Part shown: piece after piece, positions 1-64,000 of the stretch
Layout: the number at the start of each line of letters is the position of its first letter
Position numbering within the stretch: position 1 is the first letter of the stretch
Assembly (NCBI RefSeq): GCF_000518545.1
Contig: NZ_KI912452.1
Location: forward strand, 68,729 to 132,728
From: Hallella seregens ATCC 51272
GTDB taxonomy: Bacteria > Bacteroidota > Bacteroidia > Bacteroidales > Bacteroidaceae
Direction: 5' to 3'
Length of the DNA stretch: 64,000 nucleotides
The notes under the pieces: generated by a model
What the model was told of the DNA's origin: nothing
The model's database searches: none
What the model saw: only the letters and a program-made list of their open reading frames with translations
Position numbers and translations under genes: made by a program

Positions 1-234
1 GGTCTGTGCCGCTGCCGAAATGTCGAGGTCGCCGTCGTCGGTCAGGGTCACTTTGTACCAGTCTTGGGTGTCGCCGTCGGCTCCCAACTGTCCGCGAACG
101 GCGGTTCCAGTCTCGATGGCCTGTGCCTGTTTCCAGGTGTTGTCGGGCACGGCATCCTGCCCCCAAGCGTGTGTTGCGCCCAGGAGCACGGCGGCCATGA
201 GGGCCGCTCGTAGGTTGTGCGTAGCGTTTTTCAT
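1..234 (-). CDS. Secreted protein, N-terminal part (runs off window)
   Basis: Reading the minus strand from the ATG at 232-234 gives 78 codons without a stop to the window edge. The product starts MKNATHNLRAALMAAVLLGA and continues THAWGQD, a typical signal peptide with a cleavage site near AWG-QD. The mature start has the pattern AVRGQLGADGDTQDWYKVTL, which resembles the beginning of pre-peptidase C-terminal (PPC-like) beta domains, in which GxLxxxGDxDWYxVxL is common. That assignment is by eye only. A TATTTTTG -7 box on the minus strand at 273-280 would give a 5' leader of roughly 30 nt. The rest of the protein and its real role lie outside the window. Confidence 0.7.
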   Translation of the reverse strand, partial: MKNATHNLRAALMAAVLLGATHAWGQDAVPDNTWKQAQAIETGTAVRGQLGADGDTQDWYKVTLTDDGDLDISAAAQT

Positions 235-370
235 CTTGTTTCGGTTTATAGGATTACATATGTTTAAGTTTACAAAAATAGGGCAGGAAGTGCCGTAAAA
301 GCGTCGCAATTTCGGAATTTTAGTGTCGCAATTTTAGAAAAATGCTTTTAAGGGGGCCCTAAAAAGCAAA

Positions 371-401
371 AAAGCCCAATCTTTGGACGGGATTGGGCTT
401 T
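371..401 (-). terminator. Hairpin terminator upstream of the first gene
   Basis: An 11-bp perfect stem (371-381 with 391-401) encloses a 9-nt loop. Read on the minus strand it is followed by a T-rich stretch (six T, GC, five T), so it works best as a minus-strand terminator. It lies about 200 bases beyond the secDF terminator. It may be a back-up terminator or end a separate small transcript. Confidence 0.6.
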
Positions 402-602
402 TGGACAACAGGGGAAAGGGCACAGTCATGGGAGGTCGCGGCGCGGCGCCCGGTAGGTATTGCGAACCTTTGGGAGCTGCAACAGCAGGGCGGCATGGCG
501 CCGGGCGTTGGGGCGGGCGGCGGCGGACAGTGGGCCAGGGGCCGGCCGGCCGCCGAGGAACAGCAACGGCAAGGTGTGCATGGATGACAGGATGACAAAT
601 GA

Positions 603-643
603 AAAGACCATCCCTGCAGCCCAGGGCTGCAGGGATGGTCTTT
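603..643 (-). terminator. secDF terminator
   Basis: Bases 603-622 and 624-643 form a perfect 20-bp inverted repeat around one base, so the real loop is a few nucleotides at the tip. It begins about 50 bases after the secDF stop codon. The minus strand continues with TTTCATTTG. The long GC-rich stem argues for rho-independent termination. Confidence 0.75.
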
Positions 644-694
644 GGATGAAAGGGCTGGTCGGACCCAGCCGGCGGGGTGTTTACCCGCCGAGGC

Positions 695-3600
695 TTAGGC
701 CTGGGCCGTTGCAAGAGCTGCTTCGTCGCCGTCCGGGACGCGTCGGTCCTGAATCTTGCGACCCATCACGAGGTAGGCAATGGGCGAGGCAATGAAGATG
801 GAACTCAGTGTGCCGGACACCACGCCCATCGTCATGGCAAAGGCAAACGGCTGGATGCTCTTGCCGCCGAGGAAGAGGATGCAGAGCAATACTATCAGCG
901 TCGAGAACGAAGTATTGATGGTACGGGCCAGCGTTTGGTTGATGGAGTTGTTGAAAAGGGTCTGAATGTCCTGTTTGGGATGCAGTCGCAGGTTCTCGCG
1001 GATGCGGTCGAACACCACCACTTTATCGTTGATGGAGTAGCCGATGACCGTCAGCACGGCACCGATGAATGTCTGATCCACCTCCAACGAGAAAGGCACG
1101 AGGCCTTGCAGCAGCGAGAAAAGGCCAATCACGGTGAGGGCGTCGAGGGCCAGAGCCACCGTGGAACCCACCGAGAAAGCCACGTTGCGGAAGCGCAGCA
1201 GGATGTAGAGGAAGATGGCCACTAAGGCGATGAGCACACTGATGATGGCTCCATAGGTCACGTCGCGGGCCACGGACGGGCCCACCTTGGACGAGCTGAT
1301 GATGGATCCGCCCTGACGAATGTCGGGGTTCTTGAAGGCTTCGACGCTCTTCTGGCTCACCAGGCCGGCACCCTTGAGACCCTTGAACAGCAGGTTCTCT
1401 GCCTCGTCGTCGACGGTGGGGCTGCTCGACTCAATCTTGTAGTTGGTCGAAATGCGGATGGTCTTGTTGTCGGTACCCAGCGAGAGGGCACTGCTGGTGC
1501 AGCCGGGGAACGTCTTGGCGAGCACGTCGCGCACCTGCTCGGGTTGCGTGGGCTGCTCAAAGGCGATGACATAGTTGCGTCCACCCGTGAAGTCGATGCT
1601 CTGGGCCAAGCCGCGTACAAGGAAGCTGGCGCCGAAAACCACGACGGCAGCAATGGCAATCGTGAATGTTTTCTTGTACATTGACATGAATTTCACGTTC
1701 GTGCCCTGCATCATGTTCTTGGAAATGGCGGTCCAATACTTCAGGTTGAGCCACTTGTCCTTGCTCAGTTTGTACTCATAGACCAGACGGGTGAGGTAGA
1801 CGGCACTGAAGAACGAGCAGACAATACCGATGATCCAGGTGGTGGCGAAGCCGCGGATGGGGCCTGTACCGAAGACGTAGAGGATGACACCGGTGATGAT
1901 GCTGGTGAGGTTGGAGTCGAAAATGGCCGAGAAAGCATTGCTGTAACCTGCGCTTACGGCCTGCTTCATGCCCTTGCCGGCACGCAGCTCTTCCTTGATG
2001 CGCTCATAGATCAGCACGTTGGCGTCGACCGCCGTACCGAGCGACAGCACCATACCAGCTATACCCGACATGGTGAGGGCGGCCTGGAACGAGGTGAGAA
2101 TGCCGAGCGTGAAGAATACGTTGATGAGCAGGGCGCTCACGGCAATGAGGCCGGGGATGATATTGTACATGGCAAGCATGTAGACAATCAGCAGTACGAA
2201 GGCAATAATGAACGACACAATGCCCTGCTGAATGGACTGCGCACCGAGCGTGGGACCCACTACTTCTTCCTGCACAATGTGGGCGGGAGCAGGCATGCGG
2301 CCCGACTTGAGAGTGTTGGCCAAGTCTTTAGTGTCCTCGATGGTGAAGTTGCCGGAGATGGAAGACTGGCCGCCATCGATCTCTCCATTCACGCGGGGGG
2401 CGGAGTAAACCACGCCGTCGAGCACGATGGCAATGGCTTTACCCACGTTGGCTTTGGTGAGTTCGGCCCAGCGTCGGGCCCCTTCCGAGTTCATGGTCAT
2501 GCTTACTTCGGGCTGGCCTGAAAGGTTGTTGAACTGGTCTTTGGCGTCTGTAACCACGTCGCCCTCCAGCGGAGCGCGGCCGCTGGTGGTGGTCACTTTC
2601 AGGGCATGGAGCTCAAAAATGTTCTTGGCAGAGATGCCGTCGGCAGCCTTGGCACTCCAAAGGAGCCGCATGTCGGCGGGCAATACTTGTTTGGCCACGT
2701 CGCTGTAGATGAGCTTGTTGATGGCAGCGGTGTCGCGGACGCTGGCATATCCCACCAGGCTCAGGCTCTGTCCGCCGGTGGTTTGCAGCATGGCAAGCAG
2801 CGGATGCAGCTTCTTGGCCTGGGCGAGCTGGTCGTCGGGAGTGGTCTTCACTGCGGTCTTTTTGGTATCGTTCTTCAGCTGGAACTTGGGCTTGGCTGCC
2901 TGTACGGCAGGTTTCTGAGCCTTGGCCTTGGTGCTGTCCTTGGTGGCAACGGTGTCCTGGTCGGCGTTGGCCAGGCGGCTGTCAAGCTGTTGAAGATAGG
3001 GTATGGCCTCGGCGGCGTTGTAGGTTTCCCAGAATTCCAGGTTGGCACTGCCCTGCAACAGCTTGCGCATGCGCTCGGGTTCTTTGATGCCCGGCATCTC
3101 CACCATGATGCGGCCTTCGGCTCCCTGCACCTTCTGGATGTTGGGCTGAACCACGCCGAACTGGTCAATACGGGTGCGTACCACGTTGAACGAGTTGTCG
3201 ATGGCGGCGCTCACTTCTGAGCGGAGCACCTTTTCCACCTCGCTGTCCGAGCTGGTCGGCGAGACCTTGCCCTGTAGCTGCTGGGTGGCAAACACCTCGG
3301 CCAAGCGGTGGCCAGGGGCATTTTTATGATAAGCGTTGATGAAGAGCGAGATGAAATTTCCCTGTGTAGCCTCCTGCTCCTGCCGGGCTTCGTTCATCGA
3401 TTTCACAAAAGCGGGGTCGGTTTTGTGGTCGGCCAGTGTCTCCACAACATCGGGAACGGAGATCTCGAGAATGACGTTCATGCCGCCTTTCAGGTCAAGG
3501 CCCAGTCCAATCTGCGTTTCGAGGCACTTCTGGTAGCTGTAGATTCCCAGATACTTTACAGAGTCCTTGTAGTCCTGCTGGGCAATGGGATCCTTCAGTT

Positions 3601-3709
3601 TGTCGGCTTGTTCGTCATAGTATCGCGTGGCGAACGAGAAAGACAAATAGAAGATGCTTGCAAGCGTCAGTAGGACTGCGGTTACAATTACAATTCCTTT
3701 GTTTTGCAT
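695..3709 (-). CDS. secDF: Fused protein translocase SecDF
   Basis: This 1004-residue inner-membrane protein joins SecD and SecF in one chain, the usual arrangement in Bacteroidota. SecDF uses the proton motive force to pull preproteins out of the SecYEG channel on the periplasmic side. An N-terminal membrane segment (residues 5-27) is followed by the SecD D1 signature GLGLDLKGGMNVILEI, a long periplasmic domain with a low-complexity Lys/Ala/Gln stretch near residues 250-300, and the GTAVDANVLIYERIKEE motif. The SecF half starts near residue 675 with its own IDFTGGRNYV motif and ends with INDKVVVFDRIREN. The gene has its own promoter and terminator and appears monocistronic. Confidence 0.97.
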   Translation of the reverse strand: MQNKGIVIVTAVLLTLASIFYLSFSFATRYYDEQADKLKDPIAQQDYKDSVKYLGIYSYQKCLETQIGLGLDLKGGMNVILEISVPDVVETLADHKTDPAFVKSMNEARQEQEATQGNFISLFINAYHKNAPGHRLAEVFATQQLQGKVSPTSSDSEVEKVLRSEVSAAIDNSFNVVRTRIDQFGVVQPNIQKVQGAEGRIMVEMPGIKEPERMRKLLQGSANLEFWETYNAAEAIPYLQQLDSRLANADQDTVATKDSTKAKAQKPAVQAAKPKFQLKNDTKKTAVKTTPDDQLAQAKKLHPLLAMLQTTGGQSLSLVGYASVRDTAAINKLIYSDVAKQVLPADMRLLWSAKAADGISAKNIFELHALKVTTTSGRAPLEGDVVTDAKDQFNNLSGQPEVSMTMNSEGARRWAELTKANVGKAIAIVLDGVVYSAPRVNGEIDGGQSSISGNFTIEDTKDLANTLKSGRMPAPAHIVQEEVVGPTLGAQSIQQGIVSFIIAFVLLIVYMLAMYNIIPGLIAVSALLINVFFTLGILTSFQAALTMSGIAGMVLSLGTAVDANVLIYERIKEELRAGKGMKQAVSAGYSNAFSAIFDSNLTSIITGVILYVFGTGPIRGFATTWIIGIVCSFFSAVYLTRLVYEYKLSKDKWLNLKYWTAISKNMMQGTNVKFMSMYKKTFTIAIAAVVVFGASFLVRGLAQSIDFTGGRNYVIAFEQPTQPEQVRDVLAKTFPGCTSSALSLGTDNKTIRISTNYKIESSSPTVDDEAENLLFKGLKGAGLVSQKSVEAFKNPDIRQGGSIISSSKVGPSVARDVTYGAIISVLIALVAIFLYILLRFRNVAFSVGSTVALALDALTVIGLFSLLQGLVPFSLEVDQTFIGAVLTVIGYSINDKVVVFDRIRENLRLHPKQDIQTLFNNSINQTLARTINTSFSTLIVLLCILFLGGKSIQPFAFAMTMGVVSGTLSSIFIASPIAYLVMGRKIQDRRVPDGDEAALATAQA

Positions 3710-3752
3710 TTTGTTGGTTATTTATTGTTTTCTATGGTTTCACTATATTCTG

Positions 3753-3785
3753 CAAAGGTACTCATTTTTCCACGTTCGACGCAAA
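3753..3785 (-). promoter_or_regulatory. secDF promoter
   Basis: On the minus strand TTTG at 3782-3785 is followed after 21 bases by TACCTTTG at 3753-3760, matching the Bacteroidetes -33/-7 consensus. Transcription would start about 35 bases before the secDF ATG at 3709. Confidence 0.6.
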
Positions 3786-3820
3786 ATATCCACCTTTTTA
3801 TTACACAAAGGCTTTCGTTT

Positions 3821-4909
3821 TTAGCGTTTCGCGCGCTTTTCGAGCCAGCAGATGATGGGATAATGGTCGGAAGTTTTGATTTTGTTGTCCACGTGGCAGC
3901 CATAGGGTTTGAAGTGGCTGGAGCAGAAAATATGGTCTATACGCACCAGAAACCCGTTGTAGTGGTAGCTGATTCCTGGGCCGTTGCCCGTGGCTACATA
4001 GCAGTCGGTCAGTCCGTCGGCTATGGTTCGGCGGGCGTAGGAGATGGGGCCGTCGTTGAAGTCGCCGCATACAATCATGGGCAGGTTGCGGTGGAGGTCG
4101 ATGTAGCGCGCCACGGCCTCGGCCTCGGGAGCCCGCGTGGCGGTGGCCTTGCCCAGTTTGTGGATGAGCAGCCTTGAGGTTTGCTCGGCAGTGTCGGCGT
4201 TCAGCGTGCCCTTGAGCAGACTCCTGAAACGGCCTTTTTCCTTGTTGGTCAACCCCGTGGTTTCCAGATGATTGTTGATGACGACCACCGTGTCCCGACC
4301 CATGCGCAACTTGAAAGCCGCACTCAGGTTGCCCTCCGATGCGTAGATGATGTGCTCCTTGCCCACGATGGGGTACTTGCTGAAGATGCTGATGCAGTCG
4401 CCTTTGTCGCGCATGGCCGTGTCGCGGTACTGATAGATGGGGTTGAGCATGGAGTCTATCTGCTGCTGTCCCACTTCGTTGGCTCCCGACTCCTGCAGGC
4501 AAACAATGTCGGCATCCTGATCGCGCAGGTATTCCAGAATGGGGTTGGGGTCCGATTCGCTGTCTTCCCACCCGGCAAAAAGCCACACGTTGTACGATAT
4601 AACCTTGATGGCTCCCTTGGGAGGCTTACGGTTCACGTTGACAGGCGTGTAGCGGCGCACGGGCCCGTAGCACAAGATGAAACCCAAGAATGGAATCCAC
4701 GCCCCCTTGGGCTTGAAGAGAAGCCAGAAGACAAGGAAAGCCGTGTTGAAGAGGAGGAACAGCGGAAACGCCAGTCCGGCATTGCTCAGAGTGGGAAACG
4801 ACACGGGGTTGAGCAGGTCGGAGTGACCCACCATCAGCATGATAAGCACGGTGGCCACGTTGGCGCCGCCCATCATTTGCAGGGTGACCGTCTTGAGTTT
4901 GCGAATCAT
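3821..4909 (-). CDS. Endonuclease/exonuclease/phosphatase family membrane protein
   Basis: The 362-residue product has three predicted membrane segments in its first 100 residues, then an EEP (DNase I-like) fold. The motifs in order are VISYNVW, the metal-binding Glu in VCLQES, NNHLETT, CGDFND with the catalytic Asp and Asn, and the terminal SDHYPI. Family members cleave phosphodiester or phosphate monoester bonds with divalent metal; the substrate here is not evident. A membrane-anchored form with the catalytic domain outside is common in Bacteroidota. Its start codon overlaps the end of the rhomboid gene by four bases (ATGA), so the two genes are translationally coupled. No clear hairpin follows the stop codon. 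Confidence 0.9.
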   Translation of the reverse strand: MIRKLKTVTLQMMGGANVATVLIMLMVGHSDLLNPVSFPTLSNAGLAFPLFLLFNTAFLVFWLLFKPKGAWIPFLGFILCYGPVRRYTPVNVNRKPPKGAIKVISYNVWLFAGWEDSESDPNPILEYLRDQDADIVCLQESGANEVGQQQIDSMLNPIYQYRDTAMRDKGDCISIFSKYPIVGKEHIIYASEGNLSAAFKLRMGRDTVVVINNHLETTGLTNKEKGRFRSLLKGTLNADTAEQTSRLLIHKLGKATATRAPEAEAVARYIDLHRNLPMIVCGDFNDGPISYARRTIADGLTDCYVATGNGPGISYHYNGFLVRIDHIFCSSHFKPYGCHVDNKIKTSDHYPIICWLEKRAKR

Positions 4910-5862
4910 TTCTTGCTCTGGTCAAAGAGCGTTTGTTTCTCCTCGCGGGTCAGACTGTCGTAGCCGCTCTTGCGAATCTTGTCCAAAATGCGGTCGGTCT
5001 CTTCCTGTGTGGCTTTCTTTCGGGAATTGTAGTCCCAGTCGGCATTGCCCGTGGACTGCCTGTGGGCATGGCCGCCGACCGACCGGCGGCTACCCTCGGA
5101 CGTGCTGCCCTTCCTGCGGCCGGCGGCATGCTGCTCCCAACGCGAGCGCAACTGGTCGAAGAAGCCCGTGCCGCCCATGCCCACGCCCTGGCTGCCCGGA
5201 TGCCGTTGCCAGTAGCGGATGAGGAAGAAACCGAAGACCATGCCGCCCAAATGGGCCAGATGGGCCACCTTGCCGCCTGGCATGGCCAGGCCCAGCGTCA
5301 GTTCAACGGCAATGGAACCAATGACCATCCACTTGGCTTTGATGGGGACAGGGATGGGGATGATGAACATTTTCTCGTTGGGAAACATCATTCCAAAGGC
5401 CAGCAGCAGTGCGTAGAGCGCCCCCGAGGCTCCCACGGTGGTGAGGCCGTTGAGCTGTGAAGCCAGCTGGTGCATCACGCTGAAGGCTTCGCCGATACCC
5501 AGTGGTTGCTGGCCGTAGAGCATGTAATACACCCAGCCGAACTGGGCCACCTCTTGCAGAATGCCGGCTCCGACACCGCAGAAGATGTAATAAAAAATAA
5601 ATCTTCTGCTGCCCCAGGTGTGCTCCACCACGGTGCCAAACATCCACAACATGAACATATTGAAGATGAGATGCTCCCATCCGGCGTGCATGAACATGTA
5701 GCTGACGAGCTGGAACACGTGGAAGTCGGAGGCCATGAAGAAGTGTAACCCGAAGAGGTCGTTCAGGTCAACGCTACCTTGCTGTCTGGTGGCCAGTGTG
5801 CCCACAAAGGCCAGAATATTGATGATGAGCAGATTCTTGGTGATGGTTGGAATCCTTGGCAT
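4906..5862 (-). CDS. Rhomboid family intramembrane serine protease
   Basis: This 318-residue protein is a polytopic rhomboid protease, which cuts substrates within the lipid bilayer using a Ser/His dyad. The nucleophile is Ser146 in GASGALYALL, and the general base is His204 in AHLAHLGG. The upstream HxxxN element is at WEHLIFNM (His64, Asn68). Six membrane segments span roughly residues 10-215. The last 90 residues form a basic, Ser/Gly-rich cytoplasmic tail ending in a segment like ILDKIRKSGYDSLTREE, a conserved tail of Bacteroidota rhomboids. It is the first gene of a two-gene operon with the EEP protein. A TATTTTTG box at 5901-5908 (minus strand) is a possible -7 element. Confidence 0.95.
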   Translation of the reverse strand: MPRIPTITKNLLIINILAFVGTLATRQQGSVDLNDLFGLHFFMASDFHVFQLVSYMFMHAGWEHLIFNMFMLWMFGTVVEHTWGSRRFIFYYIFCGVGAGILQEVAQFGWVYYMLYGQQPLGIGEAFSVMHQLASQLNGLTTVGASGALYALLLAFGMMFPNEKMFIIPIPVPIKAKWMVIGSIAVELTLGLAMPGGKVAHLAHLGGMVFGFFLIRYWQRHPGSQGVGMGGTGFFDQLRSRWEQHAAGRRKGSTSEGSRRSVGGHAHRQSTGNADWDYNSRKKATQEETDRILDKIRKSGYDSLTREEKQTLFDQSKK

Positions 5863-5990
5863 GATGTCGAAATTGTGTCGTGAAACGTTTATGATGGGTG
5901 CAAAAATACGAAAAAACTCGGTTAATCAGCTATGAAACAACCGTTTTAGGAGTTTTTTTGATATGTCGCGGCTTTTTTTTCAGCATTTTG

Positions 5991-6021
5991 TTTGGAATCT
6001 AAAAGGAATCCCCTATATTTG
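5991..6021 (+). promoter_or_regulatory. HU gene promoter
   Basis: TTTG at 5991-5994, a spacer of exactly 19 bases and TATATTTG at 6014-6021 match the Bacteroidetes promoter consensus. The predicted start site leaves a leader of about 45 bases before the HU ATG at 6075. Confidence 0.75.
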
Positions 6022-6074
6022 TTGCCAGAAAAGAACGAAGTGTCATGATATTATTCACTTAATACATAGAAGTT

Positions 6075-6350
6075 ATGAACAAAACAGATTTAGTAAAGAA
6101 GATTGCTGACGCTGCAGGTTTGAGCGCGGCCGATGCCAAGAAGGCCCTCGACGCTACAACCGTTGCCATCAAGGATGCACTGGTGGCAGGAGAGAAAGTT
6201 CAGCTCGTAGGTTTCGGCACATTTGCCGTCAAGGAGCGTCCCGCCCGCCAGGGTGTGAATCCCGCTACGGGCGACAAGATTCAGATTGCGGCCAAGAAAG
6301 TGGTGAAGTTTAACCCGGGAGCTGAATTTGAAGAGGCAGTTAACAAATAA
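6075..6350 (+). CDS. HU family DNA-binding protein
   Basis: The 91-residue product is a full-length HU/IHF-type nucleoid protein, which binds and bends DNA as a dimer. It opens MNKTDLVKKIADAAGLS and carries the diagnostic GFGTFAVKERPAR segment followed by the DNA-binding arm GVNPATGDKIQI and the closing KVVKFNPGAEF. Length and motifs agree with the canonical bacterial HU subunit. The gene is single, with its own strong promoter and a perfect terminator directly after the stop codon. Confidence 0.97.
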   Translation: MNKTDLVKKIADAAGLSAADAKKALDATTVAIKDALVAGEKVQLVGFGTFAVKERPARQGVNPATGDKIQIAAKKVVKFNPGAEFEEAVNK

Positions 6351-6370
6351 TGTCAATATAATTACCATAT

Positions 6371-6401
6371 AAAAGGGCCCGTGCGAAGCACGGGCCCTTT
6401 T
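6371..6401. terminator. Bidirectional terminator between HU and the dehydrogenase gene
   Basis: A perfect 14-bp stem (6371-6384 with 6388-6401), loop GAA, is flanked by AAAA on one side and TTTT on the other. It lies 20 bases after the HU stop and 21 bases after the convergent SDR stop, so it can serve both. Confidence 0.9.
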
Positions 6402-6422
6402 ATGTTTCAGCTGTCCGAAACA

Positions 6423-7232
6423 CTACTTCGGCTGCTTGCCGATGTAGGCCAGAATGCCGCCGTCCACATAGAGCACATGACCGTTTACGGCGTCAGAGGC
6501 ATGCGAAGCGAGGAACACAGCGGGGCCGCCCAGCTCCGAAGGCTCGAGCCATCGGCCGGCCGGAGTCTTGGCGCAGATGAAGCTGTCGAACGGGTGGCGA
6601 CTGCCGTCGGCCTGGCGTTCGCGCAGCGGAGCCGTCTGCGGCGTGGCGATATAGCCCGGCCCGATGCCGTTGCACTGGATGTTGTACTCGCCATATTCCG
6701 AGCAGATGTTGCGGGTGAGCATCTTCAAACCGCCCTTGGCGGCGGCATAGGCCGACACTGTTTCACGGCCCAGCTCGGACATCATGGAGCAGATATTGAT
6801 GATTTTGCCCTCCCTGCGCTCCATCATTTCAGGCAGCACGGCCGAGGAAACGATGAACGGGCCAACGAGGTCAATGTCGATCACCTGCTGGAACTCTTCG
6901 CGCTTCATCTCGTGCATGGGGATGCGTTTGATGATGCCGGCGTTGTTCACGAGGATGTCGATGTGGCCCACTTCCTGGTGAATGCGCTCCACCAGAGCCT
7001 TTACATCGTTTTCCTTGGTCACGTCGCACACGTAGCCCGTCACGTTCTCGATGCCGGCTTCCTTGTAGGCAGCCAGGCCGCGGTCCACGAGTTCCTGCTT
7101 CACGTCGTTGAAGATGATGTGGTTGATGCCGGCTGCAGCAAAGGCCTTGGCAATGTTGAATCCGATGCCATAGGAGGCACCGGTGATCCAGGCGTTCTTG
7201 CCTGACAGTGAGAAAATGTTTAAACTGTCCAT
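6423..7232 (-). CDS. SDR oxidoreductase, gluconate 5-dehydrogenase-like
   Basis: The 269-residue product is a classical short-chain dehydrogenase. The nucleotide-binding motif TGASYGIG lies near residues 17-24, NNAG follows the fourth strand, and the catalytic Ser, Tyr and Lys fall in NICSMMSE and YAAAKGG. Residues such as GRWLEPSELGGPAVFLAS match gluconate 5-dehydrogenase/2-deoxy-D-gluconate 3-dehydrogenase-type SDRs used in hexuronate and gluconate metabolism. The exact substrate is not settled. The frame is open to 7367, but a TATCTTTG -7 box at 7355-7362 (minus strand) puts the start site downstream of that ATG, so I use ATG 7232 (MDSLNIFSLSGKNAW). No sugar-acid genes flank it. Confidence 0.88.
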   Translation of the reverse strand: MDSLNIFSLSGKNAWITGASYGIGFNIAKAFAAAGINHIIFNDVKQELVDRGLAAYKEAGIENVTGYVCDVTKENDVKALVERIHQEVGHIDILVNNAGIIKRIPMHEMKREEFQQVIDIDLVGPFIVSSAVLPEMMERREGKIINICSMMSELGRETVSAYAAAKGGLKMLTRNICSEYGEYNIQCNGIGPGYIATPQTAPLRERQADGSRHPFDSFICAKTPAGRWLEPSELGGPAVFLASHASDAVNGHVLYVDGGILAYIGKQPK

Positions 7233-7440
7233 TTTGTTATTGTTGATAAGGTTGAAATGAATGTCTTGCGACGGTTGCTTCCGCGCGTGCCGCATGGGCG
7301 GACAGCGGGGAACCGTAGTTTGTTTCCTGCCCCGCCGGTGGGGCCGTTGCGTTGCAAAGATAGCCAATTATTTTGGAATCGCGCGCATCTGCCTGTGATT
7401 CTTGCCCGCCGAAACCTTAATTTAATCAAACGCCGTCCCG

Positions 7441-8136
7441 TCAGCACACCAGTTTGTAGCCGATGCCGCGCACGTTGAGGATGCGGATTCCTGGGTCGGC
7501 GGCCAGCCGATGGCGCAGCTTGGTGATGAAAACCTGCAGGCTGCGGGCGTTGAAAAAGCTGTCGTCGCCCCACAGTTGTTGCAGGATGTGGCGCGTCTCC
7601 ACCACCTGTCCACTCCGTTCGGCCAGCATGCGCAGCACGCCCGTCTCGCGGTGCGACAGCTCCTTGACGCCGCCGTCGTGGCAGAGTTGTTGGGTCAGCG
7701 TGTTCAGCCGGTAGCGTCCGATCACCATTTCCTGCCCGGGAGCGGGCGGTGCTGTGGCAGCCATGCGCTGTCCCCGCATGGCCAAGGCACGGATGCGCAC
7801 CATGAGTTCCTGCATGCCGAAAGGCTTCTTCAGGTAGTCGTCGGCCCCCAGACCGAAGCCCTCGACGACATCGCTCACCGCCGAACGGGCCGAGAGGAAC
7901 AGCACGGGCGTCGTCGTGTCGGTCTGCCTCATCCGCCTTACCATCTCGAATCCATCCATGTGTGGCATCATGACGTCGGCCACCAGCACGTCGGGCATCT
8001 GCTCGGCCATGCGTCGCAGTCCCTCCTCGCCGTCGGCAGCCAGGCGGATGCAGAAGCCCTGGGCCTCCAGTGTGTCCTTGATAATCATGGCCAGTGTGGG
8101 CTCGTCCTCCACCAGCAGTACGTTGATTTCATTCAT
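7441..8136 (-). CDS. OmpR/PhoB-type response regulator, RprY-like
   Basis: The 231-residue protein has an N-terminal receiver domain (about residues 5-118) and a C-terminal winged-helix domain (about 135-231). The acidic pocket is in LLVEDE, the phospho-acceptor is Asp54 in VADVMMP, with Ser82 and Lys104 completing the switch site. The effector domain shows the OmpR-type recognition region NARSLQVFITKLRHRL and the end VRGIGYKLV. It overlaps the upstream sensor kinase gene by 8 bases, which fixes the ATG at 8136. The pair resembles Bacteroides RprX/RprY, but I cannot confirm orthology without alignment. Its likely first target is the divergent barrel gene or its own operon. Confidence 0.92.
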   Translation of the reverse strand: MNEINVLLVEDEPTLAMIIKDTLEAQGFCIRLAADGEEGLRRMAEQMPDVLVADVMMPHMDGFEMVRRMRQTDTTTPVLFLSARSAVSDVVEGFGLGADDYLKKPFGMQELMVRIRALAMRGQRMAATAPPAPGQEMVIGRYRLNTLTQQLCHDGGVKELSHRETGVLRMLAERSGQVVETRHILQQLWGDDSFFNARSLQVFITKLRHRLAADPGIRILNVRGIGYKLVC

Positions 8137-9580
8137 AAAACGTCAGTTTAAAGGTTGTGCCGCGGCCGGGCGCACTCTCCACGCTCACCTCTCCGCCAAA
8201 CTTCTCCATCATGCTGCGCACGTAGTAGAGCCCCAGTCCGTAGCCCTTCACGTTGTGCCGGTTTCCCTGCGGCACGCGGTAGAACTTGTCAAAGACGTAG
8301 GGCAGGTGCCCGGCGTCTATGCCGATGCCCTGGTCATGCACGGTTATCGTGGCGCCGCCGCCGTTGCCGGGCCGTGCCGTCACCACGATGCGGGCCCGTC
8401 CCTCGCTGTATTTCACGGCATTGTCGAGCAGGTTTCCGATGACGTTGGCCAGATGTGCGCGGTCGGCCCGCACGGTGACGCCCGGCGTTGCGTGCGTCTC
8501 GATGTCCACAGGCTTGCCCGCCTTGAGCTTCTGCTCCCTGACGAGCGGCGGCAACAACGCGCCAATGTCCACCGGTTCCATTGTGAGCTGCATGGTCTTG
8601 CGCCGCTCCATGCTCATCGAGAGTATCTGTTCCACGAGCCCACCGAGCCGCTGCAGCTGTTGCTGGCTGATGGCGAGATAGCGCCGCATACGGGCCGGGT
8701 CGCTGGCTGCATCGAAGTTGAGCAGTGCGTCGTTGGCCGCATAGGCCACGGCGATGGGCGTCTTCAGCTCGTGAGTCATGTTGTTGGTGAAGTCGGTCTT
8801 CATCTCGTCGAGCGTGCGCAGCTGCATCAGCGTGCGCACCAGATACCAGAACACGAGGGCCAGCACGAGCAGTATCACACCCGACGTGGCCAGAATGCCG
8901 GCCATCTGGCGCAGCACTCGCGGCCGGTAGGGCGGCAGGAACACCACGTAGCTCTGGCTCTTAGTGGCATCCATTTCAAAGCGGATGGTGTCGGCCCAGG
9001 TCTCATTGGCAGGGCCGAAGACGGCCAGCGTGTCGGTGATGACACGGGGTTTGCCGCGGTAAACGGTGTAGTGGTGGAGGTGGAGCAGCCGGTGGCTGGA
9101 GGCAATGCCCAGCGAGTCGAGGCGACGGGTGAGCAGACTGTCGAAGTAGGCGGCGTCGTTGGGCTGCATCGGGTCCAGGCCCGAGTGGATGCCTTGCTGC
9201 ATGTAAAGGCCAAACTGCATCATGTTGTGCGCGTCACGGAGCATGGTGGAGAACTTGAGATAGGGCAGCACAGCCATGACGCCGGCCCCGCCCATCTGGA
9301 TCGTCTTCACGTCGCTCGACACGGTGGACCGTCCCGAATGGCTGTCCACGTGGATGCTCACGTCCGTCCGTTCGTGCTCTGCGTCCTTGCGTTGGCGCAG
9401 CACTTGGATGCGGTGTATCATCTCGTCGTAGTCGGCCACGCGCACGGCCTCGCGCGCGTCGCTGCGTGCACGGGCCTCCATGCTGTGGTAGAGGTCGAGC
9501 AGCCAGTAGCCCTGATAGCCAAGGATGGCGGTCAGCACCACCATCACCAGCACCACAATGTATTTCATTGGGAGTCTCAT
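8129..9580 (-). CDS. Sensor histidine kinase, RprX-like
   Basis: The product (483 residues from this start) is a membrane-bound kinase. A first membrane segment lies at the N-terminus (YIVVLVMVVLTAILGY), a periplasmic sensor region of about 200 residues follows, and a second segment ATSGVILLVLALVFWYLV leads into the HisKA domain. The phosphorylated His is about residue 270 in MTHELKTPIA. The ATPase domain shows the N box (NLLDNAVKYS), the G1 box (DQGIGID) and the G2 box (GYGLGLYYV). The open frame reaches 9619, but a TAAATTTG -7 box at 9586-9593 excludes that start; ATG 9580 or 9568 fits. It is co-transcribed with the response regulator. Confidence 0.92.
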   Translation of the reverse strand: MRLPMKYIVVLVMVVLTAILGYQGYWLLDLYHSMEARARSDAREAVRVADYDEMIHRIQVLRQRKDAEHERTDVSIHVDSHSGRSTVSSDVKTIQMGGAGVMAVLPYLKFSTMLRDAHNMMQFGLYMQQGIHSGLDPMQPNDAAYFDSLLTRRLDSLGIASSHRLLHLHHYTVYRGKPRVITDTLAVFGPANETWADTIRFEMDATKSQSYVVFLPPYRPRVLRQMAGILATSGVILLVLALVFWYLVRTLMQLRTLDEMKTDFTNNMTHELKTPIAVAYAANDALLNFDAASDPARMRRYLAISQQQLQRLGGLVEQILSMSMERRKTMQLTMEPVDIGALLPPLVREQKLKAGKPVDIETHATPGVTVRADRAHLANVIGNLLDNAVKYSEGRARIVVTARPGNGGGATITVHDQGIGIDAGHLPYVFDKFYRVPQGNRHNVKGYGLGLYYVRSMMEKFGGEVSVESAPGRGTTFKLTFYE

Positions 9581-9713
9581 CGTTGCAAATTTACGGTTTT
9601 TAGACGTAACCCGACGCAAACGATAAGACTAAATAACACTCGCATTAAGCCTGTATAAGCCGTGGCGGACAGCCGTTTGTCGGTTTTTTGCTACCTTTGC
9701 CGCAGCTTAAAAC

Positions 9714-11795
9714 ATGACAGAAATGAAACAGATGATTCTCTCGGCCGCCCTGCTTGCGGTGGCCGCCAACGTTTGGGGGCAGCAATCCGACTCGCTGCGC
9801 ATGGACAGTGTGGTGCGTAGTCTGCCAGAGGTGATGGTGCGGGGCGAGCGCCCGGTGGTGCGCGTCGACGGCTCGCGGCTGGTCTACGACATGCCCCGGC
9901 TGGTGGAGAAGCGCGCGGTGGACGATGCCTACGCCGCCCTGCAACTGTTGCCCGGCGTGGCCGAGACGGACGGAAGGCTCACGCTGGGCTCCCAGCCCGT
10001 CACGCTTGTCATCGACGGAAAGGTCTCCACGCTCGATGCCGCGCAGGTGGCTCAACTGCTTCGCGCGCTGCCGGCCAGCCGTGTGGCCCGTGCCGAAGTG
10101 ATGTACACGGCACCGGCCCGCATGCAGGTACGCGGGGCCGTCATCAACGTGGTGCTGCGCCAGGCCGCCGCCGGGGAGCCGCTGCAAGGCGAGGCCAACC
10201 TGGCCTGGAACCAGAAACACGAGGCCCGGTTCGGCGAGCGCGCCACCTTATTATATAGTAACGGCCCGCTGTCGGTCGATGCGATGTACAAGCACAGCCA
10301 TGGCAACGTCTACACGCGCACCGACGAAACGTCGCACCACACGCTGGCCGACGGCTCCGTGCACGACATGGACACCCACCAGCAGATGCGTGGCGACGGC
10401 CCCACCCACGACTACAGGCTGGGCGTGGACTGGCGGCCGGCCGCGGGCCATCTGCTCAGTCTGGTCTACACCGGCCAGTACGACCGGGACCGCACCCGCC
10501 AGACCATCTCGGGCAATGTGGACGGCCGCACGCAGATAGACGGCCACACGTGGCTACACAACCTGCGCACCGACTATGCGGCACCCTTTGGACTGCGGCT
10601 CGGGGCCGACCTCACGTGGTATCGCAACCCCGAGACACAGACCCTCGCCAGCACGCTGCCCACCGGGTCGCTGCGCTATGTGGTGGACAACAGCCAGCGC
10701 ATCTTCCGCTCCAAGTTCTTTCTGTCGCAGGAGCATCGGCTGGGCCGTGGCTGGTCGCTGAACTATGGCGCCATCTATATGGGCAGCAGCAACCGCAGCC
10801 GCCAGCTGTATGCCGAGACGATGCAGACCGCCGGACCCCGCCCCGCCTCGTCGGAAACGCATCAGCAAGAGGACGACCTGAACCTCTATGCGGGCTTCAG
10901 CAAGACCTTCGTCGGGCATCTGTCGATGGAGGCTTCTGCCGCTGCATCTTATTACCATTCGGTGGCCTGGCACCGGTGGAACCTCTTCCCCACACTCACG
11001 CTCACGTGGGCTCCCAAGGCGGGAAACATGGTGCAGCTGGGGTTAAGCTGCGATCGCCGCTACCCGGACTATTGGACTCTCACCAATTTCACCACCTACA
11101 GCAACGGCGGCTACAATGAGGTGACGGGCAATCCGGGCCTCCGACCCACGTCCAAATACCGGTTGCAGCTGGTCGGACTGCTGCATGGCAAGTATCAGTT
11201 GGTGGCTTGGTTCCACCACACCGACGACTATTTCACGCAGACTCCCTACCAGCGTCGCGACCGTCTCACCGTGAGCTATCAGTATCAGAACTTCGACTTC
11301 CAGCAGCAGGCGGGCTTCCAAGCCTCGGCGCCGGTGCGGCCCTGGCGGTGGCTCGACGTGCGGGCCACGCTCATTGGAGTGTGGATGCGCGACAAGAACT
11401 CGGCTTTCTACGACATACCTTTCGACCGCAGGATGGCCTACGTCATGGCGCGACTCAACAACACAGTTACCCTCTCCACGCGGCCGGACATCACGCTTTC
11501 GGCCGATGGCATGATTCGGTCGCGTGCCATCCAGGCCACCTACGACCTGCCGGGATCGGGCACTGTGGATCTCAGCGTGCGGTGGCGGTGGTGGAACAAG
11601 CGGGCGGTGGTGCGACTGTTCTGCACCGATTTGTTCGAGACGGGCGGCATCAATCCGCGCATTGACTACCGCGGGCAGCAGCTGCGCATGGCTTTTGCAC
11701 GATACCGTGAGGTGGGGCTGTCGTTCACCTACCGGTTTGGCGGATATACGGAGAAAAAGCGAGAGGAGGTCGATACCAGCCGGTTTGGACAGTGA
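9714..11795 (+). CDS. TonB-dependent receptor-like outer membrane beta-barrel protein
   Basis: The 693-residue product has a signal peptide (MILSAALLAVAANVWGQ), a plug-like domain at about residues 35-150 (VVRVDGSRLVYDMP, LQLLPGV, VTLVIDGKV) and a long barrel region rich in alternating aromatic and polar residues. It belongs with the outer-membrane beta-barrel family common in Bacteroidota (CirA-like, large barrel after a short plug). There is no N-terminal carboxypeptidase-regulatory repeat and no SusD partner. The ligand is unknown. It is divergent from the sensor kinase gene with 133 bases between the starts, suggesting control by that two-component pair. A TACCTTTG -7 box lies at 9692-9699. 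ATG 9723 is an alternative start. Confidence 0.85.
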   Translation: MTEMKQMILSAALLAVAANVWGQQSDSLRMDSVVRSLPEVMVRGERPVVRVDGSRLVYDMPRLVEKRAVDDAYAALQLLPGVAETDGRLTLGSQPVTLVIDGKVSTLDAAQVAQLLRALPASRVARAEVMYTAPARMQVRGAVINVVLRQAAAGEPLQGEANLAWNQKHEARFGERATLLYSNGPLSVDAMYKHSHGNVYTRTDETSHHTLADGSVHDMDTHQQMRGDGPTHDYRLGVDWRPAAGHLLSLVYTGQYDRDRTRQTISGNVDGRTQIDGHTWLHNLRTDYAAPFGLRLGADLTWYRNPETQTLASTLPTGSLRYVVDNSQRIFRSKFFLSQEHRLGRGWSLNYGAIYMGSSNRSRQLYAETMQTAGPRPASSETHQQEDDLNLYAGFSKTFVGHLSMEASAAASYYHSVAWHRWNLFPTLTLTWAPKAGNMVQLGLSCDRRYPDYWTLTNFTTYSNGGYNEVTGNPGLRPTSKYRLQLVGLLHGKYQLVAWFHHTDDYFTQTPYQRRDRLTVSYQYQNFDFQQQAGFQASAPVRPWRWLDVRATLIGVWMRDKNSAFYDIPFDRRMAYVMARLNNTVTLSTRPDITLSADGMIRSRAIQATYDLPGSGTVDLSVRWRWWNKRAVVRLFCTDLFETGGINPRIDYRGQQLRMAFARYREVGLSFTYRFGGYTEKKREEVDTSRFGQ

Positions 11796-11799
11796 GTGC

Positions 11800-11830
11800 A
11801 ATTCAAAATTCAGAATTCAAAATTCAAAAT
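11800..11830 (+). repeat. 31-nt repeat, copy 1
   Basis: This AT-rich 31-nt sequence, starting AATTCAAAATTCAG, is built from ATTCAAA/ATTCAGA subunits. It starts 4 nt after the stop codon of the barrel gene, in the same orientation. Three further exact copies occur in the window. Confidence 0.85.
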
Positions 11831-11858
11831 TATTCCTGCCATACCGTAAGCATTGCTC

Positions 11859-12060
11859 AATTCAAAATTCAGAATTCAAAATTCAAAATGGGCGACGGGG
11901 GTTAATCTGCCATTCGCCACTCGTCATTACTGGCACTGTTTGTTAGGCTATTATAGGACAAATAGGATGATATAGGAGGTGCTTGTAGGGGCCGGCCTCT
12001 ATGCCGGCCCGCCAATCACCGGCTATGTAGAAACATGTTGTTATGTTGTTCTGTCTAAAA
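11859..12060 (+). repeat. 202-bp intergenic module, copy A
   Basis: The module opens with an exact 31-nt repeat (11859-11889), has a central hairpin (gggccggc at 11989-11996 with gccggccc at 12003-12010) and ends with ctgtctaaaa. By direct comparison it differs from the reverse complement of 37176-37377 at 14 of 202 positions, without gaps. No ORF is conserved between the copies. Confidence 0.85.
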
Positions 12061-12265
12061 TTCACCGCGCGAGCCATGTGTTTTATCTATTGTTCTGTCT
12101 AAAACCCATTGCGCGAGCCATGTGTTTGATTTGTTGTTCTGTCTAAAACCCACCGCGCGAGCTATATGTCCAGTCTGTTGTTCTGTCTAAAAACCCCATG
12201 TTTCAGTCTGAAATACACGGTTGTTTTGTCTAAAAAACTCGCGGTTGCTTCTGTCTAAAAACGGG
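12046..12265 (+). repeat. 44-bp tandem array around CTGTCTAAAA
   Basis: The core ctgtctaaaa starts at 12051, 12095, 12139 and 12183, exactly 44 bases apart, then degenerates (near 12226 and at 12251). The first three units also share most of the sequence cgcgcgagccatgtg. There is no unique-spacer structure, so it is not a CRISPR array. Confidence 0.8.
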
Positions 12266-12324
12266 GATGGCACGATGAAACACCGGGTCTCGCGTTGCGA
12301 AACCGCTTGTTTCATCGTGCCATC
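12266..12324. terminator. Long hairpin between convergent genes
   Basis: A perfect 17-bp stem (12266-12282 with 12308-12324) encloses 25 nt that themselves form a near-palindrome (gtctcgc/gcgaaac). It could end transcripts of either convergent gene, but no T-tract follows on either strand. Confidence 0.5.
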
Positions 12325-12412
12325 ACGGCGTAATCGTGCTGCGTTCAGCCCTTTTTCGTGGGCCCGTCACGGCGTAAACGACGGCCGATAAGGCCGTAAT
12401 CGCGGCGGGGGC
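12325..12412. repeat. 22-bp-periodic array, locus A
   Basis: Four consecutive 22-base units begin acggcgtaatcg, agccctttttcg, acggcgtaaacg and aggccgtaatcg. The period and sequence match arrays at 37038-37107, 47857-47966, 59280-59367 and near 63808. Confidence 0.7.
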
Positions 12413-12483
12413 TACGGTTGCCCGTCGGTCGACGGCGGCGCAGCACGCTCAATGATTCTTTGAAATCGCTGTCGATCAGCGGC

Positions 12484-12855
12484 TTAGAGCCACTCCGACT
12501 TCCACAGTCCGTGCAGGTTGCAATACTCTCGGGCGTAGGCCTTCGGCGCGTCGGTCTTGAACTCTGCCACTGGTTTGTCGTTAGGAGTGAGGTATTTGCG
12601 CAGCACCTCCGTCTCGGTAACCAGCTCAATCCACTGGATGGAGTGAGCCTCGGTCATGGGATGTTCCACAGAGCCCACGGTCACACGGTAGCCGCCCTCC
12701 ACTCTTTCCAGCACGGGAACGTGCTTCTCGGTGGCTGCGTCGGTGGAGTTCTCGTTCATCAGTTTCCACTCTCCGGCCAGCTCGCCATCGTCTGCATTCA
12801 ACACTTCGACCAGGCTGCCTGTGGCAGCATGCTTGTAAATTTCGTTTGTTTTCAT
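12484..12855 (-). CDS. Superoxide reductase (desulfoferrodoxin family, no centre I)
   Basis: The 123-residue product reduces superoxide to hydrogen peroxide at a mononuclear iron site, an oxygen defence of anaerobes. All five iron ligands of centre II can be placed: His45 in EKHVPV, His65 in EHPMTE, His71, and Cys112 with His115 in YCNLHGLW. Glu43-Lys44 supply the catalytic charged pair. The N-terminal 35 residues keep the desulforedoxin shape (IYKHAATGSLVEVL, GELAGEWKLM), but all four cysteines that bind centre I are replaced. It thus resembles the class III, Treponema-type enzymes. The gene is single and has a good promoter. Its 3' end faces the repeat region. Confidence 0.92.
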   Translation of the reverse strand: MKTNEIYKHAATGSLVEVLNADDGELAGEWKLMNENSTDAATEKHVPVLERVEGGYRVTVGSVEHPMTEAHSIQWIELVTETEVLRKYLTPNDKPVAEFKTDAPKAYAREYCNLHGLWKSEWL

Positions 12856-12897
12856 TCTTGTTACAATCTTGTTCTAATGGTTCATGATGTTCAATTG

Positions 12898-12928
12898 CAA
12901 AGTTAAGACATTAATTTGAAAGGCGCAA
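12898..12928 (-). promoter_or_regulatory. Superoxide reductase promoter
   Basis: On the minus strand TTG at 12926-12928 precedes TAACTTTG at 12898-12905 with a 20-base spacer. The predicted start site lies about 35 bases before the ATG. Confidence 0.6.
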
Positions 12929-13083
12929 GGCTTCTGGTGTAATAATTACAAAAAAGAAGAAAACCCCTCTCCTGCATGCGGTTGCCGTGGCCCGGGGGCA
13001 TCAAAAATTGCATAAAAGGCCGGCCGGCCGCACAGATTCTCGATTATAATCGCTAACTTTGCAATACCAAACACAGAAAAAAG

Positions 13084-14574
13084 ATGGAACAGAATTTGCT
13101 GATTTACAATACGCTCAGCCGGAGCAAAGAGCTCTTCAAGCCGCTGCACGCCCCCCATGTGGGCATGTATGTGTGCGGCCCCACCGTCTATGGCGACCCG
13201 CATCTGGGCCACGCCCGTCCGGCCATCACGTTCGATGTGCTCTTCCGCTACCTCAGACACTTGGGCTACAAGGTGCGCTACGTGCGCAATATCACCGATG
13301 TGGGCCACCTGGAGCACGATGCCGATGAGGGCGACGACAAGATAGAGAAGAAGGCTCGGCTGGAACAACTGGAGCCCATGGAGATAGCCCAGCACTACGC
13401 CAACCGCTACCACAAGGCCATGGAACGGCTGGGCGTGCTGCCCCCCAGCATAGAGCCGCGGGCCACCGGCCACATCATCGAGCAGGAAGAGCTGGTGAAA
13501 CAGATTCTGGCCAACGGCTACGCCTACGAGAGCAACGGCTCCATCTACTTCGACGTGGAGCGGTACGACCGCGACCATAAGTACGGCATCCTCTCGGGTC
13601 GAAACCTTACCGACATCATCAACAACAGTCGCGAGCTGGCCGGCACGGGCGAGAAACGCAACCAAGCCGACTTTGCCCTGTGGAAGAAGGCCCAGCCCGG
13701 GCACATCATGCGCTGGCCCAGCCCCTGGGGTGCAGGCTTTCCCGGCTGGCACTGCGAGTGCACGGCCATGGGCCGCAAGTACCTGGGCGACCACTTCGAC
13801 ATCCATGGCGGCGGCATGGACCTGGTGTTCCCGCACCACGAGTGCGAGATTGCACAGGCCGTGGCCAGCCAGGGCGACCAGATGGTGCGCTACTGGATGC
13901 ACAATAATATGATTACCATCAACGGCCAAAAGATGGGCAAATCGCTCGGCAACTTCATCACGCTGGAGCAGTTTTTCCAGGGCAGCCATCCGTCGTTGGA
14001 GCAGGCCTACACGCCCATGACTATCCGTTTCTTCATCCTCTCGGCCCACTATCGCGGCACGGTCGACTTCTCCAACGATGCCCTCAAGGCCGCGCAGAAA
14101 GGCTACGAGCGGCTCATGAACGGCCTGTCCGACCTGGAACGCATCCAGCCCGCCAAGGGCTCGCAGCCCGAGGTGGCCCGGTTTGTGGGTGCCCTGCGCC
14201 AGCGACTCTACGACGCGATGAACGACGACTTGCAGACACCGCTGGTCATCAGTGGGCTTTTCGAGGCTTGTCACCTCATCAACACGCTCATCGACCACAA
14301 GGCCAAAATATCGGCCGACGACCTGCAAGCCCTTTCCGACACGATGCACACCTTTGCTTTCGACCTGCTGGGGCTGAGCAACGAGAAAGGACAGACGGGC
14401 GAAGCCCGCGAGGAGGCCTACGGCAAGGTGGTGGAGATGGTGCTCCGGCTGCGACAGCAGGCCAAGGAAGCCAAGGACTGGGCCACGAGCGACCAGATTC
14501 GCGACGCCCTCGCCGAGGCCGGCTTCGAGGTGAAAGACACCAAGGACGGTGCCACCTGGAAGCTCAACAGGTAA
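13084..14574 (+). CDS. cysS: Cysteinyl-tRNA synthetase
   Basis: The 496-residue enzyme charges tRNA-Cys. It shows the class I signature in [17 protein letters not shown], the zinc-binding cysteines in [10 protein letters not shown] and HHECEIAQ, and the second signature as KMGKSLGN, a common variant of KMSKS in this phylum. Length and order agree with the family. The C-terminal anticodon-binding region ends [25 protein letters not shown] -7 box lies at 13054-13061. The gene is monocistronic and ends at a perfect hairpin that also serves the opposing GH43 gene. Confidence 0.98.
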
Positions 14575-14578
14575 AAAA

Positions 14579-14615
14579 ATTGCTCCCCCATAAGCCGTGC
14601 TTATGGGGGAGCAAT
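14579..14615. terminator. Bidirectional terminator, cysS and GH43
   Basis: A perfect 17-bp stem (14579-14595 with 14599-14615) with a 3-nt loop begins 5 bases after the cysS stop and 10 bases from the GH43 stop on the other strand. A run of A on the left gives a T-tract for minus-strand transcripts. Confidence 0.9.
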
Positions 14616-14625
14616 ACGTTTATTC

Positions 14626-17469
14626 TTACTTCACAACAAACTTTTTTCCGTTGCAAATGTAGATGCCGTGGGGTAGACGGGCGAGTGAGGCTTGGCCCCC
14701 GGAGGCCGCTACGCGCTGGCCCTGCAGGTTGTAGACGGCACTTTCGGTACGGGCATCGTGTGCATTTGGCCTTGTGTTGCTGATGCCGGTGAAGTCGTGT
14801 CCGATGCGTTCGGCGGCGTTGAGGGCTGCCACGTCGTCGGCCGAGAGCACGCGGTCGAACACCATCAGGTCGTCGAACCAGGCATCGCAGGAGCCCCAGA
14901 ACGAGCCATAGCCCAGATACATGTCGGGGCACGACTTCACGAAGTCGACCACTTCGGAGAAGCTGAACTGCCCCATCTGCGTGATGCCGGTGCCCCCTTG
15001 CGAGCCCTTGACCGTGTTGAAAGGCTTGGGCGAGCCGTCGACGTAGAGCTTCGGCCCCTCGGCACGCGAGAGGGTGAGCGTCACCAGCGACCAGCTACCC
15101 ACGCCGATGTGGCCCGTGGCAACGTCGGGATAGTTCAGGTCGGTCCAGTTGCCGGCATTGTTGTTGTAGCCCAAATAGGCGTTGCCCGTGAGGTAGAGGC
15201 GCGCGCCGCTTGCGGCATTGTAGAAAGCAAAAAGGGCATCCCAGAGGTTGTCGTCGACCCGCTTGGTGAGGAACGACACGCTGAAGCCCTCGGCAAGGGC
15301 CGCTCCCTGAAGCGCGTTGGGCATCTGCACGTAGCTCTCGCTGCCGTTGGCCCCGAACGCCGTATGCACGGCTTGGCTGCTACGGTCGGGGGCGGTGGCG
15401 AGCGTGGGCAGGGCCGTCGCGCCGTTACGCTTGAGTTGCGCCGCCTGTGTTGTGTTGAAAGCGTTGGCCGCCGGCTGCTGGCTGAAAGGATAATAGGCCT
15501 TGGCCCCCGTCCAGTAGTCGGCCGTGGAGCGCACCACCGTCACGCTGATGGTGTCGCAGTATTGGGCATCGCCGGCCGTGAGCGTCATGTAGAGATCCAC
15601 GGGTTGCTCGTCGGCCGTCATGGCGTCGGCATGGTATTCGCCCGTGCCCGAGAGGATGTCGGGGCGCGACGACTGCCATTCCACCTTGGTGTCGCCGGCA
15701 AAGCTCGTCAGGTCGAGGCTGTAGCTCACGCGGTCGCCATCGTTCACGGGTACCTTGCCGCCGACCACCAGCGCGGCCAGCTGTGAGCTGCCGTGCAGCT
15801 TGTAGCCCCAGAGGGCCACGCCGCGATTGCTTACCCCCGAGAATGCGACGGCCTTGAGGGCGTAGGGTTCCAGCTGCTGCTCCACCACGACACCCTGATA
15901 GGTGTAGCCCCCGACAGTGATGTTGATGTAGGACGTGCCGTCGACGAGCTCCCACGAACCCGTGTAGGCTCCGGTCACAGTGCCGTCGGCATTCAGCGAG
16001 AGCGTCTCGGGGCGCACCACCTCACGGTTGGCATAGTCCATCTTCTGCTTGTGCAGCAGCACCTGATAGGTGCCGGCCACCTCGGCGGCCGGGAAGCGTT
16101 GGTGTGTGGCGATGGAGTCGTCGGTCACTGTCTCGCCATTGAACTCGAAGGGCGCGGCGGCCAGCCAGCCGCTCTGCGTGGTGAAGAGCTGGTGCACGCG
16201 CACCTGATGGCCCTCGCTGCCATCGTTGAAACGAGTGTGGTAGACCAGGAAAGAGCGGCCCTTGTCGTCGGTGATGGCCGAGTTGTGACCCTGCGACAGC
16301 TCGCCCGCCTTGCCGGTAGCCATGTAGCCCCAGTCGGCATAGGCCCCGAGAATCTTCTCGCCCCGCACGCTGCTGGCCTTGAGGCCGTAGTTCATTTGGT
16401 AGTTGGAGAAGATGGCGCTGGTGCCGCGCGGGTCGGTATAGGGGCCGTCGGGGTTCTTCGAGCGAAACACCTCCATCTCGTAACCACCCTTGGAATCGAG
16501 CCCGCCGTAGGTCATGAAGAGGTAGTAGTAGTCGCCGATGTGCTGCACGTAAGAGGCTTCGCCCGAGACGTAGAAGCCGCCGGCTATCTTCTTTCCGAAG
16601 TAAGGGTCGGAGGTATAGTTGCTGCCACTGCCCGTGAGCGGGTAAGTGACGTCGTAGTCGCGCAGTCCCGTCGTCTCGTCGAGCTGCAGGGCAAAGATGC
16701 CGCCCGACCATGAGCCGTAGGTCATCCAGAGTTTGCCCTGCTCGTCGTAGAATACGCAAGGGTCTATGTTGTTGGGCCAGGTGGTGCCCCATTGGCTGCC
16801 CTTGTTGTAGCGTGCGGGCAGCGACGACTGTGCGCCGAGCACAATCTCCAGGTCGGTCTTGTGGTAGTCGTTGGTGTTGGTGCCGTTGAATCCCGAGACA
16901 ACCACCGGAGCCTGGTACACGTAGGGCCCCTCAATCTTGTCGGCCGTGAGCAGTACAATGCTCGATGCCCACTTGTCGCCGTTGATGCTCAGATACTGGC
17001 ACCACTTCTTCATCACCTTATTATATATAATGTCCGGAGCCCACAGGTTGCCGTCGATGCCGTAGTTTGTGGAGGTTTGTGCAGCCCATTCCCTGGCATT
17101 GAAAGCCGGCAACGTGTGGGCTACGCCGCCCTTGGTCACGGTCTTCACCTGTGGGGTGTCGAAGGCAAACTGGCTGGTCAGCTGTTGTATGGCCCCCGAG
17201 GCACTGACGCGTCCCCAGGGAATGGCGGGCGAGATGGCCGTCCAGTGGTACAGATCGCGCGTCTTGGCCTGGGCGCGGTGCGACCCGAAGATGTAGTATT
17301 GCTGGCTTGCTTCGTCCCATACCACCGAGGGATCGTGCACGCTGACACGCGTGGGCGCATGCCGGGTGTAGAGGCGTTGCAAGTCGGTTCGGGAGAGTTG
17401 GCTTTGGGCCGACAGCGGCGCCCAGGGCAGGGCAGCCAGCAGAAACAGGAGGGCAGATAGTTTTTTCAT
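14626..17469 (-). CDS. Secreted GH43 arabinanase-like enzyme with LamG domain
   Basis: The 947-residue product has a signal peptide (MKKLSALLFLLAALPWAPLS-AQ) and a five-bladed GH43 domain at about residues 40-470. The catalytic base is Asp46 in VHDPSVV, and the DGxLW-type motif GIDGNLWAPDI follows. The overall pattern is closest to endo-arabinanases, which cut alpha-1,5-arabinan in pectin. A LamG/concanavalin-like domain occupies about 670-880. The end, LQGQRVAASGG...GIYICNGKKFVVK, is the short C-terminal module found on many secreted Prevotella proteins. The frame is open to 17523, but the TAACTTTG box at 17521-17528 makes ATG 17469 the plausible start. It is divergent from the GH78 gene. 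Confidence 0.85.
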   Translation of the reverse strand: MKKLSALLFLLAALPWAPLSAQSQLSRTDLQRLYTRHAPTRVSVHDPSVVWDEASQQYYIFGSHRAQAKTRDLYHWTAISPAIPWGRVSASGAIQQLTSQFAFDTPQVKTVTKGGVAHTLPAFNAREWAAQTSTNYGIDGNLWAPDIIYNKVMKKWCQYLSINGDKWASSIVLLTADKIEGPYVYQAPVVVSGFNGTNTNDYHKTDLEIVLGAQSSLPARYNKGSQWGTTWPNNIDPCVFYDEQGKLWMTYGSWSGGIFALQLDETTGLRDYDVTYPLTGSGSNYTSDPYFGKKIAGGFYVSGEASYVQHIGDYYYLFMTYGGLDSKGGYEMEVFRSKNPDGPYTDPRGTSAIFSNYQMNYGLKASSVRGEKILGAYADWGYMATGKAGELSQGHNSAITDDKGRSFLVYHTRFNDGSEGHQVRVHQLFTTQSGWLAAAPFEFNGETVTDDSIATHQRFPAAEVAGTYQVLLHKQKMDYANREVVRPETLSLNADGTVTGAYTGSWELVDGTSYINITVGGYTYQGVVVEQQLEPYALKAVAFSGVSNRGVALWGYKLHGSSQLAALVVGGKVPVNDGDRVSYSLDLTSFAGDTKVEWQSSRPDILSGTGEYHADAMTADEQPVDLYMTLTAGDAQYCDTISVTVVRSTADYWTGAKAYYPFSQQPAANAFNTTQAAQLKRNGATALPTLATAPDRSSQAVHTAFGANGSESYVQMPNALQGAALAEGFSVSFLTKRVDDNLWDALFAFYNAASGARLYLTGNAYLGYNNNAGNWTDLNYPDVATGHIGVGSWSLVTLTLSRAEGPKLYVDGSPKPFNTVKGSQGGTGITQMGQFSFSEVVDFVKSCPDMYLGYGSFWGSCDAWFDDLMVFDRVLSADDVAALNAAERIGHDFTGISNTRPNAHDARTESAVYNLQGQRVAASGGQASLARLPHGIYICNGKKFVVK

Positions 17470-17694
17470 ATAGTGTTGTTGTGTTATCTTGGGATTGCGA
17501 CGGCTGTATGGCCTTGCTTGCAAAGTTAAAACAAAAAATCAAAATAACAGTACGGCAGACACTTTTTTTGCCCGTCATTGCACCATGTGCCGCCGGCCAC
17601 TGAAAGTTGAAGCAAAAAAGCCAAATATCCGAGGCCGGAACGATGGAAAAGGCCTATCTTTGCAATGAAAGCTAAACGTATGAAACTGGATGAC

Positions 17695-20385
17695 ATGAAA
17701 CGGAAGAAGATGCAACCGTATGTGGCGAACCTGCTTGGCGCAGCCCTGCTTTGGTGGGCCGCTCTGCCCCTGACAGCGCAGAATGGCTATGGACGACTCA
17801 CCGTGGAGGGCCGCCAAAGCCCCATGGGACTTGACGAACCGCAGCCCCGCATGGGGTGGCAAATCAGGTCGGACAAGAAAAACGTGGTGCAAAAGGCCTA
17901 CCGGTTGCTCGTGGCTACGAGCAGGGAGAAGCTGGAGGCCGACGAGGGTGACGTGTGGGATACGCACACCGTGCAGTCCGACCGCTCGCAAAACGTGGTC
18001 TATGCAGGCCCTGCCCTGCACCCCAATACCACCTATTACTGGAAAGTGAAGGCCAAGACCAACAAGGGACGGGCCCGTTGGAGCCCCGTGGCGCAGTGGA
18101 GTACGGGGCTCATGGGCGACGCCAATTGGACGGGCCGGTGGATAGGCACCGACTCGTTGCTGGCCCACGACAGCTGCCAGAAGCATAGCCGCGCCACGGG
18201 ACGATACTTTCGTCGGGAGTTTGAGACCCGTGGAGACGTGCGGCGTGCCACGGTCCACGTGTCGGGGCTGGGCTACTATGCATTCTGGCTGAACGGCCGC
18301 CGCGTGAACCGCAACCGGCTCTCGCCGGTGCCCACCGACTATGCCAAGAGCGTGGCCTACGACAGCTACGACGTCACTTCACTGCTTGGCCGCAGCAATG
18401 CCATCGGGGCTGTGGTGGCCCCGGGCTACTATTTCGCCCCGCGACAAAGTAGTGGAACCGATATGCGCCCCACTTATGGTCTGCCCCGGTTGCGCCTTGA
18501 CCTCATCATAGAATATGCCGACGGCCGCGCCGACACCGTTGCCACCGGCCCCTCGTGGCGGATGAATGCCGACGGCCCGCTGCGCTGGAGCAACCTTTAC
18601 GACGGTGAGACGTATGACAGTCGGCTGGACTTTGCCGGCTGGACACAGCCCGGCTTCGACGACAGCCGCTGGGCCGTCGCCCCATGCTGCCAGGCTCCTG
18701 GGGGCACCATGCGCGGCAGTCTCACCGAGCCGGTGACAGTGTACGAGACGGACAGCCCCGTGAGTCTGCGCAAGATGGGCCGTCGCTATCTCATCGACTT
18801 TGGCACCAATGGGGCCGGAGTGGTGAGTCTGCGCGTGCACGCCGCCAAGGGAGACACCGTGCGTGTGCACCATGCCGAACTGCTGGAACCGGGCGATTCG
18901 ACGCTCTACACGGACAATCTGCGCTCGGCTCAGGCCACGGCATGGTATGTGGCCGACGGCAAAGCGCGCAGGTGGCAGCCGGAGTTCACCTGGTTTGGAT
19001 TCCGCTATGCCGAGGTGACGGGGGTGGAACGGCTGGAGCCTGAAGACGTGGAGCGACTGCTGATTTCCGACAATCTGTCAAGAATGGGCAACAGCATTCG
19101 GTTCGTGGGGGCCGACACGCTGAACCTTGTCATGGAGGCAGCTTACCGCGGCATACGCAGCAACTACAAGGGAATGCCCATGGACTGCCCGCAACGCGAC
19201 GAGCGCATGCCATGGACGGGCGACCGCACCATGGGCTGTCTGGGGGAAAGCTATGTGCTCGACGTGCGTCCGCTCTATGCCAAGTGGCTGGACGACATGG
19301 CCGACAGCCAGTTGCCCAATGGAGCCCTCTCTGACGTGATGCCGGCTTACTGGCGGCTTTACAACACCAATATGACCTGGCCGGCCGTGTTGCCCTTTGC
19401 CTGTGAGATGATACGACGGCAGTATGGCGACGACCGCATGGTGGCCCGGCATTACGGACATGTCGACCGCTGGCTGCGCCATGTGCGCAACTATAGGTGG
19501 AAAGACGGGCTCATCACCTATGATCGCTATGGCGACTGGTGTGTGCCGCCGGAGTCGGCCGAGCTGATACACAGCAAGGATCCGGCCCGACAGACCGACG
19601 GCAAGCTCATTTCGTCGTGCTACTATGCCTACCTGTGCCGGCTGATGGCGGGCTATGCCGTCACGCAGGGCAAGGAGACCGACCACAACTATTACATGCA
19701 GGAGGCCGACACCACGTGCCGTGCGCTCAACGCTGCTTATCTGCACAACGGCACTTATGCCAACGGCACGGTGACGGCCAACCTGCTGCCGCTGGCCATG
19801 AGACTGGTGCCGGCCGACCAGGAAGCGGCCGTGAGAGACGCGTTGCTGCGTACCATTGAGGAGCGGAACCATGGCATGCAGAGTTGCGGCGTGGTGGGAA
19901 TACAGTGGCTCATGCGCTATCTGGCCGGTATAGGGCGGGGCGACTTGGCCTGGCGCATGGCTACCAGCACGGCTTATCCCAGCTGGGGCTATATGGTGAG
20001 TCGTGGGGCTACCACCATCTGGGAACTATGGAATGGCGATACGGCCAACCCGTCGATGAACAGCGGCAACCACGTAATGCTGCTGGGCGACCTGCTGCCG
20101 TGGGCCTATGAGCAGATGGGCGGGCTACGGAGCAGCGACACCGACCCGGGATTCCACCGCACGGTCATGGCTCCCGACTTTTCCGTTGAGGCCTGTGCGG
20201 GTGTAGAGGCCTCGCACGAGAGTCCTTATGGAACGGTGCGCAGCAACTGGCATCGTGAGGGGAATGGTATCGTGTGGACGGTTACTGTGCCGCCCAACAC
20301 GACGGCCGAACTCCATCTGCCTGGTAGGAAGACGCGCATCGTGGGGTCGGGAGTGTACCGAATGAGAAAGGAAATGGAAAAATGA
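17695..20385 (+). CDS. Secreted alpha-L-rhamnosidase, GH78
   Basis: The product (896 residues from this start) removes alpha-linked L-rhamnose, as from rhamnogalacturonan. After a signal peptide (VANLLGAALLWWAALPLTAQ) comes a fibronectin-like domain with the GH78 opening RQSPMGLDEPQPRMGWQI. Beta-sandwich domains follow, then the (alpha/alpha)6 catalytic domain with CPQRDERMPWTGDRTMG, which contains the general acid. The frame opens at 17665, but a TATCTTTG -7 box at 17655-17662 would place the start site after that ATG, so ATG 17695 or 17710 is more likely. With the divergent GH43 it forms a small pectin side-chain pair lacking its own SusCD. Confidence 0.93.
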   Translation: MKRKKMQPYVANLLGAALLWWAALPLTAQNGYGRLTVEGRQSPMGLDEPQPRMGWQIRSDKKNVVQKAYRLLVATSREKLEADEGDVWDTHTVQSDRSQNVVYAGPALHPNTTYYWKVKAKTNKGRARWSPVAQWSTGLMGDANWTGRWIGTDSLLAHDSCQKHSRATGRYFRREFETRGDVRRATVHVSGLGYYAFWLNGRRVNRNRLSPVPTDYAKSVAYDSYDVTSLLGRSNAIGAVVAPGYYFAPRQSSGTDMRPTYGLPRLRLDLIIEYADGRADTVATGPSWRMNADGPLRWSNLYDGETYDSRLDFAGWTQPGFDDSRWAVAPCCQAPGGTMRGSLTEPVTVYETDSPVSLRKMGRRYLIDFGTNGAGVVSLRVHAAKGDTVRVHHAELLEPGDSTLYTDNLRSAQATAWYVADGKARRWQPEFTWFGFRYAEVTGVERLEPEDVERLLISDNLSRMGNSIRFVGADTLNLVMEAAYRGIRSNYKGMPMDCPQRDERMPWTGDRTMGCLGESYVLDVRPLYAKWLDDMADSQLPNGALSDVMPAYWRLYNTNMTWPAVLPFACEMIRRQYGDDRMVARHYGHVDRWLRHVRNYRWKDGLITYDRYGDWCVPPESAELIHSKDPARQTDGKLISSCYYAYLCRLMAGYAVTQGKETDHNYYMQEADTTCRALNAAYLHNGTYANGTVTANLLPLAMRLVPADQEAAVRDALLRTIEERNHGMQSCGVVGIQWLMRYLAGIGRGDLAWRMATSTAYPSWGYMVSRGATTIWELWNGDTANPSMNSGNHVMLLGDLLPWAYEQMGGLRSSDTDPGFHRTVMAPDFSVEACAGVEASHESPYGTVRSNWHREGNGIVWTVTVPPNTTAELHLPGRKTRIVGSGVYRMRKEMEK

Positions 20386-20450
20386 AAACAAGAAAAATGA
20401 AAGGATGCCCGCCTTGAGATAGAATGAACAGGGAGAAAACGGGGTGTTGA

Positions 20451-20482
20451 TGCGGGGGCCGGTCTTTATGCCGGCCCCCGCA
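20451..20482. terminator. Hairpin between convergent GH78 and lolE-like genes
   Basis: A 12-bp perfect stem (20451-20462 with 20471-20482) with an 8-nt loop lies midway between two convergent stops. The loop and inner stem (gggccgg..tctttatg..ccggccc) resemble the central hairpin of the 202-bp repeats at 11989-12010 and 37226-37247. T-tracts are weak. Confidence 0.6.
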
Positions 20483-20531
20483 TTTGGAATAAACCTCCCG
20501 ATGGATGAATGCAAAAAAAGGCTTGATGCTG

Positions 20532-21791
20532 CTACCGAAGCTGGCGACGGCTCAATGCCTTGACGGGATACCACACGGCAAGCCAGCTGGCTACGATGAC
20601 GGTGAGGAAGACGAGGAACACGTCGAGATAGTGCACACTGACGGGATAGGCATTGACCACGAAAGTGTCGTCGGCCTCGCCCATGCGCACAAAACCGTAC
20701 TCTTGCTGGAGCCAGCAGAGCAGCAGTCCCAGCAAGATGCCCACAACGGCACCAATGGCACTAATCATACGGCCCTCAAAAAGGAAGATGCCCGTAATCT
20801 GGTGGTCGGTGGCTCCGAGATTGCGCAGGGTGTGCACATCGTCTTTCTTGTCGATGATGAGCATCGAGACCGACCCAATGATGTTGAGACAGGCCACCAC
20901 GAGGATGAACGTGAGGAAGATATAGGCCATGAGTTTCTCGATTTGCATAATCTTGAACGTGTCGGCTTGTTGCTCGAAACGGTCGAGCACGCGATAACGC
21001 GAGCCTGCCAGTTGCTGCATCCGGGATTTCACGGCCTCGAAATCCGAGCCCGGTTTGAGTCGCAGTTCCAGGGCAGACACCATGCCCTGCTGCCCGAAGA
21101 GGTTACGGGCGAACCCAAGACTGGTGATGAGATAACGTCTGTCGTACTTGCTCTGATTCACGGAGAAGACCACTCCCGAGGCGATGAGCGAGTCGGTGAC
21201 GAAGCTACTCTCTGGGTCGGAGAAATCGAACTGTCCCTCGCGCTGCGGCGCATAGATGTGCATATAGCCTTTCCACTGCGTGCCGGTGCCCAGCGTCTGG
21301 GCCAGACGCAACCCAGGCGTTCCGTATTGCAGGTTGGCCGTGTGCAGCTGGAACTGTCCGTCACCATAGAGAATCTCGGTGATGTGGGTGAGGTCGGCAA
21401 AGTTGTCGTCCACTCCTTTCACGGTCACCATGGCCTGTCTGCCGTTGTAGACGGCTAAGGCCATGTCTTCCACGGTCTCCGTAGCTACCTCCACTTGGGG
21501 CAGTTGGCGTATCTGGGTGAGTATCGGATCATCGGCAGGAGCCGTCTTTCCACTCACGGGCATCACCTTGAGTTGCGGGTCAAAGTTGGTGAAGAAGCTC
21601 GCCACCAAATCGTGAAATCCGTTGAACACCGAGAGTACAATGACCAGTGCCGTCGTTGCCACAGCCACGCCGATGACCGAAATCAGCGAGATGATGTTGA
21701 TGGCATGCGTCTTCTTTTTGGAGAAGAGATAGCGATGGGCAATGAAGAGGGAGAAAGGGGAGACCGAAGAATGGTTGAGATTCTGCTTCAT
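20532..21791 (-). CDS. LolC/LolE-type ABC transporter permease
   Basis: The 419-residue product has an N-terminal membrane segment (INIISLISVIGVAVATTALVIV), a periplasmic MacB-like region of about 230 residues and three C-terminal membrane helices in an FtsX domain. The pattern SLFIAHRYLFSKKKTHAINIIS is typical of lipoprotein-releasing permeases that pass lipoproteins to the Lol pathway. No ATPase gene is adjacent, so the partner is encoded elsewhere. It is the last gene of the long minus-strand envelope run, 13 bases after rbfA. Confidence 0.88.
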   Translation of the reverse strand: MKQNLNHSSVSPFSLFIAHRYLFSKKKTHAINIISLISVIGVAVATTALVIVLSVFNGFHDLVASFFTNFDPQLKVMPVSGKTAPADDPILTQIRQLPQVEVATETVEDMALAVYNGRQAMVTVKGVDDNFADLTHITEILYGDGQFQLHTANLQYGTPGLRLAQTLGTGTQWKGYMHIYAPQREGQFDFSDPESSFVTDSLIASGVVFSVNQSKYDRRYLITSLGFARNLFGQQGMVSALELRLKPGSDFEAVKSRMQQLAGSRYRVLDRFEQQADTFKIMQIEKLMAYIFLTFILVVACLNIIGSVSMLIIDKKDDVHTLRNLGATDHQITGIFLFEGRMISAIGAVVGILLGLLLCWLQQEYGFVRMGEADDTFVVNAYPVSVHYLDVFLVFLTVIVASWLAVWYPVKALSRRQLR

Positions 21792-21804
21792 GGTTGCCGG
21801 GAGG

Positions 21805-22140
21805 TTACTTCTTCAGCAGCTCGTCGATGCGATCGATATAGTCGAGGCTGTCGTCGATGAAGAAGCGCAGCTCGGGAATGATACGCAGCTGGTTGCGCAC
21901 GCGTCGGCCCAGCTCGTAGCGGATGCTCTTTTCGTTGGCTGTGATGTTCTGCAGCAACTGCTCTCCTTGTTCGGAGGGAAAGATGCTGAGATAGGCCGAG
22001 CAGATGCTCAAGTCGGGGCTGATGCGCACACGAGTGACGCTGATGAGCACGCCGTGCATCTGGCGTGTCTGGGCCTGGAAAATCTCGGCCAGCTCCTTTT
22101 GGAGCAGACGTGATATTTTGTTCTGTCTGGTTTCTTGCAT
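21805..22140 (-). CDS. rbfA: Ribosome-binding factor A
   Basis: This 111-residue single-KH-domain protein assists 30S subunit maturation. The opening METRQNKISRLLQKELAEIF-like segment (here MQETRQNKISRLLQKELAEI) and the later LGRRVRNQLRIIPELRFFIDDSLD are diagnostic of RbfA. It lies between murI and the lolE-like gene on the same strand. Confidence 0.95.
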   Translation of the reverse strand: MQETRQNKISRLLQKELAEIFQAQTRQMHGVLISVTRVRISPDLSICSAYLSIFPSEQGEQLLQNITANEKSIRYELGRRVRNQLRIIPELRFFIDDSLDYIDRIDELLKK

Positions 22141-22202
22141 AATTTTTAATTTGAAATCATGAATTTCTAACTATAAACGTTTGGCTTCCAACCTTTTTCC
22201 GC

Positions 22203-23069
22203 TCATTCCCGGTTACCCAGCTCAATGTGCTCCACGTCGATTTTCTCGCGGAGGAACACAGAGGCCGACTCTTTGAAGCGTTGGGGACTTTCTGTGGTGA
22301 AGTATCGGACGGAATGTCCTTTACTGAGCCGGCTCTCCATGTCGGCATGCCGGTGAAGATAGTTTTTCAGGCTGTCGGCCACATATTCGCCTTGGGGGAC
22401 GAGACGGATGCCATCGTGCACGTATTTCAGAATCTTGGGCATGAGCAAAGGAAAATGGGTGCAGCCCAGGATAATGGTGTCTATGTCGGGATCTTTGACC
22501 ATGAGCTGGTCGAGGCGTTTCTTGACAAAATAGTCGGCCCCGGGCGAGTCGGCTTCGTTGTATTCTACAAGGGGCACCCAGAAAGGACAGGCTTGTCCGG
22601 TGACCTGGATGTCGGGCCAGAGCTTGGCTATCTCCAAGGCATAGCTATGACTCCTGACTGTACCTTCGGTGGCCAATAGACCCACATGGTTGTTGCGGGT
22701 GAGTTTGCCAATGACTTCGGCTGTGGGTCGGATGATGCCCAGCACGCGACGGGAGGGATCCCAGTGGGGCAAGTCGTTCTGCTGGATGGAGCGCAGGGCT
22801 TTGGCCGAGGCGGTGTTGCAACCCAGAATGACCAGCCGGCATCCCATCTCGAAGAGTTTCCTCACGGCCTGCCGCGTGAATTCATAGACCACATCGAACG
22901 AGCGGGGGCCATAGGGAGCACGGGCATTGTCGCCCAGATAGACGTAGTCGTATTGTGGCAGCAGCTGACGGATGCCATGGAGAATGGTAAGTCCGCCGTA
23001 TCCGGAGTCGAAGACCCCGATGGATGTGCCCTCGCTGGGAGGCAAAATGGAAAGTGAAGAGGAATCCAT
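22203..23069 (-). CDS. murI: Glutamate racemase
   Basis: The 288-residue enzyme interconverts L- and D-glutamate for peptidoglycan. The catalytic cysteines are in LGCNTASAKA and ILGCTHFPLL, and the start of the domain reads IGVFDSGYGGLTIL. The frame is open upstream to 23231, but that extension overlaps the ompH gene and looks non-coding. ATG 23069 (MDSSSLSILPPS) leaves a 25-base gap after the ompH stop. It is co-directional with the OmpH/BamA cluster, a common Bacteroidota arrangement. Confidence 0.95.
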   Translation of the reverse strand: MDSSSLSILPPSEGTSIGVFDSGYGGLTILHGIRQLLPQYDYVYLGDNARAPYGPRSFDVVYEFTRQAVRKLFEMGCRLVILGCNTASAKALRSIQQNDLPHWDPSRRVLGIIRPTAEVIGKLTRNNHVGLLATEGTVRSHSYALEIAKLWPDIQVTGQACPFWVPLVEYNEADSPGADYFVKKRLDQLMVKDPDIDTIILGCTHFPLLMPKILKYVHDGIRLVPQGEYVADSLKNYLHRHADMESRLSKGHSVRYFTTESPQRFKESASVFLREKIDVEHIELGNRE

Positions 23070-23094
23070 AAGCAGACGCGGATGGGTGTGAGGC

Positions 23095-23652
23095 TTACTT
23101 GGTCTCGGCCTTGACAGCCTCAGAGATGTCGATTCCCCAAGCAGTGTTGACATAGGGGACGGCATCATTATCGGTGTTGAGTACGAAAGCAAGTCCTTTT
23201 TCGCGCCCCACTTTCTGGATGGCCAAGGCAAGACGGTCGCGCAATGGCTTGTAGGCTTCTTCCTCTGCCTGGTGCATCAGTCGCCGGGCTTCCTGCTTGA
23301 AAGCCATGTTCTTCTCCATGAGGTCTTGCAGTTCGGCTTGTCGCTTTTGCAGGATGGAGGGGGCAAAGTTGTGCTGCCCGTCGAGGAACAGCTCGTATTT
23401 CTGATTGAACTCTTCCTCCACGCGCTTCATCTCTTCATCGTACTTGGTGCGCAAGGCATTGAGATTGTGCTGGGCGATGGTGTATGTGGGCATGGCATGG
23501 AGAGCGGCTTGATAACTGAGATAGCCAAAGTGCAGGGTGGCACCGGCAGTGGGGAGTATCTGCTGGGGCTGCTGGATGGGCTCGGCTGTGGTCTGGGCCG
23601 GTGTGGTTTGGGTGGCCATGACAAGTAACAGGAGGAGGGAAGTATGTTTCAT
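23095..23652 (-). CDS. OmpH/Skp-family periplasmic chaperone, third paralog
   Basis: The 185-residue product starts with a signal peptide (MKHTSLLLLLVMATQTTPAQ), a Gln/Pro-rich linker, then the OmpH domain with FGYLSYQAALHAMPTY and a long charged coiled coil (residues about 70-150). It ends FVLNTDNDAVPYVN...DISEAVKAE, matching Skp-like proteins that hold unfolded outer-membrane proteins. ATG 23652 is chosen because the upstream extension lacks a signal peptide at its start. It is the most divergent of three consecutive ompH genes and is separated from the next by a strong hairpin. Confidence 0.88.
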   Translation of the reverse strand: MKHTSLLLLLVMATQTTPAQTTAEPIQQPQQILPTAGATLHFGYLSYQAALHAMPTYTIAQHNLNALRTKYDEEMKRVEEEFNQKYELFLDGQHNFAPSILQKRQAELQDLMEKNMAFKQEARRLMHQAEEEAYKPLRDRLALAIQKVGREKGLAFVLNTDNDAVPYVNTAWGIDISEAVKAETK

Positions 23653-23740
23653 TGCGATATGTTCTGATTCGTGATTTGGAGATTCACGGGGGTGGAGCAG
23701 ACTTGGTGAGGGAGTGGCAGGGAGCCCGTAAGGCGACAAA

Positions 23741-23797
23741 GAAGTTAAGACAGGATGCACGTGCCGATGGTTGGCACGGGCAACGGGTCTTAACTTC
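23741..23797 (-). promoter_or_regulatory. Nested hairpin between two ompH genes
   Basis: Outer arms of 11 bp (23741-23751 and 23787-23797, perfect) enclose an inner 6-bp stem (23760-23765 with 23773-23778). The element sits in the 194-base gap between the second and third ompH genes. On the minus strand a short T-rich tail (CTTCTTTG) follows. Attenuation or RNA processing inside the operon is possible. Confidence 0.55.
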
Positions 23798-23846
23798 TCC
23801 TGTCTCTGACGGTCTTCCGTTTGGGAGACCTGTGATGAAATGGGGG

Positions 23847-24341
23847 TTACTTCATCTTGCTGAGCTCAGACTGCACTTTGGAGGTCACGTCCTCTACGTT
23901 GGATCCTGTGTAGACAGCAGCACCTTCTTCAAAGATATAGGTGAAGCCACCGGCGTTGCCCACGTTGGTGATGGCATTGCGCACCTTGGCCACGACGGGC
24001 TGCATCTTCTCCTGCTGGGCCTTTTGCAGGGCCTGCTGGTTGTCCTGATAGGTCTGCTGAATCTTCTGATAGAGTTGCTGAAGTTCCTGCTCTTTCTGTT
24101 TCTGAGCGGTGGCATTCATGGTGCTTTTGCCCTTGTCGTAGGCATCGCTCTGACGCTGCAGCTCGTCCTGCATGCTCTTCAAGTCGTTTTCATACTGCTT
24201 GGCCGTGGCCTCAAGTTCACCATTGATCTTGGAAATCTCGGGCAGGGACTGCATGATGGTCTGGGTGTTCACCTTGCCGAACTTCTGGGCAAAAGTGGCC
24301 AAGGGGGCCATCAGCATCATCATTAAAAATAGTTTTTTCAT
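23847..24341 (-). CDS. OmpH/Skp-family periplasmic chaperone, second paralog
   Basis: The 164-residue product has a signal peptide (MKKLFLMMMLMAPLATFAQK), the family start FGKVNTQTIMQSLPE, and a Gln/Lys-rich coiled coil of about 90 residues. The closing strand region GGFTYIFEEGAAVYTGSNVEDVT is diagnostic of OmpH. Skp trimers shield outer-membrane proteins on the way to BamA. It is 105 bases downstream of the first ompH gene and in the same run as bamA. Confidence 0.94.
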   Translation of the reverse strand: MKKLFLMMMLMAPLATFAQKFGKVNTQTIMQSLPEISKINGELEATAKQYENDLKSMQDELQRQSDAYDKGKSTMNATAQKQKEQELQQLYQKIQQTYQDNQQALQKAQQEKMQPVVAKVRNAITNVGNAGGFTYIFEEGAAVYTGSNVEDVTSKVQSELSKMK

Positions 24342-24447
24342 TTCTTTTCTTATGTTTTAATTATGGTTTGTACTTTATTGTCGATGTTGTGATGGCTTCC
24401 TTGCCATTCTTTCATCTTGTCACTTTGTGTCTTTTCGTCCTTGGGGC

Positions 24448-24996
24448 TTATTTGCCATAGCCCAGTTTCTCAAGCACCTCGTTGGAAATGTCTATCCTGG
24501 GTGAGCCAAAGATGATGGCTGTGTCAGAGGCACGGTCGAGCACAAGGCTGTAGCCGCGGAGGTCGGAAATCTCTTTGACTGCATTGTATACCTCTTCTTG
24601 AATAGGGGTCATGAGACTTTCACGCTTTTTGAAGAGTTCGCCTTCGGGACCGAAATACTTTTTCTTCAGGTCGGCAGCCTCTTTTTCCTTGGTCATGATT
24701 TGCTCCTGCTTAGTCTTTTTTTGCTCTTGAGACAGGAACACCACCTCGTTCTGGTAGTTTTTGTACATGGTGGCAGCCTCGGTATTGAGGGCCTCTACCT
24801 CGGCCTGCCACTTTTTGGACACCTGATTGAGTTGCTCGTTGGCACGCTCATAGGCTGGGATGTTCTTCATCACATACTCCATGTCGACCAGCGCAAACTT
24901 CTGGGCACTGACAGCAAATGGTGTGACAGTAAAAACGGCAATCAGCAGAAAGGTTCTGACCCATGCTGTTGTTTTGAAATGACGTATGGTTTTCAT
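24448..24996 (-). CDS. OmpH/Skp-family periplasmic chaperone, first paralog
   Basis: The 182-residue product has a signal peptide (TFLLIAVFTVTPFAVSAQ) then FALVDMEYVMKNIPAYERA, the typical Bacteroidota OmpH start. A coiled coil of about 90 residues follows, and the last part reads GYSLVLDRASDTAIIFGSPRIDIS. It follows bamA by 55 bases on the same strand. Confidence 0.94.
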   Translation of the reverse strand: MKTIRHFKTTAWVRTFLLIAVFTVTPFAVSAQKFALVDMEYVMKNIPAYERANEQLNQVSKKWQAEVEALNTEAATMYKNYQNEVVFLSQEQKKTKQEQIMTKEKEAADLKKKYFGPEGELFKKRESLMTPIQEEVYNAVKEISDLRGYSLVLDRASDTAIIFGSPRIDISNEVLEKLGYGK

Positions 24997-25051
24997 TGCT
25001 TATCCTCTCCTTTTAATTTTTCTCTTATTGAACTTATCTTTTCCTCAATGC

Positions 25052-27676
25052 TTAGAACTCCTGTCCGAGTACAAAGTGGAACTGGCTGCCGCCCTTGGTG
25101 CCAAACACCTTGTCGAAGCCGTAGGCCCAGTCGATACCCATGAGTCCGACCATAGGCAGGAAGATGCGAACACCTACGCCGGCCGAGCGTTTCATGTTGA
25201 AAGGATTGAAGTTCTTGGTCTCGGTCCAGGCATTACCGCCTTCGAGGAACGTCAGGCCGTAGATGGTGGTGTTGCCCAACATGAACGGGTAACGGAGTTC
25301 CAGCGAGAAGCGGTCGTAGGCGTAACCCTCGTAGCCGTAGGGGGTGAGCGATCCATTCTCGTAACCACGCAGGCCAATGGTTTCCTCGGCATAGCTCGTG
25401 GAGTAGCCGCTCATGCCGTCGCCACCCATATAATAGGTCTCGAAAGGCGACTTCTTGTTCTTGTTGTAGCTACCGAGCAAGCCCATCTCGATACGTGTCA
25501 TCAGCACGAAGCACTTCTGTGCACTGCCGAGAGCGGTAAAGGTACGTGACTTGAACTTCCACTTGTGGTACTCAATCCACTTGTATTTCTCTTGCTGTTC
25601 ACGGTTGTAGGAAGCCGATCTGGGATTGGTGGCGAGGTTCTTATAGTCCTTGCCGTCCCAGGCCGACCATGGCGGAGTGATGGTGACACTGGCCGAGAAC
25701 TCAGAGCCGCGATGCGGGAAAAGCTGGTTGTCGGTGGACGAACGGTCGAGCGAGATGCTGAGATTCAGATTGTTGGAGTTACCTGTAGTGAGCAGGAAAT
25801 AACGCCAGTTTTTCAGCATGTAGCGCGTGTAGGACAGTTGCAGCGAGAGTGTGAAGTAATCGTCGGGCCACCGCAGACGCTTGCCCCATCCCAGACTGGC
25901 ACCGATGAGCTGCACATATTTGTCGGGGTCGTAATAGTTCTCGTAGTTGGAGTAGTTGTAGCCATAGCTGCTTGACCCAAGCATATAGTTATAGTAACTG
26001 TTCCGCCAAGCCGAGTTGTAGTAGTTGCTTGACACGTCGGTCTGCTTGGAGTAGAACATGCTGAACGAGAACTGAATGGGGCGCTTGCCGCCAAACCATT
26101 GCGTGGAATAGCTTCCGTTGTAGCTCTGATAGTATTTTCCGTTGGTCTGCACACCGAGCGAGAGCTTCTCGCCGTCGCCCACAGGCATGATGCCCCGATG
26201 CTCTTTATTCTTGTTGAAGAGGTTGGCCATGGAGAAGTTGTTGAGCGTGAGGCCTACCCGGCCGATGACACCTGTCTGTCCCCATCCGAGTGAGAATTCC
26301 ACTTGGTCGTTGGACTTCTGCTCTAAGTTCCAGTTCACGTCTACCGTGCCATTCTCATAGTTGGGTTTTATATCGGGTGCAACTTTCTCTGGATCGAAGT
26401 GCCCCATGGAAGCCAGCTCGCGCGCCGAACGCATGAGAGCCTCTTTGGAGAAGAGGTCGCCTGGTTTGGTACGGAGCTCACGGCGCACGACATTCTCGTA
26501 GAGACGGTCGTTTCCGTTGATGCGCACATGGCTGAGGTGAGCCTGTGGCCCCTCCACGACACGCATTTCCAGGTCGATGGAGTCGCCCACGATGTTCACT
26601 TCTGTAGGCGTGATACTGGAGAATACGTAGCCGTTGTTGTAGTAGAGATTGCCCACGGCATCGTCATCCTCGGAGAGGCGCTTATTCATGAGCTTCTGGT
26701 TGTAGACATCACCGGCCCTCATGGTGAGCAGACCGGAGAGATAATCGGAGTTGTACACCGTATTGCCCACCCAATGCAGGTTGCGGATGTAGTATTTCTG
26801 CCCTTCGGCTACCTTGACAAATACATTGACGTGCTTGGGGTCGTTGTTCCACACACTGTCTTCCAAGATGGCTGCATCGCGGTATCCCAGCTCGTTGTAT
26901 TTCTCAATGAGTTTTTCCTTGTCTTCTTTCCAGCGCTCGGGTGTGTACTTTTTGGATTTCAGGAACGACGAGAGCTTGCCAGCTTCGTGGGTTTTGGCAA
27001 AGGCCCCTTTAGAGAAGAGACCGCCCTTTATTTTAGCGTCGCTGAGCTTCTCGTTGCCCTCGATGATGATGTTGCGAATCTTCATCTTCTGCTTCTTGTC
27101 GATGATGACGTCCAGAATCACCTGGTTCTTGGCGGTCACGTCATCGCGCTGGCGTATCTCGATGTCGGCGTTCTTGAATCCCTTGTCATCGAAGTATTTC
27201 TTGGCCAGAATCTTGGCACGGTCAATCATGTTGGGCGTAATTTGTCCGCCTTTCATCATGCCCAGTTTCTGTTCCATGTCCTCGCGTTCACTCTTTTTGA
27301 GTCCGGTATAGTTGATTTCAGAGACGCGTGGGCGCGGCTTCAGCGCAATATGCAGGTATACCTTGTTGCCCACGAGCGAGTCTGCGGCGATTTGCACGTC
27401 GGAGAAGAGCCCATGTTTCCAGTAACGCTTCACAGCATCGGTAATCTCGTTGCCCGGCAACGAAATATGCTGGCCTATGGCCAACCCGGAGATACCGGTC
27501 AGCGTGTAGTCTTCATAACCGTCCATGCCTGAGACATTGAACCCCGCGATGACGACATCGCGCGGCGTTCCGGCATAGGTGATGTCCGGGTGGATAATCT
27601 TGTCCTGTGCTTCAGCTCCCATGCAGCAGGCCATGGCCACGAGGGTTGCAAATATCTTATTCTTGTTATGGTGCAT
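25052..27676 (-). CDS. bamA: Outer membrane protein assembly factor BamA
   Basis: The 874-residue protein inserts beta-barrel proteins into the outer membrane. A signal peptide (ATLVAMACCMGAEA-QD) is followed by POTRA repeats over about residues 45-465, marked by segments such as PRVSEINYTGLKKSERED and KMKIRNIIIEGNEKLSDAKI. A 16-strand barrel follows, ending in a terminal phenylalanine (FVLGQEF). The barrel contains the conserved GLRGYENGSLTPYG lock-region motif. It lies between uppS and three ompH genes, its functional partners. Confidence 0.97.
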   Translation of the reverse strand: MHHNKNKIFATLVAMACCMGAEAQDKIIHPDITYAGTPRDVVIAGFNVSGMDGYEDYTLTGISGLAIGQHISLPGNEITDAVKRYWKHGLFSDVQIAADSLVGNKVYLHIALKPRPRVSEINYTGLKKSEREDMEQKLGMMKGGQITPNMIDRAKILAKKYFDDKGFKNADIEIRQRDDVTAKNQVILDVIIDKKQKMKIRNIIIEGNEKLSDAKIKGGLFSKGAFAKTHEAGKLSSFLKSKKYTPERWKEDKEKLIEKYNELGYRDAAILEDSVWNNDPKHVNVFVKVAEGQKYYIRNLHWVGNTVYNSDYLSGLLTMRAGDVYNQKLMNKRLSEDDDAVGNLYYNNGYVFSSITPTEVNIVGDSIDLEMRVVEGPQAHLSHVRINGNDRLYENVVRRELRTKPGDLFSKEALMRSARELASMGHFDPEKVAPDIKPNYENGTVDVNWNLEQKSNDQVEFSLGWGQTGVIGRVGLTLNNFSMANLFNKNKEHRGIMPVGDGEKLSLGVQTNGKYYQSYNGSYSTQWFGGKRPIQFSFSMFYSKQTDVSSNYYNSAWRNSYYNYMLGSSSYGYNYSNYENYYDPDKYVQLIGASLGWGKRLRWPDDYFTLSLQLSYTRYMLKNWRYFLLTTGNSNNLNLSISLDRSSTDNQLFPHRGSEFSASVTITPPWSAWDGKDYKNLATNPRSASYNREQQEKYKWIEYHKWKFKSRTFTALGSAQKCFVLMTRIEMGLLGSYNKNKKSPFETYYMGGDGMSGYSTSYAEETIGLRGYENGSLTPYGYEGYAYDRFSLELRYPFMLGNTTIYGLTFLEGGNAWTETKNFNPFNMKRSAGVGVRIFLPMVGLMGIDWAYGFDKVFGTKGGSQFHFVLGQEF

Positions 27677-27738
27677 CGTATGTTGGTTTGGGTTACCCTG
27701 TTACCTTTGCTCTTTTAGCTTTTGTTCCTTTCACCTTA

Positions 27739-28479
27739 TTATATATATGCTTCTCCTTCTACCTGTGCTTCGGTCTTGCCGAATCTTCGTTGGCGATTCT
27801 GATAGCTGGCGATGGCCTGATGGAGGTCGCCCTCGTCGAAGTCGGGCCAGTAGGTATCACAGAAGTAGAGTTCAGAATAGGCAATCTGCCAAAGCAGGTA
27901 GTTGGATATGCGCAGCTCACCGCCGGTACGGATGAGCAGGTCGGGGTCTGGCATAAAATGGGTTTCCAGATGCTGGCTGATGGTGTCTTCGGTAATGTCG
28001 TTGACGGCCAGTGTACCCTCTTTCACTTCGGTGGCAATGTGTTGGGCGGCGCGTGTCAATTCCCATCGTGAGCTGTAGCTCAATGCCACAACCATTGTCA
28101 TGGCTGTATTGTAGGCTGTGCGCTCCATCATACCCTTGATTTTTTCTTGCACGTTGCTGGGCAGACGGTCCATCTCGCCCACCATGCGGAACCTTACATT
28201 GTTCTTATGGAAGAGTTCTTCCTCCAGAAACTCGATGATGAGTCCCATAATAGCGGCAATCTCTGATTCGGGCCTACTCCAGTTCTCGGTAGAAAAAGTG
28301 TAGAGGGTGAGATACTTCACACCCAGACGTGTACATTCGGAGGTGATGCGCTTGACGGTCTCTACACCTGCCTGATGGCCATAGCTGCGGTCTTTTCCAC
28401 GTTCCATGGCCCATCGTCCATTGCCATCCATGATGATGGCAACGTGCTGTGGAATTCTTGTTCTGTCGAGTTCTGTCAT
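27739..28479 (-). CDS. uppS: Undecaprenyl diphosphate synthase (isoprenyl transferase)
   Basis: The 246-residue enzyme makes the C55 lipid carrier by cis-prenyl transfer. [13 protein letters not shown] holds the catalytic Asp18, followed by [12 protein letters not shown]. The C-terminal signature [22 protein letters not shown] binds the substrate diphosphates. It starts 13 bases after the DUF6089 stop and sits 62 bases before bamA, all on the same strand. Confidence 0.97.
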
Positions 28480-28492
28480 ATCGCTTGTCGCT

Positions 28493-29173
28493 TTATTCCT
28501 TATTACATGTCCTGCACTTCGCCATGAGGCTGTAGCTGAGTGTCACTTGCAATGCCGTGTAGCAGTCGGTGTTCTTGAAGAGGCCGCTGCTCTTGATATA
28601 GTAGGGATCTTTCACTCCGTCGAGTTCATCGCTCTGTGCCCAGTGGATGGCCCACTCCAGTCCGAGGTTAGCCCGGTCGCCCATCTTGTATTTCAGGCCG
28701 ATGCCTACAGGCACATTGAGTGCAAACTTTCCTTTGGCTCTCGTATCGGCGTAGGTGCCGCCCAATCCGGCAAAGACAAACGGCGTGAGGCGTTTGGCCC
28801 CGCGATAGTCGCGGCCGGTGCCGTAGGGCCAGAAGTTATATTCGTATGTCAGGCACACGTCGTAGAGTCCGTTCTTGAACGTGTAGGGAGTCCTGGCGTA
28901 GTCGGGATAATAGGTTTGCACGTCGGCCGACGAGCCTTTCATGGTGCCATAACTCACATTCATGCGCAGTCCCATGTAGGGATTGAATACATAGCGGGCC
29001 AGGAGCGTAGCCATGGGCTGCAGGTTTTTGGTGATGTTGCCGTTGAAGTCGCCCAGATACCCGTTGATACCCACACCGCCTCCTATCTCCATGCGGTATT
29101 CTGGGTCGTCCTGTGCCTTGGTCGAAATGGCAGCAACCGTCAGCACGGCTATGAGTGTCAGCAGCTTCCTCAT
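28493..29173 (-). CDS. DUF6089 family outer membrane beta-barrel protein
   Basis: The 226-residue product has a signal peptide ([18 protein letters not shown]) followed by an eight-strand-like barrel pattern: [42 protein letters not shown] and [19 protein letters not shown]. The mix of glycine and aromatic residues and conserved position just before uppS-bamA identify the DUF6089 family, whose role is unknown but is presumed to be in the envelope. The C-terminus ([10 protein letters not shown]) is unusual in not ending on an aromatic residue. Confidence 0.85.
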
Positions 29174-29203
29174 CCCTTGTTGCCTGATACCTGTTGTGTG
29201 CGG

Positions 29204-30577
29204 TTATTCGGTGAAAGCTTTCTGTTCAGTGGCCCAGCTCAGGCGGGCGAGGCGTCCGCTCCAGATTTGATTTTCGCCATTCTTGGACAGATGGATGTAG
29301 TTGCCACCGTCTGCGGTCATGGTGAACGCAGCGGCCGACTTGACGAAGCTGGCGGGCAGGGCATAGGCTGTGGTCTTGACCCAGGTGAGTCCTTCGTCAT
29401 TGCTGAAATAGAACGATGTGAAGTCACCGCCAATGGCCAGTATGCCGCCGTCGTAGCCGATGGCCTGGAGATTGGCTAAGGCCGGGAGTTTTTTGCGGTT
29501 GTATTCGTCGGCTGGATAGAAAGCCCAAGGCTGGTTTTGAGAGCCGCTGGCATTTTCTTCCACCTTGCGCCATATCTTGGTTTCGCCGTTTCTGGTTCCC
29601 ACAATCACCAGATCGTTGGTGTGAGCATTGGTTTTCGAGGCCTTGCAAACGAAGTTAAGGTTGTCTGTGGGCAGGTTGGCGGTCTCGTCGTCCAAGCTGT
29701 CGGTGGTCCATGTGGCACCGTTGTCGGCCGAACTGGAGATGCCGACAGCCGTCAGAGCGTAGAGGCGGACATCACTGGCACCGATGATTTGCGTCAGCTC
29801 GGCATTGGAACTTACTTGTTTCCAACTCTCACCATCGGCAGACTGCATCACCTTGCCTCCCTCGTCGAGCACGTAGAGCATGCCATCCTTGGCTATGGCA
29901 CTCTGGTAGGCTGCTGCCGAAAAGGTCGTGGTAAGCTGTGTATAGGTGGTTCCCGTTTGCTTGAGTACCACAGTCTTTCCTGATTTCACACCAAAGATGT
30001 AGGTCTGCTTGTTGCTGACAATCAGCTTGCGTCCCTCCACACCGTCGAGTGCATCAATGGCATGCCGGTTCCAACTCATCTCCTGGCCGGTCTGTTGGTG
30101 CACGTTCAGCTTGACTGTGTATTCCCGCCAAGCTGTGCCCCGGAGGCTGTAAACACGTACACGCAGAGGCGAAGAGAAGTCGAGAGAGTCGGTACTGGCA
30201 TAGTAGGTCAGGCTGTCCTTTCCTTCTTTGTCCCTGAGATTCAGGACAATGGTTCCGCTGTTTTTGGTTGTGATGGAGCACACCACCTTGGAGGCGTCCG
30301 TGCCATAGCGCAGCGAGTCGGGGTTGTAAATCAGTTGTTTCTGGTGGTCAATATAGAAAGTATAGGTGCTGGCACTGTAGTTGGAAGTGTATATGCTGTC
30401 GGTCACACCGTCAGAAGCTGTGGTGTGGAGATGCCGTTTTACCGTGGTCAGAGAGAATGCTGTCACGGCCGTATCGTCATAGTAGGTTATGTCTTCGTCA
30501 TTATTGTTGCTCAGGCACGAGGTCATTGAGACCGTGGCTGAGGCTATCATGGCCCATGACAATAACTTCTTGATCAT
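29204..30577 (-). CDS. DUF6242 lipoprotein with sialidase-like repeats
   Basis: The 457-residue product is a lipoprotein (MIKKLLSWAMIASATVSMTS-C). An N-terminal region of about 150 residues resembles the DUF6242 N-terminal domain. The rest has repeated beta-propeller-like units such as SADGESWKQVSS, SSADNGATWTTDSL and SNDEGLTWVKTT, which look like Asp-box or photosynthesis-stability-factor repeats. Function is unknown. The frame is open to 30637, but a TAATTTTG box at 30604-30611 favours ATG 30577. It is the first gene of the minus-strand envelope run. Confidence 0.85.
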   Translation of the reverse strand: MIKKLLSWAMIASATVSMTSCLSNNNDEDITYYDDTAVTAFSLTTVKRHLHTTASDGVTDSIYTSNYSASTYTFYIDHQKQLIYNPDSLRYGTDASKVVCSITTKNSGTIVLNLRDKEGKDSLTYYASTDSLDFSSPLRVRVYSLRGTAWREYTVKLNVHQQTGQEMSWNRHAIDALDGVEGRKLIVSNKQTYIFGVKSGKTVVLKQTGTTYTQLTTTFSAAAYQSAIAKDGMLYVLDEGGKVMQSADGESWKQVSSNAELTQIIGASDVRLYALTAVGISSSADNGATWTTDSLDDETANLPTDNLNFVCKASKTNAHTNDLVIVGTRNGETKIWRKVEENASGSQNQPWAFYPADEYNRKKLPALANLQAIGYDGGILAIGGDFTSFYFSNDEGLTWVKTTAYALPASFVKSAAAFTMTADGGNYIHLSKNGENQIWSGRLARLSWATEQKAFTE

Positions 30578-30718
30578 TGCGCGCAATTTAGTTGATTTAG
30601 CTGCAAAATTACTTAGAAATATCCAAAATTGCGCCACTTTTGAGGCTTTATTATGTAAAATATTGGTTTATAGCGTGTTTTTTAAGGTTGTTTAGAAGTT
30701 TGCCTCAACAAGGCAAAC

Positions 30719-30748
30719 AAAAAAGGCAATACGATCACTCGCACTGCC
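30719..30748 (-). terminator. Terminator of the small hydrophobic peptide gene
   Basis: Read on the minus strand, GGCAGTGCGA pairs with TCGTATTGCC (10 bp including two G-U pairs) around a GTGA tetraloop, and six T follow directly. This is a textbook rho-independent terminator, 17 bases after the peptide stop codon. Confidence 0.85.
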
Positions 30749-30765
30749 TCTTTGTAAGAATAATG

Positions 30766-30861
30766 TTAACGGATGCTGGTATGTACCAAAGCAATAATAC
30801 TAAGAGCGGTCATCAACATGACCAATACCAGCATCACGACTGATTCAAAATCTAATAACAT
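30766..30861 (-). CDS. 31-residue hydrophobic single-span peptide
   Basis: ATG 30861 to TAA 30766 encodes MLLDFESVV followed by the hydrophobic segment MLVLVMLMTALSIIALV and a short polar tail ending HTSIR. The layout (acidic N-terminus, one membrane span, basic C-terminus) is that of small membrane peptides, including type I toxins and small regulators. An internal ATG at 30834 could give a 22-residue form. Support comes from the surroundings: a consensus promoter upstream, a strong terminator downstream and a purine-rich stretch (TTAGGATT) before the ATG. The coding region contains an 11-bp inverted repeat (30772-30782 with 30825-30835) and an inner hairpin (30808-30823). The transcript could instead be a structured RNA. 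Homologs are not known to me. Confidence 0.6.
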   Translation of the reverse strand: MLLDFESVVMLVLVMLMTALSIIALVHTSIR

Positions 30862-30940
30862 AATCCTAATCTTTACCTTAAAAATCTATCAAACTACTAA
30901 CCTAATGAAACTTTATGTGAATCTTCTCACGAAGACTGTG

Positions 30941-30972
30941 CAAAGTTACGTCAAGTTTTTGACGAAACCAAA
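30941..30972 (-). promoter_or_regulatory. Promoter of the small hydrophobic peptide gene
   Basis: TTTG (30969-30972) and TAACTTTG (30941-30948) on the minus strand are 20 bases apart, a consensus Bacteroidetes promoter. It gives a leader of about 70 nt with a small hairpin (GTGA..TCAC) near its 5' end, and a transcript of about 215 nt ending at the terminator near 30719. Confidence 0.75.
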
Positions 30973-31028
30973 TATATTTGCACATTTTTATTATTTTAAG
31001 CAGCCTTTTTGATTTAGGTCAATCTAAA

Positions 31029-31055
31029 AAGCCCGCCTCCATCGGAGGCGGGCTT
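31029..31055 (-). terminator. pckA terminator
   Basis: A perfect 12-bp stem (31029-31040 with 31044-31055), loop of three, is followed on the minus strand by TTTTTAGATT. It lies 30 bases after the pckA stop. Confidence 0.9.
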
Positions 31056-31084
31056 GATGATTTGTGATTCCGTGAATCGGATGC

Positions 31085-32698
31085 TTAGAGCTGAGGACCG
31101 GCAGCCACGAGAGCCTTGCCGGCTTCGTTGCCCTCGTACTTCTTGAAGTTCTTGATGAAGCGGGCGGCCAGATCCTTGGCTTTCTCCTCCCACTGAGCAG
31201 CGTCAGCGTAGGTGTCGCGGGGATCGAGGATGTTGGTGGCTACGCCCTCGAGCTTTGTGGGAACGGTGAAGTTGAAGTAAGGAATCTGCTTGGTCGGGGC
31301 AGCGTCGATGCTGTGGTTCAGGATGGCGTCGATGATGCCGCGGGTGTCGCGGATAGAGATACGCTTGCCTGTTCCGTTCCAGCCAGTGTTCACGAGATAG
31401 GCCTTGGCGCCGCTCTTCTCCATCTTCTTCACAAGCTCCTCAGCATACTTTGTGGGATGCAACTCCAAGAAAGCCTGGCCGAAGCAAGCCGAGAATGTGG
31501 GCGTGGGCTCGGTGATGCCGCGCTCTGTACCGGCCAGCTTGGCGGTGAAGCCAGAGAGGAAGTAGTACTTCGTCTGCTCTGCGTTCAGGATAGATACGGG
31601 AGGCAGCACGCCGAAAGCGTCGGCACTCAGGAAGATCACCTGCTTGGCGGCGGGACCCTGAGAGGTGGGACGCTGGATGTTCTTGATGTGATAGATGGGA
31701 TAGCTTACGCGGGTGTTCTCGGTCACGCTCTTGTCTGCGAAGTCAATTTTGCCGTTCTTGTCAACGGTAACGTTCTCCAGCAGAGCGTCGCGGGTGATGG
31801 CGCCGTAGATGTCGGGCTCAGCCTCTTTGTCGAGGTTGATCACCTTGGCATAGCAGCCACCCTCGTAGTTGAACACGCCCTCGTCGTCCCAACCGTGCTC
31901 GTCGTCGCCGATGAGCTTGCGCTTCGGATCGGTGGACAGCGTGGTCTTGCCCGTGCCGGACAGGCCGAAGAAGATGGCGGTGTTCTCACCGTTCATGTCA
32001 GTGTTGGCAGAGCAGTGCATGGAAGCCATGCCTTTCAGCGGGAGGAAGTAGTTCATCATCGAGAACATACCTTTCTTCATTTCGCCGCCATACCATGTGT
32101 TGACGATAACCTGCTCCTTGCTGGTTACGTTGAACACAACGGCAGTCTCAGAGTTCAGGCCGAGTTCCTTGTAGTTCTCCACCTTGGCCTTGGAGGCGTT
32201 GTAGACGATGAAATCGGGCTCCTGCTCGAAGTCGGCCTCGCTCTGAGGACGGATGAACATGTTGGTCACGAAGTGAGCCTGCCATGCCACCTCCATGATG
32301 AAGCGCACTTTCATGCGGGTGTCCTTGTGCGTGCCGCAGAAACCGTCGACCACGAACAGACGCTTGTTTGACAGTTCCTTCTTGGCGATTTCCTTCACGG
32401 CGGCCCAAGCCTCCTTGGTGGCCCTGTGGTTGTCGTTCTTGTACTCCTCGGAAGTCCACCATACGGTGTCGTGAGAGTTCTCATCGTCAACGATGAACTT
32501 GTCCTTAGGAGAACGGCCGGTGTAGATACCAGTCATGACATTGATGGCGCCGAGCTCAGTTTCCTGGCCCACCTCGAAACCTTCAAGGCCTTCCTTGGTC
32601 TCCTCGTTAAATAACACCTCGTAAGTAGGATTGTAGAGAACCTCTTTGGTTCCCGTGATGCCGTACTTTTCCAGTACGCTCTTGTCAAACTTTGCCAT
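31085..32698 (-). CDS. pckA: Phosphoenolpyruvate carboxykinase (ATP)
   Basis: The 537-residue enzyme interconverts oxaloacetate plus ATP with PEP, CO2 and ADP. In succinate-producing Bacteroidota it fixes CO2 onto PEP. Motifs are the substrate site [18 protein letters not shown], the P-loop [13 protein letters not shown] and the metal site [25 protein letters not shown] and [12 protein letters not shown] follow. Length is standard. The gene has its own promoter and terminator and is divergent from upp. Confidence 0.98.
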
Positions 32699-33083
32699 TT
32701 TCTAATTCAATGTATTAAGTTGTGAATAAATGCTTTTTACCCTTTGTCGGACTGGAGTTACATGGCTCCAAACTATCCTTATACGCCCACAAAGTTACGT
32801 AAATTGTGATGAACGGCCAACTTTCATTTTGTAAAAATACGGCCTCTCTGTCCTTTTTAGGTTAAAGAATACAAAAACAGAGACGCCCTTTTTGGATTTG
32901 CTATTTAGACTTTGCAAAAATTCGGCACTCCCATACCGGGGTAGGGCAGGGCCCGTGCCGCAGTCGTGATTTCCCGATCAAGGCGCGATGCCGGGATGGT
33001 TCAACTTTTCCGGGATTTGTCTTTCCCATCCCAGAGAAAACGAGTATCTTTGCACGAATTTAACAAAAAGCCATTCTGCAAAT
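32699..33083. other. Divergent pckA-upp promoter region
   Basis: The 385 bases between the two divergent start codons hold the pckA promoter (32790-32820) and a TATCTTTG -7 box for upp at 33045-33052. Short ORFs in 32966-33083 look accidental; one is simply the open frame upstream of upp. I see no further structure. Confidence 0.6.
32790..32820 (-). promoter_or_regulatory. pckA promoter
   Basis: On the minus strand TTG at 32818-32820 and TAACTTTG at 32790-32797 are separated by 20 bases. The resulting leader is about 85 nt long. Confidence 0.6.
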
Positions 33084-33743
33084 ATGAAAATCATCAACCT
33101 GAGCGAGCACAACTCCATCATCAATCAGTATATGGCGGAGATACGTGACAGGGAGTATCAGAAAAACCGGTTGCTTTTCCGCAACAACATTACGCGCATA
33201 GGTGAGTTCGAGGCCTTTGAAATCTCGAAGACGCTCGACTATGAGCCGCAGGACATCGAGACCCCGCTGGGCTTTTCCCAGGTGAACGTGCCCACCGATA
33301 AGATAGTGCTGGCCACCATCTTCCGTGCCGGACTGCCTTTCCACAATGGCTTCCTCAATGTGTTCGACCATGCCGGCAATGCGTTTGTCAGCGCCTATCG
33401 CGAGTACAAGGACGAGGAACACACCAAGGTGGGCATTCATGTGGAGTATCTGGCCACACCGAGCATCGACGGCAAGAACCTGATTATCGCCGACCCGATG
33501 CTGGCCACCGGCGGCAGTATGGAGCTGGGATACAGGGCATTCCTCACCAAGGGCACGCCCAAGCGCATCCATGTGGCCTGTGTCATCGCCACGCCCGAGG
33601 GCATCGCTCACATCCAGAAAACGTTCCCCGAGGACAAGACCACCATCTGGTGTGCCGCCATCGACCCGGGCATGAACGACCACAAGTACATCGTGCCGGG
33701 CTTCGGCGATGCCGGCGACCTGTGCTACGGCGGCAAACTGTAG
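33084..33743 (+). CDS. upp: Uracil phosphoribosyltransferase
   Basis: The 219-residue enzyme salvages uracil to UMP using PRPP. It shows the FRAGLPFHNG active-site loop, the PRPP-binding segment IIADPMLATGGSM, and the C-terminal uracil-recognition region YIVPGFGDAGDLCYGGK. The frame is open to 32988, but the -7 box at 33045-33052 and the family length support ATG 33084. The pckA-upp neighbourhood is seen in other Bacteroidales. A long terminator follows. Confidence 0.95.
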   Translation: MKIINLSEHNSIINQYMAEIRDREYQKNRLLFRNNITRIGEFEAFEISKTLDYEPQDIETPLGFSQVNVPTDKIVLATIFRAGLPFHNGFLNVFDHAGNAFVSAYREYKDEEHTKVGIHVEYLATPSIDGKNLIIADPMLATGGSMELGYRAFLTKGTPKRIHVACVIATPEGIAHIQKTFPEDKTTIWCAAIDPGMNDHKYIVPGFGDAGDLCYGGKL

Positions 33744-33780
33744 GCCGGACCCCTTGTTGCCCCCTATGGTTTAACCTGTC

Positions 33781-33855
33781 CTCCCTCCACGCTGCGGCCC
33801 TGTGCGACACCCGAAAACCGGGATGCGCCGGGCCGCGGCGTGGAGGGAGTTTTTC
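33781..33855 (+). terminator. upp terminator
   Basis: A long interrupted hairpin: 12 bp (33781-33792 with 33838-33849) continued by 7 bp (33794-33800 with 33830-33836), followed by TTTTTC on the plus strand. It starts 38 bases after the upp stop. Confidence 0.85.
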
Positions 33856-33879
33856 TTGTCGGGAAGTGAAGCCTGGACT

Positions 33880-34887
33880 TTACTCCACTTCCCAAATATC
33901 GTTGGTCTCGAGCAGCTCGGTGAAGTTGTGGTAGGCTTTCTGTTGGCTTACCTCTTCAATTTGCCGGTTCACGGCCTCGTCGTAGGTCGGCGCCTGCACG
34001 TCACGGATGACGCCAAGGGCCACCGGGAAGCCGTGTTCGTTGTCCATCATGGCCAGTTTGAGCTGTAGCGTCTTGTCCTCGCAGTGGCTGTCGTGAATCA
34101 GGATGTCGTCCATCGTGTATCCGTCCTTGCCGATTTCGACCACTTTCAGGCCGAAACCCTCCTGCACCAGTCCGTACCTGTCGTCCTCGCCAAACACCAG
34201 CGGCTTGCCGTCTTCCACGTAGATGGCATTCTGCCGGCGCCCCTCCTTGCTGTAAATAGACTCGTGGGTGCCGTTGTTGAAGATGACGCAGTTCTGCATA
34301 ATCTCGCACACGGAGGCCCCCTTGTGCCGTTGGGCGGCCTTGAGCACCTCGATGGTGCCCGTGGAGTCGGTGGCCACGGCGCGGGCAAAGAAGCGGCCGC
34401 GGGCACCGAAACAGAGTTCGGCCGGGCGGAACGGGTCTTCCACCGTGCCGTAAGGACTCGATTTCGACACGAAGCCGCGGGGCGATGTGGGGGAGTACTG
34501 GCCCTTGGTGAGGCCGTAGATACGGTTGTTGAGCAGGATGATATTGATGTCCACGTTGCGGCGTATGGCGTGAATGAAGTGGTTTCCGCCGATGGCCAGC
34601 CCGTCGCCGTCGCCGCTGATCTGCCACACGGTGAGCTCCGGGTTGGTCACTTTCACGCCCGTGGCGATGGCGGCGGCCCGGCCGTGGATGGTCTGCATGG
34701 CGTAGGCATTGACGTAGTAGGGCAGTCGGCTGGAGCATCCGATGCCCGAGATGACGGCCGTCATGTGCTGTGGAATGCCTATCTCGGCCATGGCCTTGTG
34801 CAGCGAGGCCAGGAAAAAGTGGTCGCCGCATCCGGGACACCACCGTGGCAGTCCTTTCTTGAAATCTTGCGCTGTAAGTGTTTCCAT
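33880..34887 (-). CDS. korB: 2-oxoglutarate:ferredoxin oxidoreductase, beta subunit
   Basis: The 335-residue subunit carries thiamine diphosphate. The domain opens with WCPGCGDHFFLASLHKAMAE, and the TPP/Mg motif is GDGDGLAIGGNHFIHAIRRN followed by NNRIYGLTKGQYSPTS. With KorA it converts 2-oxoglutarate plus CoA to succinyl-CoA, or the reverse in a reductive TCA branch, using ferredoxin. Related 2-oxoacids cannot be excluded by motif alone. The gene starts 43 bases after the korA stop, in one operon. Confidence 0.93.
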   Translation of the reverse strand: METLTAQDFKKGLPRWCPGCGDHFFLASLHKAMAEIGIPQHMTAVISGIGCSSRLPYYVNAYAMQTIHGRAAAIATGVKVTNPELTVWQISGDGDGLAIGGNHFIHAIRRNVDINIILLNNRIYGLTKGQYSPTSPRGFVSKSSPYGTVEDPFRPAELCFGARGRFFARAVATDSTGTIEVLKAAQRHKGASVCEIMQNCVIFNNGTHESIYSKEGRRQNAIYVEDGKPLVFGEDDRYGLVQEGFGLKVVEIGKDGYTMDDILIHDSHCEDKTLQLKLAMMDNEHGFPVALGVIRDVQAPTYDEAVNRQIEEVSQQKAYHNFTELLETNDIWEVE

Positions 34888-34930
34888 AAATGTTTTCTTG
34901 TCTTGAGGGGCGGGCTGTGGGCCCTGCCGG

Positions 34931-36784
34931 TTAGTCGTTGATGATTTTCTCGAAGCTGGCCACGAGGTCCTCCACGTTGAAAGGCTGGCCTTTCACCTCA
35001 TTATATTGGTAGGGCACGAAGCCGTTGATCTTCATGCGCAGGTACCCGGCAAACTGTCCCAGGTTTTGTTCGGCCACCACCACCTTGGGGTATCGGCGCA
35101 TCACGGCCTCGGTATTGGCCGGTAGCGGATTGATGTACTCAAAGGGAGCGCATGCCGTTTTGTAGCCTTTGGCACGCAGTGCCTGCATGGCGGAGTAGAG
35201 GTGTCCGTAGGTGCTGCCGAAGCCAACGATGAGCAACTGTGCGTCGTCAACGTCGCCGAGCACCTCCACGTCGGGCACTTCGATGCGGGCCACTTTCTCT
35301 GCCCGCAGGTGGTCCATGCGGTCGTGGTTCTCGGGCTCGGTCGAGATGGCTCCCGTGGCCCCGTCTTTCTCCAGTCCGCCCAGGATGTGGGCGTAGCCCT
35401 CCTGGCCGGGCACGGCCCAGTATCGGGCGGCTGTTTGCTTGTCGCGGCGGTAGGGCGTGTAGAGCCCTCGCATCTCCGGGCCGGCGTAATGGGGCTGTAT
35501 GTCGGGCAGTTTGTTGATGTCGGGCAGCCGCCATGCCGCCGATCCGTTGGCGATAAAAGCGTCTGTAAGCAGGATGACGGGCGTGAGATGCTCCAGCGCC
35601 ATCTTGGCTGCCGTGTAGGCTGCCTCGAAGCAATTGGTGGGGCTGGTGGCGGCAATCACGGGGATGGGCGACTCGCCGTTGCGCCCGTAGAGGGCCTGCA
35701 GCAGGTCGGTTTGCTCGCTCTTGGTGGGCAGACCGGTCGACGGACCGCCGCGCTGCACATTGACGATGACCAGCGGCAACTCGTCGATGACAGCCAGATT
35801 GATGGCTTCCGACTTGAGGCAGATGCCGGGCCCCGAGGTCGACGTGGCGGCCAGCGCACCGGCAAAGGCCGCCCCGATGGCACTGGCGCAGCCGGCAATC
35901 TCGTCTTCGCACTGCACGGTGGTCACGCCCAACGACTTGTGTTTGGACAGCTCGTGCAGGATGTCGGTGGCCGGCGTGATGGGGTAGGAGCCCAGAAAGA
36001 GGCGCAGCCCCGCTTTCTCGGCGGCGGCCATCAGGCCGTAGGCCGTGGCCTTGTTGCCCGTGATGTCCATGTAGCGGCCCGTCTCCTTGTGCCTGGAGTC
36101 GATGCGATAAGTGTTGGGCACCGAGGCGTGGGTGTTGGCCCCGTAGTGGTATCCGGTCTCCACCACCCTCATGTTGCACTCGGCCAGTCCCGGCTTCTTG
36201 CCGAACTTGGCCTTCAGAAAGTTGTCCACCAGCCGCAGGTCGCGGTTGAAGAGCCAGCACACCAGCCCCAGGGCGAACATGTTGCGGCACTTCAGGATGG
36301 ACTTGTTGTCCATTCCACTGTCGGCCAGACACTCGCGCACCATCGTCGTGATGGGGCAGGCGATGAGGCGATCGGTGTCGAGTCCCATCTCCTCGAAGTA
36401 GTATTCGCTGTTGATTTCGGCCTTTTTCAGGTCGGTCTGCCTGAAGCAATCGGTGTCGATGATGATGCAGGCCTGCGGCTTGGCATACTTGTATTGCGTC
36501 TTCAGCGCGGCGGCATTCATGGCCACCAACACGTCGCACTTGTCGCCCGGAGTATAGACACGGCCCTCGCCGATGTGTACCTGGTAGCCCGATACGCCCG
36601 TGAGCGAACCCTGCGGAGCCCGGATGTCGGCCGGATAGTCGGGGAACGTGGAGATGCCGTTGCCCACGGTAGCCGATATGGTTGAGAAAATGTTGCCGGC
36701 CAATTGCATGCCGTCGCCGGAATCGCCGGAGAACCGCACGACGACGTCCTCGAGTTCTTTCACCTCTAATTCTTCTGCCATCAT
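34931..36784 (-). CDS. korA: 2-oxoglutarate:ferredoxin oxidoreductase, fused gamma-alpha subunit
   Basis: The 617-residue product joins the gamma domain (about residues 1-190, with RFSGDSGDGMQLAGNI) to the alpha pyrimidine-binding domain (about 200-600, with GSYPITPATDILHELSKH). The alpha part also holds GPGICLKSEAINLAVIDELPLV and QRGGPSTGLPTKSEQTDLL. The fusion is standard for Bacteroidota Kor enzymes. The frame is open to 37012, but the promoter at 36823-36853 fixes the start at ATG 36784 or 36781. It heads the korAB operon. No ferredoxin-like delta subunit lies beside it, so an external ferredoxin is needed. Confidence 0.95.
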   Translation of the reverse strand: MMAEELEVKELEDVVVRFSGDSGDGMQLAGNIFSTISATVGNGISTFPDYPADIRAPQGSLTGVSGYQVHIGEGRVYTPGDKCDVLVAMNAAALKTQYKYAKPQACIIIDTDCFRQTDLKKAEINSEYYFEEMGLDTDRLIACPITTMVRECLADSGMDNKSILKCRNMFALGLVCWLFNRDLRLVDNFLKAKFGKKPGLAECNMRVVETGYHYGANTHASVPNTYRIDSRHKETGRYMDITGNKATAYGLMAAAEKAGLRLFLGSYPITPATDILHELSKHKSLGVTTVQCEDEIAGCASAIGAAFAGALAATSTSGPGICLKSEAINLAVIDELPLVIVNVQRGGPSTGLPTKSEQTDLLQALYGRNGESPIPVIAATSPTNCFEAAYTAAKMALEHLTPVILLTDAFIANGSAAWRLPDINKLPDIQPHYAGPEMRGLYTPYRRDKQTAARYWAVPGQEGYAHILGGLEKDGATGAISTEPENHDRMDHLRAEKVARIEVPDVEVLGDVDDAQLLIVGFGSTYGHLYSAMQALRAKGYKTACAPFEYINPLPANTEAVMRRYPKVVVAEQNLGQFAGYLRMKINGFVPYQYNEVKGQPFNVEDLVASFEKIIND

Positions 36785-36822
36785 GTTTTCTGCGCTTTTA
36801 GTTTTTGGTTTTATTTTGGGAT

Positions 36823-36853
36823 CAAAGATAGTAAACTTTGGGCAACGCGCAAA
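36823..36853 (-). promoter_or_regulatory. korAB promoter
   Basis: TTTG (36850-36853), a 19-base spacer and TATCTTTG (36823-36830) on the minus strand match the consensus exactly. The predicted leader is about 30 nt. Confidence 0.8.
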
Positions 36854-37037
36854 TAAAAAAGCGTATTTATATTTATCTTTCTCCCGATTTTCTTCGGTAT
36901 GCAAGTTGCGGCCCCTTGTGACAGAACGGCTGCAAACGGCTGCGGGCGGGGCCTCGTGGGGGGCGGTTGGCCGGGTTGCGGTTCCATGACGTGGACGCCA
37001 TCTTGTGGACATGCTACGTTTTTGGCTGAATGATTAT

Positions 37038-37107
37038 GCCGTAAACGCCGTGCGATTACGGCGTAGCAGCCGCGCGTTTGCGGCGCAATCGTCGTGCGAT
37101 TACGCCG
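37038..37107. repeat. 22-bp-periodic array, locus B
   Basis: Three consecutive 22-base units (37038-37059, 37060-37081, 37082-37103) plus a partial one. Bases 37081-37091 and 37097-37107 form an imperfect hairpin (10 of 11 pairs). Confidence 0.7.
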
Positions 37108-37175
37108 TTGTTCAGACAGGAAAACGGGGAATTTCAGATAGAAAGAAAGAGTTGTTCAGACAGAAAAGATGGTAT

Positions 37176-37377
37176 TTTTAGACAGAACAACATAACAACA
37201 TGTTTCTGAATAGCCGGTGATTGGCGGGCCGGCACAAAGGCCGGCCCCTACGAGCATCCCCTATATCATCCTATTTGTCCTATAATCGCCTAACAAACAA
37301 TGCCAGTAACGATGAGTGGCGAATGGCAGCTTAACTCCCGTCGGCCATTTTGAATTTTGAATTCTGAATTTTGAATT
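37176..37377 (-). repeat. 202-bp intergenic module, copy B (inverted)
   Basis: It is the reverse complement of 11859-12060 with 14 mismatches in 202 positions. It includes an exact 31-nt repeat at 37347-37377 and the gggccggc/gccggccc hairpin at 37226-37247. It starts 5 nt after the kinase stop codon, in the sense direction of that gene. Confidence 0.85.
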
Positions 37378-37382
37378 GGGCA

Positions 37383-39044
37383 TTAATACTTGAACGAGCT
37401 TCCCCCCAGAAACTCGCGCAACAGGCTGGTGGGCGGGATGTCGCGGTTGGGAATGGGGCTCAGGTATTGCAGGAACTTGCGCAGTCGGTAGGCCTCGGAG
37501 TGCTCCTCGCAGTTCTCGGGCACCAGTTCCAGCAGGGGTTCGGCCTGCTGCCGGATGACGGCCAGTTCGAAGAGCATGGCCGAGTTGAACATGGCGTCGG
37601 CGTTTTCTTGGTAGGGAAAGATCCACTTGTTCTCGCCGGCGCGCACCGACGGCCAGCGGCGGATGGTCTCGCGGGCGTTCACTCCTCGGTATTTGTAGTC
37701 GCGGATGATGCGGCGCAACAGCCTGTTGTCGGTGGTAGGAATGTAGTTATGGTCGTCGAGCAGGATGGTGGTGAGGGCCGAAACATAGACGCGGAACTTC
37801 TGTGTCTCGGGTATCTGCGCCGTGAGCTCCGGGTTGAGGGCGTGGATGCCCTCGACCACGAGCACGTTGTTGTCGGCCATGCGCAGCCGCCGGCCGCCGC
37901 TTTCGCTCATGCCCGTTTGGAAATTGTACTTGGGCAATTGCACCTCCTCGCCACGAAAGAGGGCGTTGAACTGCGCGTTGAGCAGGGGCAGGTTGAGGGC
38001 GTAGAGGCTCTCGTAGTCGAACTCGCCGTGGGCGTCGAGCGGCGTGTGGGCGCGGTCCACGAAGTAGTCGTCGAGCGAAATCTGCAGCGGTTTGAGGCCG
38101 TTGGCCAGCAGTTGGATGCTGAGCCGCTTGCACGCCGTGGTCTTGCCCGATGACGAAGGGCCGGCCAGCAGCACCAGCCTCACGTCCTTGCGGCTGGCTA
38201 TCTCGTCGGCAATCTGCGATATTTTCTTCTCTTGCAGGGCCTCCGACACGTTGATGAGGTCGGTGGCCCGCCCGGCATTCACCATCTCGTTGAAGTCTCC
38301 CACGGTGCGGATGCCCATGATGCGTTGCCACCGGTGGTGCTCCTTGAAGATCTCGAACATCTTTTCCTGATGGACGAACTGGGGCAGCACGCCCGGCGTC
38401 TTCAGGTCGGGGATGCGCAGCAACAGGCCGTCGTAGAACGGCTCCAGCCCGAAGAGATAGAGCTGCGAGGTGTTGGTGAGCAGGGCTCCGTAGTAGTAAT
38501 CCACGTAGTCGTCTATCCGATAATAAGTGGTGTAGATGGTGCCGATGCTGCGCAGCAGCTTCACTTTGGCCTCGTCGCCCTTGTCCTCGAACATGCGTAT
38601 GGCCTCCTCGGTGGGTACTTGGTGGCGGGTGATGGGCATGCGGGCGTCGACAATCTGCTGCATGCGCCCCCTGATGCGGTCCACGTCGGCCTGTTCCACG
38701 CTGCGGCCTATCTGCAAATCCACGTAGTATCCGTTGCTCACCGGGATGTCGATGTTGACCCGGCTCTTGGGGTAGAGGTCGTGCACGGCCTTGCAGAGCA
38801 CAAAGAAAAGCGTGCGCGAATAGTTGCGCGAGCCCGACCCGGAGGTCATGTCGAGAAACTCCACGTCCTTGTTGTGGTAGAGTCGATAGTGCATTCCCTC
38901 CACCTTATTATTGACTTTGGCGCAGATGGGACCGTGGTTCATTTTGAGATTTAACGTTTGGTAAACATCAGAAAGTGAGCTGCCAATGTCTGCTTTTAAT
39001 GTTTTTTTATTATTTTTGCAACGGATTTGTATCATTTGTTTCAT
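37383..39044 (-). CDS. Nucleoside kinase with N-terminal TGS-like domain
   Basis: The 553-residue product combines an N-terminal TGS/threonyl-tRNA-synthetase-like region (residues 1-260) with a C-terminal uridine-kinase-like P-loop domain. The Walker A motif is AGPSSSGKTT at residues 294-303, and ISLDDYFVDR is the nucleoside-binding acidic motif. LVVEGIHALNPEL precedes the lid region. This fusion is widespread in Bacteroidota and Firmicutes and is annotated as nucleoside kinase; the physiological substrate is not proven. ATG 39044 is preferred over 39071; ATG 39035 is also possible. Confidence 0.9.
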   Translation of the reverse strand: MKQMIQIRCKNNKKTLKADIGSSLSDVYQTLNLKMNHGPICAKVNNKVEGMHYRLYHNKDVEFLDMTSGSGSRNYSRTLFFVLCKAVHDLYPKSRVNIDIPVSNGYYVDLQIGRSVEQADVDRIRGRMQQIVDARMPITRHQVPTEEAIRMFEDKGDEAKVKLLRSIGTIYTTYYRIDDYVDYYYGALLTNTSQLYLFGLEPFYDGLLLRIPDLKTPGVLPQFVHQEKMFEIFKEHHRWQRIMGIRTVGDFNEMVNAGRATDLINVSEALQEKKISQIADEIASRKDVRLVLLAGPSSSGKTTACKRLSIQLLANGLKPLQISLDDYFVDRAHTPLDAHGEFDYESLYALNLPLLNAQFNALFRGEEVQLPKYNFQTGMSESGGRRLRMADNNVLVVEGIHALNPELTAQIPETQKFRVYVSALTTILLDDHNYIPTTDNRLLRRIIRDYKYRGVNARETIRRWPSVRAGENKWIFPYQENADAMFNSAMLFELAVIRQQAEPLLELVPENCEEHSEAYRLRKFLQYLSPIPNRDIPPTSLLREFLGGSSFKY

Positions 39045-39141
39045 TTCGAGGCTGCGGCGTTGATGTGACAACGCACGCAGTCAAAGTTAGAAATTATTTT
39101 GCAATCCGCCAATACGATGACACGACAAATAAACTAAATTT

Positions 39142-40851
39142 ATGTCGATTTGGATTTTGTTTAGGCTGATCGGCTCGCTCGCGCTCCTCATGTTCGGCAT
39201 GAAGTCGATGAGTGACAGCCTCCAAAAGATGGCCGGCCCCCAGTTGCGGCATGTGCTTGGAGCAATGACCACCAACCGTTTCACCGGCATTCTCACCGGG
39301 ACGTTCATCACCGCAGCCGTCCAGTCGTCCACCGCCACCACGGTGATGACCGTTAGCTTTGTCAACGCCGGTCTGCTTACGCTGGCCCAGGCCATCTCGG
39401 TCATCATGGGAGCGAACATCGGAACCACGCTCACGGCCTGGATCATGTCGGCCGGGTTCGCGTTCAACATCACCGATTTTGTGTGGCCCGCCTTCTTCGT
39501 CGGCATCATTCTCATCTACTCCAAGCGGCGCAAAATCATCGGTGACTTCCTTTTTGGCGTGAGCTTCATGCTCCTGGGCCTGGGCACCCTGCGGCAAACC
39601 GGCATCGACATGGACCTCGCACACGACGCCCCCGTGTTGGCTTTCTTCTCCTCTTTCGACCCCGACAGCTTCGTCACCACCATTGTTTTCCTCCTCATTG
39701 GCAGCGTGCTCACCATGTGTGTGCAGAGCTCTGCCGCCATCATGGCCATCACGATGATACTCTGTTCCACGGGCGTGCTGCCCATTTATCAGGGCATTGC
39801 GCTGGTCATGGGCGAGAACATCGGCACCACTGTCACCTCCAATCTGGCCGCCCTCACAGCCAATACGCAGGCGCGGCGGGCGGCTTTCGCCCACATGGTG
39901 TTCAATGTTTTTGGCGTGGTGTGGGTGCTTGCGGTGTTCCATCCTTTCATCAACATGATATGCAGCTGGGTGGGCTTCGACGTGACGATGGCCAAAACCG
40001 ACCCCGGCTTCTTGGCCAATGCCGCCCGGCTGAGCTTTGTGCTGGCCGCCTTCCACACCACGTTCAACGTTACCAACACGCTCATTCTGGTGTGGCTGGT
40101 GCCCCAGATGGAGAGGTTGGTGTCGTGGGTCATCAAGCCCAAGGCCCACAAGGATGAGGATGACTTCCGTCTGCGCTTCATCCAGACCGGTATCATGAAG
40201 ACCCCCGAGCTCTCCGTGCTTGAGGCGCAAAAGGAGATACAGAGCTTCGCCGAGCGCATACAGCGCATGTTCGGCATGGTGCGCGAACTGCTGGGCGAGC
40301 GCGATACCGACAAGTTTGTGAAGCTATACACCCGCATTGAGAAGTATGAGGGCATCGCAGACAATATGGAAGTCGAGATCGCCAACTACCTGGACAACGT
40401 GTCCAACGCCCATCTGAGCGACGAGACCAAGGAGAAAGTGCGGGCCATGTTGCGTGAAATCTCCGAGATAGAGAGCATCGGCGACAGCTGTTTCAACCTG
40501 GCCCGCACCATCAAGCGCCGGGTGAACAGCAAGGAAGACTTCACCGACAGGCAGTATGAACACATTCATCAGATGTTTGAACTGACCGACGACGCCCTGA
40601 GCCAGATGAACCTGATGTTCCAAGGACACCGTGCCGACCTCGACGCCAACCGTTCGTTCAACATCGAGAACGAAATCAACAACTACCGTGACCAGCTGCG
40701 CACGCAGAACATCACCGACGTGAACAGCCACACTTATACCTATACCATCGGCACCATGTACATGGACGTCATTCAGGAATGCGAGAAACTCGGCGACTAT
40801 GTGGTCAATGTCGTCGAGGCCCGCATGCGTGTAAGGCAGTCGGAGGCATAG
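39142..40851 (+). CDS. Na/Pi cotransporter family protein, first paralog
   Basis: The 569-residue product has two Na/Pi-cotransporter repeats in the membrane region, marked by QSSTATTVMTVSFVNAG with GANIGTTLTAW and QSSAAIMAITMILCSTG with GENIGTTVTSNLAAL. A C-terminal PhoU-like helical domain (about residues 350-560) contains ESIGDSCFNLA and ECEKLGDYVVNVVEARM. Family members take up phosphate with sodium. The second paralog follows after 55 bases with exactly the same length, so this is a tandem duplication. Copy-specific roles are unknown. Confidence 0.95.
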   Translation: MSIWILFRLIGSLALLMFGMKSMSDSLQKMAGPQLRHVLGAMTTNRFTGILTGTFITAAVQSSTATTVMTVSFVNAGLLTLAQAISVIMGANIGTTLTAWIMSAGFAFNITDFVWPAFFVGIILIYSKRRKIIGDFLFGVSFMLLGLGTLRQTGIDMDLAHDAPVLAFFSSFDPDSFVTTIVFLLIGSVLTMCVQSSAAIMAITMILCSTGVLPIYQGIALVMGENIGTTVTSNLAALTANTQARRAAFAHMVFNVFGVVWVLAVFHPFINMICSWVGFDVTMAKTDPGFLANAARLSFVLAAFHTTFNVTNTLILVWLVPQMERLVSWVIKPKAHKDEDDFRLRFIQTGIMKTPELSVLEAQKEIQSFAERIQRMFGMVRELLGERDTDKFVKLYTRIEKYEGIADNMEVEIANYLDNVSNAHLSDETKEKVRAMLREISEIESIGDSCFNLARTIKRRVNSKEDFTDRQYEHIHQMFELTDDALSQMNLMFQGHRADLDANRSFNIENEINNYRDQLRTQNITDVNSHTYTYTIGTMYMDVIQECEKLGDYVVNVVEARMRVRQSEA

Positions 40852-40906
40852 GTCTGGTTGCAGTGAATTTCTATTATTATATCACATTAATCCAACCATT
40901 CGTTTT

Positions 40907-42616
40907 ATGAGTGAAAGTTACTGGGTCGTTTTTTTGCAGATTCTCGGATCGCTGGCCCTCCTGATTTACGGCATGAAAGTGATGAGCGAAGCCTTGCAGA
41001 AGATGGCCGGCGCGCAGTTGCGACACATTCTTGGCGCGATGACCACCAACCGTTTCACCGGCCTTGCCACTGGTGCTTTCATCACCTGCGCCGTGCAGTC
41101 GTCTTCGGCCACCACGGTGATGACGGTGAGTTTCGTCAATGCCGGTCTGCTCACGCTGGCCCAGGCCATCTCCGTCATCATGGGTGCCAACATCGGAACC
41201 ACGCTCACAGCTTGGATCATGTCGCTGGGCTACAACGTCGACCTCACGATGGCCGTCTTCCCGGCTTTCTTTGTCGGCATCATCCTCATCTATACCAAGA
41301 AGAGCCGCTACGTGGGCGACTTCCTCTTTGGCATCGCCTTTCTCTTCTTCTCGCTGGTGTTGCTCAGCAACGCCGGCAAGGCGCTCGACCTGGAGCACAA
41401 CCCTGCCGCCATCAGCTTCTTCTCGTCGTTCGACACGGGCAGCCACCTCACCATCCTGATTTTCCTGCTCATCGGCACCGTCATCACCTGCGTCGTGCAG
41501 AGCTCGGCCGCCGTCATGGCCATCACCATCCTGCTCTGCTCCACGGGCGTGCTGCCCATCTATCTGGGCGTTGCACTGGTCATGGGCGAGAACATCGGCA
41601 CCACCGCCACGGCCAATCTGGCGGCCCTCGGGGCCAACACCCAGGCCCGCCGCGCCGCCTTTGCCCATCTGCTGTTCAACGTGTTCGGCGTGGTGTGGGT
41701 CATGTTGTTGTTCTATCCTTTTGTGGGCATGGTGTGCCGGCTCGTGGGCTACGACCCCGATGCCACCACTTACACTGTGGCACAGCGGGCCGCCCTGCTG
41801 CCCATCGTGCTGGCTGCGTTCCATACTTGTTTCAATGTAACCAACACGGCGGTGCTCATTTGGTTCATTCCGCAGATGGAAAAAGTGGTCTGCGCCATCA
41901 TCAAGGGCAAGGAGAAGAGCGAGGACGACGACTTCCGTCTGCGCTTTATCCAGACCGGAATCATGAAGACCCCCGAGCTCTCGGTGTTCGAGGCCCAGAA
42001 AGAGGTACAGAGTTTCGGTGAGCGCATGCAGCGCATGTTCGGTATGGTGTGCGAGCTGCTCGACGAGAAAGACAAGTCGAAAGCCGAAAAACTGGCCGCC
42101 CGCATCGAGAAATATGAGAGCATTGCCGACAACATGGAGATTGAAATTGCCAAATACCTCGATTCCGTGAGCAATGCACACTTGAGCGACGAGACCAAAG
42201 GCAAGATACGTTCCATGCTTCGCCAGATCACCGAGATAGAGAGCATCGGCGACGCCTGCAACAACATGGCCCACACGCTGGTGCGCAAAGGCGCCTACAA
42301 GGACGACTTCACGGCCAAGCTCTACGAGCAGGTGCGGCAGATGTTCAACCTCACCGACATGGCGCTTTCACAGATGGTGGTGTTGCTTACAGGCCATAAA
42401 GACGAGCTGGACGTTGACCGATCGTTTGCCATTGAGAACGAAATCAACCGGCTGCGCAACCAGCTGCGTCAGCAGAACATCAACGATATTGACAACCACG
42501 AGTACAGCTACGCCATGGGTACGCTCTATATGGACCTCATTCAGGAGTGCGAGAAGCTGGGCGACTATGTGGTGAACGTGGTCGAGGCACGCATGGGCGT
42601 GCGTCAGGCCGGATAG
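40907..42616 (+). CDS. Na/Pi cotransporter family protein, second paralog
   Basis: This 569-residue protein matches the upstream gene along its whole length, with the same double QSS and G(A/E)NIGTT motifs and the same PhoU-like tail. Long blocks are identical, such as the stretch around TTVMTVSFVNAGLLTLAQAI. Differences cluster in loops (GYNVDLTMAVF, DPDATTYTVAQRAALL) and in the PhoU domain. It is probably co-transcribed with the first copy. PaaK follows 38 bases downstream on the same strand. Confidence 0.95.
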   Translation: MSESYWVVFLQILGSLALLIYGMKVMSEALQKMAGAQLRHILGAMTTNRFTGLATGAFITCAVQSSSATTVMTVSFVNAGLLTLAQAISVIMGANIGTTLTAWIMSLGYNVDLTMAVFPAFFVGIILIYTKKSRYVGDFLFGIAFLFFSLVLLSNAGKALDLEHNPAAISFFSSFDTGSHLTILIFLLIGTVITCVVQSSAAVMAITILLCSTGVLPIYLGVALVMGENIGTTATANLAALGANTQARRAAFAHLLFNVFGVVWVMLLFYPFVGMVCRLVGYDPDATTYTVAQRAALLPIVLAAFHTCFNVTNTAVLIWFIPQMEKVVCAIIKGKEKSEDDDFRLRFIQTGIMKTPELSVFEAQKEVQSFGERMQRMFGMVCELLDEKDKSKAEKLAARIEKYESIADNMEIEIAKYLDSVSNAHLSDETKGKIRSMLRQITEIESIGDACNNMAHTLVRKGAYKDDFTAKLYEQVRQMFNLTDMALSQMVVLLTGHKDELDVDRSFAIENEINRLRNQLRQQNINDIDNHEYSYAMGTLYMDLIQECEKLGDYVVNVVEARMGVRQAG

Positions 42617-42654
42617 TCAAGACCTATTGTCAGAGAGAAAACAGACTGTGACTT

Positions 42655-43953
42655 ATGATTTGGAATGAGACGATGGAGTGCATGGACCGCGGCCAGCTGC
42701 GCGAAATCCAGAGCCGACGACTGCGGAAAATGGTGGATTATGTCTACCACAACACCCCCTTTTACCGCAAGAAGTTCCAGGAAACGGGGCTTCTTCCCGA
42801 GGACATTCGCGACATCGACGACATAGCGAAACTGCCTTTCACCGACAAGCTCGACCTGCGCGACAACTACCCCTTCGGGTTTGCCGCCGTGCCGATGAGC
42901 CAGATTGTGCGCATCCATGCCTCGTCGGGCACCACGGGCAAGCCCGTCGTGGCCCTTTACACACGCAACGATCTGGCCCAGTGGACGGAGTCGCTCTCGC
43001 GGGCCTTCACCTCATTCGGTGCCGACCGCAATGACATTTTCCAGATTTCCTACGGCTACGGCCTCTTCACTGGCGGCCTCGGGGCTCACTCGGGAGCCAC
43101 CAATATCGGGGCCAGCGTTATTCCCATCTCCTCCGGCAACACGCAGAAACAGATCACGCTGATGCACGATTTTGGGGCCACGGCCCTCTGCTGCACACCC
43201 TCGTATGCCATGTTTCTGGGCGAGGCCATGAAGGAATCGCCTTGGGACAAGGACGATTTCAAGCTGCGCATCGGGGCTTTCGGCGCCGAGCCGTGGACGG
43301 AGAGCATGCGCCGGAAACTGCAGGACGCACTGGGCATCAAGGCTTACGACATCTACGGACTGAGCGAGATTGCAGGCCCCGGCGTGGGCTACGAGTGTGA
43401 GTGCCAGCACGGCACCCACCTGAACGAGGACTACTACTATCCCGAAATCGTGGATCCCGAGACGGGCCAGGCCCTGCCCGAGGGCACGGTGGGCGAGCTC
43501 TGTTTCACCCATCTCACCAAGGAGGGCATGCCGCTGCTGCGCTATCGCACCCACGACCTCACGGCGTTGCACTACGAGAAGTGTGCCTGCGGCCGCACCT
43601 TTGTGCGCATGGACCGCATCCTGGGACGCTGCGACGACATGCTTATCATCCGTGGCGTCAACGTGTTCCCCACGCAAATCGAGGCCGTCATCCTGAGCCT
43701 GACGGAGTTTGAACCCCATTATCTGCTCACCGTCGACCGCGATAACAACACCGATACCACCGAACTCCGGGTCGAGGTGAAAGAGGAATACTTCAGCGAC
43801 GAGATGGGGCAGATGGTGCGGTTGCAGAAGAAACTCGAGAACGAACTGCGCAGCGTCATCGGCCTGGGCTTCAAAGTGAGACTCGTAGAACCCAAGAGCA
43901 TCGAGCGAAGCACGGGCAAGGCGCGGCGCGTCATCGACAACAGAAAGATGTGA
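42655..43953 (+). CDS. paaK: Phenylacetate-CoA ligase
   Basis: The 432-residue enzyme activates an aryl acid (phenylacetate or an indole/aryl acetate) to its CoA ester with ATP. It carries the adenylation motif HASSGTTGKPVV, the YGLSEIAGPGVGYEC loop, the TGxxLPEGTxGELCFTHL core and the C-terminal hinge RIDxxDDMLIIRGVNVFPTQIE-like segment. Length fits the PaaK family. In Bacteroidota this ligase works with ferredoxin-dependent aryl-pyruvate oxidoreductases during amino-acid fermentation; none is present here. The downstream ACT-domain gene is a common partner. The stop codon is followed after 1 nt by an exact 31-nt repeat. Confidence 0.93.
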   Translation: MIWNETMECMDRGQLREIQSRRLRKMVDYVYHNTPFYRKKFQETGLLPEDIRDIDDIAKLPFTDKLDLRDNYPFGFAAVPMSQIVRIHASSGTTGKPVVALYTRNDLAQWTESLSRAFTSFGADRNDIFQISYGYGLFTGGLGAHSGATNIGASVIPISSGNTQKQITLMHDFGATALCCTPSYAMFLGEAMKESPWDKDDFKLRIGAFGAEPWTESMRRKLQDALGIKAYDIYGLSEIAGPGVGYECECQHGTHLNEDYYYPEIVDPETGQALPEGTVGELCFTHLTKEGMPLLRYRTHDLTALHYEKCACGRTFVRMDRILGRCDDMLIIRGVNVFPTQIEAVILSLTEFEPHYLLTVDRDNNTDTTELRVEVKEEYFSDEMGQMVRLQKKLENELRSVIGLGFKVRLVEPKSIERSTGKARRVIDNRKM

Positions 43954-43954
43954 T

Positions 43955-43985
43955 AATTCAAAATTCAGAATTCAAAATTCAAAAT
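43955..43985 (+). repeat. 31-nt repeat, copy 4
   Basis: This exact copy of the AT-rich 31-nt sequence begins 1 nt after the paaK stop, in the sense direction. No 202-bp module follows here. Confidence 0.85.
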
Positions 43986-44006
43986 TTCCCAATACCGCTT
44001 CTCATC

Positions 44007-44082
44007 TTTCCCCATCCCAACATCGAGCTTTTTAGTCCCAGCTTTAGGATTTCCCAATCCCAACGATGAGATTTTTTAATCC
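44007..44082 (+). repeat. Direct repeat upstream of the ACT-domain gene
   Basis: Two related units of about 32 bases (44007-44038 and 44050-44082) share tttccc-atcccaac, gag and ttttta-tcc. They fill the gap between the 31-nt repeat and the ACT-domain gene. Confidence 0.55.
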
Positions 44083-44116
44083 GAAAGAAGAGGCATTTAC
44101 ATTTAAAATTCACGTT

Positions 44117-44542
44117 ATGCTGGCAAAACAACTGTCTATATTTCTGGAGAACAAGTCGGGCCGTCTCACCGAAGTGACCGAGGTGCTGGGCCGTGCGGGG
44201 GTGAACCTCTCGGCCATGAGCATTGCCGACAACAGCGATTTCGGCATTCTGCGCTGCATTGTGTCCGAGCCGGACAAGGCCTACACCGTGCTCAAGGAGG
44301 CCGGATTCACGGTGAAGATAACCGACGTCATCGGGCTCACGGTGCCCAACACGCCCGGTGCGCTTGCCATCATCCTGCAATATCTGTCGGCCGCCGGCGT
44401 GTTCATCGAGTACCTCTACTCCTTTTCCAACGGCGACGGAGCCAACGTTATCATTCGTCCGAGCGACCTCGCGGCTTGCGAGCGCATCCTCTTGGAGAAG
44501 CGGGTAGACCTCATTGCCGCCAGCGACCTCTACCGCATGTAA
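44117..44542 (+). CDS. Tandem ACT-domain protein
   Basis: The 141-residue product has two ACT domains, one starting QLSIFLENKSGRLTEVTEVLGRAG and one around GALAIILQYLSAAGVFIEYLYSF. ACT domains bind amino acids or related ligands and regulate enzymes. There is no catalytic domain. Pairing with paaK on the same strand suggests sensing of an aromatic amino acid or related intermediate, which is inference. The frame is open from 44066 (MRFFNPKEEAF), but that extension runs through the direct repeat, so ATG 44117 is preferred. Confidence 0.88.
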   Translation: MLAKQLSIFLENKSGRLTEVTEVLGRAGVNLSAMSIADNSDFGILRCIVSEPDKAYTVLKEAGFTVKITDVIGLTVPNTPGALAIILQYLSAAGVFIEYLYSFSNGDGANVIIRPSDLAACERILLEKRVDLIAASDLYRM

Positions 44543-44764
44543 GGCTGTGGCTGCAGGCAAGAGGGCCGAGGACGCACGTCCGAGGCTGCCCGCCCTGCGC
44601 CGAGTGCGGCCGATGCACTCCCAGAATGGCTGGTGTGGCCTTTTGCCACACTGGGCAGGAGCCCTGCGAAGTGGTGCCTGAAGCCCTTGACTGCGGACAA
44701 GGGCACGGCGGTAGGGGAGGAGAAACCGTATTGCCGCCGAGCCTTGTCGGCTGTCCGGCAGGTG

Positions 44765-46106
44765 TCATGACTTCTTTTTCAGAAGGCGATAGCCAATGAA
44801 TCCACCCATGATGGAGGCGGCAAAGATGCCGACTTTGGCCTGAATGTAGTTGTCTGGATTGTCGAAAGCCAGCATGGTGACAAACATGGACATGGTGAAT
44901 CCGATGGAGGTAAGGAAGCCCACTCCCGTGACGGTGCGCCAGCTCATGGAGCGGGAACGCTTGCCCAGCCCCGTCTTTTCGGTGAGCCACACCGTCAGGA
45001 CGATGCCCAGTGGCTTGCCCAACAGCAGTCCGCACAGCACTCCCGGTGCCACGTGGTTTGTGTTCAGCACGTGAATATTCATGTCCACAAACGACACTCC
45101 CGTGTTTGCAAGGGCAAAGACGGGCATGATAACGAAGAAAACCAAGGGGTGCAGGCTGTGCTCCAGACGCTGGAGCGGAGGCATGGCCTGCACGGAGTCG
45201 GCCTTGACGTGGGAGAGAATCTCAAGCTGTTCGGGCTCAAGCGTTCTCACGTCGTTGGGCCCTGACTGCTCAAATTGCCGCGTGAGCTTTTTCATGCGGG
45301 CTATGAATGCAGCCTCGGGGATGCGGGAGTCGGCAGGGATGACCATGGCTGCCAGAACGGCGGAGATGGTGGCATGGATGCCCGACATGAGGAAAGCCAC
45401 CCAGACACCGCCTATTCCCAGAAGGCCGTAGAACCACACATTCTTCACCCCCAAGCCGGTTGCCGACGAACATGACGAGGAGGAAAGACAGCCCCACAAC
45501 AAGGTTGCCGACCGAGATGTGCGAGGTGTAGAACAAGGCAATGACCACCACCGACCCCAAATCGTCCACGATGGCGAGCGTGGTGAGAAACACTTTCGCA
45601 GAGATGGGAACGCGGTTGCCCAGCATGTAGAGCACGGCCAGGGCAAACGCAATGTCGGTCGCCATGGGGATTTCCCAGCCGTGGGCCACGGGCGTTCCGA
45701 GGTTGAACAGCAGGTAGATGCCCGCAGACAGCAGCATGCCCATGACGGCAGCCGCCACCGGGAGGGTGACTTTGCGCAGGTCGCGCAGCTCGCCGCCGAT
45801 GAACTCACGCTTCAGCTCGAGTCCCATGACGAAGAAAAACATCGACATCAAGCCGTTGTTGAACCAGTGTTCGATGCTGAAATTCAGAAAGGGCTGCCCG
45901 TCGAAGACAAAGCCGAAGTGGTGTTCCAGCAATTGCGCGTACTCCTCGTGCAGGGGAGAATAGGTCAGTATCAGGGCCAGCGCGACGAATAGGGCCAGTA
46001 CGATTCCGCTCGACTTCTCCCGTTGCAAAAACTGTAACGTCGGGATAATCATGCGGTTTTCTATATTCTTTTGGTATTGTTGTTTCAGCATCTTGTTGCA
46101 AATCAT
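44765..46106 (-). pseudogene. nhaA: Na+/H+ antiporter NhaA, frameshifted
   Basis: Two overlapping frames together make a complete NhaA. The first (from 46106 or ATG 46052) carries the N-terminal helices and the ion-binding pair in TTLAIVDDLGSVVVIALF. The second, ending at 44765, continues GLGVKNVWFYGLLGIGGVW and holds the C-terminal helices up to FIGYRLLKKKS. The switch falls in a run of five C on the plus strand (45448-45452, G on the coding strand). With four the frame would be continuous and the protein would be about 428-446 residues, normal for NhaA. This may be a real loss, a slippage-based switch or an assembly error. Downstream, 44543-44764 is GC-rich with one weak hairpin and no gene. 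Confidence 0.88.
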
Positions 46107-46427
46107 TGAGCTTCCTATTCTTTCAGGGTGTCGAAAAACCGCATCCTTTGGTCAAGGCCCCTGTCTTTTCCATGGCCCAAGTCTGGTCGCCGTGGTGGTC
46201 TTTATGCTGTAAAATGGGTTGCATGATTCTTCTATAAGCATAAATGCCATACGATAAAGATTGTGGAAAAAGGTGAAAAACGGGGCGGCGTCAGTCGATT
46301 TGTACTGCGTTTGACAATTTTTCATGCTTTCTCGCCGCCTTTTCGGCCCGCGTTTGCAGCAGATTTGTTTTCAGAATATTGTTATTTTTCGGGAAATGTC
46401 GTATTTTTGCGGCAAATGAATCATGAT
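46107..46427. other. Divergent nhaA-DUF389 intergenic region
   Basis: The 321 bases contain the DUF389 promoter (46379-46409). The open frame upstream of the DUF389 gene (from 46263) shows no protein-like pattern. I found no clear nhaA promoter and no gene. Confidence 0.55.
46379..46409 (+). promoter_or_regulatory. DUF389 gene promoter
   Basis: TTG at 46379-46381, a 20-base spacer and TATTTTTG at 46402-46409 fit the Bacteroidetes consensus. The start site would lie just before ATG 46416/46428. Confidence 0.6.
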
Positions 46428-47774
46428 ATGGAACAGAACGAAAAAACACTGTGGCAGGTGGTGAAGGGATATTTCAACGCCCTGCCCGACAAGGAGAACG
46501 AGGAAGAGACGATAGCCCAAATCGACAGCGGCGTGGCTTTCCACGGGGCCAATCTCTGGGTGCTGGTGTTTGCCATCTTCATTGCTTCGCTGGGTCTCAA
46601 CGTCAATTCCACGGCCGTCATCATCGGCGCCATGCTCATTTCGCCGCTCATGGGCCCCATCATCGGCATGGGCTTGGCCGTGGGCGTCAGCGATTTGGAG
46701 TTGCTCAAACGGTCTATCAAGAGCTATTTGGTGGCTACACTCATCAGCGTACTCACGGCCACGCTCTACTTTCTCATCACTCCGCTCACCGAGGCGCAGT
46801 CGGAATTGCTGGCCCGCACCTCGCCCACGCTCTACGATGTACTGATTGCTCTCTGCGGCGGCGCTGCCGGCATTTTGGCCCTTTCAACCAAGGGCAAGGG
46901 CAATGTCATCCCCGGCGTGGCTATCGCCACGGCGCTCATGCCTCCCCTCTGCACGGCGGGCTATGGGCTGGCCGTGGGCCGTCCGGCCTATTTCTTCGGG
47001 GCGTTCTATCTGTTTTTCATCAACACCGTGTTCATTGCACTGGCCACTTTCGTGGGTGTGCGCATGCTGAGGTTCCGGCACAAGACGTTTGTCGACCCCG
47101 CCAAACTGGCCAAGGTGAACCGCTATATCGTCGGCATCGTGGTGCTGACGATGCTTCCCGCCACCTACATGACGGTGCAAATCATCCGCCAAAGCGTTCG
47201 CGAGAACGACACGCGGAAGTTTGTCAGGAACGAACTTTCATTCAAGGGCACGCAGATTATCTCGCAGAACCGCGACGAGAAGACCAAGACCTTGAACGTG
47301 GTTGCCGTGGGCCGGGTCATCACCCCCGAGGCCATCGCCCAGGCCCGCGGTCTGATGGACGAGTACCGGCTGGGTGGCTATCGGCTCAACGTCATCCAGG
47401 GGTCGCAGTCGGACAGTCTGTTGCTCAGCCGCGTGCTCAGCAATGCCACGACCGGCACGCAGGTGAGCAAGCAGAAATTGCTGGAGCAAGCCGAGCAAAT
47501 TCATGCGCTGGAGACGCAGCTGGGCGACTATACGCAGTATGCCCATCTGGGCCTCGTGATCCGGGGAGAGCTTCGGGCGGTGTGCCCGGCGGCGGGAAGC
47601 GTCAGTCTGTCCCTGGTTACGGAGGCGCGTACCGACACCGCAGCCACCCGGCAGTATGTGCTGGCTGTGGTGGGGTGCCCGCGCGGACTAAACGCCACCG
47701 ACCGCCGCCGGCTGCATGACTGGCTGCAGGAGCGCACCAAGGCCGACAGTCTGCGGCTGCTGGTCGCCCAGTAG
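46428..47774 (+). CDS. DUF389 integral membrane protein
   Basis: The 448-residue product has about six membrane helices in residues 40-280, with the DUF389 hallmarks LNVNSTAVIIGAMLISPLMGPIIGMGLAVG and the later PGVAIATALMPPLCTAGYGLA. The C-terminal 170 residues are soluble. The transport or sensing role of the family is unknown. ATG 46428 (MEQNEKTLWQVV) or 46416 is preferred over the upstream open frame because of the promoter position. It stands alone, divergent from nhaA. Confidence 0.88.
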   Translation: MEQNEKTLWQVVKGYFNALPDKENEEETIAQIDSGVAFHGANLWVLVFAIFIASLGLNVNSTAVIIGAMLISPLMGPIIGMGLAVGVSDLELLKRSIKSYLVATLISVLTATLYFLITPLTEAQSELLARTSPTLYDVLIALCGGAAGILALSTKGKGNVIPGVAIATALMPPLCTAGYGLAVGRPAYFFGAFYLFFINTVFIALATFVGVRMLRFRHKTFVDPAKLAKVNRYIVGIVVLTMLPATYMTVQIIRQSVRENDTRKFVRNELSFKGTQIISQNRDEKTKTLNVVAVGRVITPEAIAQARGLMDEYRLGGYRLNVIQGSQSDSLLLSRVLSNATTGTQVSKQKLLEQAEQIHALETQLGDYTQYAHLGLVIRGELRAVCPAAGSVSLSLVTEARTDTAATRQYVLAVVGCPRGLNATDRRRLHDWLQERTKADSLRLLVAQ

Positions 47775-47856
47775 CCGCGGGCGCATGGGCTGGCCGTCCT
47801 TTGCCCTCTCTCCGCGTTCCCTGCGCCCCTGCGCGAGCCCTCGCAAAACTTTCACA

Positions 47857-47966
47857 CCGCAATCGCGCCGCGATGATACCGTTTTCGCGTGCCGACAACA
47901 CCGCAATCGCGTTGCGATTGCACCGTTCTCGTGCGGCCTTCACGGCGCAATCGCGGAGCCCCTGCA
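47857..47966. repeat. 22-bp-periodic array, locus C
   Basis: Five consecutive 22-base units start at 47857, 47879, 47901, 47923 and 47945. Odd units begin ccgcaatcgcg or gcgcaatcgcg; even units begin ccgttttcgcg or ccgttctcgtg, giving a 44-base super-period. Unit 3 contains a perfect 8-bp hairpin (47903-47910 with 47914-47921). Confidence 0.8.
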
Positions 47967-47974
47967 ACGCAAAG

Positions 47975-48015
47975 GGGGAGGCAAGCGTCGTTGCAGCCGC
48001 TTGCCTCCCCTTTTT
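47975..48015. terminator. Bidirectional terminator, DUF389 and susCD operon
   Basis: A 13-bp perfect stem (47975-47987 with 47998-48010) is followed by TTTTT on the plus strand and preceded by AAA. It lies 22 bases from the stop of the TlpA-like gene on the minus strand. Confidence 0.85.
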
Positions 48016-48036
48016 AGCTTGGGCCCCAAGGCCCTC

Positions 48037-50106
48037 CTACTTGTTGAAAAGCTCGGCGAGTTTCTCCTGAAGTGCCTCCTCTCGCAGGTCCTTGGCCACG
48101 ATGCGACCCTCGCTGTCCACGAGCACGTTGGCCGGAATGGCGCGCACGTTGTAGGCGGCGGCCCCGGCGCTCTCCCAGCCTTTCAGGTCGCTCATCTGCG
48201 GCCAAGGCATGCGCAGCTGCTTGATGGCCTTGAGCCAGGCGGCCCGATTGTTGTCGAGCGACACGCCGACGACCTCGAAACCTTTCTTGTGATACTTGGC
48301 GTAGGCCTTCGCCACATTGGGCATTTCGGCGCGGCAGGGGCCGCACCAGCTGGCCCAGAAGTCGATGAGCGTGTAGCGGTTGCGGCCTACATAGTCGGAC
48401 ACTTTCACCGTCCGGCCGTCGGTTCCGCCCATGGCGATGTCGGTGTAGGGCTGTCCCACGGCCGTGGCCGCCGTGGCGGCGCGTGCGGCCATCAGCTCCT
48501 TGTAGACCGGATATTGCGGCTGCCGCTCGCCCATGAGCTTGAGCAGGGCCTCCTGTTCGTCGGTCGTCATGTCACCTTGATAGAAGCCGTAGAGCATGTC
48601 GCTCAGGGCCGAAGGCATGTGGTCGACGATGTATTGGCGGTGGAACAGCCGCTGCTGCGCCTGCAGCGAATCGAGCTGCGCCTGGGCTTGGCGGCGTGCA
48701 GCCTCGTCCTGCGTGGAGTCCTGCATGATGGCCCAGGGGTCATTCTGCCGTGCGGATAGGGTGCTGTCCTCGCGCTCGAACGCGTCCCAGAGCTGCTGGT
48801 TGGGGCCGCCCTCGACCATGTTGCGGGTGTTGTCGGCATAGACCTGCATGCGGGCGCGTCCCGGTTCGAGGATGAACGAGGCCATGCCTTTGGCTTCGCC
48901 TTGGTGGATGGGCACGATGTAGCGCAGCCGTGCACCCTCGGTGTTGCCCATGAAACAGAACTCACCGCCGAGCACCACGGCCGTGTCTTCGGGCACCATG
49001 GAGAAGAAACCCTGCATGGAACAGATGAACACCGAGTCGCCGTCGGCCGTGCTGTCGGCCGTTCCGGTGATGCAGTAGCGGCCTTGCCGCTCCAGGAGCA
49101 TGCGCTCCACGTTGGCGGGACTGTCTGGCGAGCCCACCACGCGGCCGTCGGGGGCCACGAGCAGATAGTAGGGCACGCCGTTGCCAATCTGCAGTTTGTC
49201 CGTCAGGTCGCGGTAACCGGCGGCTGTGGTGCAGTATTGCGGCCACGGTTCGGGATGTTTCTCCATGGCCTTGCGCCACGCCTCGTCCTTGGTGTCGATG
49301 GAAATGCCCAGCACGTTCAGGCTGTCGGCATGGCGTTCGCTCAACGTCTTCACCTCGGGCATGGCGTAAAGACAGATGCCGCACCAGCTGGCCCAGAAGT
49401 CGAGCAGCGTGTATTTGCCGTTGCGGGGCACGGCATCGGTGAGTTGCAGGGTGCGGCTGTCGGTGGTTTTCAGCTCCAGCGAGGCCAGCGGCGAGCCGAT
49501 GGTGGTGCGTCGGGCGGCGGCGAGGCGCGTCTGGTATTGCCGGAATCCCTCGGGGTCGATGGTGTTGGGCTGGAGTGTTTGTGCCAGGTGGGCCACCTGC
49601 GCGTCGGTCAGGTTATAGGCGCGCTGCAGCAGCGTGTTGGCCAGCCACACCGCCACGGGCGACTGCGGCCGGCGGTCTATAAAGGCCCACACGGAGTCGC
49701 CGCGCGCGCCTCCCATGCGCTGCAGCTCGGCAAAGTCGGCCTGTACGGAGCCGCCCGTCACCGTGAGGTCGGGCGAAACGTTGTACGTGTCGTTGCCCAC
49801 ATACACGTCCGTATAGGTCCACTTGATGGAATCAGTGGGCCACTTGTGCTTCTCCACCAGCCGCAGGTTGTTGGTGGTCAGCATGCCCACGTAGGGACGG
49901 TCCACTCGTCCCTTCAGTTTGAAGCGTCCGTTCTTTACCGTGCCGTGGGCCAGTTCTACGGAAAAGCTCGTATCGGTGGTGCACGAAAGCCCCACCTCGG
50001 TACCGTCGGGCATGGCTACACGCCCGTTGACGACGAAGCCCTCTTTCTGGGCGCCCGCCGTGAGCGCGCACCCGAGAAGAGCCGTCAGGATGATTTTTTT
50101 CTTCAT
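48037..50106 (-). CDS. Double DUF4369-TlpA thioredoxin protein
   Basis: The 689-residue secreted protein contains two copies of a module normally found once. Each has a DUF4369-like beta domain (about residues 25-120 and 343-430), a helical linker, then a TlpA-like thioredoxin domain. The redox motifs are Cys242-Gly-Ile-Cys245 in LLDFWASWCGICLYAMPE and Cys588-Gly-Pro-Cys591 in LIDFWASWCGPCRAEMPN. Such proteins reduce or exchange disulfides in the periplasm. The first centre has Ile in place of Pro, which may shift its redox potential. It is the last gene of the susCD operon, 1 base after the preceding gene. Confidence 0.88.
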   Translation of the reverse strand: MKKKIILTALLGCALTAGAQKEGFVVNGRVAMPDGTEVGLSCTTDTSFSVELAHGTVKNGRFKLKGRVDRPYVGMLTTNNLRLVEKHKWPTDSIKWTYTDVYVGNDTYNVSPDLTVTGGSVQADFAELQRMGGARGDSVWAFIDRRPQSPVAVWLANTLLQRAYNLTDAQVAHLAQTLQPNTIDPEGFRQYQTRLAAARRTTIGSPLASLELKTTDSRTLQLTDAVPRNGKYTLLDFWASWCGICLYAMPEVKTLSERHADSLNVLGISIDTKDEAWRKAMEKHPEPWPQYCTTAAGYRDLTDKLQIGNGVPYYLLVAPDGRVVGSPDSPANVERMLLERQGRYCITGTADSTADGDSVFICSMQGFFSMVPEDTAVVLGGEFCFMGNTEGARLRYIVPIHQGEAKGMASFILEPGRARMQVYADNTRNMVEGGPNQQLWDAFEREDSTLSARQNDPWAIMQDSTQDEAARRQAQAQLDSLQAQQRLFHRQYIVDHMPSALSDMLYGFYQGDMTTDEQEALLKLMGERQPQYPVYKELMAARAATAATAVGQPYTDIAMGGTDGRTVKVSDYVGRNRYTLIDFWASWCGPCRAEMPNVAKAYAKYHKKGFEVVGVSLDNNRAAWLKAIKQLRMPWPQMSDLKGWESAGAAAYNVRAIPANVLVDSEGRIVAKDLREEALQEKLAELFNK

Positions 50107-50107
50107 A

Positions 50108-51460
50108 TTACTTCTTGCGATAGGCCACCTTGCGGCCGTCGAACACGTAGATGCCCGTCTCTTTCATGGCTTCCACCTTGCGGCCGTCGAGGGTATAGAT
50201 GCCGCGGCGCACGGCTTTCTTCTTGTCTGCGGCGAGGGCAGAGATGGCGTTGGGCACGTCGGCGCCCTTGCTCAGATAGATCATGGCGGGAGCTGCATCG
50301 AGCTTCACGGGGTCTATCTGCTTGCTGCCGTCCCACACCGAGTCGGGCAGGGCCATGTAAACCGTCCGAGGCTGGAGCACGGTGCCGGCCGGAGCCAGCT
50401 TCAGCACGCGGTTCTTGACATCGAGAGTGTAGTAGCTGTGCAGCTTGTCGAGCGTGTCCACGTTCACCTCCGTGGCGGCCCAGCGGTTCAGGCTGGTGGG
50501 GTCTACGTTCGGCGTTGCGGCTGGCCGGCGCACCAGTGTGGCCTCGCCCTTGCCGTAGACAAAGAAAGGATTGGCGGCCGGAATGTTGAATCCGCCGGTG
50601 CTTGGGTTGGTGCAGTTGTCGTTTCCGTCTACGCTTTTGAGGCGCATGCTGTCGGCCTTGAAAGCCCAGGTCTCCACGTTGGTGGGGATGCTCACGTCGG
50701 TTGCGTCGCCGGGATAGTACATGAGGAGACGTCCCTCGCCGAAGTCGATGGTCTCGGCATCGTCCGAAGTGAAGTGGGCCACGTAGCGGGCGGTGTCGGT
50801 TACCGCCACCTGCATCGTGGCATCGGTGGACACGGTCTGGCCGTTGAGCGTCCAGCGGTCAAACTTGGTGTTGGCAAAGTCGGCGCTTGGCGTGGCGGTC
50901 AGCGTCACGTTGTCGCCGATGTTGTTGCACACGGGGCTCACCTTGACGGTGCCCAACTCGTCTTGTCCGTTGGCGGCCCGGGCCACCACGTGGGTGAAGA
51001 GGGCGCGGAACGCGCCGTTGGGATCCAGTGGCATCAGGCCGGCCACCGTGGCCGAGTCGCTGCCTCCCTGGCCGCTCGGGTCGTCGGTCACTGTGTTGTT
51101 CACGGTGAGGTAGCCGGGATTGGCGGTGGTTGCGATGGAGTCGTTGAACACGGGCTGGTCGTTTTCATCGAACTTGGCCTGGCTGAAGCCGGCCAGAATC
51201 CAGCCCTCGGCGGGCTTGGCAAAGCCGTAGACGGAACCCATCGTGCTGACAAACTTCGTCTCCGACTGGGCTCCCCACTGTATCTGGTCGGCGGCAACCT
51301 GGTTGTCCTGCGACAGATACACCTCGCCGGCACCCGTGGGCCAGGCGGTCAGCTGGCCGTAGTAGGCATACCAGGTGGAGCCGGCCTGGGCCTGAAGAGC
51401 CGTGGCCGCAAAAGCCACGAGCAGCATGATTGCTTTGTGTAAAGTAGAAAACCTTTTCAT
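50108..51460 (-). CDS. Secreted protein with InlB-like repeat and C-terminal module
   Basis: The 450-residue product has a signal peptide (LLVAFAATALQAQA). The middle contains a segment GTVKVSPVCNNIGDNVTLTATP...KFDRWTLNGQTV that resembles the divergent InlB B-repeat fold (GTVsx..xGxxVTLTAxP..GYxFxxWxxNG). The C-terminus repeats a motif twice, GIYTLDGRKVEAM and GIYVFDGRKVAYRK, like the short C-terminal modules of secreted Prevotella proteins. No enzyme motif was seen. It is probably surface-exposed and acts with the SusCD system. It is the sixth gene of the operon. Confidence 0.75.
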   Translation of the reverse strand: MKRFSTLHKAIMLLVAFAATALQAQAGSTWYAYYGQLTAWPTGAGEVYLSQDNQVAADQIQWGAQSETKFVSTMGSVYGFAKPAEGWILAGFSQAKFDENDQPVFNDSIATTANPGYLTVNNTVTDDPSGQGGSDSATVAGLMPLDPNGAFRALFTHVVARAANGQDELGTVKVSPVCNNIGDNVTLTATPSADFANTKFDRWTLNGQTVSTDATMQVAVTDTARYVAHFTSDDAETIDFGEGRLLMYYPGDATDVSIPTNVETWAFKADSMRLKSVDGNDNCTNPSTGGFNIPAANPFFVYGKGEATLVRRPAATPNVDPTSLNRWAATEVNVDTLDKLHSYYTLDVKNRVLKLAPAGTVLQPRTVYMALPDSVWDGSKQIDPVKLDAAPAMIYLSKGADVPNAISALAADKKKAVRRGIYTLDGRKVEAMKETGIYVFDGRKVAYRKK

Positions 51461-51491
51461 AAGCGTTCTTTTTTGAGGGTTGATAATATGG

Positions 51492-52400
51492 TTAATGTTT
51501 TCGTTTGCGGTACAGCAGCCCGGCGGCGGCCCCTGTGCAGAGCAGCCCGGCGAGCAGCAGCGCGCATGCCGCGGGGGTGAACCATCCGGGCTCCTGCCGT
51601 GGGCCGGCGGGCAGCAGAGCCGCCGGACGGCCGGTGATGAGGGGGCGGCTGTGCCCCGTGCTGTCGGTCAGCGTGGCGTGTTGCCAGGCCTCGGCGAGCA
51701 GGGCGGGGGTCATTTTGTCCTCGGGCTGGCCGGTCTTGTCGCCGCGTCCCAGCAGCAGAATGTCCCAGACGAGGCGTGCCCACGGGGCGTTTTGCGAGAT
51801 GTGGTGCAACACGTCGCGGTAGGTTCCGTTCAGGATGGGGGAGAGATGGTGGTAGGTCAGACGGTTGTTGGCCAGCGATTTCTCCACCATATAGATGCAC
51901 ATCGAGGCACAGTTCACGGCCGGATAGTCGTAGTCCCAGTGCGCCCCTGCGGCCACTTCCTGGTCCAGATTGCGCCAGAGCGTCTGCTTCTCCACGGGGT
52001 TCAGGTTGAGCCGGTAGGCCTTGACGCCGCGCCGTTCGGCCCGGTATTGCCGGAGAAACAGCGGTGTGGGGGCGGCCGCGAACCCGGCCTTGGCCCGGTG
52101 GAACAGCAGGCTGAGCGTGGCGCCGAGGTCGGTATCCATCTCGAACGTGAAGCTGTAGTCCAGCCCTTTGCTGGGGCATTCCAGCCGCAGGGCGGCGTGG
52201 CCGAAGGCCGAGTAGACCTCTCGGCCGGGCTCCACCACGAGCAGACTGGCCCGGATGAAGCCGGGCTCCAAGGCCTCGCGGGCCAGACGCGCACTGTCGG
52301 CAGCCGTCGGCGGCGGTGTCCCGACGGCTCCCCGGGCGTGCAGCGACGGTAGCCAGAGCAGGGCCACGAGCAGGAATGGCAGTCGCAGTCTACTGGGCAT
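51492..52400 (-). CDS. DUF4105 family membrane protein
   Basis: The 302-residue product has a signal peptide, a DUF4105 domain (about residues 50-220) with EVYSAFGHAALRLECPSKGLDYSF and the conserved Cys in YDYPAVNCASMCIYMVEKSL, and one C-terminal membrane helix (ACALLLAGLLCTGAAAGLLY) followed by RKRKH. The conserved His and Cys suggest a papain-like (NlpC/LRAT-type) hydrolase fold facing the periplasm, but the substrate is unknown. Its start overlaps the end of the FISUMP gene by 11 bases. Confidence 0.85.
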   Translation of the reverse strand: MPSRLRLPFLLVALLWLPSLHARGAVGTPPPTAADSARLAREALEPGFIRASLLVVEPGREVYSAFGHAALRLECPSKGLDYSFTFEMDTDLGATLSLLFHRAKAGFAAAPTPLFLRQYRAERRGVKAYRLNLNPVEKQTLWRNLDQEVAAGAHWDYDYPAVNCASMCIYMVEKSLANNRLTYHHLSPILNGTYRDVLHHISQNAPWARLVWDILLLGRGDKTGQPEDKMTPALLAEAWQHATLTDSTGHSRPLITGRPAALLPAGPRQEPGWFTPAACALLLAGLLCTGAAAGLLYRKRKH

Positions 52401-53091
52401 CGCGCACGTATCTCACGCTCATCTGGTAGCCGTCGGGCTCGGTGCTCTCGCGGCAAACCTCGTTGCGGCCGTAGAACAGCTTGCGGAAGAAGTAGAACTC
52501 GCCCTCCTTGCCCGTGTCTTTGGTGGCTGTCCAGTAGTAGGCCATCTCGCCCATGTGTCGCCAGCCCGGCATGCTCATGATGGTGTGGGCCGTGTAATAG
52601 CCGCCGAGCAGCAGGTTCAGGGCGCAGGTGTCGCCTTTCATGGTGAGCATGTTGTGGGCAATGCGCCCGCGCCATTCGCGTTGCCGGGTGTCGCTTGGGC
52701 TCATGCCCAACTGCTGTTCCAGCTGTTGCCAGTCCTCGTCGGTGGGCAGCCGCCAGCCCTCCGGACAGGCGGCCTGGGCCCCTTTCAGGGTGTAGAGGCG
52801 GCCGTAGAGGGTCAGATGCTTGGTGCTTCGGGGGTTCTTCTCGTAGTCTTCGGTATCGAGATACACGGTGCTTTCACTGCCGGCGTCGTACCGGTAGTTG
52901 TCGGTCATCCAGTCCTGGCGGCCATACCGCACCCAGCCGTAGGTCTGCCCGTCGCGCGTGTCGGTGTAGCTGCCGGCCGCTGCGGGCTGCACTTTGGCGG
53001 GTGTGGCGTCGTCGTCGTTGCCGCAGGCCGTGAGAAAGGTCAGGCCTAAAACCGCGAGCAGCAGTGCGCTGCATGTATAAATCCTGTTCAT
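52390..53091 (-). CDS. FISUMP-domain lipoprotein
   Basis: The 233-residue product is a lipoprotein (MNRIYTCSALLLAVLGLTFLTA-C) with a FISUMP (Fibrobacter succinogenes major paralogous) domain. Hallmarks are the opening DGQTYGWVRYGRQDWMTDNY, the LYTLKGAQAACPEGWRLPTDEDW motif and the closing YYWTATK...GYQMSVRYVRD. FISUMP domains are probably surface binding modules. The upstream open frame to 53181 overlaps the preceding gene and is not used. Confidence 0.9.
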   Translation of the reverse strand: MNRIYTCSALLLAVLGLTFLTACGNDDDATPAKVQPAAAGSYTDTRDGQTYGWVRYGRQDWMTDNYRYDAGSESTVYLDTEDYEKNPRSTKHLTLYGRLYTLKGAQAACPEGWRLPTDEDWQQLEQQLGMSPSDTRQREWRGRIAHNMLTMKGDTCALNLLLGGYYTAHTIMSMPGWRHMGEMAYYWTATKDTGKEGEFYFFRKLFYGRNEVCRESTEPDGYQMSVRYVRDAQ

Positions 53092-53134
53092 CGTCTTGTC
53101 TTTTGAATCTTGGTGGATGGTTGCTCGGGACGCG

Positions 53135-54034
53135 TCAGGCCACGTAGCCCAGCGCGGCCAGCACCTGGCGCACGATGGCAAACTTGGCCATCACCACCGA
53201 ATACCTGCCGTAAGTGTTGGCCAGCCAGGCGTCGTCGTAGAGAATGGCCGAAGTGATGAAGGCCGAAAGATCGGAATCTTGCGAGGGGAACGAGCCCGGT
53301 GTGCCGCCCGAACTGATGAAGCCCAGCTGGGCAAGCTCGTCTGCAGAGCCCTTGATGCCGGCGCTGGTGTAGGTGCGGTTGTAGTAATTGGCGCTGTGGG
53401 CATAGAACGCACGGAAGGCGTTGGTGTTGTTCTTGGCGGCCTGTGCCACCAGCGTGTTGAGCACGCGACCGGCAAAATTCTTCTTCTGCGCCTCGGTGCG
53501 GGGACGCTGCAACAGGTAGTTGGCGGCCACGGCCACGCACCGTTCGTTGGCCACGGCATAGGGTGTGGTGGTCACTTTGTTGCTCGTCGTCACGGAAATG
53601 CGGTTGCACAGGAAGAACGAGTAGGGCTTGAGGCGCTTCGTGGCATGGGGCAGGATGTAGTCTTTGACGAACTGCGCCATCTCGGTCTGCTCTTTCTCGG
53701 TGGTGAGATACGTGAAGCTGTAGACCGAAGAGGAGTTGGAAGAGCTGCCGATGTCGTAGGCCAGGTCGATGGTTTCCGTGAAGTAGCGGGGCTGTCCGGT
53801 GATGTCTGTGCCCTGGTACACGCGCTGCAACGTGTCGTTGAACAGCAGGTAGCTGCCTGTTTCACCGAAGAATCGGCGGCGCAGGGCGGCCGTGGAGCTC
53901 TGGTCGCTGTCGGCCGGCTGGAACAGCAGCGAGGGGTTGTCATAGCTGATTGCCGGCGTGTCCTCGCTGCCGCAAGCGGCAAGAACCGTGGCGGCAACCG
54001 CCAGCAGGGAGAGGAGGTATGCTTGGGTCTTCAT
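53135..54034 (-). CDS. SusCD-linked lipoprotein, metallohydrolase-like without HExxH
   Basis: The 299-residue product is a lipoprotein (MKTQAYLLSLLAVAATVLAA-C). Its layout, with RRRFFGETGSYLLFNDTLQRVY near the start and QFVKDYILPHATKRLKPYSFFLC in the middle, resembles the SusD-associated zinc metallohydrolase lipoproteins of Bacteroidota. However, no HExxH motif is present anywhere; the expected region reads LNTLVAQAAKNNTNAFRAFYAH. It may be a binding-only relative or a different family. It lies third in the susCD operon, 23 bases after susD. Confidence 0.6.
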   Translation of the reverse strand: MKTQAYLLSLLAVAATVLAACGSEDTPAISYDNPSLLFQPADSDQSSTAALRRRFFGETGSYLLFNDTLQRVYQGTDITGQPRYFTETIDLAYDIGSSSNSSSVYSFTYLTTEKEQTEMAQFVKDYILPHATKRLKPYSFFLCNRISVTTSNKVTTTPYAVANERCVAVAANYLLQRPRTEAQKKNFAGRVLNTLVAQAAKNNTNAFRAFYAHSANYYNRTYTSAGIKGSADELAQLGFISSGGTPGSFPSQDSDLSAFITSAILYDDAWLANTYGRYSVVMAKFAIVRQVLAALGYVA

Positions 54035-54057
54035 GCGTTGATATGCTTGTGAGGGGG

Positions 54058-55689
54058 TTAATACACTTTGACGGTGGTATAAGTACGCCACTGATTGCCG
54101 TTGCCGGGCATGCCGACGTTGAACTCCAGTACCTCGGTGGGCATGGGAAGCGTCCATGAAGCATCGTCCTCGGTGAGCACGAAGCGGCGCGTTTCGGTGG
54201 GTTCCTGCGAGGTATGGTTCTTATAATAGGTGTAGTCGTGGGTGATGGCGATGCGGCTTGGCTGCACGCTGCATACGCGGTAACGGCGCAGGTCGAACCA
54301 GCGTTGGCCCTCGAGCACGAACTCGCGGCGGCGCTCCTTGCGGACAAGAGCCACCAAATCGGCATCCGACACGCCGTCGAGCGATAGCTCGGGAGCCCCG
54401 GCCTTGTAGCGGGCGGCCATCTGTTGCAGCAGGGCGGCCCGGGCCTCGGCGCTGTGTCCCAGGCAGGCCTCGGCCTCGGCAAGGTTCAGATACGCTTCCG
54501 ATGACCGTAGCCAGAAGAGCGACGAAATGGGCGACTTGTCGCGTTCAAGGCCGGCATAGTAGGCCTTGTAGTAGTACTCCTTGTCTGTTATGTCCAAATC
54601 CGTGTTCTTGTTGCCTACGGCACGCTTGGTGAGCCCGTGGAAAGTGCCCAAGTTCCAGAACCATTGGGCGCGGCGTTGGTCGTTGGCACTGTAGGTGTTG
54701 TACTGGTCGTCGGACACCGTGAGGCCCAGAGCACCCGACAAGAGCAGGCAGGGAACGTCGTCGCCGCCCATGGAGAAGATGTTCTCGGGATTGGTTTTCG
54801 TCATGAAAGCGACTGAGTTGCCGTTGAGGTTCATCAGGGTGGGGTGCTCGGCAATGGCCTTACGGGCATACTCGACGGCCTTGTCCCAGTTCTGCATGTA
54901 CAGGTAGACGCGGCTCCGCAGCAGGTGCACGGCCACGGAGTCGGCCCGATAGATGCTCTTCTTGGGTGCGGTGTACTGCGACAGGCGGGTGTCGGCTTCC
55001 TGCAGGTCGGCCAGCACCTGGTCGTAGGTTTCCTGCACGCTGTTGCGGCCGAATATCCTGTTTTCCACCTCGGGCGTGGTCTTGAGCGTCACGCCCAAGT
55101 CGGTGGCGGCGGTGGAAGGACGGTAAGGTTGGCCGTAGATATTGACGAGCCAGAAGTAGTAGAAGGCGCGCAGGAAGTAGGCTTCGCCCGTTACCTTGAG
55201 GTAGCCCTGCCGCTCGTCCTCGGTCGTCTGGGGCAGTTTCTCGGCCTTGGCAAGGATGTTGTTGGCCACGTTGATGGCGTTGTACACCTTAGTCCACTCG
55301 GTGTTCTCGGCATAGGCATCGGTGTAGGTCTCGTTCTGCCCCGACCGCTGCTGCCACGTGTAGTAGCCGAAGATGTAGTAATGGGGCTCGTAAGCGGCGG
55401 TAGTGCCTTGGGTATTGACCTCGTGCACCTCGTCGCCGACGAGATGCAGGAACGTGCCGTAGTTCACGGCACCCACATATTCGTATTGTTCGCTCGGCTT
55501 CACGGGCATGTAGCAGCTGCCCACGAGCAGCTCGTTCATGTCTTGCCAGGAGCGCACGTAGTCTTGGTCTTGCGAGGTGGCCTCCAGAAAGTCGCCACAA
55601 CCGGAGAGCAGCAGCGTGAGGGCGGCCAGGCTGCCGCCGGCCACGCTACGGCCGATATGCTTGAAAAAATGGTTCATCATTGCTGCCAT
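54058..55689 (-). CDS. SusD/RagB-family nutrient-binding lipoprotein
   Basis: The 543-residue surface lipoprotein (lipobox LLLSGC) has the SusD fold: N-terminal helices with TPR-like repeats, including VYNAINVANNILAKAEKL and GEAYFLRAFYYFWLVNIYGQPYR. The C-terminal half contains SSEAYLNLAEAEACLGHS and RRREFVLEGQRWFDLRRYRV. It caps the SusC channel and captures the ligand. The start codon (55689) lies 2 bases after the susC stop, showing tight coupling. The ligand is unknown, and no glycoside hydrolase is linked. Confidence 0.95.
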   Translation of the reverse strand: MAAMMNHFFKHIGRSVAGGSLAALTLLLSGCGDFLEATSQDQDYVRSWQDMNELLVGSCYMPVKPSEQYEYVGAVNYGTFLHLVGDEVHEVNTQGTTAAYEPHYYIFGYYTWQQRSGQNETYTDAYAENTEWTKVYNAINVANNILAKAEKLPQTTEDERQGYLKVTGEAYFLRAFYYFWLVNIYGQPYRPSTAATDLGVTLKTTPEVENRIFGRNSVQETYDQVLADLQEADTRLSQYTAPKKSIYRADSVAVHLLRSRVYLYMQNWDKAVEYARKAIAEHPTLMNLNGNSVAFMTKTNPENIFSMGGDDVPCLLLSGALGLTVSDDQYNTYSANDQRRAQWFWNLGTFHGLTKRAVGNKNTDLDITDKEYYYKAYYAGLERDKSPISSLFWLRSSEAYLNLAEAEACLGHSAEARAALLQQMAARYKAGAPELSLDGVSDADLVALVRKERRREFVLEGQRWFDLRRYRVCSVQPSRIAITHDYTYYKNHTSQEPTETRRFVLTEDDASWTLPMPTEVLEFNVGMPGNGNQWRTYTTVKVY

Positions 55690-55691
55690 GT

Positions 55692-58600
55692 TTAGAAGTT
55701 GATGTTGACGCTCAGCGTGTAACTGGGCGTGTCGGAGAGCTGCACCTGCGAGAATCCGCCCTGTGTGGGCGTCTGTCCGCGCAGGGCTCTGTCGCACCAG
55801 GTCTTGAGATTGTAGCCTGTCAGCGTCAGGGCCAGCCGGTCGAGCTTGAGCCGTGCCAGCTGTTTGGCCGTGAACTCATAGGTGAGCGAGAGGGTGGAGA
55901 GCTTCACATAGTCGGCGCTTACCACGCGGGCTGAGCTGTAGTCGTACATGGTGTAGTAGTTGCCCGTGGTGACGGGGCCCGTTTTCCAGACGGTGTTTCG
56001 GTTGTCGCCCCAGTGGTTGGCATAGTAAAAGTTGAAGTTGATATTGCCGCTGCCCATGATGGCGGGGATGTTGGTGGCGGCCTCGTCGCCGGGTTTCATC
56101 CATCGGTTCATCAGGTCGCGGTTCACGTTTTGCTCCGAACTGTAGGCGGTGCTGCCTTGTGCACCGGTGAATCCGTCGAACAGACGGAAGAGGCGTGTGC
56201 TGGCTCCGAAGTTGTAAAGCAGCGTGGCGCTGAGCCTCCACTGCTTGTAGGTGACGGTGTTGGAGATGCTTCCCGTGAGGTCGGGCTCGCGCTTGCCCGA
56301 GGGCGTGAGCAGGGTGGTGTAGAGGTCGTACTTGCTCGATTGCGAGAACTCCCGCTGGCGGTCCTCCAGGTCTTCAAAGATGGGGCCGCCGTCTACAGGG
56401 CTCAGCCCGAGGAACTTGTACGACCAGAACGTGCCCACGGGCTGGTCGTCGACCACGGCTGTACCGTTAAGAAAGTTGCCCAACTCGTACTCTTCGGCGC
56501 CCGGCGCCGACTTGATCTTGTTGTACATCTTGCTCAGACTGCCCGAGAATATCCAGTAGAAGTTACGCATCTTCACGGGCGTGGCGGTGAGGGTGAAGTT
56601 GAATCCGCTGTTGGTCACGGTGCCGCCGTTGATGACATAGGAGGTGTAACCGTTGATGTCGGATATGGTTTTGTTCATGAAAGCGTCGGTGGTCTTCTTG
56701 TAATAGTACTCTGCTTCGAGCTGCAGCCGGTTGTCGAGGAGCGACGCTTCCAGGCCCACGTTGGTGCTGTGGGTCTTTTCCCAGTCGAGGTCGGGGTTGG
56801 CAAAGGCGACCACTGTCGAGGTCATCTCGTTATAATAAGCGTCCATTTGTCCCTTGCGGATGATGAGTTCGGAGGTCTGTCCGTCGAGCATATTGCCCTG
56901 TTCGCCGTAGCTTGCCTTGAGGTTCAGGGCGTTGAGCCACTTGGGTTTCAGGCCGAGGATGCTGATGAGGTTGGCGTTGCCCGATACCGACCAGATGGGC
57001 AGCAGGTTCTCGTTGCTGCGCGAACCGAACTTGTTGGAGCCGTCGAAGCGTCCGTTCACATTGGCCGTGAAGAGGTCGCGGAAGCTGTAACTCAGCGTGG
57101 CATAGGCCGAAAGGATGTTGCTTCGCGTGTCGGTGATGGTGGGTGTGTTGGTCTGCATCCAGTTCCAATAGGCGGTGTAGCTGGTGGGTATGTTGGTGGC
57201 AAACGAGCGTCCGCGGTCGGCGTAGTAGCCGCGTTGAGTGTAGGAATCGCCCGTGTAGTGGCTGCCGCTGGCCTCGAAACCGAGGGCCACGTTGACGTTG
57301 TGCTGCATCAGCGGCCCGAAGTATTTGTTGTAGTTGCCCTGCAGGCGCGTGGTCCAGCCCACGGTTTTGTTGGTTTGTTGGCCGAACTGTCCGCCGTAGG
57401 GCAGGTTGCTGTCCGTGGGAATCTCCTCGCCGTACTCGGCCCGTCGCAGCGAGCCTACGTAGTGGCTCTGCTCGCCCCACCAGTTCTCGATGGTGGCGTT
57501 CTGCACGTTGGCCGACACGACGGCATTGAAAAACAGCTCGTCCAGCGGCTGGTAGCGCAGGTTGAGCGTGGTGGTCACGGCACCGGTGTTCTGGCGTATG
57601 GAGCTGTTGTCGAGCTCGTTGAGCACGTTGAAGCGCAGGTATCCGTTGTATGTGCCCTGCCCCTCCCGCTGGTAGTAGTAGTAGCTGCCGTCAGCGTTGT
57701 AGGCGGGGATGGTGCGGCTGGTGTGGTACGCATAGTCGATGGGGTTCACCTCCGTCTGGTTGTATTTGCGCTTGTTCAGATAGCCGTTGATGTTCATTTC
57801 GAACTTGAACTTCGAGCTCAGGTCCAGATCCACCTTGGCCATGGCCGTGTAGCGGTCGTTCATATTGTTGTCGATCACGTCGTCCGAGCTGGTGTAGCCC
57901 ACGGAAGTGTAGTAGCGTGCTTTCTCCGAACCGCCCGAGACACTCACGCTGTGGTCGTGCGAGAAGGAGTTGTGGGTCAGGATGTCGAACCAGTCGGTGT
58001 TACGCGTTTCCATCTGCTGCACGCGCCGCTCGAACTCCTCCTGCGTGATGAGGCCCGAGTAAAGCTGGCTCAACGCCTCCTCGTAGCCCACCTTGGCCAT
58101 GCCCGAGGGGTAGACGTAGTGTTGTGCGGCGAGGTACTGCGAGAACTGCACGCGCTCCGAGGAGTTCATCAGGTTGATCTTGCTGTCGGTGTAATAGGGC
58201 CGCTTGCGCAGGGTGAACTGTCCGGTGTAGCTCACGATGGCCTTGCCCTCGCGGCCGCTCTTGGTGGTCACCACGATGACGCCGTTGGCCGCGCGCGTGC
58301 CGTAGAGGGCCGTGGCGGCGGCGTCCTTGAGCACGTCGATGCGCTTGATGTCCTGCGGATTGATGCCGGCGATGGCGTTTCCGATGCGGTTAATGTAGTC
58401 GGGGTCGTTGAGCACGTCGGACGTGAGCTCCACGGGGTCGGTGATGATGATGCCGTCTACCACCCAGAGGGGCTCGCGGTTGCCCACGAGTGTCGAGGTG
58501 CCGCGGATGCGAATCTTGCTTGTAGCGTTGATCTCGCCCGAGCCGGTGAAGGAGATGAGGTCGGGAATCTTGCCCTCAAGCATCTTTGAAATGTCGCTCA

Positions 58601-59036
58601 CGCCGCCTATTTCGAGCTCGCTCATGTCCTTGGACGTGACCGACGAGGTGAGGTTGCGGCGGTCGAGCTGCTGGTAGCCGGTGATGACTACACCCTCCAG
58701 CGTCTCGCTGGCATCCTCCATGGCGACGAGGCATGCGTCCTTGTAGTTGCCCGACCAATGGGCTGGTTTCATGCCGATATAGGTGATGTCCACGGTGATG
58801 CGGTCGCTCTTGGCGCGGAGACTGAACTTTCCGTCCACGTCGGTCACCGTGGTTTCGTTGTGGGTCTTGTCTTTCACGATGGCGCCGGTCAGTGGCTCTC
58901 CCTTGTCGTCCACCACGATGCCCTCCAGCCTCCGTTCGGGCTCGTTCTGGGTTTGGGCGATGGCGGGGACGGTGAGAAGAAGCGCGAGGAGAAACGTGAT
59001 GGCGGCGGCCATACGTCCTATAGAACTTTTTTGCAT
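55692..59036 (-). CDS. SusC/RagA-family TonB-linked outer membrane receptor
   Basis: The 1114-residue protein is a full SusC transporter. After a signal peptide (ITFLLALLLTVPAIAQ) come a carboxypeptidase-regulatory-like domain (GIVVDDKGEPLTGAIVKD), a plug with KIRIRGTSTLVGNREPLWVVDG and DVLKDAAATALYGTRAANGVIVVTTK, and a barrel ending SYTLSVNINF. It imports ligands bound by SusD using TonB energy. A TAACTTTG -7 box at 59084-59091 (minus strand) lies upstream. Neither an anti-sigma/ECF pair nor a hybrid two-component regulator is adjacent. Confidence 0.97.
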   Translation of the reverse strand: MQKSSIGRMAAAITFLLALLLTVPAIAQTQNEPERRLEGIVVDDKGEPLTGAIVKDKTHNETTVTDVDGKFSLRAKSDRITVDITYIGMKPAHWSGNYKDACLVAMEDASETLEGVVITGYQQLDRRNLTSSVTSKDMSELEIGGVSDISKMLEGKIPDLISFTGSGEINATSKIRIRGTSTLVGNREPLWVVDGIIITDPVELTSDVLNDPDYINRIGNAIAGINPQDIKRIDVLKDAAATALYGTRAANGVIVVTTKSGREGKAIVSYTGQFTLRKRPYYTDSKINLMNSSERVQFSQYLAAQHYVYPSGMAKVGYEEALSQLYSGLITQEEFERRVQQMETRNTDWFDILTHNSFSHDHSVSVSGGSEKARYYTSVGYTSSDDVIDNNMNDRYTAMAKVDLDLSSKFKFEMNINGYLNKRKYNQTEVNPIDYAYHTSRTIPAYNADGSYYYYQREGQGTYNGYLRFNVLNELDNSSIRQNTGAVTTTLNLRYQPLDELFFNAVVSANVQNATIENWWGEQSHYVGSLRRAEYGEEIPTDSNLPYGGQFGQQTNKTVGWTTRLQGNYNKYFGPLMQHNVNVALGFEASGSHYTGDSYTQRGYYADRGRSFATNIPTSYTAYWNWMQTNTPTITDTRSNILSAYATLSYSFRDLFTANVNGRFDGSNKFGSRSNENLLPIWSVSGNANLISILGLKPKWLNALNLKASYGEQGNMLDGQTSELIIRKGQMDAYYNEMTSTVVAFANPDLDWEKTHSTNVGLEASLLDNRLQLEAEYYYKKTTDAFMNKTISDINGYTSYVINGGTVTNSGFNFTLTATPVKMRNFYWIFSGSLSKMYNKIKSAPGAEEYELGNFLNGTAVVDDQPVGTFWSYKFLGLSPVDGGPIFEDLEDRQREFSQSSKYDLYTTLLTPSGKREPDLTGSISNTVTYKQWRLSATLLYNFGASTRLFRLFDGFTGAQGSTAYSSEQNVNRDLMNRWMKPGDEAATNIPAIMGSGNINFNFYYANHWGDNRNTVWKTGPVTTGNYYTMYDYSSARVVSADYVKLSTLSLTYEFTAKQLARLKLDRLALTLTGYNLKTWCDRALRGQTPTQGGFSQVQLSDTPSYTLSVNINF

Positions 59037-59279
59037 ATCAAAAAAACCAAACTTGTATTTCTAACACTTATCGAAACGCGCTGCAAAGTTATGCAATCTA
59101 TTTCAAATAAACATGAAATAGGTTGAAAAGATGATAAATTTTAACCCTGGACGGGCCGTAAACGTAGAGTTGAACAGAATGGGATGGGGTCTCCGGAACG
59201 CCGCCGCGGGTGCGCAATGGGGTAGCTTCGGGTGTACGACGGGGCCGCGGCGGCGTTGCGGCTGCGGCGCAGGGGGCCT

Positions 59280-59367
59280 GCGTTTGCGCCGTAACGGCGT
59301 GGCGTTTGCGGTGAAATCGCGTGGCGTTTGCGCCGTGATCGCGATGCGTTTACGGCGCGATGGCCGG
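59280..59367 (+). repeat. 22-bp-periodic array, locus D
   Basis: Four direct units start at 59280, 59302, 59324 and 59346, each beginning gcgtttgcg or gcgtttacg. The units carry the same gcgtttgcg / gtgatcgcg elements as the other arrays. Confidence 0.8.
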
Positions 59368-59381
59368 GCCTGAAAAGCATG

Positions 59382-59416
59382 GCGGCTGTGTGAACCGGTG
59401 AAGTTCACACAGCCGC
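59382..59416 (-). terminator. DUF1893 gene terminator
   Basis: A perfect 14-bp stem (59382-59395 with 59403-59416) with a 7-nt loop lies about 50 bases after the DUF1893 stop. On the minus strand it is followed by CATGCTTTTC, a weak T-tract. Confidence 0.75.
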
Positions 59417-59467
59417 GAAAGGAAGAACGGGGACGGGCCGCGGCGTGACGGGCCGGCGGCCGGCGGG

Positions 59468-59824
59468 TCAGGCCACGGCCTCGGCCATCTCGCCGAGCTT
59501 GCGCCAGATGTTGAGGAAAGTCTGGTGGTCCACCTTTTTCTCGCATTTCACCACGATGCCGGCATCGCGCAGCACGTCGAAGGCTTGCTGTGAAATGATG
59601 TCGGCATAGACCTCGGCCACGCCGCCGTCCACCATCATGCGGGCGGCGGAACGGCCTACGGCCTTGACGGCCAGCTTGGCGTCGAGGAAGAGCTCGGGCT
59701 CTTCGTTGATAAGGTTGTAGAGACGGCGCACTCCGTGACCATTGAAAGTGCGGATATTGCCCTCGTGTAAAATCACAAGCGAGCACTGTTCAATATGTAG
59801 GGTGTCGATCAATTCCTGCATCAT
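59468..59824 (-). CDS. DUF1893 domain protein
   Basis: The 118-residue product matches the DUF1893 family, with CSLVILHEGNIRTFNGHGVRRLYNLI and the core LAVKAVGRSAARMMVDGGVAEVYADIIS. The family resembles cytidine-deaminase-like folds structurally, but I see no zinc-binding triad here. Function is unknown. It has its own -7 box (TATATTTG, 59856-59863, minus strand) and terminator. Confidence 0.88.
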   Translation of the reverse strand: MMQELIDTLHIEQCSLVILHEGNIRTFNGHGVRRLYNLINEEPELFLDAKLAVKAVGRSAARMMVDGGVAEVYADIISQQAFDVLRDAGIVVKCEKKVDHQTFLNIWRKLGEMAEAVA

Positions 59825-59915
59825 AGGTCTGTAATTTTATGGGTTTCCTATGCGGCAAATATAGCGATTATTTCCCTAAACGGTGTCATGTAAAGCGAAA
59901 AATGCCGTCATCGCG

Positions 59916-60203
59916 TCAAGTTGGGCGGATATAGCCGTGCAGCGCATCGACATATTGCGCGAAAGCGTCGCGTCCCTGGGGGGTCATGCGGCAGAGCGTG
60001 CAGGGCCGCCGGCCGCGGAATGTCTTCTCCACGTCGATGTATCCGGCCTTGGCCAGCTTGTCTATCTGGATGCTTAGATTGCCTGCCGTGGCCCCCGTCT
60101 GCGTGCGCAGGTAGGGGAAGTCGGCCTCCGTGACGTCCAGAAGTATCGACATGACGGCCAGTCGCAGCTCGCTGTGGAGCAGGGGATTGAGGGGTTGAAA
60201 CAT
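59916..60203 (-). CDS. Winged-helix transcriptional regulator
   Basis: The 95-residue product is a single winged-helix domain of the MarR/ArsR-like type (HTH_34): NPLLHSELRLAVMSILL, the recognition helix region TAGNLSIQIDKLAKAGYIDVEKTF, and the wing RRPCTLCRMTPQGRDAFAQYV. Proteins of this type usually sit next to a small membrane protein or ABC transporter and repress their own operon. Here it follows the membrane protein gene by 12 bases. A dyad in the shared promoter is a candidate operator. Confidence 0.9.
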   Translation of the reverse strand: MFQPLNPLLHSELRLAVMSILLDVTEADFPYLRTQTGATAGNLSIQIDKLAKAGYIDVEKTFRGRRPCTLCRMTPQGRDAFAQYVDALHGYIRPT

Positions 60204-60215
60204 GGCGATTGGGAT

Positions 60216-60821
60216 TTAGACACGGGTTTTCCATTGGAGATAGAGGCCGGGAACGATGAGCCCCGCCACGGCCATGCCGGCGATGAGCAGCATCTCGGAC
60301 GCGCCGCTGATGTAGCAATCGGCGATGAGACAGAAGATGCCGAGCAGTATGCCGCAGAAGGCGATCAGCCGTTTGTTCAGCAGAAAGCCCGACACGGCGG
60401 TGGCCATGCCCATGAGCAGGGCCAGCGTGCCGGCGAATGGCACGGAGCGAACGGGCTGTGCCACGCTGGAGGCCAGCGTGCCGGCGGCAAACAAGCCCAA
60501 GGCGAAGAAGCAGAAAGTGAGCCACGTCTTGCCCAGCATGACGGGCACGAAGCCGGTGGCGTGGACGGTGGAGCGGCGGTCGAGCAGGTAGTTGAGCCCG
60601 AAGCCCACGGCCGTCATGGCCAGCCACAGCAGGTTCCACACGGGGCCGCCGCAGTGTTGCCACAGGTGGCCCACCACGAGGGCGGTGACGAAAACAAGGC
60701 TGCCCCAGAGCAAAAGGGGCTTGCCCATCTGGCGGGAGAGCGTCTGGCGGCTCTCTTCGATGTGTTTGCGGATGAGCTCGAGACTGCGCTCGGCGGTCAT
60801 TTCAGGATGTTGGGTGTTCAT
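60216..60821 (-). CDS. Membrane protein paired with the winged-helix regulator
   Basis: The 201-residue product has a charged N-terminal helix (SLELIRKHIEESRQTLSRQM) followed by about six hydrophobic segments arranged in pairs, such as LLLWGSLVFVTALVVGHLW and LALLMGMATAVSGFLL. No transport or enzyme motif is visible. Many Bacteroidota carry such a protein upstream of an HTH_34 regulator. It is the first gene of a two-gene operon driven by the promoter at 60928-60959. Confidence 0.75.
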   Translation of the reverse strand: MNTQHPEMTAERSLELIRKHIEESRQTLSRQMGKPLLLWGSLVFVTALVVGHLWQHCGGPVWNLLWLAMTAVGFGLNYLLDRRSTVHATGFVPVMLGKTWLTFCFFALGLFAAGTLASSVAQPVRSVPFAGTLALLMGMATAVSGFLLNKRLIAFCGILLGIFCLIADCYISGASEMLLIAGMAVAGLIVPGLYLQWKTRV

Positions 60822-60927
60822 AATGGCATGGTGTTGATGGGTGAGTAATCTGGTTCTCGTGCATGTGCCACGAGGTTCTCGGACCTCGGCCGACGGGATC
60901 TGCGCCCGCGTTGACCCTTGAACACTG

Positions 60928-60959
60928 CAAATATAAACAAGTTTATAATATAAACCAAA
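60928..60959 (-). promoter_or_regulatory. Promoter with internal dyad (candidate operator)
   Basis: On the minus strand TTTG (60956-60959), a 20-base spacer and TATATTTG (60928-60935) form a consensus promoter. Within the spacer, 60941-60955 is a dyad, gtttat-aat-ataaac. A repressor bound there would block RNA polymerase, and the winged-helix protein encoded in the operon is the obvious candidate. Confidence 0.65.
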
Positions 60960-61024
60960 CGTTTTGCCGAAAATCTTTCACGGGAAGCTCATTTTTAACA
61001 AATGGGGGGCAGATGGAACGAAAA

Positions 61025-61062
61025 CTGCGTCGCGGCATGGCAAAGGCCATGCCGCGACGCAG
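61025..61062 (-). terminator. argS-RNase H operon terminator
   Basis: A perfect 17-bp stem (61025-61041 with 61046-61062) with a 4-nt loop is followed on the minus strand by TTTTCG. It lies about 30 bases after the RNase H stop. Confidence 0.9.
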
Positions 61063-61093
61063 GGACGGGGGAGTGGGGAAAGCCCGGGGGCGG

Positions 61094-61645
61094 TTATTTC
61101 TTGTTGCCGAAGTCGGCCGGAATCTCGCCCCACAGCTTGGTTTCCCATTTAATAATAGGTGTGGTGACGGTGTGGGTGCGGAGCCATTGCTCGGCGCGGG
61201 CAATGATTTGGTAGAGCGGTTCGGTCGTGGCATTGCGCTCCAGCTTGGTCTTGCACTGCTTCTTGCGCACCCAGAGGATGGCGTTGTACGAGTCGGAATA
61301 GATCGCCTTGTCGGTGACGCCGCGCCTCTCCAATAGGGCCAACGCATGTACAATGGCCAGAAATTCGCCGATGTTGTTGGTGCCGTGCATGGGCCCGAAG
61401 TGGAACACGCGCTCGCCCGTCTGCAGGTCGACGCACTGGTATTCCATGGGTCCCGGATTGCCGGAACAGGCTGCATCGACGGCCCAGCCCCCGGCACCCC
61501 TCTCCGCCCCCCCTCCAAAGGGAGGGGCTCCGGACGGCCCCGGCACCCCCTTCGTGCCCCCCTTGGCGTGCGGCGGGCATGGGGATGCGCCCTGACCGTC
61601 CCCGGATGCGGTGCGGTTGTTGGGCTGGGGGTATGAGGTTTTCAT
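61094..61645 (-). CDS. RNase H family protein with repeat-derived N-terminal linker
   Basis: The product (183 residues from ATG 61645; ATG 61681 is also possible) is a type 1 RNase H, which cuts the RNA of RNA-DNA hybrids. Acidic residues sit in WAVDAACSGNPGP, NIGEFLAIVHAL, AIYSDSYNAILW and WGEIPADFGNKK. The first 55 residues are Gly/Pro-rich and low-complexity. Their DNA (about 61495-61600) contains the palindrome cccctcc-aaag-ggagggg at 61510-61527, of the kind found in dispersed Bacteroidota intergenic repeats. The enzyme domain thus seems to have gained an in-frame repeat-encoded leader. The gene directly follows argS. Confidence 0.85.
   Translation of the reverse strand: MKTSYPQPNNRTASGDGQGASPCPPHAKGGTKGVPGPSGAPPFGGGAERGAGGWAVDAACSGNPGPMEYQCVDLQTGERVFHFGPMHGTNNIGEFLAIVHALALLERRGVTDKAIYSDSYNAILWVRKKQCKTKLERNATTEPLYQIIARAEQWLRTHTVTTPIIKWETKLWGEIPADFGNKK
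61505..61560. repeat. Palindromic repeat-like sequence inside the RNase H gene
   Basis: Arms 61510-61516 and 61521-61527 pair around aaag, followed by the C/G-rich sequence gacggccccggcacccc. The type is usually intergenic in this phylum. Here it is translated in frame as a Gly/Pro-rich linker. Confidence 0.5.
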
Positions 61646-61681
61646 GTTCTTGCTGATGTCTTTGGTTTGCCGTCGCTGCAT

Positions 61682-63718
61682 TTACATACGTTCGGGCACC
61701 TCGATGCCCAGCAGGTCCATGCCGTTTTTGATGGTCTTGGCCACGTTCTGGGCCAGCACCAGACGCGTGGTTTTCTCCCTGTCGGTGTCGGCGCTCAGGA
61801 TGCTGTAGTCGTGGTAGAACTGGTTGAAGTCCTTCGTTAGCTCGTAGCAGTAGTTGGCAATGCCGGCCGGATTGTAGTTCTCGCCGGCGTCGCGCACGGC
61901 CGTCTTGAACTCGTCCATCTTCTGGATGAGCTTCACCTCCTTGTCGTTGAGCGGTGCGTCAGCGGGTAGGGAGGCGGGGATGGCGATGCCCTCGGCCGCG
62001 GCCTTGCGCATGATGGAGCGGATGCGGGCGTGCGTGTACTGGATGAAAGGCCCCGTGTTGCCGTTGAAGTCGATCGACTCTTCAGGGTTGAAGAGCATGT
62101 TCTTGCGGGCGTCCACCTTGAGAATGAAGTATTTCAGGGCGCCCATGCCCACGATGCGCGCAATGTCCTGCCGCTCGTCCTCGGTCATGTCCTTGAACTT
62201 GCCCAGCTCTTCGCTCATGCGTCGCGCGTCGTCGACCATGGTGGCGATGAGGTCGTCGGCGTCGACTACGGTGCCCTCACGGCTCTTCATCTTGCCGTTG
62301 GGCAGTTCCACCATGCCGTAGGAGAAGTGCACCAAGTCCTTGCCCCACTTGAATCCGAGGCGGTCGAGCAGGATGGAGAGCACCTGGAAGTGGTAGTTCT
62401 GCTCGTTGCCGACCACATAAATCATCTTGTCGATGGGGAAATCGCGGAACCGCAGGTCGGCCGTGCCGATGTCCTGCGTCATGTAAACACTCGTGCCGTC
62501 GGAGCGCAACAGCAGCTTTTGGTCGAGTCCTTCGTCGGTGAGGTCGGCCCACACGCTGTTGTCTTCCTTTCTGAAGAAGAGCCCTTTGGCGAGTCCTTCC
62601 TCCACTTTCTTCTTGCCTTCGAGGTAGGTGTCCGACTCATAATAGATCTTGTCGAAGCCCACGCCCAGTGCCTTGTAGGTCTCGTCGAAGCCGGCGTAGA
62701 CCCAACTGTTCATCTTTTGCCACAGTGCCCGCACCTCGGGGTCGCCCTGTTCCCACTTCACGAGCAGCTGCTGTGCCTTATGTAACAGGCTTCTCGGTAT
62801 TTGTTTCCTTATTCTTTTTTTTATCTCTGTTTGTAAAATGTGAATAGTTTTCTCTTTTTTGCCACTTTTTAGTAAGTCTTTCCACAAATCATAGCTATCT
62901 AACTCATCCATTATTTTTTTCATACCATAGGCATAGTCAACGTCAAACCTATAGTTTTCATCTTTTTTCTTTGCTTTAATAATGGCCCAAATACTTTTCA
63001 ATATCTTTTTATATAGAGTATGACTTAGTTTATACTTATAAATTTCAGGTGTGTAACCTATATTCCAATTTCTACCAAAATGAGCCTCTTGCTTTTTTAA
63101 TTTTTTATCAAAAAGAACGTAGTAGTCGCCGATAAGGTGGTCGCCCTTCTTGCCGGTAGACTCCGGAGTCTCGCCGTTGCCCCATTTGAGCCAGGCCAGC
63201 ATCGACTTGCAGATGTGGATGCCGCGGTCGTTTACGATGTTGGTTTTCACCACGCGGTTGCCGTTGGCCTCCATGATGCGCGCGAGGCTCCAGCCCAAAA
63301 GGTTGTTGCGCACGTGGCCGAGGTGGAGCGGCTTGTTGGTGTTGGGCGATGAATATTCCACCATCACGAGCTTGCTCTCGGGGCCGACGGGCCGCTTGCC
63401 GTAGTCGGCATCGGCATGAATGTCGTTGAGCAGGCCCACCCAGGCCTCGGTGGTGACGACCAGATTGAGGAATCCTTTCACCACGTTGAACGCGGCCACG
63501 GCCGGGCAGTCGCGCTGCAGGGCCTCGCCAATTTCGCGTGCCGTGTCTTCGGGCTTCTTGTGCGAGATTTTCAGAAAGGGGAAAACCACCAGTGTAAGAT
63601 TGCCTTCAAAGGTTGCCTTTGTCTTTTGCAGTTGCACCATGCTCTGGTTCACGTCCTGTCCATAAAGCTCCCGAACGGCCTTGATGACCGCGGAGCCGAT
63701 TTCCTTTTCAATATTCAT
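61682..63718 (-). CDS. argS: Arginyl-tRNA synthetase with large AT-rich insert
   Basis: The 678-residue enzyme charges tRNA-Arg. It has the class I HIGH motif in SSPNTNKPLHLGHVRNN (residues about 132-135), the KMSKS counterpart GKMKSREGTVVDADDL, and the usual DALR-type C-terminal domain ending DLLGIEVPERM. Bacteroidota ArgS proteins are typically about 600 residues. The excess lies between GDYYVLFDK and LLVKWEQGDPE, where about 112 residues (206-317) replace a linker normally near 33. The DNA there is about 28% GC. All catalytic motifs are intact and the frame stays open, so the protein is probably functional. The frame opens at 63760, but the TAACTTTG box at 63758-63765 makes ATG 63718 the start. 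Confidence 0.95.
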   Translation of the reverse strand: MNIEKEIGSAVIKAVRELYGQDVNQSMVQLQKTKATFEGNLTLVVFPFLKISHKKPEDTAREIGEALQRDCPAVAAFNVVKGFLNLVVTTEAWVGLLNDIHADADYGKRPVGPESKLVMVEYSSPNTNKPLHLGHVRNNLLGWSLARIMEANGNRVVKTNIVNDRGIHICKSMLAWLKWGNGETPESTGKKGDHLIGDYYVLFDKKLKKQEAHFGRNWNIGYTPEIYKYKLSHTLYKKILKSIWAIIKAKKKDENYRFDVDYAYGMKKIMDELDSYDLWKDLLKSGKKEKTIHILQTEIKKRIRKQIPRSLLHKAQQLLVKWEQGDPEVRALWQKMNSWVYAGFDETYKALGVGFDKIYYESDTYLEGKKKVEEGLAKGLFFRKEDNSVWADLTDEGLDQKLLLRSDGTSVYMTQDIGTADLRFRDFPIDKMIYVVGNEQNYHFQVLSILLDRLGFKWGKDLVHFSYGMVELPNGKMKSREGTVVDADDLIATMVDDARRMSEELGKFKDMTEDERQDIARIVGMGALKYFILKVDARKNMLFNPEESIDFNGNTGPFIQYTHARIRSIMRKAAAEGIAIPASLPADAPLNDKEVKLIQKMDEFKTAVRDAGENYNPAGIANYCYELTKDFNQFYHDYSILSADTDREKTTRLVLAQNVAKTIKNGMDLLGIEVPERM
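62770..63105 (-). other. AT-rich in-frame insert within argS
   Basis: By hand count 83 of 300 bases at 62821-63120 are G or C, against a visibly GC-rich flank. The encoded segment is Lys-rich (23 of about 112 residues) with aromatic residues, for example YKYKLSHTLYKKILKSIWAI and KKRIRKQIPRS. No known domain, stop codon, terminal repeat or target duplication was recognised. Confidence 0.8.
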
Positions 63719-63807
63719 CGTTGCCGTGTAATGTTGTTGTAATCCGAATGTTGCGTGCAAAGTTACGAAAAAGAAGAGACAAATGGGGCTGCCGCGACGG
63801 TTTTTTG

Positions 63808-63822
63808 GCGCAATCGTTGCGC
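63808..63822. repeat. 22-bp-family repeat, locus E
   Basis: A single unit (ggcgcaatcgttgcgcgctt) with a perfect 6-bp hairpin (63808-63813 with 63817-63822) lies between argS and the YitT-like gene. It is followed by cccgttttt, the start of the alternate unit type seen in locus C. Confidence 0.6.
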
Positions 63823-63865
63823 GCTTAGCCCGTTTTTGTTTAATTTTGTAGGCACAACAACGACT

Positions 63866-64000
63866 ATGGATTCGACAAGCAAAAGGGGCAAGCCGCTGTC
63901 GCGCACTGTCCGCGACTATGCCGTTATCACCGTGGGCATGCTGATCGGTGTGGTGGGTTTCAACCTGTTTCTGCTGCCCAATCAGATCACCACGGGCGGT
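63866..64000 (+). CDS. YitT-family membrane protein, N-terminal part
   Basis: ATG 63866 opens a frame that continues to the window edge (45 codons). The product begins with a basic stretch (MDSTSKRGKPLSRTVRDY) and a membrane helix AVITVGMLIGVVGFNLFLLP, then NQITTGG. This arrangement, a helix followed by P-x-x-IT-x-GG, is the start of YitT/DUF161 proteins. A TAATTTTG -7 box at 63841-63848 with TTG 21 bases upstream (63817-63819) is a plausible promoter. Function of the family is unknown. Confidence 0.75.
   Translation, partial: MDSTSKRGKPLSRTVRDYAVITVGMLIGVVGFNLFLLPNQITTGG

Follow-up and report, generated by a model that had tools for sequence, protein, structure and literature searches.

Replacement of a hairpin segment of arginyl-tRNA synthetase by an AT-rich module, probably acquired repeatedly within one bacterial genus

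The window, which is the whole stretch of 64,000 nucleotides analysed here, carries a gene for arginyl-tRNA synthetase (argS) whose reading frame is uninterrupted from the ATG at 63716-63718 to the stop codon at 61682-61684. The N-terminal, catalytic class I and DALR anticodon-binding domains were all found in its product (PF03485, 21.6 bits for a cut-off of 21.5; PF00750, 149.8 bits; PF05746, 111.1 bits), which scores 433.7 bits against TIGR00456 (cut-off 261.65) and is 69-78% identical to ArgS of 28 native-type relatives. A search of the window's own genome (G000, 99.96% complete) with the PF00750 profile returned one argS locus, in the form of two partial matches, one on each side of the module described below. 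The features of the locus are as follows.

61094..61681, minus strand: RNase H-like gene adjoining argS (PF00075)
61682..63718, minus strand: argS, arginyl-tRNA synthetase, 678 amino acids plus stop; matches TIGR00456 and DALR_1
62765..63115, minus strand: foreign module, residues 202-318 (117 amino acids, 29% GC), flanked by GDxYV and LVKWE, in place of the native hairpin segment
63077..63109, minus strand: N-terminal junction, residues 204-214 (D/N-K-K-x-K/R-x-Q-E-x-x-F), corresponding to DKHYREExKxL in the majority of native rows
62915..62953, minus strand: motif YRFDVDYAYGMKK, residues 256-268, which reads YRFxxDYxYGMxK in all three family members (alignments A2 and A4)
62765..62794, minus strand: C-terminal junction, residues 309-318 (RS-L/F-L-H/Y-K/Q-A-Q-Q/R-L/M), corresponding to LIKEAHEM in the majority of native rows

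In its domains (TIGR00456; PF03485, PF00750 and DALR PF05746), its fold and its usual neighbor gene, this ArgS resembles other bacterial arginyl-tRNA synthetases (ArgRS). It differs from them in that a 117-residue module matching no known domain occupies the place where its relatives have 28-45 residues. A homologue of the RNase H-like gene follows argS in four of five other loci, both insert-bearing ones included (74-79% identity by blastp in L044-L047; none seen in L048). Retention of this neighbor in most loci indicates that argS lies at its usual site.

The limits of the module are given by GDYYV, which ends at residue 201, and LVKWE, which starts at residue 319. The block from GDHLIGDYYV to WEQGDPE measures 137 amino acids in the window's ArgS, as compared to 64 (19 genomes), 65 (one genome) or 56 (nine genomes) in all 29 of the same-genus relatives compared first. 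The resulting excess of 72-81 residues agrees with the first-pass annotation of this DNA, which had counted about 80 extra residues. The segment itself spans 117 residues in the window and 36-45 in these relatives; in nine additional loci where the segment is complete, GDxYV and LV.W are separated by 28-44 residues. The base composition of the 351-nt segment (29.3% GC, GC3 0.29) departs sharply from that of the rest of argS (58.9% GC, GC3 0.85). No stretch of equal length among 1795 taken across the 19-kb locus reaches this AT content, the lowest GC among them being 41.6%, and the lowest GC content of any 300-bp interval in the 64-kb window (27.7%; window mean 57.9%, sd 6.4) falls within the segment, close to the value of about 28% originally reported. 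The other five frames of the segment contain 3-16 stop codons each; 117 open codons at this base composition are not expected by chance.

When the insert sequence was used as a query against 398 genomes of the genus, two more genuine members were identified, both within ArgS: one in genome G393 of Prevotella conceptionensis (L034), 49% identical to the window's version over the segment, the other in genome G372 (L035), 38% identical. Identity among family members is 37-49%. The G372 module is 52 residues longer, with an internal sequence after KGTTNQEKAYNI that has no counterpart in the other two. A scan of 84,980 species genomes with the G000 query and strict patterns, by which members such as G372 can be missed, produced 304 stretches and one confirmed locus, in Prevotella conceptionensis 9403948 (L039), where the segment is identical to that of G393. 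The genus name Prevotella, used here for the insert-bearers, derives from the record of this locus and from the kinship listing. Overlapping draws at other taxonomic levels contained two genuine members among 399 genomes of the family (G000 and G372), one among 309 of the genus and one among 395 of the phylum, the last two being the window's own. Six weaker matches (L036, L037, L038, L042, L043 and L073; E 4e-4 to 0.01) fall in or beside unrelated genes and were taken as chance; by eye, these genes are a TOPRIM-like ORF, AAA ATPases, a TonB-type receptor, a tryptophanyl-tRNA synthetase neighborhood and a glycosyltransferase.

The abrupt change of composition at both borders is what an assembly chimera or a contaminant would produce. 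Against this, two other assemblies, one of them with 2 contigs, carry homologous inserts at this site, and in none of the three genomes does either junction break the reading frame. We give scarcely any credence to an artefact, which the first-pass annotation had named as a possible objection.

The distribution of the module was examined with a scan of the 398 genus genomes for the center of ArgS, which gave matches in 365. The insert is known in at least three of these 365, the window's own genome included, a count that, beyond the loci examined, rests on E-values among the matches listed and leaves out G178, G263, G284, G318 and G343, which have a second match and whose best matches have E<=3e-82. 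An insert of ordinary composition shared by most relatives, the finding named at the outset as adverse to a foreign origin, is thus not what these genomes hold, all known versions being AT-rich. Two matches were obtained in 12 of the 365 genomes: three are the insert genomes, and G153, G315, G355 and G369 carry native sequence, their double matches reflecting contig ends, an N gap or a frameshift over it. Among 15 genomes with a single weak match, the whole native segment was read in eight (L050-L057). G060 is native, and G130 has the native segment with a stretch missing after it; in G169, G226 and G281 a contig end falls in or next to the segment, and in G283 and G296 the segment could not be read. 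G014 was classed from contig-end coordinates. In 33 of the 398 genomes the scan found no match for the ArgS center; four were retried, of which three again gave none and G089 proved to have argS broken at contig ends. Contig ends inside argS were noted in G089, G169, G226, G281, G296 and G355 (L063, L065-L069, L074, L075), some of them within or beside the segment, and two G355 contigs overlap inside native sequence at the variable segment. Such ends might be ascribed to chance, to shared conserved k-mers or to strain polymorphism at the site.

Alignment of ArgS with that of its relatives, a check proposed in the first-pass annotation, mapped the borders to GDxYV and LVKWE and revealed that the native segment is missing in the insert-bearers. 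In alignment A3 (30 of 35 listed locus proteins entered; 28 native-type rows), the three insert-bearing proteins differ from most native-type rows at positions 206, 207, 209-211, 214, 312-314, 316 and 317. K206, Q210-E211, F214, L312 and Q316 are common to all three; at 206, 210, 211, 214, 312 and 316 the native-type rows mostly have H, E, V/C/I, L, I/M and H/R, with K206 and Q210 also present in two of the 28. All three share the hallmarks KKxxxQExxF, a W and a G shortly after, YRFxxDYxYGMxK and RSxLxxAQ. The module thus brings its own versions of the hairpin ends, from which it follows that the native hairpin has been replaced. As read from the alignment, the change at argS is a replacement combined with an extension, the native hairpin segment being gone, and not a clean insertion. 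The word "insert" in the first-pass annotation is better replaced by "replacement". A second native form occurs in L053, L056 and L057 (G218, G379 and G264), loci of 40-46% GC, where LFDKKNKEQ is followed by a short loop, for a total of 28-34 residues. LFDKKNKEQ is close to the start of the module, so that the module may derive from an argS of that kind; the resemblance to this rarer native form also weakens, on sequence grounds, the view of the ends as specific to the module.

Foreign composition, an in-frame position and confinement to a single gene are also properties expected of a selfish or mobile DNA element (a palindromic element, MITE, intein or intron). The palindromic elements of Rickettsia are AT-rich in-frame insertions in genes, and the ArgRS module, likewise AT-rich and in-frame, lies inside a conserved gene; unlike them, it is larger, non-palindromic, single-copy and conserved as protein, and it replaces a native segment. 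No inverted repeats were found, RNA folding is unremarkable (z -0.83) and protein comparison detected one copy in the genome, leading us to reject a palindromic element or MITE. Inteins begin with a Cys or Ser nucleophile, end with His-Asn before Cys, Ser or Thr and leave the extein on either side intact. The segment starts with LFDKKLKKQE, ends with HKAQQL and has no Cys in G000, and the native segment is not split by it but replaced, which upholds the initial view that this is not an intein. A selfish element of any of these kinds appears highly improbable. A MITE upstream of P. gingivalis argS, as the excerpted source describes it (PMC4596501), was set aside as unrelated.

The module bears marks of selection on its protein sequence. 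An ungapped alignment of the G000 and G393 segments has 72, 82 and 56 identities out of 117 at codon positions 1, 2 and 3 (position 2 versus 3, p = 0.0008; position 1 versus 3, p = 0.049). For the same pair, the NG86 method gave dN 0.43 and dS 3.8 in the segment and dN 0.17 and dS 1.6 in the body, hence a dN/dS of about 0.11 in both, a rough figure since dS is saturated. Judging from these substitution patterns, the module is under selection as a protein, changes faster than the body and keeps its motif. It could be argued that the exchange was nearly neutral, a recombined variant hairpin being tolerated with no particular function. Native-type relatives already differ in the length of this site (28-45 residues), dN is higher in the module than in the body, the G372 version is longer still (see above), and a tolerated exchange would leave much the same pattern. 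The low dN/dS, the conservation of codon position 2 over position 3, the retention of motif residues at 37-49% identity and the presence of one domain family in three separate lineages all speak against near-neutrality, which we regard as improbable but still one of the main rivals.

In a tree of the ArgS body (40 rows, variable segment removed; IQ-TREE in quick mode, with SH-aLRT as the sole support measure, one row only 16% filled and one gene entered twice), the three insert genomes require at least three changes of state. Forcing them together was rejected (lnL difference 111, p-AU 0.00026). With 37 of the 40 rows native-type, gains can be read as the simpler direction of change than losses. 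The G372 body groups with four native-type rows in a clade of five (SH-aLRT 100) and is 94.0% identical to that of L012, which keeps the native segment. Compared in blocks of 20 codons, G372 and L012 have a nucleotide identity of 0.72-0.92 away from the segment, which falls to 0.42-0.48 in its N-terminal part and is 0.65 in the block over the C-terminal border. In G000, G393 and G372, respectively, the segment has GC contents of 0.29, 0.34 and 0.28 (GC3 0.29, 0.33 and 0.28), whereas the ArgS bodies have 0.59, 0.51 and 0.46 (GC3 0.85, 0.66 and 0.55). Such consistently low GC of the segment, in three hosts whose ArgS bodies differ, suggests a source that is AT-rich and itself diverse. Ancient presence of the module followed by many losses fits this AT-richness poorly. 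We conclude that intragenic recombination has brought the domain-bearing segment into argS of Prevotella, its source not having been found, and hold this anatomy and its repeated horizontal acquisition with high confidence. Horizontal acquisition and retention of an open frame of foreign composition, as initially proposed from the window alone, are borne out by homologous AT-rich versions at one site in three separate genomes. The proposal that the event was recent is supported for G372, given the near identity of its body to that of a native-type relative, and by unadapted codon use in all three genomes; no date can be attached to it.

No source of the module was found among viral contigs (three queries), phages or plasmids. 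Plasmid records with an ArgS match numbered 97; among the 15 listed, the Bacteroidales rows H1-H4 (H3 assessed from the list only) extend over about 1800 nt and are too short to include the insert. The native-type relatives with LFDKKNKEQ (see above) favor an argS donor over an extra-chromosomal pool. Patchy horizontal spread of divergent synthetase versions has a parallel in synthetase homeoalleles, divergent functional versions which, as the part of the source consulted describes them, owe their patchy distribution to horizontal or biased gene transfer (PMC3191353). By comparison with that partial account, only about 350-510 nt inside argS move in the present case and the body follows its own relatives: the divergent phylogeny of a whole gene, typical of homeoalleles, was not seen, as the G372 body clades with native-type rows. 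Synthetases are known to gain domains by insertion, and their genes to be transferred horizontally; neither this module nor any small domain family that replaces one ArgRS segment in separate lineages, with foreign composition each time, was seen in open-licence PMC articles.

A full-length AlphaFold model of the window's ArgS (md2736dcd1338; 31 sequences, mean pLDDT 81.6) has as its best match the tRNA-bound yeast ArgRS (1f7u_A; Z 35.6, rmsd 3.6 Å over 561 residues). In this model the module is bordered by helix 192-217 on one side and helix 311-323 on the other, and separates the first Rossmann half from the second, a position corresponding to the connective region of class I synthetases. 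The structure prediction suggested in the first-pass annotation thus locates the module, with residues 211-310 themselves modelled at low pLDDT (31-71 by blocks of ten). Modelled by itself (three sequences; pLDDT 78.7, pTM 0.67), the module is predicted to be all-helical, with five helices; two of the five models were near pLDDT 78 and the others at 48-61. Searches with the module against Pfam, NCBIfam, PADLOC and PDB sequences gave nothing under E 0.05, and a Foldseek search with its fold alone against PDB and BFVD gave nothing at E<=0.001; in a second comparison with 35 chains, the best Z was 6.2. Faint matches to phrog_6318 (E 0.007, without assigned function, matching one of the three members), Mre11_C_bact (Pfam, E 0.75) and LMP (E 0.09) were not accepted as evidence of homology.

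The connective region of class I synthetases is close to the tRNA acceptor end. A domain added there might bind tRNA or a partner, improve or regulate aminoacylation and spread for its housekeeping advantage. The excess of 29 Lys/Arg over 14 Asp/Glu among the 117 residues, the predicted helices and connective-region position, and the aromatic and basic motif YRFxxDYxYGMxK common to all members would suit such a role. ArgRS, in the portion of the literature consulted, activates arginine only with tRNA bound (PMC9976931), so that tRNA contacts matter at every step of its reaction. Yet AT-richness by itself favors Lys, and the module is rare and patchy (at least 3 of 365 genomes) and missing from the closest sampled relatives of G372; a general advantage should have spread more widely. 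We judge a tRNA- or partner-binding role unlikely, though still a serious contender. The predicted position of the module also recalls the CP1 insertions of IleRS, ValRS and LeuRS, which carry editing domains between the Rossmann halves. It is conceivable on this basis that the module is an add-on for fidelity or editing, for instance against arginine analogues such as canavanine. Unlike CP1, the ArgRS module has no editing-domain match in Pfam, NCBIfam or PDB, occurs in three genomes of one genus and is foreign in composition; it spans some 113-117 residues and is predicted to be all-helical. In favor of such a role, canavanyl-tRNA-Arg is, in the excerpted report, deacylated by a standalone protein (PMC10018355). 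An editing function appears very unlikely.

One argS locus was found in each of G372 and G393, as in G000, which means that the altered enzyme must still charge tRNA-Arg; aminoacylation of tRNA-Arg by the window's ArgS is likewise inferred from its being the sole argS found in a nearly complete genome. Together with the essential nature of the target, the in-place swap, the divergent alleles, the foreign composition, the patchy spread, the use of one site and the purifying selection fit resistance by target modification. In the explanation that we favor, the hairpin segment between the class I catalytic halves has been exchanged for a larger, Lys-rich domain that is predicted to be all-helical. 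The three changes would be gains by recombination through conserved argS flanks, with other argS alleles carrying the domain as probable donors. The domain would alter the ArgRS surface such that tRNA-Arg is still charged and binding or exploitation by an antagonist is lost. The antagonist could be a small molecule, a toxin released by a competitor or a factor encoded by a phage. We advance this combination of swapped segment, repeated gain and escape from an antagonist tentatively, its chances being somewhat short of even. Taken separately, a protective function of the module, by which it would shield or retune ArgRS against an antagonist, is suggested by analogy and is the likeliest of the functions considered, although its odds are below even. 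No toxin, antagonist or defense gene was recognised next to argS by eye in the three insert loci, viewed as ORF starts only.

The analogy comes from a leucyl-tRNA synthetase, AgnB2. AgnB2 is encoded by a second gene beside the normal LeuRS gene, and self-immunity synthetases are extra resistant copies. In the available part of the source, AgnB2 of Agrobacterium radiobacter K84 has a domain replaced by a miniloop, resists a synthetase-directed antibiotic and is expressed by the antibiotic producer (PMC5059758). What it shares with the ArgRS module, as far as this partial account goes, is a structurally altered synthetase, and the mode of action proposed for the module is an analogy. In ArgRS, by contrast, a segment of the sole gene is swapped in place, no extra argS copy was found in the three genomes and no inhibitor is known. 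The same excerpt states that most mutations in the salt bridge of the AgnB2 miniloop left resistance unchanged, with one exception ascribed to a loss of stability (PMC5059758); the parallel with the ArgRS module is thus only partial.

More broadly, it seems conceivable, if doubtful, that the module is a fast-diverging, horizontally exchanged immunity module of Prevotella, whose cells would swap in AT-rich helical domains from a pool when ArgRS comes under attack. If so, an arms race would be taking place within a single-copy essential enzyme of translation. Swaps at one site in three lineages, from an unseen AT-rich source, suggest a selective agent acting on Prevotella ArgRS. If that agent is a natural ArgRS antagonist, the module would mark its site of action and provide a handle for finding it; if the module tunes tRNA binding instead, it would represent a new, transferable domain of class I synthetases.

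Some further features of these loci were recorded. Of six further AT-rich dips in the window, the two that were inspected (30638-31084 and 5863-6074) lie mostly in intergenic DNA, one of them next to a PEP carboxykinase-like gene and the other upstream of an HU-like gene (names assigned by eye). At 61440-61610, GC-rich DNA encodes a Gly/Pro-rich stretch of the RNase H-like gene, within which lies the palindrome-like CCCTCCAAAGGGAGGGG (61511-61527); this stretch of 171 bases is single-copy in the genome and was not seen in the genes of L044 and L047. In G372 (L045), the argS-RNase H pair is situated between two inverted IS copies with a DDE_Tnp_1 transposase (about 4299-6418 and 10194-12311), 97% identical over 2121 nt, in a layout resembling that of a composite transposon.
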